Part shown: piece after piece, positions 1 through 45,032 of the stretch
How the letters are laid out: each line of letters begins with the position of its first letter
Numbering within the stretch: position 1 is the first letter of the stretch
DNA from: a virus
Strand: one strand, 5' to 3'
Virus record (IMG/VR): IMGVR_UViG_3300036816_000058
Coordinates: 1 to 45,032 of that record
DNA length: 45,032 bases
The notes under the pieces: generated by a model
Database searches by the model: none
Told to the model about the DNA's origin: nothing
What the model saw: the letters and a program-made list of their open reading frames with translations, nothing else
Program-made: the position numbers and the translations under genes

Positions 1-1233
1 TTACAAGGGTTTTTGAGGCTCGTTTTCATCGTTGGGGGCAAATTGGGGGCGAACATTAAAAAGAGAATCAAATTTGTCAGCAGCAGATTGGTCAGCGGAT
101 TGAAGCGCATGACCGTATATATTCATTGTAGTGCTAATGTTCCCGTGCCCTAAACGTTCAGAGATGATCTTTGCATGGACACCTTGGTTAATCAGTAAAG
201 TAGCTGAGGTGTGCCGCAGATCATGAAACCTAATATACCTGAGTCCGTTTTTCTTTAGAAAATGTCTGAACCATAAATAAGGTCGCTCCTGGTGGAAGGC
301 TTTACCGTCGGGGTGGGAAAAAATAAAAGCATACCCTCTGTCGTTCCAAGCCTCGCCTAAAGACTCACGTTCTTTTTTTCGGCCCTCGATATAATCTCGT
401 AGATCCTCCAATACAACTGCAGGTAAGGTTACTTTCCTAATCGAATTTGCCGTTTTCGGTTGTTTTACATGGGCGGTGCCTGCAATAGCTACAGAAACGC
501 TCTGTTCAACAGTTAATATTCCAGTGGCGAGGTCGATGTGTTTTTCTTCCAAGCCTAAAAGCTCACCTCTTCTTAAACCCGAAGTTACTGCCATGGTCAC
601 GAACAGTCTCCAGTGGATGGGCTCCTTTTGAAGAGCTGCAAGCATCTCCATAACCTCTTGTTCGCTATATGGTATATTTCTTTTGCTTATGACTTTTGGT
701 TTTTGCACAGCTGCGGCAGGGTTATCTTTAATGACCTTCCACTCAACAGCACGAGAAAATATGTTTTTCACTATTCTATGGACCATTTGAATCGTCGCTG
801 ATGAGAGCACTCCGCCTCCTCTTTTCATACCTGGTTGAGCAAGACCTTTTAGAAGATTGACGATGTGCAGGGGTTTAATTTGATCCAGTCTCCGGTGTGC
901 AAGGATAGGAAGTATGTGCTTTCTTAAATTGACTTCGTAAGAATATAAAGTTTTCTCCTCAAGATGATCCGTTGCGTAGTTCAAACGCCATTCCGCTACA
1001 AAGGCTCCAAAAGTCATCTTTTCTGGTGCAATATACTCGCCGGATTCCACTTCCATTTTAAATTTTAAAAGTTCCTCTTCCAGATAGGTCTCTAATTTCT
1101 TTTTTGTTTTTAGAAGCGCCTTATCTTCCACACGAATTGTTTTGGACCTCCGGTCTCGCGATCCGTCTGCTTTCTCACCTACATCTACAACAAGTTTCCA
1201 AGAATTCTCGCCTCGTTTTTCTTTGTATGCCAT
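1..1233 (-). CDS. int: Tyrosine-family phage integrase
   Basis: Site-specific recombinase that would integrate and excise the prophage. The 410-aa protein has an arm-binding region near the N terminus, a SAM-like core-binding domain (about residues 70-170) and a C-terminal catalytic domain. The catalytic set is visible: Arg221 in SGLRRGEL, His337 and Arg340 in HDLRH, His363 in LGHGN and the nucleophile Tyr373 in NIYGH. Length is typical for Bacillota phage integrases. It is transcribed leftward, away from the immunity genes, and its stop codon is the first base of the window, so attP/attL probably lies just outside. A perfect LexA-type box sits 21 bases upstream of the start, suggesting SOS-linked expression. 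Confidence 0.97.
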   Translation of the reverse strand: MAYKEKRGENSWKLVVDVGEKADGSRDRRSKTIRVEDKALLKTKKKLETYLEEELLKFKMEVESGEYIAPEKMTFGAFVAEWRLNYATDHLEEKTLYSYEVNLRKHILPILAHRRLDQIKPLHIVNLLKGLAQPGMKRGGGVLSSATIQMVHRIVKNIFSRAVEWKVIKDNPAAAVQKPKVISKRNIPYSEQEVMEMLAALQKEPIHWRLFVTMAVTSGLRRGELLGLEEKHIDLATGILTVEQSVSVAIAGTAHVKQPKTANSIRKVTLPAVVLEDLRDYIEGRKKERESLGEAWNDRGYAFIFSHPDGKAFHQERPYLWFRHFLKKNGLRYIRFHDLRHTSATLLINQGVHAKIISERLGHGNISTTMNIYGHALQSADQSAADKFDSLFNVRPQFAPNDENEPQKPL

Positions 1234-1253
1234 TCCAATTCATTCCCTTCGAT

Positions 1254-1267
1254 AGAACGTGTGTTCT
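1254..1267. promoter_or_regulatory. LexA (SOS) box upstream of integrase
   Basis: AGAACGTGTGTTCT matches the Gram-positive LexA site GAAC-N4-GTTC in both half-sites. It lies between the integrase start and immA, where the integrase promoter should be. I do not see a convincing -35/-10 pair for the integrase, so its exact placement relative to the promoter is open. Similar sites occur at 43560-43571 and 44357-44368 in the same window. Confidence 0.7.
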
Positions 1268-1312
1268 GTTTTTGCGTATGTTAAACCGCCTCGCAGCAGT
1301 GAAAGCGCAAGT

Positions 1313-1720
1313 TTACAGGTACTTATGTAGCTCAACAGGGATGGAGCAGCGAAACAGTAGTTGTTCTTTCGTCTCGCCTAATTCCGGTTCGACTGTAGCT
1401 GTCAGTAATTTAATGGCGAAATAATTAGCCTGTCGTTCATATTTGCCAGCATTAAAGAAGGATTGTTCATCTATGAAGAATCTACTAATTCCAGGGTGGA
1501 GACGATCATGGGCCAATTCATGGGCACAAACAAATCTCATCCATGGTTCGCTTAGGTTTTCATGTATAACTATAAATCTTCGTCTTAACTTTCGATAATA
1601 CAGGCCGCGGGTATTGCTGCCTAAATTACAGTAGCGGATATGGATGTTTAATTGCTCTGCGATTTCGAACGGATTGTTGGTCTTGAATCGCTTGATTAGG
1701 TCTCGAACAATTTCATCCAT
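1313..1720 (-). CDS. immA: ImmA/IrrE-type metalloprotease
   Basis: Zinc metallopeptidase that in ICEBs1 and related prophages cleaves the ImmR repressor to start induction. The 135-aa protein carries the HExxH zinc motif as HELAH within CAHELAHDRLHP, followed by a helix-rich C-terminal part typical of the family. It sits directly downstream of the repressor gene (three bases apart) and is probably cotranscribed with it, which is the standard immR-immA arrangement. The pairing suggests induction by proteolysis in addition to any LexA control of the integrase. Confidence 0.92.
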   Translation of the reverse strand: MDEIVRDLIKRFKTNNPFEIAEQLNIHIRYCNLGSNTRGLYYRKLRRRFIVIHENLSEPWMRFVCAHELAHDRLHPGISRFFIDEQSFFNAGKYERQANYFAIKLLTATVEPELGETKEQLLFRCSIPVELHKYL

Positions 1721-1723
1721 AGG

Positions 1724-2125
1724 CTAGTCCTGCTTTTTGCGGCCGTAAGTTTTTTTGTTCATCTCTTTGGCCTCCCAGAACAGAGCCTCCATAATTCGCT
1801 TAACTTTTTCCTTATCCTCAGTGCTCATAGGTACACCATCGAACATAACGGGTTCGTCTTCCTCAAGCATCTTTTTGAAATCTCTCATGTCTTTTGTTGT
1901 TGCCCACTCAGGGGATGGGTGTTCTTCTTCCTGATCCGTAAAGTAGTCAACTGGTTTACTAAAAAAATTTGCTATTGCTTGCAGTGAATCTATTTGAGGA
2001 TGTTTTGTTTGCCCAGAAAGAATCTTAGTAAGACCTGTATAGGAGACACCGGTTTCTTTAGAGAGTCGGTATTTAGTAATGCCTTGCTCATCCATCAATT
2101 CTAATATCTTTTCTGCTAAATCCAC
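1724..2125 (-). CDS. immR: ImmR/CI-like XRE-family repressor
   Basis: Lysogeny repressor. The 133-aa protein begins with an XRE helix-turn-helix (about residues 5-60; GITKYRLSKETGVSYTGLTK is the HTH core), followed by a charged C-terminal part without an S24 peptidase domain, so it cannot self-cleave like LexA or lambda CI. The neighbouring ImmA is the likely protease. It diverges from the Cro-like gene at 2316, and four 20-bp operators lie between them, two of them across its own promoter, indicating autoregulation. Confidence 0.92.
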   Translation of the reverse strand: MDLAEKILELMDEQGITKYRLSKETGVSYTGLTKILSGQTKHPQIDSLQAIANFFSKPVDYFTDQEEEHPSPEWATTKDMRDFKKMLEEDEPVMFDGVPMSTEDKEKVKRIMEALFWEAKEMNKKTYGRKKQD

Positions 2126-2141
2126 TAAAATGCCTCCTATG

Positions 2142-2291
2142 TATATCTCTAATGGGTTATAACTCTATGAAGTTATAATAAAACAGAAAAGGGAGATAAG
2201 TCAAGCGATTCAAAGTAATCAGGAGAGAATGTCGGATTTTGTAACTCTATTGGGTTATAACGAAGGTTGAGTATAACACTATGGAGTTATA
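2142..2291. promoter_or_regulatory. Immunity operators O1-O4
   Basis: Four imperfect 20-bp palindromes share the pattern TATAAC-N8-GTTATA. O1 is at 2142-2161, O2 at 2158-2177 (TATAACTCTATGAAGTTATA), O3 at 2240-2259 and O4 at 2272-2291 (TATAACACTATGGAGTTATA). O1 and O2 overlap by four bases at the repressor promoter. O3 lies upstream of, and O4 on, the early rightward promoter. Their position between divergent repressor and Cro-like genes makes them the likely genetic-switch operators. Confidence 0.75.
2175..2204 (-). promoter_or_regulatory. Repressor promoter
   Basis: On the minus strand TTGACT (2204-2199) is followed after 18 bases by TATTAT (2180-2175). Operator O2 (2158-2177) overlaps this -10 and O1 lies just downstream, so the repressor would block its own transcription at high concentration. 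Confidence 0.6.
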
Positions 2292-2293
2292 AT
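2267..2293 (+). promoter_or_regulatory. Early rightward promoter
   Basis: TATAAT at 2288-2293 lies just upstream of the Cro-like gene, with TTGAGT at 2267-2272 as the best -35 (spacing only 15). Operator O4 covers most of it. It would start the early operon with a very short leader before the AGGAGG at 2302. Confidence 0.5.
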
Positions 2294-2315
2294 ATGTGTT
2301 CAGGAGGTGAGCACA

Positions 2316-2537
2316 GTGGGACAAACAATCGAAGTGAATATGCAGAGGATGATCGAAGAAAAAGGTTGGACCATTTACCGCCTTTCTAAAGAAAGCGGTG
2401 TGGCTGTATCCGCATTGTACAACATTGGTAAGAAAAAACAAGGTCCTTACGCTGAAACGCTGGTTAAGTTGTCAAGCGCACTGGGCGTTTCGTTGGATGC
2501 ATTGGTGCTGGGAGTGACTGATGATGACAGCAATTGA
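2316..2537 (+). CDS. Cro-like XRE-family regulator
   Basis: Small DNA-binding protein of 73 aa consisting almost entirely of one XRE helix-turn-helix (WTIYRLSKESGVAVSALYNI is the core). I chose the GTG at 2316 because AGGAGG at 2302-2307 lies eight bases upstream; an in-frame GTG at 2307 overlaps that ribosome binding site. As the first gene behind the operator region and divergent from the repressor, it likely plays the Cro/anti-repressor role. Confidence 0.85.
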   Translation: MGQTIEVNMQRMIEEKGWTIYRLSKESGVAVSALYNIGKKKQGPYAETLVKLSSALGVSLDALVLGVTDDDSN

Positions 2538-2832
2538 ACAGGCAATAGCTGACATAGTTGCAGTTCAAGTAGCTGCAGCTGAAAAACGGATTTTGGAAAA
2601 TTTAGCTGCAACAAATGATAGTACTTTATCTTTTTCACAAGCTTGTACGTATCTGAGTATTTCCGAATATACGCTTAGAAACCTCGTTAAGGCCAAAGCT
2701 ATTCCGCATCGCGTTCACGGTGCCGAGGGGAGTAAGAATCCGAGGTACTTGTTCAGCAGTAACTCTCTTGATATATGGAAACGAGAGGAAGAAGCCCGAA
2801 ATTACAGACCGAATGGAGGATCCGCAATTTGA
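2521..2832 (+). CDS. Excisionase-family helix-turn-helix protein
   Basis: 103-aa protein with an N-terminal helical segment (about residues 1-35) and a MerR/excisionase-type HTH (LSFSQACTYLSISEYTLRNL, then a wing ending in RYLFSSNSLDIW). Such proteins bind DNA as excisionases or early regulators. It overlaps the Cro-like gene by 17 bases and is followed by a start codon overlapping its stop, so it is part of the early operon. Whether it acts with the integrase cannot be told from sequence. Confidence 0.8.
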   Translation: MMTAIEQAIADIVAVQVAAAEKRILENLAATNDSTLSFSQACTYLSISEYTLRNLVKAKAIPHRVHGAEGSKNPRYLFSSNSLDIWKREEEARNYRPNGGSAI

Positions 2833-3005
2833 ACAAAACACCAACCCTGGCGCCGCCAGAAGTGATGGACTTCTGCGCTAATCCGGAATGTGCATCTGAA
2901 ATCGTAGAAGGCCAGATCGCTGTACGACATGGCAAGGACCTGTACTGCAAGCTCCGCTGCATGGCGAAGTCGATCGGTGCTGTAACAATCACAGCGGGGG
3001 ATTAG
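2829..3005 (+). CDS. Small cysteine-rich (zinc-finger-like) protein
   Basis: Predicted 58-aa protein starting at TTG 2829, which overlaps the previous stop and has GGAGGA at 2816-2821. Two cysteine pairs (FCANPEC and YCKLRC) separated by about 25 residues suggest a zinc finger. An in-frame ATG at 2775 would add 18 residues, but inside the previous gene and without a good ribosome binding site. Function unknown; small zinc-finger proteins are common in early regions of Bacillota phages. Confidence 0.65.
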   Translation: MNKTPTLAPPEVMDFCANPECASEIVEGQIAVRHGKDLYCKLRCMAKSIGAVTITAGD

Positions 3006-3022
3006 GAAAGGAGGTGAGAATC

Positions 3023-3211
3023 TTGCCCTTAATGACAGAACAGCATTACAAAGCAGCCTGTGCCTTTTACTTAGCGTTAGCTAGTCAGATGCGTCGCAGC
3101 GGCCATATCAAAGTCGCTACCCATGCCGACAAGCAATATCGCATTTATCGTAATCGTCTGGAAAGCAAAAAGCAGCCGCTCGGCTCCTACCCCGAAACAG
3201 CTACTCAATAA
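3023..3211 (+). CDS. Hypothetical early phage protein
   Basis: 62-aa protein, start TTG 3023, eight bases after an AAAGGAGG site. It is basic and helical (MTEQHYKAACAFYLALASQM, then several Arg/Lys/Tyr residues). I do not recognise a family. It lies in line with the early operon, 17 bases after the zinc-finger-like gene. Confidence 0.6.
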   Translation: MPLMTEQHYKAACAFYLALASQMRRSGHIKVATHADKQYRIYRNRLESKKQPLGSYPETATQ

Positions 3212-3257
3212 ATAAACTATTCTACCGCCAGTCTACACTGGCAGAAAGGAAATTGCA

Positions 3258-4163
3258 ATGAAAGTCTGCTACAGGGAAATTAATTTTCGTGCTGAAAGCC
3301 TTCGGCTCATTGAGAAAGTGAATAGCATTATCAATGAGTATCAGGAGATGGGTTATTCCCTCACACTTCGCCAAGTTTACTATCAGTTGGTTGCTCGCGA
3401 TGTCATTCCGAATAATGAACGTTCTTACAAAAACCTTGGGAATTTGATTTCAGATGGACGGATGTCAGGGATGATTGATTGGAATGCCATTGAGGATCGG
3501 ACCCGTAATCTGCAAGAAAATAGCCATTGGGGATCACCAGGATCCATTCTCTACTCGGCAGCCCGTTCTTTTGCCTACGATAAATGGGCTGATCAGGATA
3601 ATTATGTCGAGGTGTGGGTCGAAAAAGACGCCTTGGTCGGAATCGTTGGACAGGTCTGTGAAGAGTTAGACATTCCGTATTTCTCTTGTCGTGGGTATGT
3701 AAGTCAATCTGAGATGTGGTCCGCAGCCCAAAGGATGGACGATATTGCAGGGCAAAAAGAAATCCATATCATTCATCTCGGGGATCATGATCCGAGTGGA
3801 AGAGACATGAGTCGTGACATTGTGGATCGCCTGGATCTGTTTGGGGTTAGTGTAGAATTTCAGCGGATTGCTCTTAATTATGATCAGATCGAGGAATACA
3901 GCCCGCCCCCAAACCCCACAAAACTAACAGACAGTAGGGCTTCAAAATACATTACAGATTTCGGCTACGAATGTTGGGAACTTGATGCTTTGCGTCCAGA
4001 TGTTATTGACGGTTTGATTCGGAATGCGGTTACTCAACTTTGTGACTTGGATCTATTGGAAGAAGCGCGAGGCAGGGAGAAAAAAGCGAAGTATGCACTC
4101 GAAGCCGTGGCGGATGATTGGCGCAACATTGAAAGTAAATATACCAAGGGAGATGAGAACTGA
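3258..4163 (+). CDS. Stand-alone Spo11/TopoVI-A-like protein (Mini-A type)
   Basis: 301-aa protein that looks like a minimal homologue of the topoisomerase VI A subunit and Spo11. The N-terminal winged-helix (CAP-like) part has LTLRQVYYQL at residues 36-43+, matching the R-x-[IV]-[FY]-Y motif that holds the catalytic tyrosine (Tyr42, possibly Tyr41). A TOPRIM domain follows, with Glu122 in VWVEKDAL and the acidic pair Asp176/Asp178 in LGDHDPSG, which resembles the D-x-D-P-x-G of TopoVI-A. No ATPase B subunit is nearby. It sits in the early operon and overlaps the AbrB-like gene by one base. Mini-A relatives of TopoVI-A are known from mobile elements (from memory); their function is unresolved. 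DNA cleavage or a replication/recombination role is inference. Confidence 0.75.
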   Translation: MKVCYREINFRAESLRLIEKVNSIINEYQEMGYSLTLRQVYYQLVARDVIPNNERSYKNLGNLISDGRMSGMIDWNAIEDRTRNLQENSHWGSPGSILYSAARSFAYDKWADQDNYVEVWVEKDALVGIVGQVCEELDIPYFSCRGYVSQSEMWSAAQRMDDIAGQKEIHIIHLGDHDPSGRDMSRDIVDRLDLFGVSVEFQRIALNYDQIEEYSPPPNPTKLTDSRASKYITDFGYECWELDALRPDVIDGLIRNAVTQLCDLDLLEEARGREKKAKYALEAVADDWRNIESKYTKGDEN

Positions 4164-4417
4164 TGAAATCTACAGGTATTGTCCGCCGTATCGATGACCT
4201 GGGTCGTGTTGTTATTCCGAAAGAGCTTCGCCGCACTCACTTTATTGAAGAAGGGGATTCGCTGGAGTACTTCGTGGAAGGTGACAAGATCATCATTCGC
4301 AAGTATCAACCTGGCTGCATTCTCTGCGGGAACACAGAAAGTCTGCACTTATTTCACGGTAAACAGATATGTACACCATGTATTGCTAAAGCATCCGAAC
4401 TTATAAAATCAAACTAA
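4163..4417 (+). CDS. AbrB/SpoVT-family regulator with C-terminal zinc ribbon
   Basis: 84-aa protein. Residues 1-50 are a clear AbrB swapped-hairpin DNA-binding domain (STGIVRRIDDLGRVVIPKEL, then LEYFVEGDKIIIRKY), very close to host AbrB. The C-terminal part differs: CILCG and ICTPC give two CxxC pairs, probably binding zinc. AbrB proteins are transition-state regulators; a phage copy could act on host promoters or on phage DNA. Start overlaps the stop of the Mini-A gene (TGATG). Confidence 0.85.
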   Translation: MKSTGIVRRIDDLGRVVIPKELRRTHFIEEGDSLEYFVEGDKIIIRKYQPGCILCGNTESLHLFHGKQICTPCIAKASELIKSN

Positions 4418-4439
4418 AACCTATTAGGAGGAATTATCC

Positions 4440-4874
4440 ATGCCAGTTCAAATTAACATCACCGGCGCTGATGCAGCCGAATCCCTTCGTGAGCTTTCTG
4501 CATTATCGTTTGGCCTTTGTGGCAGCGTTCAAGTTGCTGCGCCTGCCGCACCAGTTAAAGAGGAGCCAAAGACTCGCCGTGCTCCAAGTAAATCAGCTAA
4601 TACAAAACCTGCAGAGGAAAAGCTGGAAACCCCGGCAGAAGAGGATCTGCAAGCGGGTTCTGATAATGATGCCGATTCCTCTGACACTGGCGAAGATGAC
4701 ACAGAGGATATTCCTGACGATGTTGCCCTTCGCGAAGCCGCCACATCGAAAGCAGCAGAGGTCGGTAAAGCCAAAATTAAAGCTTTGCTGGACAAGCACG
4801 GCGTTAAGAATGTTACGGCCATCCCGAATGAAAAGCGCATTGATTTCCTTCGTGAACTGGTGGGAATGAAATGA
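4440..4874 (+). CDS. Acidic, low-complexity early phage protein
   Basis: 144-aa protein with three zones: a short N-terminal part (MPVQINITGADAAESLREL), a long disordered Ala/Pro/Glu/Asp-rich middle (about 38-100) and a small alpha-helical C-terminal part (KIKALLDKHGVKNVTAIPNE) that looks like a compact binding domain. Proteins of this layout often precede DUF2800 and DUF2815 genes in Bacillota phages; I cannot assign a function. Strong RBS TAGGAGGA; the stop overlaps the next start (ATGA). Confidence 0.7.
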   Translation: MPVQINITGADAAESLRELSALSFGLCGSVQVAAPAAPVKEEPKTRRAPSKSANTKPAEEKLETPAEEDLQAGSDNDADSSDTGEDDTEDIPDDVALREAATSKAAEVGKAKIKALLDKHGVKNVTAIPNEKRIDFLRELVGMK

Positions 4875-6070
4875 CAGCTCCTGCACATTCGGAACGGAAG
4901 CATGCCCTACTGGGAGCTTCCAAGGCTTCGCAGTGGATTAACTGTCCGCCGAGTGCCCGGCTCACAGAACATATTCCAGACACGCGCAGTGAGTTCGCTG
5001 ACGAGGGCACGGCGGCACATGAGCTGTCAGAGCTTCGCCTGCAGCGCCGTTTAACGATCTGCGACTCTAAGCGCCGTAAAGAACTTGATCAGAAGATGAA
5101 AACATTCACAGAGACCAATCGGTTTTATGGTCCTGAAATGGAGACAGCCGTCATGGAATACTGTGAGCTGGTCGAGGAGCGTTTCATGGAAGCTAAGGCA
5201 CGCTCCAAGGATGCGGTGGTCCTGCTGGAAGCTCAGGCCGATTTCTCGGAATGGGTGCCTGATGGTAAAGGGATTGGTGACGTCGTACTGATCTCTGATG
5301 GAGTCATGGAGGTCATTGACCTGAAATACGGTAAAGGCGTGCCGGTGAGTGCATTTGGCAATCCACAGATTCGCCTTTATGCGCTGGGTTCATGGTCCGA
5401 GTACAGCATGTTCTATGACATTCAAGAAGTACGAATGACCATTGTCCAGCCACGACTCGATAGCATCACGACAGACACGATGACTGTGGACGAGCTTTTA
5501 GCATGGGCAGAGGATACCGTTCGTCCAGCAGCCGATCTGGCAGACGCAGGGGAAGGGGAGTTCAAGCCAGGTGACCATTGCAGGTGGTGCAAGGTCAAAG
5601 GAAACTGCCGGGCCCGCTCTGACGCTAATATGGCCGCTATAGCCTACGAGTTTCAAGACCCCGCTCTGCTTGACCTGGACGAGATTGGGGCAATCCTGCC
5701 TATTGCTGAACAGCTCCAGTCATGGGCCAAGGATGTTCAAGGGTATGCGTTTGACCAAGCTAAAGCTGGTCAGCGAATACAAGGCTGGAAGTTGGTCGAA
5801 GGGCGCAGTAATCGTGCCATCAAAGACAAGGATGTGGCTTGGAAGGTTCTTCAGGAAGCTGAAATTCCAGATGACAAATTCTTAAAACCTCGCGAACTGT
5901 TAGGCATCGGAGAATTGGAAAAGCGCATCGGTAAGAAGGAACTGTCCTCTTTGATCAGCGATCTGATTATTAAGCCTCAAGGTAAGCCTGTGCTTGTCGT
6001 TGAGACAGACAGGCGGCCAGAGCTTAATAGTGTGGAGACTGATTTTGAAGGTGAGGACTTCGATGAGTGA
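4871..6070 (+). CDS. DUF2800 / Cas4-RecB-like PD-(D/E)xK nuclease
   Basis: 399-aa protein. The nuclease core is visible: EGTAAHEL (His50), GIGD (Asp137), EVIDLKYGKG (Asp150, Lys152) and a Q-motif (NPQIRLYALG, Gln166). A cysteine cluster (HCRWCKVKGNC) further on may contribute to an iron-sulphur or zinc site as in Cas4/AddB-like enzymes. The likely role is DNA-end processing in recombination. It sits immediately before the DUF2815 protein, as in many Bacillota phages. Confidence 0.88.
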   Translation: MTAPAHSERKHALLGASKASQWINCPPSARLTEHIPDTRSEFADEGTAAHELSELRLQRRLTICDSKRRKELDQKMKTFTETNRFYGPEMETAVMEYCELVEERFMEAKARSKDAVVLLEAQADFSEWVPDGKGIGDVVLISDGVMEVIDLKYGKGVPVSAFGNPQIRLYALGSWSEYSMFYDIQEVRMTIVQPRLDSITTDTMTVDELLAWAEDTVRPAADLADAGEGEFKPGDHCRWCKVKGNCRARSDANMAAIAYEFQDPALLDLDEIGAILPIAEQLQSWAKDVQGYAFDQAKAGQRIQGWKLVEGRSNRAIKDKDVAWKVLQEAEIPDDKFLKPRELLGIGELEKRIGKKELSSLISDLIIKPQGKPVLVVETDRRPELNSVETDFEGEDFDE

Positions 6071-6257
6071 GCAATGGGGTGTCTGGAGCAGCTGGTCTAA
6101 AAAGTGGTGTTTCGGCATATCCGAATCATCGGCCAAGGCTGCACAAAAGGCTCTGTTCAATCGCATCGGTAAGGATTCCTACAAGTGGCGTTTTGAGTTC
6201 AAGAAAATATCAAAGGTAACACCAAATAATAAACCAACTCAAAGGAGAAATGTTCAA
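6063..6257 (+). CDS. Small Trp-rich phage protein, open into DUF2815
   Basis: From ATG 6063 (overlapping the DUF2800 stop) a Trp-rich segment of 65 aa (MSEQWGVWSSWSKKWCFGI... GKDSYKWRFEFKKI) reads on without a stop into the DUF2815 gene. The segment looks like a self-contained small phage protein of a type usually encoded separately, so here it either makes a 264-aa fusion or its stop has been lost. Its RBS (GGTGAGG) is weak compared with the internal AAAGGAG before 6258. The coordinates given cover only the extra N-terminal part. Confidence 0.5.
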
Positions 6258-6857
6258 ATGGCAATCGACAATCAAACAACTAAATTGGTGACTGGAAAAG
6301 TAAGACTCTCTTATGCAAACGTGTGGGAGCCGCAATCCATGGACGGTGGAGATCCGAAATACAGCACAGCTCTTCTGATCCCGAAAGACGACAAGGCGAC
6401 TCTGCAAAAGTACAAAGCAATTATTGATACGCTTAAAGAACAAGCGAAGGCAAAATACGGCGGTAAGTTGCCTGCTAAATTCCATTCACCGCTGCGTGAT
6501 GGGGATGAGGAGAAGCCGGACGATGAGGCTTACGCAGGACACTACTTCTTTAACGCCAGTTCGAAGAACAAACCCGGGATTGTGAAGCCAATGGGCAAAG
6601 ACGGTAACGGCAAGACCAAGTTCCAGGAGATTGCGGATACCACCGAAGTGTACAGCGGCTGCTATGCCAAAGTCAGCGTGAATTTCTATCTGTTTGACAC
6701 CAAGGGCAACAAAGGTATCGCAGCAGGGTTGAACAACATCGTGAAGGTGCAGGACGGAGACTTCCTTGGTGGACGGAGTAGCGTTTCGGATGACTTTGCT
6801 GATGAGGATTTTGATACAGATGAATTCGATGGTGAGGAAGAGGATTTCTTGAGCTAA
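6258..6857 (+). CDS. DUF2815 protein (probable ssDNA-binding protein)
   Basis: 199-aa protein from ATG 6258, which has AAAGGAG at 6241-6247. The core (KLVTGKVRLSYANVWEPQSM, then KYSTALLIPKDD) matches DUF2815, a phage family with an OB-fold-like single-strand DNA-binding protein reading. The C-terminal tail is strongly acidic (DDFADEDFDTDEFDGEEEDF), a feature shared by SSB-type proteins that recruit partners. It lies between the RecB-like nuclease and the DNA polymerase, fitting a role in replication or recombination. Confidence 0.82.
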   Translation: MAIDNQTTKLVTGKVRLSYANVWEPQSMDGGDPKYSTALLIPKDDKATLQKYKAIIDTLKEQAKAKYGGKLPAKFHSPLRDGDEEKPDDEAYAGHYFFNASSKNKPGIVKPMGKDGNGKTKFQEIADTTEVYSGCYAKVSVNFYLFDTKGNKGIAAGLNNIVKVQDGDFLGGRSSVSDDFADEDFDTDEFDGEEEDFLS

Positions 6858-6870
6858 TCAGTAATTTTTG

Positions 6871-6896
6871 AGGGGATTCGCGAGGGTCCCCTTTTC
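6871..6896 (+). terminator. Weak hairpin after DUF2815
   Basis: AGGGGA (6871-6876) pairs with TCCCCT (6887-6892) around a 10-base loop and is followed by TTTTC. The stem is short, so partial termination or attenuation is more likely than a full stop. Confidence 0.4.
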
Positions 6897-6932
6897 TATC
6901 CGAAAAATATTTACAAATTGGAGGAATAACCT

Positions 6933-7295
6933 TTGAAAGTAAAAACAGTTGTTCCTGAAATGGATCCAAAGAGAATCTTTGAAGTAATGAAACGGGTGTT
7001 TGAGCAATATGACATTTGCAAGGTGACGCTAGGAAATCCTGAGCGGAAAGCTTATGCAGAAGCCGTTGAGTCTGCGGTGGATCTTTTAAATGACAAAGAG
7101 AGAAATTTGATAACTGTCCGTTATCTGATAGATTTTCAGCGCAGCGATTTAAATGTATACACGTTCCAACTTGATCCACCTATTTCAAAAGACACATTCG
7201 TAAAAATACGAAACAGAGCCTTTCAGAAACTCTTTCTTACCTTGATAGATAAAGGAATTGTTTCAGAGTGTGAAGGCAAGGAGGCAGAATATTGA
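6933..7295 (+). CDS. ArpU/sigma-region-4-like phage regulator
   Basis: 120-aa protein with TTG start (GGAGGA at 6920). The C-terminal half (LLNDKERNLITVRYLID, then SKDTFVKIRNRAFQKLF) resembles the helix-turn-helix of ArpU-type and sigma-70 region-4-like phage regulators. Such proteins usually influence later gene expression. It follows a hairpin and so may start its own translation unit; the next gene overlaps its stop by one base (TGATG). Confidence 0.6.
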   Translation: MKVKTVVPEMDPKRIFEVMKRVFEQYDICKVTLGNPERKAYAEAVESAVDLLNDKERNLITVRYLIDFQRSDLNVYTFQLDPPISKDTFVKIRNRAFQKLFLTLIDKGIVSECEGKEAEY

Positions 7296-7468
7296 TGACC
7301 AACAATCCTATGCAAAAAATCAACAATATTACGGATCAGTTGCCATTACCTGTTCTCCTGGATATTAACCAGCGCATCGGTGACTGGCTTGCATCTGGCG
7401 GGAAAGAGACGGATCCCTATATCGAACAGCAGCTACGTTTTGCACGCAGATTTATAAAAGAAGACTGA
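7295..7468 (+). CDS. Small conserved phage protein (DUF6877-like)
   Basis: 57-aa protein starting at ATG 7295, overlapping the previous stop. The pattern LDINQRIGDWLASGG, then DPYIEQQLRFARRF, is one I recognise as a recurring small protein of Bacillota phages, probably DUF6877. Helical, no catalytic motif visible; function unknown. It precedes the polymerase by 20 bases. Confidence 0.65.
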   Translation: MTNNPMQKINNITDQLPLPVLLDINQRIGDWLASGGKETDPYIEQQLRFARRFIKED

Positions 7469-7488
7469 TTAACAAGGAGGGAAGCATC

Positions 7489-9432
7489 TTGCTGCAGATA
7501 GACTTGGAGACATACAGCAGCATTGATCTTAAGGCATGTGGGGTCCATCGTTATGTCGAGGCAGAGGATTTCGAGATTATGCTGTTCGCCTTTGCTTTTG
7601 ACGACGATCCGGTTCAGGTCATCGACTTAACCGACTTTCAGGATATCCCGAAAGACGTCCTGGATGCGCTCCGGATGGACGTGACCAAGACGGCATGGAA
7701 TGCTGGTTTCGAACGTGCAGCCATTGCCAAGTATCTCAGCATAGCGTGTCCTGCTGAGCACTGGCGTTGCTCCATGGCTCATGCCTATACACTAGGGCTG
7801 CCCGGTTCATTGGATGGGGCAGCCAAGGCCCTGAGCCTTGATGTACAGAAGGACAACAAAGGTAAAGCCTTGATCAAGTATTTCAGTGTTCCCTGCAAGC
7901 CAACGAAGGTCAACGGCGGACGTACTCGTAACTATTCTTACCATGATACGGATCGCTGGCAACAGTATGTGGACTATAACCGGCAGGACGTCGTGGTGGA
8001 ACGCGAAGTACGTAAGCGCCTGGAGCGGTTCCCGGTTCCTGAACGTGAGTGGCAAGTGTGGGCGCTGGATCAGAAGATTAATGATTATGGAATCGGGGTT
8101 GACAGCAATCTCGTTGGCCACGCTATTACTTGCTCAAAGCTGTACACTGAACGGCTGCTCATTGAAGCCAAGGAGCTGACCGGAGTCGATAATCCCAACA
8201 GCCTGCCGCAGCTTAAAGAGTGGTTCGCCGATCAAGGATTGCAAATCGACAGTTTGAATAAAGACAATATGCCTGAACTGTTAGATGCTGCGCCTACGGA
8301 TGAGACAAAACGGGTGCTTGGGTTACGGCAGGAGATGGGGAAAACCTCAGTCAATAAATACGATGCCATGAAGCTGGGTACGTGTGATGATGGCCGTGTG
8401 CGTGGAATCTTGCAATACTGCGGTGCCAGCCGGACGTGGCGATGGGCTGGACGGCGAGTACAGATGCATAACTTGCCACAGAACCACCTGGAGGATCTGT
8501 GGAGAGCACGCAACGTGCTTTCTTCTGGAGATTACGAATTGCTGGAAATGCTATACGGTGCTCCTCCGTTTGTGTTGTCTGAACTTATTCGTACCTCGCT
8601 GATCCCTTCACCGGGCAATCGTTTCATTGTTTCTGACTTCTCAGCAATTGAGGCACGTGTCATTGCTTGGCTGGCGGACGAGATGTGGGTACTGGATGTA
8701 TTCGCGGGTCACGGCAAGATCTATGAGGCTACAGCTTCACGTATGTTCGGGGTTGATTTCGACACGATTGTGAAGGGGCATGAGAACTATAAATATCGAG
8801 CATCCGGCAAAGTGGCCACATTGGCCTGCGGATTCGGCGGCGGTGCAGCAGCCATGGAACAGATGGACAAGAAGAAGGAAATCCCTGCGGATCAGTACGA
8901 TCCTTTGGTCAGACAGTGGCGGGACGCGAATCCGAAAATCCGTAAGCTTTGGTATCGTGCAGAGGCGGCAGCCATGGAGGCTGTCCAGACAAAAGGGGTT
9001 GTCAAACTGGCCCATGGCGTGAGTTATCGATACGCCAAAGGAATGCTCTTTGCGGATCTCCCGAGTGGACACAGCTTGTCCTACCCTTCGCCGGAGATCA
9101 AGCCCGATCCCAAGTTTAACAAAGAGCGATTGTCGTTCATGGCTCCGGATAAAACAGGCCGTATGGTTCGGCAGCGTACCTGGGGAGGAACACTTGTGGA
9201 GAACTTGGTTCAAGCCATTGCACGGGACTGCCTGGCAGAGAGTTTACTTCGAATGGATCGAGCCGGTTTCAATATTCCGCTGCATGTACATGACGAAATT
9301 GTGCTTGATGTGCCAGAGGAAATTAGCTCAGTGGAGGAAGTGACGGATATCATGGGTCGGCCTATCGATTGGGCGCCAGGGCTGCCGTTGAAGGCAGCCG
9401 GCTTTGAATGTGAATTTTATCAGAAGGATTGA
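7489..9432 (+). CDS. Family A DNA polymerase
   Basis: 647-aa replicative polymerase. The N-terminal 3'-5' exonuclease domain starts immediately with the Exo I acidic pair Asp5/Glu7 (QIDLETYS). The polymerase domain shows motif A (SDFSAIEARVIAW), motif B region (YKYRASGKVATLACGFGGG) and motif C (HVHDEIVLD). TTG start with AGGAGGG upstream. Length and layout match phage polymerases that lack the bacterial 5'-3' nuclease domain. Its stop codon abuts the stop of the convergent lectin gene with no base between. Confidence 0.96.
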   Translation: MLQIDLETYSSIDLKACGVHRYVEAEDFEIMLFAFAFDDDPVQVIDLTDFQDIPKDVLDALRMDVTKTAWNAGFERAAIAKYLSIACPAEHWRCSMAHAYTLGLPGSLDGAAKALSLDVQKDNKGKALIKYFSVPCKPTKVNGGRTRNYSYHDTDRWQQYVDYNRQDVVVEREVRKRLERFPVPEREWQVWALDQKINDYGIGVDSNLVGHAITCSKLYTERLLIEAKELTGVDNPNSLPQLKEWFADQGLQIDSLNKDNMPELLDAAPTDETKRVLGLRQEMGKTSVNKYDAMKLGTCDDGRVRGILQYCGASRTWRWAGRRVQMHNLPQNHLEDLWRARNVLSSGDYELLEMLYGAPPFVLSELIRTSLIPSPGNRFIVSDFSAIEARVIAWLADEMWVLDVFAGHGKIYEATASRMFGVDFDTIVKGHENYKYRASGKVATLACGFGGGAAAMEQMDKKKEIPADQYDPLVRQWRDANPKIRKLWYRAEAAAMEAVQTKGVVKLAHGVSYRYAKGMLFADLPSGHSLSYPSPEIKPDPKFNKERLSFMAPDKTGRMVRQRTWGGTLVENLVQAIARDCLAESLLRMDRAGFNIPLHVHDEIVLDVPEEISSVEEVTDIMGRPIDWAPGLPLKAAGFECEFYQKD

Positions 9433-9786
9433 TTAGCGGCTAACTACGATGTTGCGCTGCATTCTATGGTGGTTTGAATCCCAAGCTGCTTTCCACCCAT
9501 AAAGGACTAAGTTCCCGTCATCCTGCATTACGAGAAATGGATTAATCCATCCGGTCGTTCCTGTATCAAATATAGCGTTAGGGTATCCGTAAATCACGAA
9601 ATTCCCGTCCGATTGTAGGATAGCATGACTCACAGCTTTTCCGGCTGTTTTGCTATCCCAAGTTGCTCTTCCCTGTGTGTAAATAACCAAGTTCCCGTCT
9701 TCTTGAAGAATAAGAGTGTACTGTCCGTTAGCAGATTGTAAACTTTCTCCCTTTTTCAAACTTTGTCCTGCCTGAAGTCTATCCAT
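9433..9786 (-). CDS. Monocot-mannose-type (B-lectin) protein
   Basis: 117-aa single B-lectin domain with three copies of the mannose-binding motif QxDxNxVxY: LQEDGNLVIY, LQSDGNFVIY and MQDDGNLVLY, the three-fold beta-prism pattern of the GNA family. It has no signal peptide or membrane segment. It is the only leftward gene inside the rightward replication operon, has its own AGGAGTG ribosome binding site, and its TAA directly abuts the polymerase TGA. This looks like a moron. Related domains occur in lectin-like bacteriocins and sugar-binding proteins; the role here is unknown. Confidence 0.88.
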   Translation of the reverse strand: MDRLQAGQSLKKGESLQSANGQYTLILQEDGNLVIYTQGRATWDSKTAGKAVSHAILQSDGNFVIYGYPNAIFDTGTTGWINPFLVMQDDGNLVLYGWKAAWDSNHHRMQRNIVVSR

Positions 9787-9878
9787 TTTATCACTCCTGG
9801 AAATTATTCATGATCGTAATATACGTCTAAGTTAAAGAATTGTGATACTCCATTAGCCCATAAGGAGGGGAATTAACA

Positions 9879-10307
9879 GTGAAATCTCTGACCCCTGAAG
9901 AGAAGAAACTAAGTAGCAATGCAAAGAAATGTGCGAATGCAGCGATATCCAAGAAACGAATTTTGCTTGGTGCACAGATCAGGGCGTGTACTGCTCCAGC
10001 TCAGATGCAACGAAAGATGGACTTGCTTCGGCAGTTTGATGCTCTTTCTCCCGTTAACGGTTATCCAACAGTTATTGAAGGCAATGGGCGTTCTATGTTC
10101 ATTGACTATGAACTGCTCCGGAGACTAACCCGATCGCTGAAGCATCGGCGTGTAGAGATTCAGCTGGAGGCAGGTGGCATGCTGAAGATACGCCACGAGG
10201 ACCCATGGAATACCCGAAATCATGGCGAGATCGAGCTGTATGAGATTCCACCATGGCAGCAATATGCCCTTAAGGATTTACCGACTATTGATTTAAACAC
10301 AGATTGA
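9879..10307 (+). CDS. Hypothetical early phage protein
   Basis: 142-aa protein, GTG start eight bases after AAGGAGGGG. The N-terminal part is basic and helical (EEKKLSSNAKKCANAAISKK); the C-terminal part has alternating strands and a Trp/Pro segment (YEIPPWQQYAL). I do not recognise the family. It leads into the primase-helicase nine bases later, so a replication-accessory role is possible but not shown. Confidence 0.6.
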   Translation: MKSLTPEEKKLSSNAKKCANAAISKKRILLGAQIRACTAPAQMQRKMDLLRQFDALSPVNGYPTVIEGNGRSMFIDYELLRRLTRSLKHRRVEIQLEAGGMLKIRHEDPWNTRNHGEIELYEIPPWQQYALKDLPTIDLNTD

Positions 10308-10316
10308 GGTGGCAGC

Positions 10317-12680
10317 ATGCACGAATTAGACATATCGCTCGGTAAGCACCGCGCAGACACAAGTTGGAAGCCGGAATACTGGACGTGGGACGAGTTCATT
10401 GATCGGCTGCGGAAGGTACGGCGGACGGCTGAGACGATGGCAGCCTACGACAAAATGAATGTGCCGGCAAAAGGTAAAGCCAAAGATGGCCCGTCATTTG
10501 TCGGCGGACTCATTCTCGGGGGGCGGCGGAAGAAGGAGAACGTGGACTCCCGCAGCTTGATTACGCTGGATGCTGACTTTGCTGATGATGGGTTCTCGTT
10601 CGCTGTGGAGCTCATCTTGGGTGGCCGGGCATATGCGATCTATTCGACGCATAGTCACCGGCCAGACAAACAAAAGTATCGACTTATCATTCCTGGGGAT
10701 CGTTCCATGAGCCCTGATGAATATGCCGCTGTCAGCCGTAAGCTGGCGGAGCAGATCGGGATTACCTATTTCGATAAAACCACCTTCGACATTCACCGGC
10801 TCATGTACTGGCCTTCATGCTCCAAAGATGCTGAGCCGGTACTGGAGATCGGTGAAGGGGATGCCCTGAATGTCGATGAGGTATTGAACCAATATGAGGA
10901 TTGGCAGGACGTAGCCGCTTGGCCCCGGCATCCAGAAGAGGGCAGGGCACTACGCCACGTCACCACGAAGGCCCAAGATCCGCGGGAAAAGATTGGTACC
11001 ATTGGATTGTTCTGCCGGGCCTTCAGCATTGAGGAAGGGATCGAAGTTTTCCTATCGGACATTTATAGCCAGGGCACGATGACGAATCGGTACACCTATA
11101 CCCGTGGCTCCAGTGCTAACGGACTTGAAGTATATCCGGATCAAGATCTCGCGTATTCACACCAGGACAGTGATCCAATAAGCGACGGACGGACATACAA
11201 CCTGTTTGATCTTGTCCGTATTCATAAGTTTGGTCATTTGGATGAACGTGTGAAAGAGTTTACGCCAGATGCCAAGAAGCCAAGCCACATGGCGATGGAA
11301 CATTGGGCCATTGGTCTGCCGGAAGTGAATCGAACGGCTGGAGCGGAATTGCATGCTGATTTCGCAGACGTGGATTTTGACGATGAGTCTGAACCGGAGG
11401 ATGACAGTTGGCTAGAAGAGTTGGAACGCCACCATAAGACGGGAAAGTTGCTTCCCACGGCAGGCAATATTGAGTTGATCCTATCGAATGGTACCTGGAA
11501 CGACATTCTGGGGTATGACGCATTTGGTAACTCAGAGGTCATCCGTAAGCCGCTACCGTGGCGTGAGAAAGAGCGCCCAGGACGATCCTATGAGCCGTGG
11601 TTGGGTGCCGATGATAAACGGCTTCAGCATTGGTTCTCTAAGGCTCATAGCATCAATAGTGCGAAGACGATACAGAACGCATTCACGGAAGTGGTCCACC
11701 GGAACACATTTCACCCAATTAAGACCTATATAGAATCGACAGAGTGGGATGGTCTGCCTCGTGCAGAACGACTATTTACCGTTTATCTGGGGGCAGCTGA
11801 CACCCATTACGTACGTCAGGTGACTCGCAAGATGCTATTGGCAGCCGTAGCACGTTTATATCGGCCAGGGTGCAAGTTCGATCAGATGCTTGTATTGGTT
11901 GGTCCACAAGGCGCCGGCAAGAGTTCGTTACTGTCGAAGCTCGGCCGAGAGTGGTTTTCCGATAGCCTGCGGACATTTGAGAACAAAGAAGCGGGAGAAC
12001 ACCTGCAGTCAGGTTGGATCTTCGAGATTGGCGAGCTGTCTGCCATGAAGAAGACGGAAGTGGAAGAGGTTAAAGCCTTCTTATCCAAGACCGAAGACCG
12101 GTACCGAGTGGCTTATGACCGACAGGTATCGGAGTTTCCACGGAAATGTGTATTCTTCGGTACAACGAATACGAAGGGGTTCCTGCGGGACATGACTGGA
12201 AACCGTCGCTTTTGGCCCATCGAAGTGTTTCCCGATCGGGCAGAAAAAAGCCACTGGGACCATTTAGAAGAGGCGGAAGTGAGCCAAATCTGGGCGGAGG
12301 TACTCTGCTGGTTTAAGGCGGGGGAAACCTTGGAGCTGGATAACGAAGGTCGCCTGGAGGCAGAGCGCCAGCAAGCGGCACACATGGAAAGTGATCCCCG
12401 AGAAGGTCTTATCCAGGAATGGTTGGAGTCCGAAGAGGTGGACGAGCTTGACCGCCCTTCAGGCCAGTTACGGCAACGTGTCTGCGCAGCCCAAATATGG
12501 GTGGAATGTCTCGGTAAGCGAAAGGGTGATATGAAGCCATGGGAGGCAAAAGAGATATGCGACATCCTACGGAGGCTTCCAGGATGGCATGAAGCTAGAG
12601 GGCGTTTGCGCGTTCCTGGGTACGGCCAACAGACCGCTTTCACCCGATACATTAACCCGTCAGATTTACTGCACTCCTAA
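10317..12680 (+). CDS. VirE/D5-type primase-helicase
   Basis: 787-aa replication protein. The N-terminal third (about 1-200) has a primase-polymerase-like region with LITLDADFADD and later DIHRLMYWPS, the acidic and histidine positions expected in AEP-type primases. The C-terminal half is a VirE-type superfamily 3 helicase: Walker A GPQGAGKSS (529-537), a Walker B-like strand ending FEIGELSAM, and a sensor strand CVFFGTTN. It would prime and unwind phage DNA. A repeat-rich non-coding stretch that could be its origin follows directly. Confidence 0.9.
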   Translation: MHELDISLGKHRADTSWKPEYWTWDEFIDRLRKVRRTAETMAAYDKMNVPAKGKAKDGPSFVGGLILGGRRKKENVDSRSLITLDADFADDGFSFAVELILGGRAYAIYSTHSHRPDKQKYRLIIPGDRSMSPDEYAAVSRKLAEQIGITYFDKTTFDIHRLMYWPSCSKDAEPVLEIGEGDALNVDEVLNQYEDWQDVAAWPRHPEEGRALRHVTTKAQDPREKIGTIGLFCRAFSIEEGIEVFLSDIYSQGTMTNRYTYTRGSSANGLEVYPDQDLAYSHQDSDPISDGRTYNLFDLVRIHKFGHLDERVKEFTPDAKKPSHMAMEHWAIGLPEVNRTAGAELHADFADVDFDDESEPEDDSWLEELERHHKTGKLLPTAGNIELILSNGTWNDILGYDAFGNSEVIRKPLPWREKERPGRSYEPWLGADDKRLQHWFSKAHSINSAKTIQNAFTEVVHRNTFHPIKTYIESTEWDGLPRAERLFTVYLGAADTHYVRQVTRKMLLAAVARLYRPGCKFDQMLVLVGPQGAGKSSLLSKLGREWFSDSLRTFENKEAGEHLQSGWIFEIGELSAMKKTEVEEVKAFLSKTEDRYRVAYDRQVSEFPRKCVFFGTTNTKGFLRDMTGNRRFWPIEVFPDRAEKSHWDHLEEAEVSQIWAEVLCWFKAGETLELDNEGRLEAERQQAAHMESDPREGLIQEWLESEEVDELDRPSGQLRQRVCAAQIWVECLGKRKGDMKPWEAKEICDILRRLPGWHEARGRLRVPGYGQQTAFTRYINPSDLLHS

Positions 12681-12870
12681 TGTATCAACTGCGTCAGGCC
12701 GTAAGCAGTTGAAGCAGTCGTGATACAGTAAAATTTCTTGAACTGCTTCACTAATAAACTCAACTGCAACAAGGTTTTAAGACTGGTATGTGCAGTTGAT
12801 ACAGGAAATTTACCTATTTTAATAAGAATAATAATTAACCTATATATAGGGATACGGGATATAGGTTAAA
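12681..12870. other. Possible replication origin: repeats plus AT-rich segment
   Basis: This gap holds a 12-bp perfect inverted pair, TGTATCAACTGC at 12681 and GCAGTTGATACA at 12792. Further copies of the (C/G)AACTGC core occur at 12705 (reverse), 12740 and 12761, five in all. An AT-rich stretch follows (12806-12848), then a second 11-bp perfect inverted repeat, TTAACCTATAT at 12835 and ATATAGGTTAA at 12859. Repeats next to an unwinding-prone region, directly after a primase-helicase, fit an origin. Operator use is the main alternative. Confidence 0.5.
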
Positions 12871-12925
12871 CACACATTCTATGCACACACGTGTATAAGG
12901 GGCTTCAACTGAACAGGAGGTTTCT

Positions 12926-13207
12926 ATGCGAGAATCACAACTGGAACGAAAAGCGCGGCTGGCTGTGGAACGGATTGGCGGGAAGATGCCGAAGTGGGTC
13001 AGTCCAGGGAATCGCGGGGTAACTGATCGATTGGCGATCTTGCCAGGTGGCCGGACTGTGTATGTGGAGATGAAAGCCCCAGGCAAGCCACTGGAGCCGC
13101 TGCAACGGAAATGGCGAAAGGATCTGATAGCCATGGGGCATACGTATTACAAAATTGACAATGAGGCTGACATCGATCGGTTCATTCAGGAGGTGATGCC
13201 GAAATGA
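12926..13207 (+). CDS. VRR-NUC domain nuclease
   Basis: 93-aa stand-alone VRR-NUC domain, the small PD-(D/E)xK nuclease type seen in many phages. The catalytic residues are visible: Asp34 in GVTDRLAI, Glu48 and Lys50 in VYVEMKAP, and Gln60. Likely a structure-specific nuclease in recombination or replication. RBS ACAGGAGG; the last four bases overlap the next start (ATGA). Confidence 0.92.
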   Translation: MRESQLERKARLAVERIGGKMPKWVSPGNRGVTDRLAILPGGRTVYVEMKAPGKPLEPLQRKWRKDLIAMGHTYYKIDNEADIDRFIQEVMPK

Positions 13208-14574
13208 AGTTCATTCCCCACCAGTATCAAGCCTATGCAACGTTGCGGATTCTGGACACGCCTTTCATCGGATTGTTTCTGGAGATGGGTTTGGGCAAAA
13301 CGGTGTCCACACTGACCGCCATTGACCAACTGTTGAATGACTACTTTGAGGCCGAGAAGGTCCTGGTTATCGCACCGCTGCGTGTGGCCGACGATACATG
13401 GGCACGCGAGATTCATAAATGGGATCATCTGGGCCACCTGCGGATTAGCAAAGTACTTGGCAGCGTGGATCAGCGGCGCAAAGCCTTGAAGGCTGATGCC
13501 GACATCTGGGTTATCAACCGCGAGAATGTGGAGTGGTTAGTCGGTGAATATGGCAGCAAGTGGCCATTCGATACGGTTGTCATCGATGAGCTTTCCAGCT
13601 TTAAAAACCATCAGTCCAAGCGGTTTAAGGCGCTTCGACGGATTCGGCCTATGATCAAACGGCTGATTGGATTAACTGGCACGCCAGCCCCGAATAGTCT
13701 TCTGGACCTGTGGGCTCCAGTGTATCTGCTGGATCAGGGAGAACGTCTGGGCAAGACGATTACCGCTTATCGGGATCGTTATTTCCTTCCTGGCGAACGT
13801 TCAGGACATGTGGTTTATAACTGGAAACAGAAACAGGAATCCGAAGAACGGATTTACGAAGCGATTGGGGATATCGCGGTTAGTATGAAGGCTGAAGACT
13901 GGCTGGAGCTACCTGAACGGATAGACCGAACGGTAACCGTACGTTTGGCAGGAAAAGCCGCAGAGTTGTACAAGAAGCTGGAGAAGGAGCTGCTGATCGA
14001 ATATGCCGACGCGGATGTCGTGGCGCAGACAGCAGCTGTACTGAGCAACAAGCTTCTGCAGATGGCAAGTGGAGCCGTCTATGACGAGGATCGCGGGGTC
14101 AAGGAGATCCATGACGCCAAACTGGATGCCTTGGAGGACATTATCGAGGCAGCTAATGGTAAGCCGGTTATGGTGTTTTATAACTACCAGCATAGCCTGA
14201 GTCGTATCCAGGAGCGATTCCCACAAGCCCAAATCCTGCGAAAAGGTAAAGATGGCAATGAGGATATTAGAGCCTGGAACAACGATGAAACCCCGCTGCT
14301 TCTGCTTCATCCAAAGTCAGCAGGCCATGGACTAAACCTGCAAGACTCCAGCTGCAGAATGGTTACCTGGTTCGATCAGATCTGGAGCTTGGAAGAGTAC
14401 CAGCAGGCCAATGCCAGGGTTCACCGACAGGGGGTCAAGCATAACATTGTCGTCGTTCAATTGGTTGCTGAGGGGACCATGGATGAGGATGCTGTAACAG
14501 CATTGGAGAACAAAGCTACCGGACAAGATGCCTTGATGGATGCGGTTAAAGCAAGAATAGAGAGGGTGAAATAG
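13204..14574 (+). CDS. SNF2-family DEAD/DEAH helicase
   Basis: 456-aa helicase-like ATPase. Motif I is LEMGLGKT (Walker A, GLGKT at 29-33), motif II is VIDELSSFK (128-131, DELS in place of DEAH), motif III follows as LTGTPAPN, and motif VI as QANARVHRQG near residue 405. It is at the short end of the family, as is usual for phage SNF2 proteins next to VRR-NUC. Together they probably process replication or recombination intermediates. Confidence 0.94.
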   Translation: MKFIPHQYQAYATLRILDTPFIGLFLEMGLGKTVSTLTAIDQLLNDYFEAEKVLVIAPLRVADDTWAREIHKWDHLGHLRISKVLGSVDQRRKALKADADIWVINRENVEWLVGEYGSKWPFDTVVIDELSSFKNHQSKRFKALRRIRPMIKRLIGLTGTPAPNSLLDLWAPVYLLDQGERLGKTITAYRDRYFLPGERSGHVVYNWKQKQESEERIYEAIGDIAVSMKAEDWLELPERIDRTVTVRLAGKAAELYKKLEKELLIEYADADVVAQTAAVLSNKLLQMASGAVYDEDRGVKEIHDAKLDALEDIIEAANGKPVMVFYNYQHSLSRIQERFPQAQILRKGKDGNEDIRAWNNDETPLLLLHPKSAGHGLNLQDSSCRMVTWFDQIWSLEEYQQANARVHRQGVKHNIVVVQLVAEGTMDEDAVTALENKATGQDALMDAVKARIERVK

Positions 14575-15042
14575 ATGACAACAACAACGACCAAAGCAAC
14601 ATGGATCGAGACGCTGATCAGTCAATATGCAACGGATTCCCGAGCCTTGGACAAGTACCGTAAGAGTCTGGATCTGGACGATCCCCAGGAGAAAGAGGAG
14701 GCCGGGAAAGTCTCTGAAATGTTATCGGACATGAGATATGCCCTAACGTGGTTAAAACGCGGGAGACGGCCAGGCAGCCGCCGTGGCGCCGAGATTACCG
14801 ACGTGTATCGGCAACGGGAAATTTATATCAAGCTGTCCGGACAGGAGATCACTGACGCGGAGCGTCTGCGTCTGGTAGATGCGCTGCTGGCTCTGAGTGA
14901 CAGAGAGCGAACGTGTTTTCTACTTCACATGGCACAGGGCTTGACGCTTTTGGAAATTTCGTCTAAACTAAATCTATCAAAACGGTCAGTGCAAGAGTAT
15001 GTTGCACGAGCTAAGGACAAGATTTCAAAAGAATTTTTGTAA
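14575..15042 (+). CDS. Sigma-70 region-4-like late-gene regulator
   Basis: 155-aa protein. The C terminus (LSDRERTCFLLHMAQGLTLL, then EISSKLNLSKRSVQEYV) is a sigma region 4 / LuxR-type helix-turn-helix; the N terminus is helical without region 2. It resembles XpaF-like positive control factors, found at the end of early operons and thought to turn on late genes. The ATG follows the helicase stop directly. Just downstream lie three 12-bp-spaced repeats and a strong terminator, which would close the early transcript. Confidence 0.82.
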   Translation: MTTTTTKATWIETLISQYATDSRALDKYRKSLDLDDPQEKEEAGKVSEMLSDMRYALTWLKRGRRPGSRRGAEITDVYRQREIYIKLSGQEITDAERLRLVDALLALSDRERTCFLLHMAQGLTLLEISSKLNLSKRSVQEYVARAKDKISKEFL

Positions 15043-15046
15043 TCGT

Positions 15047-15082
15047 GTCGTACGTACTGTCGTACAACGTGTCGTACAAGTG
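15047..15082 (+). repeat. Three GTCGTAC repeats with 12-bp period
   Basis: GTCGTAC occurs at 15047, 15059 and 15071, exactly 12 bases apart, so the copies would lie close to the same helix face. They sit between the late-regulator stop codon and the early terminator. A binding array for a regulator is plausible; no protein can be assigned. Confidence 0.6.
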
Positions 15083-15106
15083 ACCCACTATACGTATGTC
15101 TATCAC

Positions 15107-15136
15107 AGGGCTCTCCATTGCGGAGGGCTCTTTTTT
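15107..15136 (+). terminator. Early-operon terminator
   Basis: AGGGCTCTCC (15107-15116) pairs with GGAGGGCTCT (15122-15131) over ten base pairs including two G-T pairs, with loop ATTGC and a six-T run. It closes the long early operon. Confidence 0.85.
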
Positions 15137-15165
15137 GCGTTCCACAGAACTAATCTTTTCGCTTG

Positions 15166-15214
15166 TTGACAATTCAAATCCTATAGATTATTTTATTGGT
15201 ATCTCCCATGGGAG
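15166..15214 (+). promoter_or_regulatory. Sigma-A promoter with downstream palindrome
   Basis: TTGACA (15166-15171), a 17-base spacer and TATTTT (15189-15194) form a good promoter for the gene at 15253. A perfect 12-bp palindrome CTCCCATGGGAG (15203-15214) lies just past the start point, a natural position for a repressor site. Confidence 0.6.
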
Positions 15215-15252
15215 TGTTCATTGGTTTATAACATAAGAAGGGATGATTTTAT

Positions 15253-15738
15253 ATGTCACAAGTATTCACTGCTCACAAATCTATTCACGTTCTTGCTTCA
15301 AATCCGCATCCAAGAAACACAGAGTATCGCGTAGCATGGGGAGAGGAGAACTGGAACGGGCAGAAGGTAAGAGGAACAAAAGTTCAGATGGTTTACAATG
15401 GTCGTGTAGGTGGTCGCCTTAGTCCTACTTATCCAGATGGCACGCCGGATAAGGCAGCCGTTCTTGCAGCCTTGGAAATGCTTGAGGAAGGGAAAGGTGC
15501 TTCTTCTAAGCTAGAAAAACTGTTCATTTACACGGAATCAGTTCTTATAGGCCAAGTAATTGATGATGCGTTTCTGGATCGAGCCGAAGAATTAACACAT
15601 GAATATCATATTCAATTGCACCCACAAGCTGCCATAAGCAATGTTGTCAGTGTTGAACATCAGAAGACCATTGATTTGGGGATCGACGAGAGAAATGGAT
15701 TTAAACACGTGGGGTTTGTCTTCGAAGTAAATATCTAA
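15253..15738 (+). CDS. Hypothetical protein of the accessory bay
   Basis: 161-aa protein with AAGAAGGGATG ribosome binding region. It has mixed alpha/beta composition with Trp/Gly-rich early strands (YRVAWGEENWNGQKV, GRVGGRLSPTYPDGT) and an acidic helical middle. No signal peptide, membrane segment or motif that I recognise. It has its own promoter and is followed by a bidirectional terminator, so it is a single-gene unit and probably a cargo gene. Confidence 0.6.
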   Translation: MSQVFTAHKSIHVLASNPHPRNTEYRVAWGEENWNGQKVRGTKVQMVYNGRVGGRLSPTYPDGTPDKAAVLAALEMLEEGKGASSKLEKLFIYTESVLIGQVIDDAFLDRAEELTHEYHIQLHPQAAISNVVSVEHQKTIDLGIDERNGFKHVGFVFEVNI

Positions 15739-15776
15739 ATTAGCTTATATCACGATAGCACGTAATTAAGAGTAAA

Positions 15777-15812
15777 AAAAAACAACCTGTGTAAATACAG
15801 GCTGCTTTATTT
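15777..15812. terminator. Bidirectional terminator
   Basis: ACAACCTGT pairs with ACAGGCTGC around GTAAAT with A-rich and T-rich flanks on the two sides, so it can stop the rightward gene at 15253 and the leftward gene at 15821. The long A tract (15774-15782) gives a strong U run on the minus strand. Confidence 0.7.
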
Positions 15813-15820
15813 CGAATTAC

Positions 15821-16000
15821 TTAAATCGTTGCTTCAATTGCAGATACAATGTTATCCAGTTTTCCTTCGACATCACTGGTATTCAAATTAATAGAACCCA
15901 CGTCTGATTGGATACTGGATACGTCGCTTCTAACATCATCGAGGGAACTTTTAATGTCTCTCAGTAGTTCAATAATTTCATCGGCTTGACGTTCAGTCAT
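15821..16000 (-). CDS. Small coiled-coil protein
   Basis: 59-aa protein with an excellent ribosome binding site (AAGGAGGTG, ten bases before ATG 16000). The sequence is acidic and heptad-like (DEIIELLRDIKSSLDDVRSD, then DVSSIQSDVGSI), predicting one long coiled coil. Leftward between two rightward genes and ended by the bidirectional terminator. Function unknown; such peptides can be partners of membrane or tail proteins. Confidence 0.65.
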   Translation of the reverse strand: MTERQADEIIELLRDIKSSLDDVRSDVSSIQSDVGSINLNTSDVEGKLDNIVSAIEATI

Positions 16001-16104
16001 CTTAACTTTTCACCTCCTTTTGTCCTAGGTCTTTCGACACCATAAGAGGGAAATCCTTCCTATGCGTCGAAATGATACAAGAATCGACGAAAGGGGGTGT
16101 ATAA

Positions 16105-16356
16105 ATGGAATTGCTGATTGAATTCGAGTTTATTTCGGGTGATCAAGAGACCATAGATTTTGTCTGGGAAGATGAGCAGAGCTTAGCTAATCTTCTGACT
16201 GAATCCGACTGGTTTAACTTTGATGGACGACACATCAACTTGAGAAATGTTAAGGCATTTAGAGTTGTTTCCAAGGAGCAGAAAGCCGAAGAAGAAGCTA
16301 GAGAACAAGCTGAGCATGCTGAGCATGTTAATACAATATTAGGGTTGAACTTTTAA
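16105..16356 (+). CDS. Hypothetical small protein
   Basis: 83-aa protein preceded by AAAGGGGGTG. The first 55 residues look like a small beta-rich domain (MELLIEFEFISGDQETIDFV, then INLRNVKAFRVV), followed by a Glu/Ala-rich helix (about 56-75). Not recognised. Its stop codon runs into a UUCG-loop terminator. Upstream at 16033-16092 are several TCGA-centred repeats (TTTCGAC, GTCGAAA, TCGACGAAAG) that may be regulatory. Confidence 0.55.
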   Translation: MELLIEFEFISGDQETIDFVWEDEQSLANLLTESDWFNFDGRHINLRNVKAFRVVSKEQKAEEEAREQAEHAEHVNTILGLNF

Positions 16357-16955
16357 GCATCCTTCGGGGTGCTTTTAATGTTTTTCCGTAGTCTAGATTC
16401 TCGTAATTTTTTGCTTTCTTGTTTTCTTAATTCTTCAAGCTGTAATTCTTTTTCTTTTTCTTGGATAACTATTCGAATTACGATTAAGTGCCGTTCCATT
16501 AAATTAGCGTTATATGTTTTAGTTGTTAAATCTGCCATAAAATAAGCAGCGAGTGTAACAACCAAGATACCCGTAAAAATAACTAGATATATTGTTTGAT
16601 CGGAATTTATTATACTTGAGATCGTCGCGAATGCAGCAATAACTAGGCTGAAAACAGTTACCAAGGAAATGAAATAACTAGAAAGCTGGTTGTTTTCCAC
16701 ATACCTAGGACTTTTTAATAGGATTTCTTTTTCAAAGTTTCTTAATGATTCTAGTTTGTACTGATGATAATACTTGAAAAAATCAGAGTTTATTTTGGAC
16801 AATTCGTATTCTTCATGTGTTAAAGGAATTCCTTTTACGAACTTTTTAGAGGGCCTTCGTAATTTAAGATGAACCCATTTAAAGTTCGAGAGATCAATCA
16901 GTGTGAAAATAAGGAAAATTATGATGGGTGGCCCGAAAAATATAAATGATGACAC
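16353..16955 (-). CDS. Membrane protein, unknown function
   Basis: 200-aa AT-rich gene with GTG start after AAAGGGG. Predicted membrane segments: residues about 4-20 (FIFFGPPIIIFLIFTLI), 95-115 and 122-142, with a basic cytoplasmic linker between the first and second and a long charged helical C-terminal tail (EKEKELQLEELRKQESKKLR). Stands alone and convergent to its left neighbour. The layout, its own strand and its base composition suggest a moron, perhaps for superinfection exclusion or defence; that role is a guess. Confidence 0.65.
   Translation of the reverse strand: MSSFIFFGPPIIIFLIFTLIDLSNFKWVHLKLRRPSKKFVKGIPLTHEEYELSKINSDFFKYYHQYKLESLRNFEKEILLKSPRYVENNQLSSYFISLVTVFSLVIAAFATISSIINSDQTIYLVIFTGILVVTLAAYFMADLTTKTYNANLMERHLIVIRIVIQEKEKELQLEELRKQESKKLRESRLRKNIKSTPKDA
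16355..16376 (+). terminator. UUCG-loop terminator, copy 1
   Basis: AAGCATCC-TTCG-GGGTGCTT with a TTTT tail. The 22 bases are identical to the terminator at 19394. It also overlaps the 3' end of the convergent gene at 16353. Confidence 0.8.
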
Positions 16956-17027
16956 TGAATCAACCCCTTTTTGTTTTAATACAATGTTATACGAAGTGAT
17001 ATTGTTTTTAAGTTCAACTTTTTACAT

Positions 17028-17048
17028 AGCATCCTTCGGATGCTTTTT
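17028..17048 (+). terminator. UUCG-type terminator variant
   Basis: AGCATCC (17028-17034) and GGATGCT (17038-17044) form a seven-bp stem with a T-run. It is similar to, but not identical with, the terminators at 16355 and 19394. No rightward gene ends directly before it, so it may be left over from an earlier gene. Confidence 0.6.
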
Positions 17049-17096
17049 CTTTTGCAAAAATACACAAAAGAGCTGAGTGTGACGCGACTTACCTTC

Positions 17097-17181
17097 GCCG
17101 ATATAGATCAATTTGGTAGATTGCTGCGGGGCCCCTTTTACACAGAGAGCAGAGGTTCAGGTTCAAGTCCTGGTGTCGGCA
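17097..17181 (+). tRNA. tRNA-like sequence with abnormal anticodon arm (probable pseudo-tRNA)
   Basis: A cloverleaf can be drawn. The acceptor stem is GCCGATA (17097) with TGTCGGC (17174). The D arm is GATC/GATT around AATTTGGTA, and the T arm is TCAGG-TTCAAGT-CCTGG (17157-17173); the discriminator is A and no CCA is encoded. The anticodon arm is wrong: CTGC (17124) and GCAG (17149) can pair, but 21 bases separate them where nine are expected, and they include the palindrome GGGGCCCC. Total length is 85. No clear anticodon can be read, so a pseudo-tRNA or structural mimic is most likely. Confidence 0.5.
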
Positions 17182-17205
17182 TTATCATAACCTTGCAACA
17201 CGCTT

Positions 17206-17231
17206 GCCGCTTCTTCGGAGGCGGCCTTTTG
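17206..17231 (+). terminator. Terminator after the tRNA-like sequence
   Basis: GCCGCTTC-TTCG-GAGGCGGC (eight pairs, one G-T) followed by CTTTTG. It would end the tRNA-like transcript before the next gene. Confidence 0.65.
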
Positions 17232-17263
17232 TTATTTCACAAACTATTCAGGAGGTCGATTTC

Positions 17264-17470
17264 ATGAATCCCGTAATCGTAAATAATTTCAAGTACCACA
17301 AGGCGGATGAAGTAAAAGGCCAGAAGCATGATGCTGTTCGCAATAACTGCAGAGAGCTTGCCGATACGATGGATAAGCTTTTACCGAATAGCCGTGAGAA
17401 GTCTCTGGCGATGACGAAGCTTGAAGAAACGATGATGTGGGCGAACGCAGCCATTGCACGAAATGATTAA
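17264..17470 (+). CDS. acb2: Acb2/Tad1-hairpin-family protein, candidate anti-CBASS cyclic-nucleotide sponge
   Basis: 68-aa helical protein from ATG 17264 (AGGAGG eight bases upstream). The C-terminal half, PNSREKSLAMTKLEETMMWA followed by NAAIARN (residues 41-67), matches from memory the signature of the Acb2/Tad1 hairpin domain, often labelled DUF7681. Acb2 proteins form oligomers that bind cyclic di- and trinucleotides and so blunt CBASS immunity; Tad1 does so for Thoeris signals. The short length fits Acb2, as Tad1 has an extra domain. It leads a run of overlapping small genes in the accessory bay. Ligand and activity are untested inference. Confidence 0.75.
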   Translation: MNPVIVNNFKYHKADEVKGQKHDAVRNNCRELADTMDKLLPNSREKSLAMTKLEETMMWANAAIARND

Positions 17471-17594
17471 TTCAAAACCGATTGCTATGCCGATCACCAC
17501 TCAACCTATTGCGCTGCCGATCATGAGGGAGAGCGTTGTACTTCCGATTTATGACGGTGAGAAAGACAGTCAGAGTATCGGTTTACAAGGATGA
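17463..17594 (+). CDS. Short Pro/Ile-rich peptide gene
   Basis: 43-aa reading frame overlapping the Acb2-like stop by eight bases. The sequence repeats a short unit (KPIAMPITTQPIALPI, then VVLPI), with no ribosome binding site better than the AT-rich context and probable translational coupling. Not recognised; could be a real small phage peptide. Confidence 0.4.
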   Translation: MINSKPIAMPITTQPIALPIMRESVVLPIYDGEKDSQSIGLQG

Positions 17595-17654
17595 GCTTGA
17601 AAGCATGTTCAGGCGATCAATGGGAGTAGGACTAACGCCAAGGGAGCAATTGCG

Positions 17655-17816
17655 ATGAATAGCCGCAGCGATCGGATCAATGATCGACATAAGCACATGT
17701 TTGCTAAAATGCGTCGAGCATTTGAACGCTTGAGCGAATCCTTTGCAATCATAGCCAATGCAATCCAGGTACGTCAGGGAGTCGTCGAACTACTGGAGCT
17801 AAATCGATCCGTATGA
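17655..17816 (+). CDS. Short helical protein, unknown
   Basis: 53-aa protein starting at ATG 17655 with AGGGAG eight bases upstream. Basic then amphipathic helical (RHKHMFAKMRRAFERLSES, then FAIIANAIQVRQGVVELLEL). After it, 17817-17940 keeps an open but start-poor frame and holds no gene I can support. Confidence 0.45.
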   Translation: MNSRSDRINDRHKHMFAKMRRAFERLSESFAIIANAIQVRQGVVELLELNRSV

Positions 17817-17979
17817 TGAACAGCCTGTGAAGACAAAGCCGCTGCACCTGCGAGATCTGCCGAGGTCATTACCGATGCGGCACCAGGTTCTGAATCGGAA
17901 GCCGGTTCTTCAGGTGGCACGTAGTCGGTGTTGAGTGGTAGGATGCTATTGGAGTGAAATTGCGTAAATTGGTAATAAT

Positions 17980-18009
17980 TTGTTGATTAATGACGAATTG
18001 TGGTATACC
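17980..18009 (+). promoter_or_regulatory. Probable promoter of the two-gene unit
   Basis: TTGTTG (17980-17985), an 18-base spacer and TATACC (18004-18009) with an upstream TG (extended -10) precede the gene at 18059 by 50 bases in AT-rich DNA. It would give the pair its own expression in the lysogen. Confidence 0.5.
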
Positions 18010-18058
18010 TTTGAACTAGGTAAATTTTCCTATTATCTATTTCAGGGGGAATCATATT

Positions 18059-18928
18059 TTGGCTACTAAAATTTGCAACTTCGATTTTTATACAGTTTCC
18101 TGCAGTGATAAGTCAGAAATTGCTAAGGCACTTGTTAAAGAGGCAGCCACACGAAAAGCAGGTGGTGTTAACAACGTTCCTGTCTTTGATTTTTTTGCCC
18201 GCACTAGAGAAATTAAACTAGATAACAAGCTTTGGGTCGGATATGTCGAGAAAATTAACACTCTCGATGAAGCGCACATAGGGGATTTAGGTGGGAAAAG
18301 GGAAACCTTGGCATCGAATGATGATCAGGGGCCGATCTTTGATACAGTTTTCTTGTATAATCCGGTCAATAATGTTTTGGTTTTGCATAGGACTAGATCG
18401 GGTATGGGTACTACCGCTTTTGCGAAATATTTGAGCAAATTAGTAGGAGACGACGACCTTGAACTAGAAGTAGTTATTGATCCGGATGCTTTAAAGAGAC
18501 TTGAGAAGATCAGTATGGTCAAAAGCATTGATTACAAGATTTCTAAACCTACCAATTTCAAATTCTTGAAAGATAATAAAGCATCGTTCAATTCAGATCT
18601 TGCCTTGGTTAAGTTATTTCAGGGCGAAAATATAAAAATAACTATTGGTGGTCAAAAACTCGAGAAAGAAAATATACTGACAAAGGTAAAACAACTGCTT
18701 AAAGCTGAGGATGGTATCTCAAAGCTCGAAGTAAAAGGAGAAGCCAATGGAGAACCAGATACAATTGATTTAATTAAAAACAGAGTTGTTCACACAAAGA
18801 AGTACTCTGTATCAAAAAATAAAAAGGTAACAGAAGTTATGTTAATGGACGAGATACTGATTGGTTATAGTAAGAATAAAACCAACTTGGACCGTCTCTA
18901 TATCAATAAAAAAATTGATAAGGACTGA
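18059..18928 (+). CDS. Unknown cargo protein, possibly DUF6731-like; first gene of a pair
   Basis: 289-aa soluble protein, TTG start after AGGGGGAA. The first half alternates strands (KICNFDFYTV, NKLWVGYVEKIN, FDTVFLYNPVNNVLVLHRTR) and the second half is Lys/Asp-rich (LEVVIDPDALKRL onward). The overall pattern recalls DUF6731-type proteins, but I am not sure of that family. Base composition is much more AT-rich than the flanking phage genes, and codon use leans to AAA/GAT. It has its own promoter and is coupled to a 4-TM gene six bases after its stop codon. A defence or exclusion role is only suggested by context. Confidence 0.55.
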   Translation: MATKICNFDFYTVSCSDKSEIAKALVKEAATRKAGGVNNVPVFDFFARTREIKLDNKLWVGYVEKINTLDEAHIGDLGGKRETLASNDDQGPIFDTVFLYNPVNNVLVLHRTRSGMGTTAFAKYLSKLVGDDDLELEVVIDPDALKRLEKISMVKSIDYKISKPTNFKFLKDNKASFNSDLALVKLFQGENIKITIGGQKLEKENILTKVKQLLKAEDGISKLEVKGEANGEPDTIDLIKNRVVHTKKYSVSKNKKVTEVMLMDEILIGYSKNKTNLDRLYINKKIDKD

Positions 18929-18934
18929 TTTGAA

Positions 18935-19378
18935 TTGTTTGAAAAATTCTATCCTTTGGTTCTTGCGATACTAGGACCGGCTGCAGTTTTTTATTTTAAA
19001 CTTATGCCCAGCGATATAGCCAATTTTAAGGACATCTTAAACAGCACCATCAGTATAGGATCAATAGCTGTCGGTTTCTTGGCCGCGGCCGTTACGTTGT
19101 TACCTTCCTTAGGATCAAATAAGCTTGTGAGGGTTCTTAAGCAAATGGGGGCATACACCAAACTCATTAAATATCTTATTAGTGCGATTGTTGCTTTATT
19201 TCTTACCTCTCTTCTATCAGTAATTGGATTATTTTTGGTTCTAAATTCAATGGACTTGATTAACAAAATATTTCTGGGAGCATGGTCATACGCATTTCTT
19301 TTCTCTATTTTAAGTTCTTACAGAGTTATAAGAAATTTCACGAAGTTCTTAGTTCTCTCTTCTAATGAAGACGATTAA
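18935..19378 (+). CDS. Four-helix membrane protein; second gene of a pair
   Basis: 147-aa protein (TTG start, weak AAGGA) with four predicted membrane helices at about 5-22, 34-57, 78-106 and 113-132, short loops and a charged C-terminal tail (SSNEDD). Not recognised. AT-rich like its partner and terminated by the UUCG hairpin. A soluble protein paired with a small multi-spanning protein is a layout seen in sensor-effector defence systems and in superinfection exclusion; no direct evidence decides between them. Confidence 0.6.
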   Translation: MFEKFYPLVLAILGPAAVFYFKLMPSDIANFKDILNSTISIGSIAVGFLAAAVTLLPSLGSNKLVRVLKQMGAYTKLIKYLISAIVALFLTSLLSVIGLFLVLNSMDLINKIFLGAWSYAFLFSILSSYRVIRNFTKFLVLSSNEDD

Positions 19379-19393
19379 TATTGAAGAAAACAG

Positions 19394-19417
19394 AAGCATC
19401 CTTCGGGGTGCTTTTTT
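19394..19417 (+). terminator. UUCG-loop terminator, copy 2
   Basis: Identical over 22 bases to 16355-16376 (AAGCATCC-TTCG-GGGTGCTT plus Ts), with a longer T run here. It closes the two-gene unit before the packaging genes. Confidence 0.85.
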
Positions 19418-19465
19418 CTGTTACATACAAATCAACACAAATCGGCGGGGGTGGTGGTGATGTAG

Positions 19466-20173
19466 ATGGCCGAGAAGCATGTACTGGCTGAACAGGATTA
19501 CCTGGACGGCTTGAAATATAAAGAGATCGCTGAGAAATACGACGTATCGCTGAACACCGTGAAAAGCTGGAAGCAGCGCCATGGCTGGAACAGGGAAAAG
19601 GGTGCACACCCTCCAAAAGGTATGCACACAAAACGACCTGGTGCACCGCCTGGCAATCAGAACGCGAAAGGGAATAAAGGCGGCGCCCCAAAAGGGAATA
19701 GCAATGCGAAGACACACGGTCTGTTTGCGAAGTATCTGCCGGCAGAGACGATGGATATTCTTCAGCAGATTGAAAGCAGAGCCCCCTTGGAAATGTTGTG
19801 GGACAGTATCGTGATGCAGCATGCGGCCATCATCCGCGCTCAGCAGCTCATGTACGTTCGTGATCAAGAAGATATGACCACGACACTGATCGAGGAGAAG
19901 AACGGCGATACGTCTCACTCTCGGTCATGGGAGGTCCAGCAAGCATGGGATAAGCACGCAACGTTCCTACAAGCTCAGAGCCGGGCCATGGCAACGCTTC
20001 AGAGCTTGATTAAGCGATATGAAGAGATGTGCCGACAGGGTTACGCTGATGATGAGCAGCAGCTGAGGCTCCAGAAGCTCAAAGGCGAGGTTAGCCTGAT
20101 TGATCAGAAGGTGGCCAAGGATGATGACAAGCCGATTGAGATCCGGATCGTTCGAAAGGGTGAGCGCTCATGA
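19466..20173 (+). CDS. terS: Terminase small subunit
   Basis: 235-aa DNA-recognition subunit of the packaging motor. The N-terminal helix-turn-helix ([20 protein letters not shown]) binds the packaging site. A Gly/Asn/Lys-rich linker ([20 protein letters not shown]) and a helical oligomerisation region follow, as in PBSX-type small subunits. The stop overlaps the TerL start (ATGA). It opens the late structural cluster. Confidence 0.9.
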
Positions 20174-21468
20174 CCGAAAAGGAAGTGAACCCCCATTTCG
20201 AAGATTTCCTGTTTGATTGGAATCAGAAATTTCAGTTTCTCGTTGGTGGCTATGGATCTTCCAAGAGCTATCACGTTGCCCTAAAGCTGGTTTTGAAGCT
20301 GCTGGAGGAGCGCAGGACGGCCTTGGTGGTCAGGGAGGTCTACGACACGCTGCGTGATTCCACGTTTGAGCTGCTTTCGGAGATCATCGTGGATTTGGAG
20401 CTGGAGGGCAAGGTTAAACCGATCAGTTCCCCTATGCAGATCCGATTCCCTAATGGTAGTAAGATCATCTTCAAAGGGATGGACAAACCCGTCAAACTGA
20501 AATCCATACACAACATTTCGATTGTCTGGATTGAAGAGTGCAGCGAAGTAAAGTATGCAGGCTTCAAGGAGCTGATCGGACGGCTGAGGCATCCGAAGTT
20601 AAAGCTGCATATGATTCTAAGCACCAACCCGGTCAGCACGGCGAACTGGAGCTATAAGTATTTCTTTAAGGATCCGAAGAACAATGTTCACGTCCTGGAT
20701 GACATGGACCTGTATCGTGATCGCGTTGTGATCATCAAGGATACGTATTATCACCATTCCGTTGCTGATGATAACCTGTTCCTCCCTGAGAGCTATATCG
20801 AGCAGCTGGAGGATCTGAAGACGCATGACCCGGACCTGCACCGCATTGCGCGGCGTGGGCGTTTTGGCGTGAACGGAACCAGGGTGCTACCGCAGTTTGT
20901 GGTTGCACCTCATGCGGAAGTTATGGCAGCTATTCAGGCGATTAAGTCGCCAGTGAAGCGTAACGGCATGGACTTTGGTTTTGAGTCGTCATACAACGCC
21001 CTGGTTCGTCTGACAGTGGACCACAAGGAGAAAATCCTGTATATCCATTGGGAGTATTACAAGAACAAGATGACGGATGACCGGACGGCTGCAGAGATCA
21101 TGGAGTTCAAGGAAACCAGGGAGCTGATCCGGGCAGATAGCGCTGAGCCGAAGACCATTGCTTATTACCGGCAGATGGGATTCAACATGCAGCCCGCGAA
21201 GAAGTTCGCCGGATCCCGTTTGCAGTATACGAAGAAGGTCAAGCGGTTCAAAAAGATTGTTTGCTCTTCAAACTGTGTGAATGTCATGTCCGAGTTACAG
21301 GACTTAACCTATGCCGTGGACAAGAACGGGGAGATCATTGAAGACGAGTTCAACATCGACCCCCATACGTTCTCGGCTATTTGGTATGCCCTGGATGATT
21401 ACGAGGTGGCCGACATGAAAGGCTATGCGGCTACGGTAAGTAGTAAAGCGAGAATTGGGGTGAGATAA
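20170..21468 (+). CDS. terL: Terminase large subunit (PBSX type)
   Basis: 432-aa ATPase-nuclease of the packaging motor. The N-terminal ATPase has the P-loop variant [11 protein letters not shown], a Walker B strand [10 protein letters not shown] and the coupling motif LSTNP. The C-terminal nuclease begins with MDFGFES, with further acidic residues at RADSAEPK. Length matches the PBSX/SPP1 group, suggesting headful (pac) packaging, although the pac site itself is not visible. Confidence 0.95.
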
Positions 21469-21470
21469 CG

Positions 21471-21668
21471 ATGGCAAGACTGCCTGAAGGTAAGCAGCAT
21501 ATCTATCCTGGGGTGTATTACACGTTAAAGCCGGTCCCTGGAAGCATGAATCTCCAAATGGAGCTAAACATTCGATGGCACGGCTACATCTTCCTTTGGT
21601 TTCTTGGTGTTTGGAAGACAGTTAAAGGAAAGGTGGTGAAGATACGTGGCAATCATACGAAGCCGTGA
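21471..21668 (+). CDS. Small hypothetical protein between TerL and portal
   Basis: 65-aa protein starting two bases after TerL and overlapping the portal start by 23 bases. Aromatic-rich middle (HGYIFLWFLGVWKTVKGKV) that could be a beta-hairpin or one short membrane segment. Not recognised. Confidence 0.5.
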   Translation: MARLPEGKQHIYPGVYYTLKPVPGSMNLQMELNIRWHGYIFLWFLGVWKTVKGKVVKIRGNHTKP

Positions 21669-23049
21669 GTTACTGCCTAGCTGGGACGAGATCCCGGCCA
21701 AGCTCCTGCAGTACTGTATCAAGGAACACCGAGACGGTATCGAGCGGATCCAGAAGCTGGAGGATTATTACAAAGGCAAACATGAGATCCTGAAGCGCGA
21801 CTTGGGCGGGGATGACAAGGGGCTGCCGAATAACAAGCTGGTGGCCAATCATGCCAAGTACATTACGGACGTTGCCTCTGGATACTTTGGCGGCGATCCG
21901 GTCAAGTACACTGGCAAGCAGATTGAGCCAATCACGGATGCATACAAGGCTGTGGATGTGGCCAGTCATGATTCCGAGATGGTCAAGGACTTGTCCATGT
22001 ACGGTATCTCGTTGGAACTGCACTATATGAGCAGTGATGATCCGCCGATCCCCCGCGTCAGCTGCATCGATCCGCGCCAGATCTTCCTGGTGGTGGACGA
22101 TTCCGTGGAATATAAGAGCCTTTTTGCGGTTCACTACTATGAGAAGCGGGATATGGAAAACAAAGCGATTGGCTGGTACGTCAATGTCTACACGGCCAAT
22201 AAGATAACGCGATACGAGATCAAGGATATCGGTGGCGAAGACTTCGAGCTGATCTCATCCACCGATCATTATTACAAGACGGTGCCGGTGGTGGAGTTCT
22301 GGAACAACGAGGAGCAACAGGGTGACTTCGAACAGCAGCTGAGCTTGATCAACGCCTACAATACGCTGGCATCCGATCGGGTAAACGATAAAGAGCAGTT
22401 TGTGGATGCTATTCTCAAGCTCGTTGGTGCAAGCCTGGGGGATACAGAGGAGGATGCAGGTCGGGCAATTCGCATGCTGAAGAAGTTTAAGGTACTGGAG
22501 CTTCCGGGTGGTGTGGACGCTGACGCCAGCTGGTTAACGAAAACGCTGAATGAGGCTGACACGGAAGTCCTTCGAAGTGCGCTGAAGTCAGACATTCATG
22601 AGTTTTCCATGGTTCCGGATCTGACGGATTCTAATTTTGCTTCGAATGCTTCAGGTGTGGCCATGAAGTATAAGCTATTCGGCTTAGAACAGTTGGCCAA
22701 GACCAAGACAAGGTTCTTCATTCAGGGATTAAGGGAACGGCTGAAGCTGTTCGCCAACATTCTCAGCGTGAAGGCGCAAGCCGTTGATATTACCGATGTA
22801 ACGATAACCCTAACACGCAGCCTTCCGAGTGATGATGTCGAGTTAGCCGGAATTATCGCTCAGGTGGATGGCAAGGTCAGTGACGAGACTCTGATCGGTC
22901 AGCTTTCCTTTGTGGATGATCCGATTGCAGAGGTGGAGAAGGTGAACGCTCAGAAGGCGGCTAATCTGAAGCTTCAGCAAGCAGCGTTCAAAATGCCAAT
23001 GGGCGATAATGACGACAATCCGGTGACGGACGATGAAGACGAGGAGTAA
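21646..23049 (+). CDS. Portal protein (SPP1 gp6 type)
   Basis: 467-aa portal that forms the dodecameric channel at the capsid vertex. The family pattern is clear: an early YYKGKHEI segment, PNNKLVANHAKYITDVASGY, then the central ISCIDPRQ-like stretch and a long helical stem, ending in an acidic tail (GDNDDNPVTDDEDEE). GTG start with AAGGTGGTG nearby. Followed by the gp7-type minor head protein, as in SPP1. Confidence 0.93.
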   Translation: MAIIRSRELLPSWDEIPAKLLQYCIKEHRDGIERIQKLEDYYKGKHEILKRDLGGDDKGLPNNKLVANHAKYITDVASGYFGGDPVKYTGKQIEPITDAYKAVDVASHDSEMVKDLSMYGISLELHYMSSDDPPIPRVSCIDPRQIFLVVDDSVEYKSLFAVHYYEKRDMENKAIGWYVNVYTANKITRYEIKDIGGEDFELISSTDHYYKTVPVVEFWNNEEQQGDFEQQLSLINAYNTLASDRVNDKEQFVDAILKLVGASLGDTEEDAGRAIRMLKKFKVLELPGGVDADASWLTKTLNEADTEVLRSALKSDIHEFSMVPDLTDSNFASNASGVAMKYKLFGLEQLAKTKTRFFIQGLRERLKLFANILSVKAQAVDITDVTITLTRSLPSDDVELAGIIAQVDGKVSDETLIGQLSFVDDPIAEVEKVNAQKAANLKLQQAAFKMPMGDNDDNPVTDDEDEE

Positions 23050-23080
23050 CGCCTATTGAGACCGACGGGCGCAGCAGCGC

Positions 23081-24070
23081 ATGGCCGAATATCATCGGGA
23101 TGCTGATACGACGATCCGGACAGTGACCCGTGCCTACCAGATGGCTCAGGAAGATATCCAGCTAGAGATTGATAAGATCTTTAAGACGTTCAGCAAGGAT
23201 ATGGATCCGAAACGGGCTCGCCGGTTCTTGAATCAGAAGATCCCAAATCCGCTGCTGAAGCTGGCACAGAAATGGTATCCGCGAGTGAAGAATGACCAAA
23301 TCAAGCGGTGGCTGCTGGCCCGTATGAATGCACCGGCCTATCGGGCAAGGATATCCCGCCTTCAGGCGCTGAAAGAGCAGATCGCGCTTCAGGGCAAGGT
23401 GATTGCTGATGTGGAGCTGACGGCCAGCCGTAGCGGTTACCTGAAGACGATACGGAAGAGCTATTATCGTTCCATCTTTGATCTGCAGAAAGGGATCGGC
23501 CTTGGATTCAACTTTGCACGGATTCCTGTTGATGATATCGAAGCCATTTTGCTTAATCCGTGGAGCGGATCTCATTTCAGCAGCCGCGTGTGGTCTAATA
23601 CGGAATACCTGGCCGATCAGGTGTCTGATGTGGTCACTTCCGGATTCATGAGCGGCATTGGTTCGGCCAAGATGGCACAGAAGCTGGCCGACATTATGCA
23701 GACAGGCCTATTTGCTGCTTCCAGGCTGATCCGGACTGAAACCACCTACATGTCCAACGCAGGCGAGATGGCGGCGTATAGAGAGGCTGGCGTGGATCAG
23801 TACCAGTTCATGGCTACGCTGGATAGCAGAACGTCTGAACAGTGTCGGAAACATGACCTGAAGGTGTACAACGTTGAGGATGCACAGCCTGGTAAGAACA
23901 TGCCACCACTGCACGCCTGGTGCCGGAGTACAACCCGAGGTTGGTTCGGAGAAGAAGCGATCGCTGGTATGCAGCGACGTGCCCGAGATCCGCAGACCGG
24001 AAAGACTATGCTCGTACCGTCAAACGTGAATTACGAAGATTGGTATAAGCAATATGTACTGGCTGCCTAA
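23081..24070 (+). CDS. SPP1 gp7-like minor head protein
   Basis: 329-aa head-morphogenesis protein thought to sit at the portal and aid DNA ejection. The C-terminal signature ETTYMSNAGEMAAYREAGVD, then LDSRTSEQCRKHD and PPLHAWCRSTT, is the Phage_Mu_F/gp7 domain with its conserved Cys/His positions. No clear ribosome binding site precedes ATG 23081, so coupling to portal translation is likely. Confidence 0.9.
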   Translation: MAEYHRDADTTIRTVTRAYQMAQEDIQLEIDKIFKTFSKDMDPKRARRFLNQKIPNPLLKLAQKWYPRVKNDQIKRWLLARMNAPAYRARISRLQALKEQIALQGKVIADVELTASRSGYLKTIRKSYYRSIFDLQKGIGLGFNFARIPVDDIEAILLNPWSGSHFSSRVWSNTEYLADQVSDVVTSGFMSGIGSAKMAQKLADIMQTGLFAASRLIRTETTYMSNAGEMAAYREAGVDQYQFMATLDSRTSEQCRKHDLKVYNVEDAQPGKNMPPLHAWCRSTTRGWFGEEAIAGMQRRARDPQTGKTMLVPSNVNYEDWYKQYVLAA

Positions 24071-24132
24071 GTAGATTGGCTATAATAAAGCACATAACTG
24101 CATAGAAAAGGTGGAATCAGGTGGAGATAACA

Positions 24133-24261
24133 GTGAATATTGAGCTCACAAAAGATGAGATAGAGGATATTGTGTCTTGGGCCCATCGTTGTGATTCAGA
24201 GGGTTTCATCTCAGAAAAAGAATGAGAATTGGTAAGGAAATTAGAACAGTCGCTTAAATGA
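24133..24261 (+). pseudogene. Small phage gene with an in-frame TGA
   Basis: From GTG 24133 (GGTGGAG seven bases upstream) a 30-aa frame reads NIELTKDEIEDIVSWAHRCD and GFISEKE, then TGA (24223-24225), then stays open for ELVRKLEQSLK to a second TGA at 24259. The continuation keeps the helical, charged character, so the first TGA looks like a TGG (Trp) to TGA change. Either a nonsense pseudogene or a read-through product. The function of the intact small protein is unknown. Confidence 0.5.
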
Positions 24262-24274
24262 GCGGCTGTTTTTT
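24246..24274 (+). terminator. Terminator before the scaffold gene
   Basis: ACAGTCGCT (24246-24254) pairs with AGCGGCTGT (24261-24269), nine pairs with one G-T, followed by six Ts. The stem includes the end of the small interrupted gene. It may reduce read-through from the portal/gp7 unit into the abundant head proteins. Confidence 0.75.
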
Positions 24275-24351
24275 ACGTCCAGAACGTGCGGAGGACATTA
24301 AAAGCTGTCATGGACAAATAGCCGACGGGCGTAAAACGGGAGGACTCATTT

Positions 24352-25014
24352 ATGGACATGAAGAAAAAGCGTTTCCCTCTTAACCTGCAGCTGTTTGCCG
24401 ATGGTGATGGCGGCGGTACGGGAGAAGGTGCAGGAGCAGCTGGAACTGGAGGCGGCGGTACGGGAGATCCTGGAGCTGGTGAAGGTGATAAAGGTGGAGC
24501 AGGCAAAGTAACCTTTTCCGCTGAGCAACAGGCCGAGGTAGACCGAATCCTGGGAGAACGGCTTGGTAAAGCTCAGTCCAAATGGGAAAAGGATCTCCAG
24601 GACAAGCTGGACGAGGCCAAGACCGAAGCGGAGAAGCTGGCTAAGATGAATGCCGAGCAGAAGGCGGAGCATGAGCGCCAGAAGCGTGAAAAGGCTCTTG
24701 CGGATCGGGAGAGTGATATCACCCGCCGTGAGCTTCGAGCAACTGCCTTGGAACAGCTTAGTGAGAAGAAGCTGCCTTTGTCTCTGGCTGAGGTTTTGGT
24801 CTATACGGATGCAGATTCTACGAACAAGAGCCTGGAAGCCGTGGAGAAGGCATTCCGTGAAGCGGTTGAGGCTGGCGTGAATGACCGTCTGAAAGGTGAT
24901 CCGCCAGGAGGCGGAGGCGGTAAAGGGAGTCCGACAAGCACAGGTAGTAACTATGCAAAAGCAGCAAATGAAAGCGGCAAAGCCCCCGCTGCTGCACTGA
25001 ATCCTTGGGGCTAG
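24352..25014 (+). CDS. Capsid scaffold protein (DUF4355/GP20 type)
   Basis: 220-aa scaffold that guides procapsid assembly. The start KKKRFPLNLQLFA is the motif found on many Bacillota phage head proteins and is probably a targeting/processing segment. A Gly-rich linker (17-50), a long charged coiled coil (about 60-150) and a Gly-rich, Asn/Ala-rich tail follow, ending AALNPWG. Position before the decoration and capsid genes fits. Confidence 0.88.
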   Translation: MDMKKKRFPLNLQLFADGDGGGTGEGAGAAGTGGGGTGDPGAGEGDKGGAGKVTFSAEQQAEVDRILGERLGKAQSKWEKDLQDKLDEAKTEAEKLAKMNAEQKAEHERQKREKALADRESDITRRELRATALEQLSEKKLPLSLAEVLVYTDADSTNKSLEAVEKAFREAVEAGVNDRLKGDPPGGGGGKGSPTSTGSNYAKAANESGKAPAAALNPWG

Positions 25015-25029
25015 GAAAGGAGCATCATT

Positions 25030-25356
25030 ATGTTTGTGAATAAAGAGAGCGTGTCGCAACCTAATTTTCTGGCGAGTGCGAAGTTTGTTGCAGCTACGTA
25101 TCAGATCAGTAATACAGGAGTAACGGCCAATGCAAAGGGATGGAAGATTGTTCCTGCAGGCACGGTGTATCCGGCCAATGATGCTACAGCGATTGGTATC
25201 ACATATACCGATACGGATGTGACCGAGGGGCCGCAACCTGGATCTGTGCTGATCGAAGCCTGGATTCTCAAAGAAAGATTGCCGGTAATCCCTTCAGCTG
25301 AGGCGCTTACCGCGCTTGCTGAGAAGTCAGACATTAAATTCAAACAGAGCCTGTAA
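25030..25356 (+). CDS. Head decoration-like protein
   Basis: 108-aa beta-rich protein (TANAKGWKIVPAGTVYPAND, then TDTDVTEGPQPGSVLIEAWI) with the small compact composition of lambda gpD-like decoration proteins and the right position, between scaffold and capsid protein. Strong AAAGGAGC ribosome binding site. No certain family match. Confidence 0.65.
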   Translation: MFVNKESVSQPNFLASAKFVAATYQISNTGVTANAKGWKIVPAGTVYPANDATAIGITYTDTDVTEGPQPGSVLIEAWILKERLPVIPSAEALTALAEKSDIKFKQSL

Positions 25357-25382
25357 TCCAGGTCGAGAGGAGATAAGCAGTT

Positions 25383-26402
25383 ATGGCAACTATCTTGGAA
25401 CTATTTAATCAACGTGAGATTCTGAACTATCTGAAGAACAGAGAATACAAGCCTTTGCTTGGTGAAACCCTGTTCCCGGAGGTTAAGCGTGAATCACTTG
25501 AGTTTGACATGATCGTGGGGGCTGGCCGTACACCGGTTATTGCCTCTATTCATGCGTTTGACACGGAGGCGGAGATCGGTTCCCGTGAAGCAGCCAAACA
25601 GGCATTGGGCCTCGCGCTGATCAAGCGTAAACTCGGTCTGACAGAGAAAGAGATTATTGCTTTGGAGAGCCCGCGTAACGCTCAAGAGCTGCAATATCTG
25701 ATGCAGGTCGTGTACAACGACATCGACATTCTTGTGGCTGGTGTTCGTGCCCGGGTCGAAGCGATGCGAATGGAAGCCACAGCAAACGGTACGGTTACGC
25801 TGGATGAAAACAACCTGAGTGCGACGATCAGCTATGGCGTACCAGATGATCACAAGGAGATCCTGAGCGGTACCAGCCGCTGGACCGATCCGAACAGTGA
25901 CCCAATCGGAGACCTGGAACGTTTCGCTGATGCATTGGATTCTGCGCCGACTCGTGGCCTGACTTCGAAAGAGGTTATGGGCGCGTTGCTGCGTCACCCG
26001 AAAGTGATTGGCGCGCTCTACGGTACAAGCGCACTGCGTGTTCCTTCTCGTTCGGATCTGAATGCATTTCTGACAGAACGCAGCCTACCCGCTTTGGCGA
26101 CGTACAACGAGAAGTATCGGAAACAGCATGCGGATGGCACGTTCACGACTCATCGTTATTTCCCGCAGAATAAGATCGCTCTGTTCGGTGATGAGCCGTT
26201 GGGTGAAACCATTTACGGTCCAACGGCTGAGGAAGTACGTCTGCGCCGCGATCCAAGTATCGAGACGCAAATGGTGGGGAACGTTCTGGCCATGGTTTAC
26301 GAGGAGAACCTTGATCCAGTGAGCACGTGGAAAAAAGCTGTTGCAACCGCGCTACCAAGCTTCCCAGAAGCCAATAACGTGTTCCAAGGCCAAGTCATCT
26401 AA
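25383..26402 (+). CDS. Major capsid protein (gpE-type HK97 fold)
   Basis: 339-aa capsid protein of the Phage_cap_E family. Recognisable segments are LFPEVKRESLEFDMIVG, then GLTEKEIIALESPRNAQEL, DNDI-like helices and GPTAEEVRLRRDPS near the C terminus. No separate prohead protease gene is seen, consistent with scaffold-driven assembly. Confidence 0.93.
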   Translation: MATILELFNQREILNYLKNREYKPLLGETLFPEVKRESLEFDMIVGAGRTPVIASIHAFDTEAEIGSREAAKQALGLALIKRKLGLTEKEIIALESPRNAQELQYLMQVVYNDIDILVAGVRARVEAMRMEATANGTVTLDENNLSATISYGVPDDHKEILSGTSRWTDPNSDPIGDLERFADALDSAPTRGLTSKEVMGALLRHPKVIGALYGTSALRVPSRSDLNAFLTERSLPALATYNEKYRKQHADGTFTTHRYFPQNKIALFGDEPLGETIYGPTAEEVRLRRDPSIETQMVGNVLAMVYEENLDPVSTWKKAVATALPSFPEANNVFQGQVI

Positions 26403-26416
26403 AGGAGGGATAACCG

Positions 26417-26704
26417 ATGAGAGTTGAAGTGAATAGCATACAGATTCGCCATGACGGGGCGCTCTATGAAAAAGGAGCGTCTTTTTCCATCTCCACTAAG
26501 GGGTATGAGGCAATCAAGCCCCATGTGACCGTGTTGGACGAAGTAGACGAAGCGGACGAAGGGGACACGGTAACGGATCCGCTGGAGTCCATGGAGCCAG
26601 ACGAGCTGAGAGCCTATGCCGCTGATCGTGACATCGATCTCGGCAAGGCGACCAGCAAAGAGGGAATCTTGGAGAAAATCAAAGCCGCTGAACCCAAGGC
26701 GTAA
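26417..26704 (+). CDS. Head-tail joining region protein with HeH-like C terminus
   Basis: 95-aa protein. The N-terminal part is a small beta domain (VEVNSIQIRHDGALYEKGAS), an acidic linker follows (about 45-65), and the C-terminal LESMEPDELRAYAADRDIDL, then ATSKEGILEKIKAAEP, is a HeH/Rho-N-like helical domain common in this position in Bacillota phages. Exact role unknown. Confidence 0.6.
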   Translation: MRVEVNSIQIRHDGALYEKGASFSISTKGYEAIKPHVTVLDEVDEADEGDTVTDPLESMEPDELRAYAADRDIDLGKATSKEGILEKIKAAEPKA

Positions 26705-26718
26705 GCGAGGGATAGGAT

Positions 26719-27033
26719 ATGGCTACATTTAGTCGTTTGGATAAGATACATGCCTTGCTCGGTCCAGCATCATTGGAGCAGGGCCCTTTGTTGTCTGTAT
26801 TGATCGAGGACGCGGAAGCGGATCTGTTGAGCTGGACGAATAGGCAGACCATCCCATCAGGGCTTGAACCTACCGTTCGGCAACTGGTCATTATGCGGTA
26901 CAACAAAGTGGGCATTGAGGGGCAGAGCAGCCACAGTGAGGGAGGCGTCAGTCGTTCCTTTGTGGATCTGCCTGCGGATCTCCAGCGGACCATCAGCCAT
27001 CACCGGCTATTGAAAGTGGTGGGCCGGACATGA
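26719..27033 (+). CDS. Head-tail connector (HK97 gp6 / YqbG type)
   Basis: 104-aa helical adaptor that would sit under the portal. The pattern LDKIHALLGP, IEDAEADLLSWTNRQTIP and VRQLVIMRYNKVGIEGQSSH matches the connector family (five short helices). It overlaps the next gene by four bases (ATGA), as head-completion genes usually do. Confidence 0.85.
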   Translation: MATFSRLDKIHALLGPASLEQGPLLSVLIEDAEADLLSWTNRQTIPSGLEPTVRQLVIMRYNKVGIEGQSSHSEGGVSRSFVDLPADLQRTISHHRLLKVVGRT

Positions 27034-27350
27034 GGCTGCGGGAACGTGATAAACGAATCGTGATCTTCCGGCCTCGGGTACCGCTCCAGGAAGACGACGG
27101 AACGACTTCTGAGGGCTGGGGCGATCCATTGGAGCTGCGCGGTAACGTTCAACCTGCAGGTGGCCGAGTCCTGGCAGAGATGTATGGCGAACGCTTGGCG
27201 TATATGCGAGTTATGTACGTGGAGCAGGAGCCTCCTGAGAGAATTGAATCCCGGGGGGCTTGTTTAGATACCCTGGACAATCCGGATTACAAGGTGGTAG
27301 CCGTGAGACCGTGGAGCGGCCATTTTGTAATTGATATGGAGGCGATCTGA
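27030..27350 (+). CDS. Head closure / stopper protein (SPP1 gp16 type)
   Basis: 106-aa beta-rich protein. The beginning LRERDKRIVIFRPRVPLQED and the following WGDPLELRGNVQPAGGRV fit the head-closure (stopper) family that seals the packaged head. Order connector, stopper, gp10-like and terminator is standard. Confidence 0.82.
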   Translation: MRLRERDKRIVIFRPRVPLQEDDGTTSEGWGDPLELRGNVQPAGGRVLAEMYGERLAYMRVMYVEQEPPERIESRGACLDTLDNPDYKVVAVRPWSGHFVIDMEAI

Positions 27351-27352
27351 TT

Positions 27353-27787
27353 ATGGCCATTCAAGGGATGGACCGTCTGATGCGGAAGTTGGTCAGGCTT
27401 GGTGCAGACAAAGAGGCGATGAAGCGAGGTATCCACAAGGCCACCATCAAGGTGCAGGGTGATGCCAAGGGTTTGGCTCCTGTAGGTGATACGGGTGATC
27501 TCCGAAACAGCATTAAGGCTCACGTTACGGAGGAGCGAGGGAAGATCATTGGAGAGGTATCCACGAATCTGGAGTATGCCCCGTATGTGGAGTTCGGTAC
27601 CGGACAACGGGGTCAGGCCTCACCAGCTCCGCCGAAATATGACGGGGATCTCAGCTACCGCCAGGACTGGAAGGGGATGCCGGCACAGCCTTTTATGCAT
27701 CCCGCTGCTGAGCAAAACAAACAGATTGTCAGCGATATTGTGGCAGCTGAGCTGAAGAAGGAAATCCGAAGGTTAGGTGGTCGCTGA
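27353..27787 (+). CDS. HK97 gp10-like tail/neck protein
   Basis: 144-aa protein with the gp10 family signature: KVQGDAKGLAPVGDTGDLRN, then the strand pair around YAPYVEFGTGQR and GMPAQPFMHPAAEQ. It helps join tail to head. Ends one base into the next gene. Confidence 0.88.
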   Translation: MAIQGMDRLMRKLVRLGADKEAMKRGIHKATIKVQGDAKGLAPVGDTGDLRNSIKAHVTEERGKIIGEVSTNLEYAPYVEFGTGQRGQASPAPPKYDGDLSYRQDWKGMPAQPFMHPAAEQNKQIVSDIVAAELKKEIRRLGGR

Positions 27788-28140
27788 TGTATGACATTAA
27801 GCCAGATGTGCTGAAGCAGCTCGAACAGATCGAGGGGGTCACGGTTTCCGATGCCCATCCTAAAGATTGGGCGAAGCTTCCTCACATCAGTTTTTACGAG
27901 GGGAGTAATATTGACCCTCTCCGGATTCGGAACGGCCCTTTGTCGGCTGTCACGATCCAGGTGGATATCTGGCATAACAAGTCTACCGGAGCCCTAGCTG
28001 CTGAGGTAGACGCCCAAATGAACAATATAGGCTTACGGCGGGATTTAGCAGCAGATCTGAGCGATCCGTCAGGCATTAAACATAAAACTATGCGTTATCG
28101 CGGCGTTGTGGATTCCCGCAGCGGCCGCGTGTCGCAGTAG
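27787..28140 (+). CDS. Tail terminator/completion-like protein
   Basis: 117-aa protein in the tail-terminator slot between gp10-like and tail tube genes. The ferredoxin-like alternation (PHISFYEGSNIDPL, VTIQVDIWHNKST, KHKTMRYRGVVDS) fits tail-terminator proteins such as SPP1 gp17, which cap the tail tube. Assignment rests mainly on position and strand pattern. Confidence 0.7.
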   Translation: MYDIKPDVLKQLEQIEGVTVSDAHPKDWAKLPHISFYEGSNIDPLRIRNGPLSAVTIQVDIWHNKSTGALAAEVDAQMNNIGLRRDLAADLSDPSGIKHKTMRYRGVVDSRSGRVSQ

Positions 28141-28155
28141 AAAGGAGACAAGAGC

Positions 28156-28578
28156 ATGGCTGGACTATTAACCAAAGATACTACGCTGTCTTACAAGGCA
28201 ACAGGCGGAGCAAGCACATACACCGAAATCGGGGAATTGATGGAGGTCCCGGAATTGGGTGGAGATCCGGAGCAGGTAGAGGTAACCACGCTGAAAGATA
28301 ATACCCGTCGCTATATTGCCGGGATCAAGGATCTCGGGGATCTGACATTTGCGTTCTTGTATGACAACTCTGGGCCGACTTCTAACTTTCGCATTTTGAA
28401 AGGCATCCAGGAGTCTGGTGAAACCAAGGATTTCCGTGTGGAATATCCTGATGGGACGACCCATGACTTCAGCGCTCAAGTATCCGTCAAGATGGATGCG
28501 GCAGCCGTCAATGCGGCCCTGACGTTCACAGCTGCCTTTTACCTGCAGTCTGATATCAAGATTACAGACCCGGCCTAA
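28156..28578 (+). CDS. Major tail tube protein
   Basis: 140-aa beta-sandwich protein forming the tail tube. Typical features are the short N-terminal strand, YTEIGELMEVPELGGDPEQV, then the DLTFAFLYD region and a terminal strand set (ALTFTAAFYLQSDIKI). The strong AAAGGAGA site and the downstream hairpin fit high expression. Confidence 0.88.
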   Translation: MAGLLTKDTTLSYKATGGASTYTEIGELMEVPELGGDPEQVEVTTLKDNTRRYIAGIKDLGDLTFAFLYDNSGPTSNFRILKGIQESGETKDFRVEYPDGTTHDFSAQVSVKMDAAAVNAALTFTAAFYLQSDIKITDPA

Positions 28579-28594
28579 TAGCCACAACTATGCA

Positions 28595-28620
28595 AGGGCG
28601 CTCCTGATCGGGGCGCTTTT
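28595..28620 (+). terminator. Hairpin after tail tube gene
   Basis: AGGGCGCTCC pairs with GGGGCGCTTT around TGATC, with a short T tail. As the tail genes continue beyond it, it probably attenuates transcription after the abundant tube protein. Confidence 0.65.
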
Positions 28621-28640
28621 GACTTTGAGGAGGAACTGAA

Positions 28641-28997
28641 ATGAAATACACAACACTTACGATGAATGGCAAGGACTATAAACTTCGGCTTGGTGCTGCA
28701 CATATTGAGCAATTGGAGAAGCACTTGGGTGGTCGTAATCCATTGGATCTCTTGATGGCAGCTGAGAATGGCAACCTGCCACCTTTAACTGGTACTCTTC
28801 GCATTCTTCATTCATCTATGCTGAAGTTCCAACATGGCATCAGCTGGTCGGATGTACAGAACATCTATGACGAGTATGTGGATGATGGCAACACGTATAC
28901 AGATCTGCTTCCACACTTAATCGAAGTATTTCAGATCAGCGGTTTTTTCAAGAAAGCTCCGGAGGCGGGGGAAGCGACCGGGGCGGAGAATCTGTAA
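28641..28997 (+). CDS. Tail assembly chaperone, G-like product
   Basis: 118-aa tail assembly chaperone, the short product of a G/GT pair. Start MKYTTLTMNGKDYKLRLGAA, then a helical bundle. Near its end the codons GGT TTT TTC form a T-TTT-TTC slippery heptamer (28943-28949) that allows a -1 shift into the next frame. The chaperone would bind the tape measure during tail assembly. Confidence 0.85.
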   Translation: MKYTTLTMNGKDYKLRLGAAHIEQLEKHLGGRNPLDLLMAAENGNLPPLTGTLRILHSSMLKFQHGISWSDVQNIYDEYVDDGNTYTDLLPHLIEVFQISGFFKKAPEAGEATGAENL

Positions 28998-29461
28998 AAA
29001 CGCTGACCGAGCTGTTTGATAAGCTCTACCCGATTGCCGTTCAGGCAGGCGTCGATCCTGTCCAGTATTGGGATATGACGTATCAAGAAATTACAGTGTC
29101 CATCGACGCGTATGTGGCCAAGCAAAAGACGGACCTGCAGCACCAGGCGCTGCTGAGCTTCAACCAGGCGCAGCTCATCGGCCAACTGGTTCAGAGGGCA
29201 CTGGGGAGCAAGAAGAAGCCGCCTGAGCTGCATGAAGCTTTCCCCGGCATATTTCCGGACGAACTGGTTCAGCAGTCACAGAAGAAGAACAACTGGCAAG
29301 TCATGAAAGAACGAGTAGCAGCCTACGGGGCACGGTATCGGAAGCGGGGTGAAAAGCAACATGACGATAGAGGAACTACGGATACTGATCACGGGCGAGA
29401 CCAGTCAGCTCCGCCGCGATCTGGCCAATGTCCGGAAGCAGCTGGGGAATACGGAGCGTGA
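28641..29461 (+). CDS. Tail assembly chaperone, GT-like -1 frameshift product
   Basis: After slipping at 28943-28949 the -1 frame reads a Gly/Ser-rich linker (QESSGGGGSDRGGESV) and then a helical T domain (KTLTELFDKLYPIAVQAG, then SFNQAQLIGQLVQRALG) to the stop at 29461, giving about 273 aa. The T frame has no good start and ribosome binding site of its own, and the shared frame relation is the one expected for lambda-type G/GT genes. The last 100 bases overlap the tape measure gene. Confidence 0.8.
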
Positions 29462-32282
29462 GGTTAACCGGTCCACGGGAGCCATCAAGTCCGCATTCAA
29501 GTCCTTAGCTGCCACCCTTGCTCTGCTGAAGCTTGGCCAAGTGTTTACTAGTGCGACGAAGGATGCCATGCGCTTTGAGGCTGCCGTGGGTCAGGTCAAC
29601 CGGATGATGGGGCAGAGCGTTGGCGTGTTCCGAGAATGGGTGATGTCTCAAGCCGCTGCCTATGGTATGGGGATCTCGGAGGCTACCCAGTATGGGGCAA
29701 CCTACGCCAACCTGATTAGTGGCTTCTCGCAAGATCAGGTGCAGACGACGCAGCGTACCATTGACTTGTTGAAAGCTTCCGCCATTGTGGCCAGTGCCAC
29801 CGGACGGTCCATCCAGGATGTTATGGAGCGTATCCGAAGCGGTATGCTTGGTGAGACAGATGCCATCGAGGATCTGGGAATTAACGTCAACGTGGCCATG
29901 CTAGAGTCTACGGAGGCATTCAGGCAGTTTGCCGGCGATAGCAGCTGGCAGAAGCTCAGTTTCCAGACGCAACAGACCATCCTGTACTTTGCCATCCTGG
30001 AACAAGCGGCCCGGAAATATGGTAACTCACTGCAGGCCAATACGATGACTCGCCAGGCGATGTTCCTGGCACAACTGAAGAACGCTCGGCTGTATCTCGG
30101 CCAGGCGTTTTTGCCGATTTACAATACCGTATTGCCGGCACTGATCGCGATGGCCAAAGCTCTCGCCATGGCTATGAAATGGCTCGCTGCATTTACCACG
30201 GCTTTGTTTGGAGGTTCATCCGGAGTTGGCCAGCAAGTACAGGCTGCGCAGGACCAGGCATCCGCCATAGGAGATCTGGGCGGTGCATATCAATCTGCAG
30301 GTGATCAAGCCTCCGGTGCAGGGAGTGCCATCAAGGCTGCAGGTAAAAAGGCCAAGGCTGCAGCGAAGGAAGCCAAGGCGGCTGTGGCAGGCTTTGATAA
30401 GCTAAACCTGATTGGCGACAAAGGGGCTGGGTCTGCGGACGATGCAGCTAAAGACGCTGGAGCTGGGGGAGGATCGATACCCAATATTGGCGGCGGTGGA
30501 GGCATGGGCGGTTTTAGCGCAACGGACTTTAGCGGTGTCACCGGCGGAATGGATGCCTTAACCGAGAAGGCCAGGGCGTTTGCCGATACAGTTCGTAAAG
30601 CTTTGGAACCTCTCTCAAAAATAAGCCTGGAGCCGCTGAAGAAATCCCTGGCTGGACTATGGAGTGCGCTGAAGCCTTTCGCCAAGAACATTGGCCAGGG
30701 CTTGGTTTGGTTGTACAAGGAAGCTCTGGTACCGTTGGCCACGTGGACCGTGGAAAAGGCACTGCCTGCATTTATCGATGTGCTGGCTGGGGCCATCCGG
30801 GTGCTGAACAGTGTGGTCAATGCCTTCAAGCCTGTGGCCGTATGGCTGTGGGAAAACTTCTTGAAGCCACTCGCTCAATGGACAGGCGGGATTATCGTTT
30901 CTGCGCTGCAGCAATTGGCAGGGGCATTGAATAACCTATCCGGCTGGATCGATGGGAACCAGGAGACATTCCTCAAAGGAGCTGCCGTTGTTGCTGGCTT
31001 CTTTGGTGCGTTCAAGGTGGCGGAATTCCTAATTGCCATTGCACCGATGCTGGCAACCCTGGGCGAGCTGATTGTGTCTAGCGGCCTGGTATCCACCGTA
31101 TTGGAAGGTATCGCTACGGCGCTTAGTGTCATGTCTTCACCGGTTACGCTCATATCCGGACTCATTGGTGGATTGATTCTTGCATTTGTGGATCTCTACG
31201 CTGAAAGTGAGGAATTCCGGAAACAGGTTAAGGAACTGGGCAAGACGTGGCTGGATGCCCTGAAGCCGGTAGCTGAGTTTGTCAAAACGGTACTGACGGA
31301 TGCTTGGACTAAGATTCTTAAACCGGCTGTGGCTTACTTTGTTGATACGTTGCTTCCAAACGTTATTTCGATCTTTAAACAATTGTGGCAACAAGTCCTG
31401 GTACCTCTGGCCAACTTCATCGGGACGATACTTCAGCCGGTGTTCAAAGTGCTGTCTGAGCTATTGACGATGCTGTGGAAACAGATTGTTGTTCCACTGG
31501 CGCAGGCGATCGGAACAGTGCTGGCAGAAGCGTGGGAAGGCTTGTACCAGATCCTGACGACAACCGTAATGCCGAACATCAATAAGGTGATTACGGTGTT
31601 GACGCAGCTCTGGAAGAATGTCATTATTCCGCTGATCGATGTGCTGTGGAAGAACATGAAACCAGCATTTGAAATCGTGTTTGATGGGATTGGGACTGTC
31701 ATCGAAGGGCTGAAGAAAACGCTGACGGGATTGATCAAATTTATTGTTGGTGGCTTTACTGGGGATTGGCGCAAAGCTTGGACCGGAGTTAAAGATATTT
31801 TCGGTGGCGTGTTCGAATCCCTGTATGGTTTGGTGAAGATCCCGCTCAATCTAATCATCGATGCAATCAACAAAGTCATAGATGGACTAAACAGTATCAG
31901 CGTCAGCATTCCGGAAGTCGAGATTTTTGGTCAGAAAGTCGGTGGCGGTAATATCGGCTTGCCGAAGATTCCGAAGATCCCACGCCTGGCGAAAGGCGGA
32001 TTGGCTTTTGGTCCTACGATGGCGATGGTTGGGGATAACAAGGGTGCGAACATCGATCCGGAGGTTGTGGCTCCGCTCTCCAAGCTGCAGGGTATCCTGG
32101 ATAATAGCAGTAATTCAGGTAACCGTGAAATGGTTGGATTACTTGGCCAGATCTTGACGGCTCTCCGGAGCAGCAAAGGGGATCTGATTTTACAGGTGGG
32201 ATCAACAGAGATTGGCCGAGTAGCTGCCACCGGCATTAATGATATTCAGCGTAGAACGGGCGTGAGCCCACTACGTACGTAA
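29361..32282 (+). CDS. Tail tape measure protein
   Basis: 973-aa tape measure that sets tail length and probably helps DNA enter the cell. I prefer ATG 29361 (GGGGTG upstream) over the GTG at 29349. It starts with a coiled coil (RDLANVRKQLGNTEREVNRS). The middle has hydrophobic membrane-like helices (FKVAEFLIAIAPMLATLGEL; VTLISGLIGGLILAFV) and tandem Trp-Lys helical repeats (LTQLWKNVIIPLIDVLWKN), and a Gly/Pro-rich part (IGLPKIPKIPRLAKGG) precedes the end. The size fits a long non-contractile tail of roughly 145 nm by the usual rule. Confidence 0.95.
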   Translation: MTIEELRILITGETSQLRRDLANVRKQLGNTEREVNRSTGAIKSAFKSLAATLALLKLGQVFTSATKDAMRFEAAVGQVNRMMGQSVGVFREWVMSQAAAYGMGISEATQYGATYANLISGFSQDQVQTTQRTIDLLKASAIVASATGRSIQDVMERIRSGMLGETDAIEDLGINVNVAMLESTEAFRQFAGDSSWQKLSFQTQQTILYFAILEQAARKYGNSLQANTMTRQAMFLAQLKNARLYLGQAFLPIYNTVLPALIAMAKALAMAMKWLAAFTTALFGGSSGVGQQVQAAQDQASAIGDLGGAYQSAGDQASGAGSAIKAAGKKAKAAAKEAKAAVAGFDKLNLIGDKGAGSADDAAKDAGAGGGSIPNIGGGGGMGGFSATDFSGVTGGMDALTEKARAFADTVRKALEPLSKISLEPLKKSLAGLWSALKPFAKNIGQGLVWLYKEALVPLATWTVEKALPAFIDVLAGAIRVLNSVVNAFKPVAVWLWENFLKPLAQWTGGIIVSALQQLAGALNNLSGWIDGNQETFLKGAAVVAGFFGAFKVAEFLIAIAPMLATLGELIVSSGLVSTVLEGIATALSVMSSPVTLISGLIGGLILAFVDLYAESEEFRKQVKELGKTWLDALKPVAEFVKTVLTDAWTKILKPAVAYFVDTLLPNVISIFKQLWQQVLVPLANFIGTILQPVFKVLSELLTMLWKQIVVPLAQAIGTVLAEAWEGLYQILTTTVMPNINKVITVLTQLWKNVIIPLIDVLWKNMKPAFEIVFDGIGTVIEGLKKTLTGLIKFIVGGFTGDWRKAWTGVKDIFGGVFESLYGLVKIPLNLIIDAINKVIDGLNSISVSIPEVEIFGQKVGGGNIGLPKIPKIPRLAKGGLAFGPTMAMVGDNKGANIDPEVVAPLSKLQGILDNSSNSGNREMVGLLGQILTALRSSKGDLILQVGSTEIGRVAATGINDIQRRTGVSPLRT

Positions 32283-32294
32283 GGAGGGATTTGC

Positions 32295-32654
32295 TTGTAT
32301 CTAAAAATAAATGGAGCAGATATTGCGGCCATGCCTTCCGCGATCCAAGTTACCATCCTGGATCTGGATGACGCAGAAAGCACGACACGGACCGCTGACG
32401 GTACACTTCACAGGGACCGTGTAGCGGTCAAGCGTCAGATAGAACTGACGTTTAATACCTTGCGTATGGATGAGATATCGCCACTGTTAAAGCAGATGAG
32501 CGATATCTTTTTCGATTTCACATTTCCGGACCCGATGATGGGCGCCTATATTACCAAGAAAGTGTATGTCGGAGACCGGCCAGGAAACATCCCATTTGAG
32601 AAGGAAGGCGTGCTTTATTGGAGCGGATTTAAAATGACGCTGACAGAGAGGTGA
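32295..32654 (+). CDS. Small distal-tail-region protein (DUF6711-like)
   Basis: 119-aa protein, TTG start after AAGGAGGG. Begins YLKINGADIAAMPSAIQVTI and ends with strands typical of small tail proteins (GVLYWSGFKMTLTER). It resembles DUF6711 proteins that follow the tape measure in Bacillota siphophages. Likely part of the distal tail; role inferred from position. Confidence 0.7.
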   Translation: MYLKINGADIAAMPSAIQVTILDLDDAESTTRTADGTLHRDRVAVKRQIELTFNTLRMDEISPLLKQMSDIFFDFTFPDPMMGAYITKKVYVGDRPGNIPFEKEGVLYWSGFKMTLTER

Positions 32655-32659
32655 TCTGA

Positions 32660-34705
32660 GTGTTTCCAATATCACCGATCTATGCAGATTACCTGAAGCG
32701 GCCTGACCGGGAATTTATTGTGATGGCTGTTGTGGGATCTGAGGAATATGACGATACGAAGATTGTAGATTTCAGTATCGAGAACAGTTTAAGTCTGACG
32801 GATGGTTTTGCTATCGGGACGGCCATCCCGTCAAAACTGACTATCAAGCTCCGGACGAATGAAGTAATACCTGCGAATGCCCGGATCATGCCGTATTTGT
32901 CGTTATCCATGCGGGGTATGACCTGGCTGCAGGCACAGTATCCCTGGGAAGATATGAAGATCTCATGGACGGGTACCGGGACAGACTGGCTGCCTTTGGG
33001 TGAGTTTTTTGTCGATGATCGTGAGAAGGTCAATGATGTATGGACATTCACCTGCTATGACAAACTGGTCTTTGCCGATGCGGCTTACGTGTCGTCACTA
33101 ACCTATCCCGCCACGCAGCGTGCGGTGTTTAATGAGATTTGCAACCGGCTTGGATGGACGTATGACAGTAGTGTGGTGATCAACGCCAATTATCGCATCC
33201 AGGCAGGGCCAGCTGGTTATACGATGCGCCAGGTGCTACAGTACATCGCGGCAGCCAACAGCGCCAGCCTCTACATCGATAAGGCTGGCACAGTTAAATT
33301 CAAGCGGTTCACAGCCTCAGATGCTCCGGTATTTGAGATGACCACATTTGATTACTCTTCTGTGAGACAAACGAATCCGGTCAAGACGTACACTCGGGTA
33401 GTTGTCACCTACAATACGGAAGATGAGCTGCAGTACGAAGCCGGTACCGGAGATGATAACCACACCTTGTTTCTGGAGAATCCATTCATGACTCAAGCCA
33501 TGGTAAATGATCTGAGGGCCACGCTGAACGGATTCTCGTATCTGCCGCTCACCATGAGAGCACAGGGGTATCCGCAGCTGGAACAGGGTGATGTGATCGC
33601 GTTTGAGCAGCAGGAAGGAACGTCCTGGGACGAGACAGTATCGACCTGGGAAGACACGCATATTCCGTGGGATGGCATTGTCCGATATAAGTCGCTGATT
33701 CTTCACCAGGTGTTCCGATTTGCCGGGGGACTCAGCATGACGCTGGAGGCTCCTTCAGTATCGGAACAGCAGAGTGAATTCAAAGTGGATGGTACGTTGA
33801 CCACGGCCGTCAATAAGTTGAACAAGGAAGCAGTGAAGGAAGGTAAGTCCTATTATGGGGCGACACTCACACGTACTGAGGGTTTAACCATTGAGCGTGA
33901 AGATCATCTGAGCAAGGTGATTCTAAACAGTGATAAGATGTCGTTCCAGGCTAACGGACAAGATGCAATTTATTTCGATATTCCAAGTAGACGGTATAAG
34001 TTTAACGGCACGCTGGAAGCTACAGATGGTGTGTTCAGCGGGAACCTGCAGGCGGCAGGAGGTACCTTCTCGGGTAATCTCTCAGCAGCAGGCGGGACTT
34101 TTCGCGGCACTTTGCAAGGTGTGGACGGAACGTTCAGCGGCGCACTCCAAGCAGCCAGCGGAACCTTCCGAGGTACGTTGGTTGCTGGACGGGTTGAGGG
34201 TGGCGAGATCATTGGTTCATACATTCAAGGTGCTGACATCCTGGGTAGCAAGATTAGGACAGCAGCCAGTGGTGACCGGATCGAACTGGATCCTAACGGA
34301 TTCACTTTCTACGACTCGGGTAATGCACGCCGTGTCACTTTAGGTACCAATCCATCTGCTAATATCTCTGGTCATACGTATTACAATTCCAGCGGACAGC
34401 CGCAGGGTTTAATCTATGCAGGACCTAGCGACATGTACGTAATAGGTAACAATGGCTTGCTGGTAGGTGCTACTTCCGGTAGGACAGTTATGCAAGGACA
34501 AGTCCATTTTTCTGGAAGCGTGACGGGGCTAAACTTGGGGATAAGCCAAATAAGCGGACTCCAAAATGAGATATACGCTCTATGGGCCGCTATAAACGGT
34601 AAAGCTTCTTCTAGTCATACGCACTCTGTTACGTTGCCTACTCATAATCATGGTAACTCAGCTAACCAAAACTGGGGCGGAACCTTCCCAACTTCAACTC
34701 CGTAA
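32660..34705 (+). CDS. Baseplate / tail-tip fibre protein with 11-residue repeats
   Basis: 681-aa structural protein, GTG start. Residues 1 to about 400 resemble baseplate hub/tail proteins (DUF5048-like). Residues about 445-505 hold five 11-residue repeats of the form xLxAxxGTFxG (NLQAAGGTFSG, NLSAAGGTFRG, TLQGVDGTFSG, ALQAASGTFRG), a beta-solenoid pattern. The C terminus is His-rich (SSHTHSVTLPTHNHGN), like metal-binding fibre tips. It probably links the tail tip to receptor-binding parts. Confidence 0.78.
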   Translation: MFPISPIYADYLKRPDREFIVMAVVGSEEYDDTKIVDFSIENSLSLTDGFAIGTAIPSKLTIKLRTNEVIPANARIMPYLSLSMRGMTWLQAQYPWEDMKISWTGTGTDWLPLGEFFVDDREKVNDVWTFTCYDKLVFADAAYVSSLTYPATQRAVFNEICNRLGWTYDSSVVINANYRIQAGPAGYTMRQVLQYIAAANSASLYIDKAGTVKFKRFTASDAPVFEMTTFDYSSVRQTNPVKTYTRVVVTYNTEDELQYEAGTGDDNHTLFLENPFMTQAMVNDLRATLNGFSYLPLTMRAQGYPQLEQGDVIAFEQQEGTSWDETVSTWEDTHIPWDGIVRYKSLILHQVFRFAGGLSMTLEAPSVSEQQSEFKVDGTLTTAVNKLNKEAVKEGKSYYGATLTRTEGLTIEREDHLSKVILNSDKMSFQANGQDAIYFDIPSRRYKFNGTLEATDGVFSGNLQAAGGTFSGNLSAAGGTFRGTLQGVDGTFSGALQAASGTFRGTLVAGRVEGGEIIGSYIQGADILGSKIRTAASGDRIELDPNGFTFYDSGNARRVTLGTNPSANISGHTYYNSSGQPQGLIYAGPSDMYVIGNNGLLVGATSGRTVMQGQVHFSGSVTGLNLGISQISGLQNEIYALWAAINGKASSSHTHSVTLPTHNHGNSANQNWGGTFPTSTP

Positions 34706-34747
34706 TGTATCATAATAGGAAAATAGCACCAATACGGAGGTAGAGTC

Positions 34748-35329
34748 ATGAAGAAGTTTGCACACAAAGTTGCATATATTGCTGGAGGTATTATTATTGG
34801 AGTAGTTTTTTCGACATCAGCAGGGGCATTTGCAGATACTGTTAAAAGTATGGTTGGCAAAAAGGTTACTGGCGAATATACAATAATTGTGGATGGTAAG
34901 AAACTTTCGGACAAGGGTGCTGTAATTGATTCTCGTGCGAACGTTCCAGCACGATCCTTGTCAGAAGCGTTAGGAGCTGATGTTTCCGTGACCGGAAAAA
35001 CTATCAACATTACTTCTCAAACAGAAGAATCAACTGTAGGGTCTGAAACAACGACTCCTGTAGCGACGTCAAACAAATACACAGGGCAATCCAAGTCTAG
35101 TCTTGAGGAACAGAAGCGCGTGCTGTTGGATCGCATTCTTGCCCCGACTAAGACCGGCAGGGAAGAAATATTAAAAGAAATAGCTGATGCAAAAGATTTA
35201 ATGTCTAAAGGTGTACCTGTTACTAATCTTGAAGCTTTTGAAAAACAACTAGCTTCATATGACAAAATCTTATCCGAAGCAAATGCTGACCTAAAACTGA
35301 TCGACGAAGCGCTGGCAACAGCAAAATAA
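34748..35329 (+). CDS. Secreted stalk protein with copper-amine-oxidase-N-like domain
   Basis: 193-aa protein with a signal peptide (basic start, hydrophobic IAGGIIIGVVFSTSAGAFA, predicted cut near residue 29). Residues about 44-84 (IIVDGKKLSDKGAVIDSRAN, then VPARSLSEALGADVSV) match the copper amine oxidase N-terminal-like domain widespread in Paenibacillaceae, where it acts as a wall or protein-binding module. A helical, Lys/Glu-rich C-terminal region follows. A secreted host-type protein among tail genes suggests a moron expressed from the tail region. Confidence 0.8.
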   Translation: MKKFAHKVAYIAGGIIIGVVFSTSAGAFADTVKSMVGKKVTGEYTIIVDGKKLSDKGAVIDSRANVPARSLSEALGADVSVTGKTINITSQTEESTVGSETTTPVATSNKYTGQSKSSLEEQKRVLLDRILAPTKTGREEILKEIADAKDLMSKGVPVTNLEAFEKQLASYDKILSEANADLKLIDEALATAK

Positions 35330-35345
35330 TAGAATTGCATAAACG

Positions 35346-35372
35346 AGAGTCCACCCATGTGGGCTCTTTTTT
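35346..35372 (+). terminator. Terminator after stalk protein
   Basis: AGAGTCCAC-CCAT-GTGGGCTCT, nine pairs with one G-T, and a six-T run. Confidence 0.85.
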
Positions 35373-35394
35373 CGTGCTCAGAAAGGGGTGTCAT

Positions 35395-35613
35395 ATGAAA
35401 ATTAAGAAAGTGCTAGAGCTGTCGATCGATGTAGATGGCATGTTTAATGAACTGCCTCATATTCTGCGGGCATTGCTTGATACGATGCCCAACAGCGAAT
35501 CGAAGATTGCCTTACTCAAAACAATCAAGATGGACGTAGATAATCTTTTGGAAGGAGCTGAGGCGTATGGCCAACCGTTACGGGAACCTGGTCGGATCGA
35601 AAAAGATCAGTGA
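35395..35613 (+). CDS. Small protein before the propeller fibre
   Basis: 72-aa protein, AAAGGGGTG six bases before ATG 35395. Helical (KVLELSIDVDGMFNELPHIL, then KIALLKTIKMDVDNLLEGAE) with a Pro/Gly-rich end. It overlaps the fibre start by 47 bases. Possibly a small chaperone or structural protein; not recognised. Confidence 0.55.
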   Translation: MKIKKVLELSIDVDGMFNELPHILRALLDTMPNSESKIALLKTIKMDVDNLLEGAEAYGQPLREPGRIEKDQ

Positions 35614-37861
35614 GGATTTTAATACCATCAATGTCGGCTTTGACCGTGTGCAGGCTGAAATGGACACCAAGGGCACGCCAGCAGATGCCCAGGCTAAAGC
35701 CGATGCAGCCAAGGCCGCTGCCATTGCCGCTGCTGCTGCTGATTTGGCAGCTCACAAGGCACGCGGAGCTGATGAGCATCCCACGGCAAAGGGGAACGCT
35801 GCTGGTTTTATGTCTGCTGCTGACAAGCTCTTAATGGATGCACGCACGAGCGCCGCAACACCTGACACGCTCATGCAGCGTGACGCAGAAGGACGGGCCA
35901 AGGCAGCAGCTCCAGCCGCAGGGGATGACATTGCCCGCAAAGCTGAAACGGATGCGGTACAGGCCAAGCTGGACAACCATGCAGCTGATATGGTTAAACA
36001 TGTCACCCAGGCTGAGCATGACAAACTGAATGGCATTGCTGCAGGAGCTGAGGTTAACCAAAACGTATTCAGCAAGATTAACGATGTCTCTGCCGGTTCT
36101 AAAACGGACACGGTTACCCTCGTTGGCGGTACAGGGGTTGTGATTACGACTGATCCAGCTAATAAGCGAATATCCTTTACCGTCACCGGAGAATCTACGC
36201 CAGGTGCTCATGCTGGATCCCATTTGCCTGGTGGCACAGACGTCATTCCTGATGCAGTAACCGGAGGGCTGTCAGGACTCATGAGTGGAGCTGATGCGAA
36301 GTTTGTCCGGCAGGATGGGGAAACCAAGACAGGGGCGCAGGCAAAGGCAGACGCAGCCGAACAGGCAGCCAATGAGTACACGGATCAGAAAGTCGGGGAA
36401 ATCGTCATCGATGACGCATCATTGACTAAAAAAGGTATCGTCCAACTGTCCAAGTCCACAAAGGGCAATAGTGATACCTTAGCAGCTACGGAATCCGCAG
36501 TGGGTGCCGTGCAACAGCAAGTTGGTAACCTGGCCAATCTCCAGACCACAGACAAGGGCAACCTGGTAGGAGCAGTCAACGAGGTTTTTACACATGTCGG
36601 TGACGGGAAAAATCTCATTAAATCCGCCGTCATTGTCAAAGGGGGAACGGTAGCAGGGACTTCCCCACACTCTTTTGCAGAGCTTGCGGATGGGATCGGG
36701 ACGATCGAGACAGCCATGGTAATTAATGGTCAAAAAGAAGTTACCGGAGTTTTTCAAAATAATATCGAAAAAAACATGCCTATCAGGACTAGAGTCGGTT
36801 TGGAAAAGCTTCCATTTAACCCTTCCATAGCATACAACGGTATTGGGGTTCGATTTAGTCCTGACAACAAATACATGGCGCTATGTTCAACCGGAGTATC
36901 AATGTTCAAGAGGATTGGGGATGAATATGTACCAATACCGTTCCCTTCCATAGCAGAAAACTTTAGACGTGGATCATTTAGTCCAGACTCTAAATTCTTT
37001 GCTCTGCCGGGTTTAGCAGCCCCATCTTTAAGAATATTCAAAATCGAAGATGGAGATGTGTTTACGGAAATCAAGGGATTTATTCTCCCGAGTGCTCGTT
37101 CTAATTACACTACATTCAGTTCAGACGGAAAATTTTTAGCGGTTTCGCTTCTTGAGGACCCGTGCATCGCTATCTATAGCATAGAGGGTGAGGTTTTTAC
37201 AAAACTACCCAACCCAAGTGTACTTCCTACAAATGGTGGTCAAGGAATCTCCTTTACACCAAATGCAGATTATCTTGCTATTTCACAAGGGGGTACTAAC
37301 CTCGCAATTGTGTACAAGAGAAGTGGAAATACATTTACTAAACTACCTAACCTGCCTAGTATGCCGGGAACAAATAACGGTTGGGGATTATCCTTTAGCC
37401 ATAGCGGAGTTTATTTATTTATAGGCGCCAGTACCACTCCAGGGATTTTGATGTATAAAAGAAATGGGGACGATTTCACCAGGATAAATTCAATCACACA
37501 ATTACCAACCCAAGTTTTCGACATAAGTCTAAGTTCAGACGATAGTTACATGGCACTTTCGTTGAATGAAAGCCCTCGTCTTGCTACTTATAAATTGAGG
37601 GGAGATGTCGCTTCAAAACTCGGAGACCCGTATATTCCACCTACAGGAATTGGCTACGGGGTGGGGATCAGTCCGGACGATCAATTTCTTGCGGTTGCTC
37701 ATGGGACGCTGCCATCCTGCACTATGTATGATATTCGGGATAAAGTTATAGTAGCTTCTAACGATATAGCCCTCATATCAGGTGTCGACACAGGACTCGG
37801 ATATGCAAAAGAAAGCGGACTTACAGGCGAAGCTAAAAAAATAGTAAAGATTTGGAGCTGA
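35567..37861 (+). CDS. Tail fibre with C-terminal seven-repeat beta-propeller
   Basis: 764-aa fibre. The N-terminal half is an Ala-rich shaft with coiled-coil stretches (DAAKAAAIAAAAADLAAHKA) and two segments common in phage fibres (ADEHPTAKGNAAGFMS; DASLTKKGIVQLSKST). From about residue 420 seven strands of the type FSPDNKYMAL occur at roughly 46-residue spacing (near 427, 470, 515, 562, 609, 654 and 701), which predicts a seven-bladed propeller as the receptor-binding head. The DNA for this half is clearly more AT-rich than the shaft, indicating a swapped domain. Confidence 0.85.
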   Translation: MANRYGNLVGSKKISEDFNTINVGFDRVQAEMDTKGTPADAQAKADAAKAAAIAAAAADLAAHKARGADEHPTAKGNAAGFMSAADKLLMDARTSAATPDTLMQRDAEGRAKAAAPAAGDDIARKAETDAVQAKLDNHAADMVKHVTQAEHDKLNGIAAGAEVNQNVFSKINDVSAGSKTDTVTLVGGTGVVITTDPANKRISFTVTGESTPGAHAGSHLPGGTDVIPDAVTGGLSGLMSGADAKFVRQDGETKTGAQAKADAAEQAANEYTDQKVGEIVIDDASLTKKGIVQLSKSTKGNSDTLAATESAVGAVQQQVGNLANLQTTDKGNLVGAVNEVFTHVGDGKNLIKSAVIVKGGTVAGTSPHSFAELADGIGTIETAMVINGQKEVTGVFQNNIEKNMPIRTRVGLEKLPFNPSIAYNGIGVRFSPDNKYMALCSTGVSMFKRIGDEYVPIPFPSIAENFRRGSFSPDSKFFALPGLAAPSLRIFKIEDGDVFTEIKGFILPSARSNYTTFSSDGKFLAVSLLEDPCIAIYSIEGEVFTKLPNPSVLPTNGGQGISFTPNADYLAISQGGTNLAIVYKRSGNTFTKLPNLPSMPGTNNGWGLSFSHSGVYLFIGASTTPGILMYKRNGDDFTRINSITQLPTQVFDISLSSDDSYMALSLNESPRLATYKLRGDVASKLGDPYIPPTGIGYGVGISPDDQFLAVAHGTLPSCTMYDIRDKVIVASNDIALISGVDTGLGYAKESGLTGEAKKIVKIWS

Positions 37862-37866
37862 TACAA

Positions 37867-38205
37867 ATGAGTTTTTATATTCAAGTCGAAGCGCAAACTC
37901 AGATTATTAGAGACATCATCGAATTTCCATATGACGGATACCACGAGGTTGAGATACCAACGCCGCTCCCGATTGGAATTAACGGCGGATACTATCGCTG
38001 GCAGGATGGACAGGCGGTGCTGGATCAAGCGCTCAAGGATGAGGTGGACAAAGCCAGCAGACCTATTGAGTACGTTGAACTGGAGCAAAGGTTGGCAGCT
38101 TCCGAAGCCGAAACTGCACAGTTAAAAGTGGAAAGCAACGCAAACCAACTCGCTCTCATGGAATTGCACATGATGCTACTGAGTGTGTTGCCAGATGAGG
38201 ATTAA
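37867..38205 (+). CDS. Small fibre-associated protein
   Basis: 112-aa protein from ATG 37867 (GGAG nine bases upstream). N-terminal strands (SFYIQVEAQTQIIRDIIEFP, then PIGINGGYYRWQDGQAVL) and a C-terminal coiled coil (YVELEQRLAASEAETAQLKV). It resembles XkdW-like small proteins that follow fibres, probably a fibre chaperone or minor tail component. Confidence 0.65.
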   Translation: MSFYIQVEAQTQIIRDIIEFPYDGYHEVEIPTPLPIGINGGYYRWQDGQAVLDQALKDEVDKASRPIEYVELEQRLAASEAETAQLKVESNANQLALMELHMMLLSVLPDED

Positions 38206-38260
38206 GCTTGCCAGTCTGCTGATCCGTTGGGCTGTAGCACTCGCGAAAGGGGGTGACACC

Positions 38261-38392
38261 ATGCTAGTAGTATACGTAATGATGATCCATAAAGGCTTGA
38301 TCAAGCTGGAGCAAGTGCCAGCAGGCAGCCGTGATCAAGTGGCCGCAGCTTTGCAGGCGGGAGACATGGACCAAAACGGAAATATCGTGTAA
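38261..38392 (+). CDS. XkdX/CD1375-like small protein
   Basis: 43-aa protein with AAAGGGGGTG before ATG 38261. MMIHKGLIKLEQVPAGSRDQ resembles the XkdX/CD1375 family of small tail proteins that usually follow XkdW-like genes. An in-frame extension upstream to 38183 lacks a ribosome binding site. Confidence 0.7.
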   Translation: MLVVYVMMIHKGLIKLEQVPAGSRDQVAAALQAGDMDQNGNIV

Positions 38393-38395
38393 CAG

Positions 38396-38423
38396 GCGTT
38401 CCGACATCGGAGCGCTATTTTTG
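38396..38423 (+). terminator. Terminator before the glycine-rich fibre
   Basis: GCGTTCCG-ACAT-CGGAGCGC, eight pairs with one G-T, followed by TATTTTT. Confidence 0.75.
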
Positions 38424-38456
38424 TACAAAAAATTAAAATAACTGGAGGAATTAATA

Positions 38457-39791
38457 ATGCCTATTGAAACGAATCGATTAAAACTGCCCCTGCCTTTGGG
38501 GAATGAGAGTGTAAGCCGTGTAGGGATTAATGCGATCTTTGAGAAGATCGATGAGGGAGTTGCAACACTGGAAGATGTGGAGGCACTTCGCCAAATGGTC
38601 AACGAGATGGACATTCCAGATGCATCGCTTACTCAAAAAGGTAAAGTCCAGCTCTCGAACAATACAAACGGAACATCCGAATCCGAAGCGTCAACTGAAA
38701 AGGCACTTGGAGAGGTTATGGCTGCTACTCGCTCTGCGCAAGCGACCATCAATAATAGAGATGGATACGGTACGACCACTAATAACGGAAACGTATATTC
38801 TGTTACGCTAACTCCAGCCCCTACAGCATATGTAGATGGACTAAGAATCACGATCAAAATTAACGCTACTAATACTGGTGCAGTAACCATTATTGTAAAC
38901 GGACTTGGTGCAAAAAGTGTCCTTAAATCAAACGGTAATGCCATTACTGCAAATGCACTGCGGGCTAACTCGATATATTCGCTGGTATACAACGGAACGG
39001 CTTTTATCTTACAGGGTGAAGGAGGTGATGATCCAGTACATGGTACTCAAACATACAACGTTCCTGGCAATTATACTTTTGTTGTACCTGATGGAATATC
39101 CAGATTAATTGTTGATATGTGGGGCGCAGGAGGCGGAGGCGGAGGCGGGGCACTGGGGACTATCAATCAAGGTTCAGGAGGGGGAGGCGGAGCAGGGTCA
39201 TACCTTTCCCTTTCCTTGCCTGTTGTTTCTGGACAAATTATACCCATTGTCGTTGGTTCAGGCGGATATGGGGGTGGTTTTGATTCACCAGGCGCACCAG
39301 GGGGGCTTTCAAAAGTCGGAGACTATATAGCATATGGCGGCGGCGGTGGTGCTAATGGAGTATCTAGTACAGGAGGTGCTGGCGGGGGTTCTGCTACCGC
39401 TACAGCAAATGGACGAACAGGCGCCCAAAATCTATCACCAAACTCTAAGTTAACACTAAATGATTCCAGTATTCAAAGAGTAGGTTATATGGGCGGAAAC
39501 GGGTCTAGCGGTTATAACTCTTACGAAGGCGGCGGCGGTGGGGCATCTGCCAGTGATATAGGGACACATATAAACGGAAGTGGTAATGGGTCAACCTCGG
39601 GGACCGCTCTTGCTGGTTTTTATTATAATGGTGGGGCTGGCGGCAGTGGAGCTAACCGAGCCAATTCCCCTACCCCTGGCGGAATTGGAGCCGGAGGAGG
39701 AGGAGGAGTTTCAGGGTTCGGAAATAATTCATACGGCGCTTCCATGGGTGGTAACGTCGGGGGGAATGGACTAGTTATACTCAAATGGTAA
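38457..39791 (+). CDS. Glycine-rich tail fibre / adhesin
   Basis: 444-aa protein. The N-terminal part shares the IPDASLTQKGKVQLS and ASTEKALGEV elements with the propeller fibre. A middle beta domain (residues about 105-190) follows. From about 195 there is a PA14/lectin-like strand (YNVPGNYTFVVPDGISRLIV) and then many Gly runs (GAGGGGGGGALG, GGGGGAGSYLSL, GGGGGASASD). Polyglycine-rich domains act as receptor-binding tips in some phages, and length variation in these runs changes host range. Confidence 0.82.
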   Translation: MPIETNRLKLPLPLGNESVSRVGINAIFEKIDEGVATLEDVEALRQMVNEMDIPDASLTQKGKVQLSNNTNGTSESEASTEKALGEVMAATRSAQATINNRDGYGTTTNNGNVYSVTLTPAPTAYVDGLRITIKINATNTGAVTIIVNGLGAKSVLKSNGNAITANALRANSIYSLVYNGTAFILQGEGGDDPVHGTQTYNVPGNYTFVVPDGISRLIVDMWGAGGGGGGGALGTINQGSGGGGGAGSYLSLSLPVVSGQIIPIVVGSGGYGGGFDSPGAPGGLSKVGDYIAYGGGGGANGVSSTGGAGGGSATATANGRTGAQNLSPNSKLTLNDSSIQRVGYMGGNGSSGYNSYEGGGGGASASDIGTHINGSGNGSTSGTALAGFYYNGGAGGSGANRANSPTPGGIGAGGGGGVSGFGNNSYGASMGGNVGGNGLVILKW

Positions 39792-39811
39792 AAAAGTAAT
39801 CATTAGTAGAT

Positions 39812-39838
39812 GCCCTCTGGAGTGGTCAGGGGGCTTTT
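39812..39838 (+). terminator. Terminator after tail fibres
   Basis: GCCCTCTG (39812-39819) pairs with CAGGGGGC (39827-39834), followed by four Ts. It closes the tail unit before lysis genes. Confidence 0.75.
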
Positions 39839-39859
39839 CATATTAGACAGACGGGGGAT

Positions 39860-40294
39860 ATGGAATTGGAGAACGTGGGGAAATGGGCTTTGGCCGTGGG
39901 TAGCTGGTTGGTGTCTTATTTATTTGGGGGTTGGCCTGCTGTGCTTGGAGTGTTATTGGTGTTTGTGATTTTGGATTATTTAACTGGGGTTGCTGCAGGT
40001 TGGATGTCGGGGGAGCTTAGAAGCAAAATCGGGATGTTCGGCATCGCTCGTAAGGTATTTATTTTTGCCATGGTCGCAGTTGGTCACTTGGTGGATGGCA
40101 TCCTTGGTGATGGCCACTTATTCAGAGACACGGTGGCGTTTTTCTATATCGCGAATGAGCTGCTTTCCATTACTGAAAATGGAGGGAAAATGGGTGCGCC
40201 TATCCCGTCAGTAATTAAACAAGCAATCGAAGTCCTGAAGGGTAAAGGTGGAAACGACAACGATAAAGGAGCTGGTACAGATGCAAGCGCGTAA
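39860..40294 (+). CDS. Holin (phage_holin_4 / TcdE type)
   Basis: 144-aa membrane protein that would form lysis pores. Predicted helices: about 9-25, 27-48 (AVLGVLLVFVILDYLTGVAA) and 66-85, with a charged, Gly/Asp/Lys-rich C terminus. The LDYLTGVAAGW and SKIGMFGIARKV stretches match the family. It overlaps the endolysin gene by 14 bases. Confidence 0.9.
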   Translation: MELENVGKWALAVGSWLVSYLFGGWPAVLGVLLVFVILDYLTGVAAGWMSGELRSKIGMFGIARKVFIFAMVAVGHLVDGILGDGHLFRDTVAFFYIANELLSITENGGKMGAPIPSVIKQAIEVLKGKGGNDNDKGAGTDASA

Positions 40295-41225
40295 AACAGG
40301 CAATGCCCAAGGGATTGACGTATCCCATCATAACGGAAATATCGACTTTAGAAAGGTGGCTGCTGACGGGATTTCGTTCGTGTTTATCAAGGCTACACAG
40401 GGCAAGTCCTTCCGGTCAACCAAGTTTCTGCAGTTTGTCCGAGATGCAAAGGCGGCTGGCCTGTTGATCGGTGCATACCATTACGTGGATGATTCTGCTG
40501 GCAGCGTGGAAACGGCCAAGGCTGAGGCAGCCAACTTCTATAAAGCTATCCAGGATGCTGGCGGGATTGGCGTGTTCGATCTGCCACCTGTCATGGATTA
40601 CGAGTCCAACAAAAACGGCCATAGCAAAGTCACTATTACAGCTGTAGCCAAGACGTTCCTGGAAGAGATCCACAAGCTGACCGGAGTTAAACCGCTGGTG
40701 TATACATACCCGGCGTTCATTGGCAATTTTACGGGCTTATCTTCATATCCGCTTTGGATTGCCAGATACAGCACACAAACGCCTGCCGATGCATCGGGTT
40801 GGACTCGCTGGGATTTCTGGCAGTACAGCGATGGGGCAGCTGGTGGATATCTGCCACGAGGTAAGCGGAAGGTTGATGGTATTAGCGGTGGGGTGGATTT
40901 GAATGAGTTTGACGGCACAGTTGCCGAGTTGAGGGCCAAGTATTCCAAGAAGAATGAACCCGTGAAGGAGGACAAGCAAGTGACACAACCAGTGCCAACA
41001 AGGGATATCAATGTACCCAGCAAGTGGGCAGAGGCAACATGGGCAGAGGTAACAGCTAACGGGTATTTTGACGGGACACGACCAGGGGCGCAGATCACGA
41101 GGGAAGAAACGGCGGTAGTCATTAATCGGCTCAGGAAAAATTTCCTTGCCTTGATTGCAGGGACTAAGGGAGATGTGAAAAATCTTACTGAAAGATCAGA
41201 GCTTATTGAAACCGCAATAGACTAG
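40281..41225 (+). CDS. GH25 endolysin with SLH-like C terminus
   Basis: 314-aa lysozyme-type muramidase (AAAGGAG before ATG 40281). The GH25 barrel shows Asp13 in QGIDVSHHNG and the catalytic Asp106/Glu108 in VMDYESN. After a linker (about 220-245) the C terminus, SKWAEATWAEVTANGYFDGT then GAQITREETAVVINRL, resembles one SLH domain, which binds secondary cell-wall polymer in Paenibacillaceae. That gives the enzyme a host-specific wall anchor. Confidence 0.93.
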   Translation: MQARKTGNAQGIDVSHHNGNIDFRKVAADGISFVFIKATQGKSFRSTKFLQFVRDAKAAGLLIGAYHYVDDSAGSVETAKAEAANFYKAIQDAGGIGVFDLPPVMDYESNKNGHSKVTITAVAKTFLEEIHKLTGVKPLVYTYPAFIGNFTGLSSYPLWIARYSTQTPADASGWTRWDFWQYSDGAAGGYLPRGKRKVDGISGGVDLNEFDGTVAELRAKYSKKNEPVKEDKQVTQPVPTRDINVPSKWAEATWAEVTANGYFDGTRPGAQITREETAVVINRLRKNFLALIAGTKGDVKNLTERSELIETAID

Positions 41226-41236
41226 GTTTTAATAAG

Positions 41237-41366
41237 TTATCAACAGGTTATATACAAAACTAAGTTTTTAGTTGTGGATAATATGAAGAGGAATTAAATT
41301 AAATTAAATGTTGATACAAAAGGTTTTTTTATCAATATACACAAGGGTTTAAAACACTTATCCACA
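41237..41366. other. DnaA-box cluster in AT-rich gap
   Basis: Two perfect DnaA boxes (TTATCCACA) occur: reverse at 41273-41281 and forward at 41358-41366. TTATCAACA lies at 41237-41245, and one- or two-mismatch boxes at 41309-41317 (reverse) and 41329-41337. Between them is an AT-rich run with repeated AATTAAATTAAATTAAA (41292-41308). This combination is typical of an oriC or plasmid origin. It lies in the 218-base gap between endolysin and the DUF3800 gene. No initiator gene is adjacent. Confidence 0.6.
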
Positions 41367-41443
41367 GGTTCGCCCCTGTTTCTAGGTTGCGTAATGACTT
41401 ATTAGAGAGTAAAATTTGATTATTGCTAACTAGGGGTGTGGAT

Positions 41444-42202
41444 ATGTTTTATATTGATGAGTCTGGCAGCATGCCGACGTTTCGCGATATGCGATACAAA
41501 AATAGATATTTTGTCATTGCTTTTGTTCATACTAATGACCCAAGACACCTCAAGAGTACATTTAAAAGGGCAATGAGCAAGTTAAGGAGAGATTTTCCTG
41601 ATTTTTTTGCAAACTTAAAAGATAGTAGAGAATGCAAAGGTTCAGAGATGCTGCCATTTATGAAAGCATATCTTTTAGAGAAAATTATTAATACCACTGA
41701 TGTTCGAATTGGTCATATGGTAGTTGACAACACAGAAATTGCGCAAAAATTCAGAGATAAACCAGGTAGATCTTTTAACTATTTAATTAAAATCATTATG
41801 GAAAATTTTAATTTATCCCCTCAAGACATTCAGTGCCTGCGATTAAATATTGACAATAGAAATACTGCTCTAGAAGGTCTGAGTGAACTTGAGGGTTATT
41901 TGTACAATGAGCTAGTTTTGGAGAAAGGTATTATTAATGAAGCCAAGGTGCATTATCATGAATCTTGTGATAATTTTAATATCCAAGTTGCAGATTTGAT
42001 TGCAAATGTTATCTACCAAAGATTCCGTTATAAAGGACTCGGTTTCCCTAATTATGTTGATGTGAAGGCTGATGATTTTAAATACCATCCTTATACTTTT
42101 GAATACTTATATCAATATATAAAGCCGAAGATAGTAGTTCCATTTGTGTACCCAGTTCGCAATGATTTAATCATGCAAGCAGGTGCCACGTTTGAGTTAT
42201 AA
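41444..42202 (+). CDS. DUF3800 protein (RNase H-like fold)
   Basis: 252-aa protein from ATG 41444 (AGGGGTG seven bases upstream). The family marks are the N-terminal FYIDESGS with its acidic pair, ECKGSEM, LRLNIDNRN and the C-terminal NIQVADLIANVIY, which together form the acidic active site of DUF3800, an RNase H-like group. Much more AT-rich than the phage core and placed after lysis genes, so a moron. DUF3800 genes are often associated with conserved structured RNAs, and such an RNA follows directly here. Nuclease activity and substrate are unproven. Confidence 0.88.
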   Translation: MFYIDESGSMPTFRDMRYKNRYFVIAFVHTNDPRHLKSTFKRAMSKLRRDFPDFFANLKDSRECKGSEMLPFMKAYLLEKIINTTDVRIGHMVVDNTEIAQKFRDKPGRSFNYLIKIIMENFNLSPQDIQCLRLNIDNRNTALEGLSELEGYLYNELVLEKGIINEAKVHYHESCDNFNIQVADLIANVIYQRFRYKGLGFPNYVDVKADDFKYHPYTFEYLYQYIKPKIVVPFVYPVRNDLIMQAGATFEL

Positions 42203-42228
42203 TTATTCTTAGAATATGATAAAATAAT

Positions 42229-42257
42229 TTGACTAATAGATGTCCAGATGTTATTGT
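42229..42257 (+). promoter_or_regulatory. Promoter of the structured RNA
   Basis: TTGACT (42229-42234), exactly 17 bases, then TATTGT (42252-42257) preceded by TG (extended -10). It lies 27 bases after the DUF3800 stop, so the RNA can be made apart from the mRNA. Predicted start is about 42264. Confidence 0.65.
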
Positions 42258-42263
42258 AAAGTC

Positions 42264-42429
42264 ACAGCATTGAAGTAAGTCCTCAACTAGCGCGAACAAT
42301 CACGTAAGCTGCCTGTGTGGTAGCCGCACTGAGGCTAGAGTGTTGTCCCTCTAAGAGGGTAGATTTATACATAATCCGAAGGCATTGGTGAAAAAATCCC
42401 CATCAGCATAGTTCTGGTAGGGATTTTTT
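42264..42429 (+). ncRNA. Structured non-coding RNA next to DUF3800
   Basis: About 165 nt with no supportable reading frame. Visible pairings are CCTCA (42281) with TGAGG (42330), GCTGCC-TGTGT-GGTAGC (42308-42324) and CCCTC-TAA-GAGGG (42347-42359). An alternative CTAGC/GCTAG (42287 and 42334) could form a pseudoknot or switch. The 3' end is a long terminator hairpin, AAAAAATCCC (42391) with GGGATTTTTT (42420). The own promoter, terminator and DUF3800 neighbour recall the DUF3800 RNA motifs found by comparative genomics (from memory). I cannot say which subtype, if any, it matches. Confidence 0.7.
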
Positions 42430-42541
42430 CTGCGTTGACGTTTACAAGAGTTTACGTGGGCTTTGACAAACATCACCACAACCATTTCACGAGAAATTCA
42501 GGAAAGCAATCGATAATCCCAAGCGCTTGGAAATATTAAAA

Positions 42542-42573
42542 GCCCTACCAGTTAATCTGGCGGGGCCTTTTTT
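42542..42573 (+). terminator. Second terminator before the toxin gene
   Basis: GCCCTACCAG-TTAAT-CTGGCGGGGC (ten positions, one A-C mismatch) followed by CTTTTTT. The 110 bases before it (42430-42541) hold no gene I can support. It isolates the next promoter from upstream transcription. Confidence 0.75.
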
Positions 42574-42608
42574 GCGTTCATCAAAACATAGACATGAAGA
42601 ACAACCTA

Positions 42609-42637
42609 TTGACTAAAGTAAATAGATGTGGTATATT
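42609..42637 (+). promoter_or_regulatory. Strong promoter of the candidate toxin
   Basis: TTGACT (42609-42614), 17-base spacer, TATATT (42632-42637) with an upstream TGG (extended -10). The start point, near 42644, falls on the GGGAGGTGA ribosome binding site, so the mRNA would have almost no leader. Confidence 0.75.
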
Positions 42638-42660
42638 ATTTATGGGAGGTGAGAACAAGG

Positions 42661-42780
42661 ATGAAGAAAAAAAGGAGAAAGAAAAAGGAACTCCCGGTGG
42701 ACAAGCTGGTTACGCTTCTCACGGCCATTGTCAGCTTGCTTACCGCAGTAGTCAACCTCATCATAGTCCTTCGCCGTTAG
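42661..42780 (+). CDS. Small hydrophobic peptide, candidate type I toxin
   Basis: 39-aa peptide with a very basic start (MKKKRRKKK) and one membrane helix (KLVTLLTAIVSLLTAVVNLI), ending RR. GGGAGGTGA lies eight bases upstream. Size, charge and single helix match type I toxins of Bacillota (Fst/TxpA/BsrG-like in layout, not clearly homologous). A convergent antisense promoter (42856-42861) faces its 3' end, and a nine-bp hairpin (42798-42828) lies in the shared region. Toxicity is inferred only. Confidence 0.6.
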   Translation: MKKKRRKKKELPVDKLVTLLTAIVSLLTAVVNLIIVLRR

Positions 42781-42789
42781 GCGGGACTT

Positions 42790-42849
42790 GAGGGTAGCAC
42801 GGTCGGTTAATCCCAAAGGCCGACCGTGTGAGTTCCTTAATCCTTCTCT
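42790..42849 (-). ncRNA. Predicted antisense RNA of the toxin (3' end unknown)
   Basis: On the minus strand TATAAT (42861-42856) with upstream TGC forms an extended -10 promoter; a start near 42849 is expected. The RNA would run into the toxin mRNA's 3' part and includes the perfect hairpin CACGGTCGG/CCGACCGTG. I see no clear terminator, so only the part next to the promoter is marked. Confidence 0.4.
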
Positions 42850-42889
42850 TCCCTTATTATAGCATGACAAGAAGGGAGCATGTATATTC

Positions 42890-42985
42890 ATGAGTATGTC
42901 AAAAATAACTAAAGTGACTTTGATCATTAGCTTGCTTTCGTTGGGTCTAAGTGTCGCTACAATGGTAATATTGATTACGAGGTGA
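42890..42985 (+). CDS. Second small membrane peptide
   Basis: 31-aa peptide (AAGGGAG upstream of ATG 42890) that is essentially one hydrophobic helix: KVTLIISLLSLGLSVATMVI. It lies just beyond the antisense promoter and ends five bases before the next gene. It may be a second toxin-like peptide, a holin-like peptide, or a leader coupled to the HTH gene. Confidence 0.5.
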   Translation: MSMSKITKVTLIISLLSLGLSVATMVILITR

Positions 42986-42989
42986 TTTG

Positions 42990-43217
42990 ATGGAACGGGA
43001 CGATCTGATCCGCATCATACAAGAGAACGTACTAACATCTGCTGAAACAGTGGAGCTTCTTGGCGTGTCCAAGCAAAATCTGCTGTCCTTAGTTCAGCGT
43101 GGTAAATTGCAGCCAGTCAAAGAGTCCGGGTCAGTTCGTCTCTTTCTCAAATCGGATGTTGAGGACCGTAAGCGAGAGGCGGAACAGTTGCGTGAGAAGT
43201 ATAGACCATATGAATGA
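42990..43217 (+). CDS. Excisionase/MerR-type HTH protein
   Basis: 75-aa DNA-binding protein: TSAETVELLGVSKQNLLSLV is the helix-turn-helix, followed by a short wing (GKLQPVKESGSVRLFLKSDV) and a charged helix. RBS GAGGTGA at 42980. Ended by a strong terminator. Its target is unknown; the neighbours suggest control of the small peptide or of right-end genes. Confidence 0.75.
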   Translation: MERDDLIRIIQENVLTSAETVELLGVSKQNLLSLVQRGKLQPVKESGSVRLFLKSDVEDRKREAEQLREKYRPYE

Positions 43218-43224
43218 ATATTTG

Positions 43225-43255
43225 AACCCACCAGCTCATTCCGGTGGGTTTTTCT
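43225..43255. terminator. Terminator between convergent genes
   Basis: AACCCACC (43225-43232) and GGTGGGTT (43243-43250) form eight perfect pairs, with a T-run for the rightward gene. The stem overlaps the 3' end of the leftward gene. Confidence 0.85.
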
Positions 43256-43499
43256 CTTTTGGCTTACGTGGTGACTTCTTCATCGTCCGATCATAGAGGT
43301 ATGGCTTCCCATGATACTCCCATGGGTTCTTTTGCTTCTCTCTTTTCGATATGGGCACTTTAATCTCCAGGTTAGCCACTTCCTTTTGAAACTTCGAAGC
43401 GTACCGCTTACACCAGCGTAATCCGCTTTCCTCACTTGAGCTAAAATGCGTCCGGAGCAAGAACCCGTTTACTGTGATTTCAAACTTGTATAAGTTCAT
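43236..43499 (-). CDS. Hypothetical protein under an SOS-type promoter
   Basis: 87-aa protein from ATG 43499 (GAAAGGA upstream). N-terminal beta strand pattern (NLYKFEITVNGFLLRTHFSS), then a basic helix and a Lys/Pro-rich tail (RTMKKSPRKPKEKNPPE), which suggests nucleic-acid contact. Not recognised. Its promoter TTGTTA-17-TATGAT (43559-43531, minus strand) directly abuts the LexA box at 43560. Confidence 0.6.
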   Translation of the reverse strand: MNLYKFEITVNGFLLRTHFSSSEESGLRWCKRYASKFQKEVANLEIKVPISKREKQKNPWEYHGKPYLYDRTMKKSPRKPKEKNPPE

Positions 43500-43530
43500 G
43501 ATGATAGTCCTTTCAATGTGTATTGAATCC

Positions 43531-43627
43531 ATCATACAATCTATTTTGCGCCTTAACAAGAACGTATGTTCTTTTGTTTGTTATTGATATAGGAACGGAT
43601 GATCACATATAATACAAACATATGTTC
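43531..43627. promoter_or_regulatory. Divergent SOS control region
   Basis: A perfect LexA core GAACGTATGTTC (43560-43571) lies between two promoters. Leftward TTGTTA-17-TATGAT starts the gene at 43499. Rightward TTGATA (43584) with 18 bases and TATAAT (43608-43613) starts the LexA-like gene. A second, one-mismatch box AAACATATGTTC (43616-43627) overlies the rightward start point. Binding at either site could block transcription. Confidence 0.7.
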
Positions 43628-43662
43628 CTGTACATGCTTACAGCTAAGGAGGCCTACATACG

Positions 43663-43890
43663 ATGCAGAGATTAAGCCGCAGGGAAGAGGAAGCTCTACA
43701 AGCCATAAAGGATTACTTTCGTGATAATGGGTATCCACCAACAACCCGGGAGCTTGGAGACATGATGGGAGTTACCTCATCATCAACGGCGTATGCCTAT
43801 TTGGAGCAGCTGGAGAAGAAAGGCTACATCCAAAGACGAGAAAGCACACCGCGTGGAATCAAAATTATGGAGGTTGGTCTTTATGAGTAG
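43663..43890 (+). CDS. LexA DNA-binding domain without peptidase domain
   Basis: 75-aa protein that matches only the N-terminal winged helix of LexA: SRREEEALQAIKDYFRDNGY, then PPTTRELGDMMGVTSSSTAY and LEQLEKKGYIQRRES. The S24 dimerisation and self-cleavage domain is absent. AAGGAGG precedes ATG 43663. It is preceded by LexA boxes that it may bind itself. Lacking the protease, it could compete with host LexA or hold the sites in an SOS-insensitive way. It overlaps the YolD gene by eight bases. Confidence 0.88.
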   Translation: MQRLSRREEEALQAIKDYFRDNGYPPTTRELGDMMGVTSSSTAYAYLEQLEKKGYIQRRESTPRGIKIMEVGLYE

Positions 43891-44218
43891 CAAACTTAAT
43901 GATAACGGTATTATTGAAAGCAGCCGGCTGATGCTGCCGGAACACCGCGAGGCATACCTTGCCCACATGCATGAAATCAATCGGAAAGAGAAACCAATCT
44001 TGGATGACCAAGAGTGGCAGCTGATCGGGGAGACCTTGATGGAATCCTACCAGGAGCGGGTGGCTATCACGTTAACTGTGTTTGATCCGTTCGACGATTC
44101 AGTTATGCGTGGAGTAGTTGATCGGATTGATCAGAACAGAAAAGAGATTAAGTTTGTCCGGGGAGACGAGGATTACAGCTTTATACCATTCAAAAGTATC
44201 CTGAGTGCTTCGCTATAA
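43883..44218 (+). CDS. yolD: YolD-like protein
   Basis: 111-aa YolD-family protein: NGIIESSRLMLPEHREAYLA, then DDQEWQLIGETLMESYQERV and VVDRIDQNRKEIKFV. YolD genes usually sit with Y-family polymerases (UvrX/YqjW type) in SOS operons and are thought to modulate translesion synthesis; no polymerase gene is present here. Start ATG 43883 has TGGAGG nine bases upstream. Coexpressed with the LexA-like gene. Confidence 0.85.
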   Translation: MSSKLNDNGIIESSRLMLPEHREAYLAHMHEINRKEKPILDDQEWQLIGETLMESYQERVAITLTVFDPFDDSVMRGVVDRIDQNRKEIKFVRGDEDYSFIPFKSILSASL

Positions 44219-44573
44219 CCGAAATGAAATCCGCCAAGGAGAGATCAGGCGGATTATGGCCAGAAACGGCCCAAAAACATCCCAATTAGCGACGCTGGTC
44301 AGGCAGGTTTCGTATTATACTGTGCTTGTATTCGACAATATGTTCGGTCTATTCAAGAACATATGTTCTTGTTATAATGTTAGGTATATCTTTCGTGCAA
44401 AGTTAATTCGTGGTTTTGTGAAGCCATTTGATGTAAAGTTTTACCTATAGGTCAATCGACATAATGTGACACAACACGTCATAGGAAAAAGTTATTATTT
44501 ACATAAGTAATTTGTGAGCTATTAGCTCCCAAATACTCCGAGGGAGGAGAATGGCCTGAGCCATCCTACCTGC
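44219..44573 (+). other. Non-coding stretch with hairpins
   Basis: No supportable gene. It holds a perfect eight-bp stem AATCCGCC/GGCGGATT just after yolD without a T-run, the SOS promoter at 44357-44378, AT-rich DNA, and GAGCT-ATT-AGCTC near 44516. The rightward transcript from the SOS promoter would run through here and antisense to the HTH gene at 44574. Confidence 0.5.
44357..44378 (+). promoter_or_regulatory. LexA box and -10 of an SOS promoter
   Basis: AAGAACATATGTTCTT (core GAACATATGTTC, 44357-44368) is a perfect LexA site directly before TATAAT (44373-44378). The -35 is poor (TATTCA). Binding would cover the spacer. No coding gene follows until 44871. Confidence 0.65.
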
Positions 44574-44789
44574 TTACTCTATTAATAACCACTCATATAA
44601 ATCCCTCATATTACAGCCTAGAATCAATTCTGCCGTATACATATCTTGAGGTTGCATGACACGTTCGTTTTTGCAGAAGTGCGAGATCATTCGTTTAGAT
44701 CGCCCAGCACGCCTTGCATATTCAGATTGCGTCAGGCCATTGGATTCAATGTGATTCAAGAGCAAGCATCTCCCGCGGGAGACTTTCAC
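44574..44789 (-). CDS. Small XRE/Cro-like repressor
   Basis: 71-aa HTH protein, GTG start seven bases after GGAGG. SNGLTQSEYARRAGRSKRMI is the helix-turn-helix; the rest (MQPQDMYTAELILGCNMRDL) fits a small Cro/C1 fold. Leftward and flanked by a rightward SOS promoter, so its mRNA may be opposed by an antisense transcript. Targets unknown. Confidence 0.75.
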   Translation of the reverse strand: MKVSRGRCLLLNHIESNGLTQSEYARRAGRSKRMISHFCKNERVMQPQDMYTAELILGCNMRDLYEWLLIE

Positions 44790-44870
44790 TTATTGACCTC
44801 CAGTAGCTAGTATTGCCACGATTATATCATTGGTGAGTACCGGGGGTAAACACGACAGGGGGCAGCAGCT

Positions 44871-45032
44871 ATGATTTATCACCAAGTCAAAATTAAACGA
44901 GAATTCAATGAAAGGACCGTAATGATTTTCGCAAAAGCTCTTATTGAAGTGTATAGGTTAGAAGCTCCGGTAACATTAAAAATATCATCGCCAAATAAGG
45001 ATCATGAAGTAATATTAGATAAAGAGCTGTAG
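44871..45032 (+). CDS. Small hypothetical protein at the right end
   Basis: 53-aa protein with CAGGGGGC before ATG 44871 and its stop at the last base of the window. Strand-helix-strand pattern (MIYHQVKIKREFNERTVMIF, then AKALIEVYRLEAPVTLKI). Not recognised. AT-rich like the other right-end genes. Confidence 0.55.
   Translation: MIYHQVKIKREFNERTVMIFAKALIEVYRLEAPVTLKISSPNKDHEVILDKEL

Follow-up and report, generated by a model that had tools for sequence, protein, structure and literature searches.

The RNA motifs named after DUF3800 reportedly originate from Weinberg et al. 2017, and we know of no established function for them. In classical type III toxin-antitoxin systems, a tandem-repeat RNA is located upstream of the toxin gene. 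Antitoxin-like RNAs can also be borne by phages, for which PhiTE pseudo-ToxI is a precedent (PMC3475682). In the case of AbiF/RCd22 of the C. difficile prophage phi027, the RNA has been shown to neutralise the toxic protein by direct binding (PMC12373285). In the CRISPR types V-A2 and VI-F, DUF3800 proteins, for which an RNase H fold has already been reported, are joined to TPR proteins and Cas effectors by fusion or linkage (PMC10910872; PMC12669027). Within the open literature naming DUF3800, we found no experiment on a DUF3800 protein/RNA pair, and DUF3800 is not named in Majorek 2014.

Here, we analysed a stretch of 45,032 nt (positions 1 to 45,032 of the IMG/VR virus record IMGVR_UViG_3300036816_000058; hereafter the window), in which a DUF3800 gene is followed by a structured RNA on the same, plus strand. 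The gene (41444-42202, ATG start codon) lies directly downstream of holin and GH25 endolysin genes and encodes a protein of 252 aa. Residues 2-192 match DUF3800 (PF12686) with 52.7 bits, above the gathering score of 21 (E=9.8e-14), and no other Pfam domain is present. The IDESG and QVAD motifs described in a first-pass annotation are found as D5-E6-S-G and IQVAD, the latter including D184. PADLOC 2023 gave weak matches, to DUF3800_VII for the window protein (E=0.0019) and to the candidate PDC-S51 for a Streptococcus relative (E=3.6e-6). The stretch that separates the endolysin gene from the DUF3800 gene contains, at 41230-41370, several words resembling DnaA boxes (TTATCAACA, TTATCCACA and reverse). 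Further downstream, the region 42600-42985 holds two short hydrophobic frames (42661-42780 and 42890-42985), the former preceded by a 10/12 promoter match with TG; both are reminiscent of small membrane peptides, type I toxins for example, and searches of Pfam and NCBIfam returned no match for either.

The window locus resembles AbiF/RCd22 in being prophage cargo near a holin gene and in having a small structured RNA beside a single protein gene, the AbiF RNA likewise with a SigA-type promoter and a terminator (PMC12373285). In both cases, the motif was first known by comparative genomics (abiF RNA motif RF03085). By contrast, AbiF belongs to the Abi_2 proteins and has a link to Cas13, and its RNA is located upstream, contains the motif twice and is in part transcribed together with the gene; moreover, neutralisation was shown for AbiF/RCd22 (PMC12373285), while we infer it for the DUF3800 pair. 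In the window, the protein matches DUF3800 alone, not Abi_2, and the RNA has no Rfam match, RF03085 included. With ToxIN and its kin, the locus shares the arrangement of a protein and a structured RNA as one mobile unit; however, the protein is RNase HII-like rather than ToxN-like, and the RNA is usually single, downstream and equipped with its own promoter-like site. The window RNA is single and downstream of the gene, and two copies are found in few loci. Compared to the DUF3800 proteins of CRISPR V-A2 and VI-F, which belong to the same Pfam family and are reported to have an RNase H fold (PMC10910872; PMC12669027), the window protein is stand-alone and has its own RNA rather than TPR and Cas partners.

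The conserved core of the RNA comprises 83 nt (42264-42346), as defined by a covariance model match and covariation. A closing helix P1 (42264-42272/42338-42346) encloses P2 (42279-42285/42330-42335), P3 (42289-42292/42325-42328), the small hairpin Px (42293-42294/42303-42304) and the hairpin P4 (42308-42313/42319-42324). Near-invariant unpaired motifs are AGUAAGU (42274-42280) and UAA (42305-42307), and P4 carries the loop UGUGU (42314-42318). The core is followed by a lineage-specific 3' extension (42347-42388) with the hairpin CCCTC/GAGGG and then CCGA...TTGG; in a comparison by eye of the window with two relatives, both hairpins recur in that from Paenibacillus (L029) and the second also in L001. 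A predicted fold at 42389-42430 forms the intrinsic terminator.

The first-pass annotation had read this pairing-rich non-coding stretch as a structured RNA and had named covariation in related loci as a test. Thermodynamic folding of the 83-nt core alone is not significant (z=-0.80), and with the terminator z is -2.35. The first sign of conservation came from a relaxed blastn search of the intergenic stretch against phages: in the Listeria and Streptococcus suis records, the match spanned 20-23 nt immediately past a DUF3800 relative. A search of genome contigs with the single window protein found no relatives and an alignment was needed as query; alignment-based protein searches gave 55 loci in species genomes and 34 in IMG/VR, in addition to some plasmid loci. 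The covariance model R1, built from 27 clostridial and Bacilli RNAs of which none is from the lineage of the window, finds the window RNA in full length at exactly 42264-42346 (50.7 bits, E=2.2e-11) and also finds the relatives L029 and L001. With default filters, R1 misses most Listeria and all Streptococcus RNAs, which the broader model R2 recovers; R2 scores the window RNA at 75.8 bits. In a joint alignment of 38 homologues, 89.2% of the cells in P1-P2-P3-Px-P4 are paired, compared to 62.5% in shuffled and at most 48% in slid controls, a comparison in which the structure is favoured over the slid controls because alignment and structure derive from the same 38 sequences. In this alignment, 24 of the 27 pairs have changed on both sides, and the covariation score is 0.71 vs 0.24. 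The R1 match is unaffected by this bias because the window is absent from that model. On this comparative evidence, namely the held-out match and the strong covariation rather than fold energy, we regard 42264-42346 as confirmed to be the core of a real structured RNA. A pattern match in another locus (L018) lies inside a coding frame and is probably due to chance.

The same annotation had proposed that the RNA has its own promoter and a strong terminator. The promoter-like site (42229-42257) consists of TTGACT (42229-42234), a 17-nt spacer and TATTGT (42252-42257) with TG at 42249-42250, and the core starts 7 nt past the -10 element, at 42264 as originally proposed. This site scores 9/12, and the region contains 14 promoter-like matches vs 11.4 expected by chance. 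Before 78 homologous RNAs, however, a promoter-like pair stands at the same fixed spot, scoring at least 8/12 in 94% of the cases (31% in shuffled sequences) and at least 10/12 in 60% (1.7% shuffled). Thus, the window promoter is credible because of this conservation and not because of its own score. Terminator-like hairpins follow 49 of the 78 homologous RNAs vs 2% in shuffled sequences. The RNA mostly begins 27-95 nt past the stop codon (median 44); in one locus (L039) it is upstream of the gene, and in Gemella (L034) the two are convergent. These two arrangements, together with the promoter and terminator pattern, make it unlikely that the RNA is a 3' UTR; by its pattern, it appears to be an independent transcription unit.

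How does this RNA relate to the published DUF3800-I motif (RF02969)? Rfam searches of the window with gathering and relaxed thresholds returned nothing meaningful, and RF02969 gave no match even at E≤10. RF02969 scores a relative of the window RNA (L051) at 33 bits and the second RNA of another locus (L031) at 35.2 bits, both below its gathering score of 44.2. DUF3800-I aligns to L051 over its full length, and this alignment covers P2, P3, Px and P4; in R1 and R2, the window RNA matches at the positions of this core. In other words, the two types have in common P2, P3, the small hairpin Px, UAAG and the hairpin P4, and several of the Lactobacillaceae loci that we examined also have DUF3800-I close to a DUF3800 gene. 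They differ in that DUF3800-I has a local 5' hairpin where the window family has the closing helix P1, and in that R2 gives members of RF02969 no more than 18.8 bits. The RF02969 loci of Lactobacillaceae are beside a more distant DUF3800 type or have none within 1.5 kb. Based on these comparisons, the window RNA type and DUF3800-I look like sister types. The locus had been put forward as an undescribed system; its core is shared with a published motif, while the subfamily itself falls outside the RF02969 model.

Essentially every relative of the gene that we found is accompanied by the RNA, in Paenibacillus, Listeria phages, Streptococcus satellites, Enterococcus, Peptoniphilus and Lachnospiraceae. 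Of 48 genomes with the gene, 47 give a match to the RNA model, and the 48th locus (L033) is N-masked just downstream. The locus thereby passes, as it does for covariation, the check on the RNA beside other DUF3800 genes that the first-pass annotation had set; no genome with the gene and readable flanks was without an RNA. On a Ligilactobacillus plasmid (L119), the RNA is below threshold, and a divergent RNA of 16 bits was recognised by eye; in a single case (L058) the gene has no RNA nearby, and there is one elsewhere in the same genome. In a blind two-way test on the same 299 Lachnospiraceae genomes, the gene was found in 6, the RNA in 8 and both in 5 (P=1.7e-8), and the sixth gene has directly downstream a divergent RNA of 31.4 bits with a TTGACA promoter-like site. 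Two loci from Peptoniphilus and Anaerococcus (L060 and L061) have in common a block of 901 bp at 95% identity that comprises the gene, the RNA and the terminator and nothing beyond, and a third locus (L055) ends at the same 3' edge. Across 30 loci, protein and RNA distances correlate with r=0.89, a value reached in 0 of 2000 permutations. Co-occurrence, cassette boundaries and co-divergence thus support, at the level of comparative genomics, the earlier proposal that protein and RNA form one unit; the pair is carried by prophages, as had also been proposed, and by satellites.

Several loci deviate from the usual arrangement. Two tandem RNA copies are present at L032:5711-5947, L037:5752-6034, L050:5739-5977, L053:5714-5950 and L158:1501-1713; in L037, L050 and L053, the gene-proximal copy is AT-rich, with a lower score and a promoter-like site that is weaker. 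The DUF3800 gene on a Ligilactobacillus salivarius megaplasmid is immediately preceded by three salivarius-1 RNAs (RF03030; L119:2284-2737, minus strand). In L133/L071 (Aedoeadaptatus coli), the DUF3800 gene is broken up, giving two open frames, and the adjacent RNA is intact. Two records titled Corallococcus (L036) and Alistipes (L077) contain a clostridial-type locus and are probably mislabelled or contaminated bins.

An RNase-H-type fold, which had been suspected for the protein, is supported as a predicted fold. The AlphaFold2 model of the window protein (pLDDT 85.9) has RNase HII (1eke) as its top match among solved structures in Foldseek (prob 1.00, E=1.7e-4), and the separately predicted model of a distant relative (L065; pLDDT 92.8) also has 1eke as its best solved-structure match (prob 1.00, E=4.2e-5), with a TM score vs 1eke of about 0.5 for both models. 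A profile comparison with RNase HII gave no significant sequence homology (hhalign E=0.34, on a par with column-shuffled controls), and an hmmsearch of the PDB with the protein profile found nothing, RNase HII included. Because the profile comparison is not significant, we take the resemblance as a likeness of fold. As in the DEAG motif of RNase HII, a D-E pair is located in strand 1, and D137 and D184 are further acidic residues; RNase HII, by contrast, is a housekeeping enzyme, whereas the window protein is mobile cargo. D5, E6, D137 and D184 are invariant in 43 sequences, as are E63, K65, N96, N112, R139, N140, S174, Q181 and N188, and the four acidic residues are candidate catalytic residues.

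A search of 1195 genomes with the RNA model alone identified 26 RNA loci, with the gene adjacent in 19 and absent in 7, of which one (L149) is at a contig end, and some of the genomes are possibly incomplete metagenome bins, from which the gene may be missing. In the genomes of the seven gene-less RNAs, no relatives of the gene were found at the search threshold. Several RNAs that lack the gene have an intact promoter-like site. RNAs without the gene are also found in two IMG/VR prophages (L011 and L022) and on two prophage-like contigs of a Lactobacillaceae genome (G1262), and in one locus (L154) an open frame in the endolysin position immediately precedes the RNA. In the Listeria prophage L011 (8764-9965), a weakly HATPase-like gene and a DUF4325 gene occupy the DUF3800 slot and the RNA is kept, i.e. 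a cargo swap. In G1262, R2-type and DUF3800-I-type RNAs lie in tandem (L172:2200-2480, minus strand; L173:5640-5880), with no DUF3800 gene; by eye, each RNA has a separate promoter-like site, and upstream of the tandem RNAs in L173 is an Abi_2-like frame (RNxxxHN). In principle, the gene-less RNAs could be deletion remnants, a simpler alternative for some cases, with L160-L162, where the RNA adjoins an integrase, as candidates. Because the RNA can exist without the protein and the protein not without the RNA, the pattern is that expected of antidote and toxin, and this one-sidedness suggests that the RNA is the enzyme's antidote. Among the roles of guide, substrate and inhibitor considered in the first-pass annotation, it favours the inhibitor.

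Based on these data, we suggest a model in which, by analogy with AbiF/RCd22, the locus is a type III-like toxin-antitoxin or abortive-infection module, and to which we give an even chance of being correct. In this model, prophages, satellites and chromosomes would carry a two-part cargo module, and the DUF3800 protein, with its predicted RNase HII-like fold, would be a metal-dependent nuclease. The RNA, made from its own promoter, would bind the nuclease via the conserved unpaired motifs of the RNA and keep the enzyme inactive. If the RNA supply drops, either because the element is lost or because infection by another phage shuts off transcription or leads to degradation of the RNA, the nuclease would be freed and would halt growth or phage replication. 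The predicted RNase HII-like fold, the conservation, the linkage, the promoter pattern and the gene-less RNAs count for such an RNA-restrained nuclease; that the RNA is downstream and usually single, unlike in classical type III loci, counts against it. Nuclease activity, RNA binding, inhibition, toxicity and phage protection are what we infer from this combination. More tentatively, the nuclease might be neutralised by a stand-alone structured RNA such that prophages with the RNA alone carry decoys against the nuclease of other elements, with the tandem RNAs on the two prophage-like contigs of G1262 as a possible example; we consider this extension and its example, taken together, conceivable but doubtful.

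Tight gene-RNA linkage and co-divergence would also be expected if the RNA were an obligate cofactor, i.e. part of an RNA-protein complex in which a scaffolded or RNA-activated nuclease acts on invading nucleic acid without a programmable guide. The near-invariant unpaired motifs suit protein binding in this case too, and DUF3800 proteins occur with CRISPR effectors (PMC10910872; PMC12669027). A pure cofactor, however, gives no reason for RNAs to be retained where the gene is absent, several of them behind an intact promoter-like site, and we judge this reading unlikely, if still worth serious attention. A different matter is a guided nuclease, in which the RNase-H-like protein would be led to its target by base pairing of a segment of the RNA. 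RNase H-like folds serve many guided nucleases, and variation does occur in some unpaired columns of J23 and of the Px loop. Yet there are neither repeats nor spacer arrays, we found no spacer-like region, and Px, the variable hairpin, either is short or is base-paired itself. Mean entropy is lower in unpaired than in paired columns (0.83 vs 1.25 bits); AGUAAGU, UAA and parts of UGUGU are nearly invariant, and variation lies largely in compensating helices and the Px loop. Because the main unpaired motifs are near-invariant and the variable helices compensate, recognition by a protein fits better than a guide, and the guide role raised in the first-pass annotation now appears very improbable.

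The position of the RNA shortly past the stop codon would suit a regulator or substrate of the gene, such as a processed 3' end, an autoregulatory element or an antisense RNA, rather than a partner in defence or addiction. The RNA's own promoter pattern, its upstream and convergent positions in L039 and L034 and its occurrence without the gene argue against this, as does the comparison of matched and mismatched RNA/gene pairs, in which matched pairs were no better in complementarity to the start of the gene; we rejected antisense pairing at this site and regard the regulator or substrate reading as a whole as improbable. Finally, gene-less RNAs in phage cargo slots (L011, L022, L154) might indicate that gene and RNA are unrelated cargo sharing a mobile-element slot by chance. 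Given the blind co-occurrence in the 299 genomes, the co-divergence and the cassette boundaries that enclose exactly the gene and the RNA, such a coincidence is hardly credible.

The family defined here is a wider Bacillota group outside the Rfam model, in which gene and RNA are shared between loci as a cassette of ~900 bp. Its protein gains a predicted RNase HII-like fold with testable residues, and its RNA an antidote-like asymmetry relative to the gene. Phages, satellites and chromosomes are linked through these RNAs, which may be inhibitors or counter-inhibitors. If true, a class of RNase HII-fold nucleases neutralised by RNA would provide the first function for DUF3800 RNA motifs.
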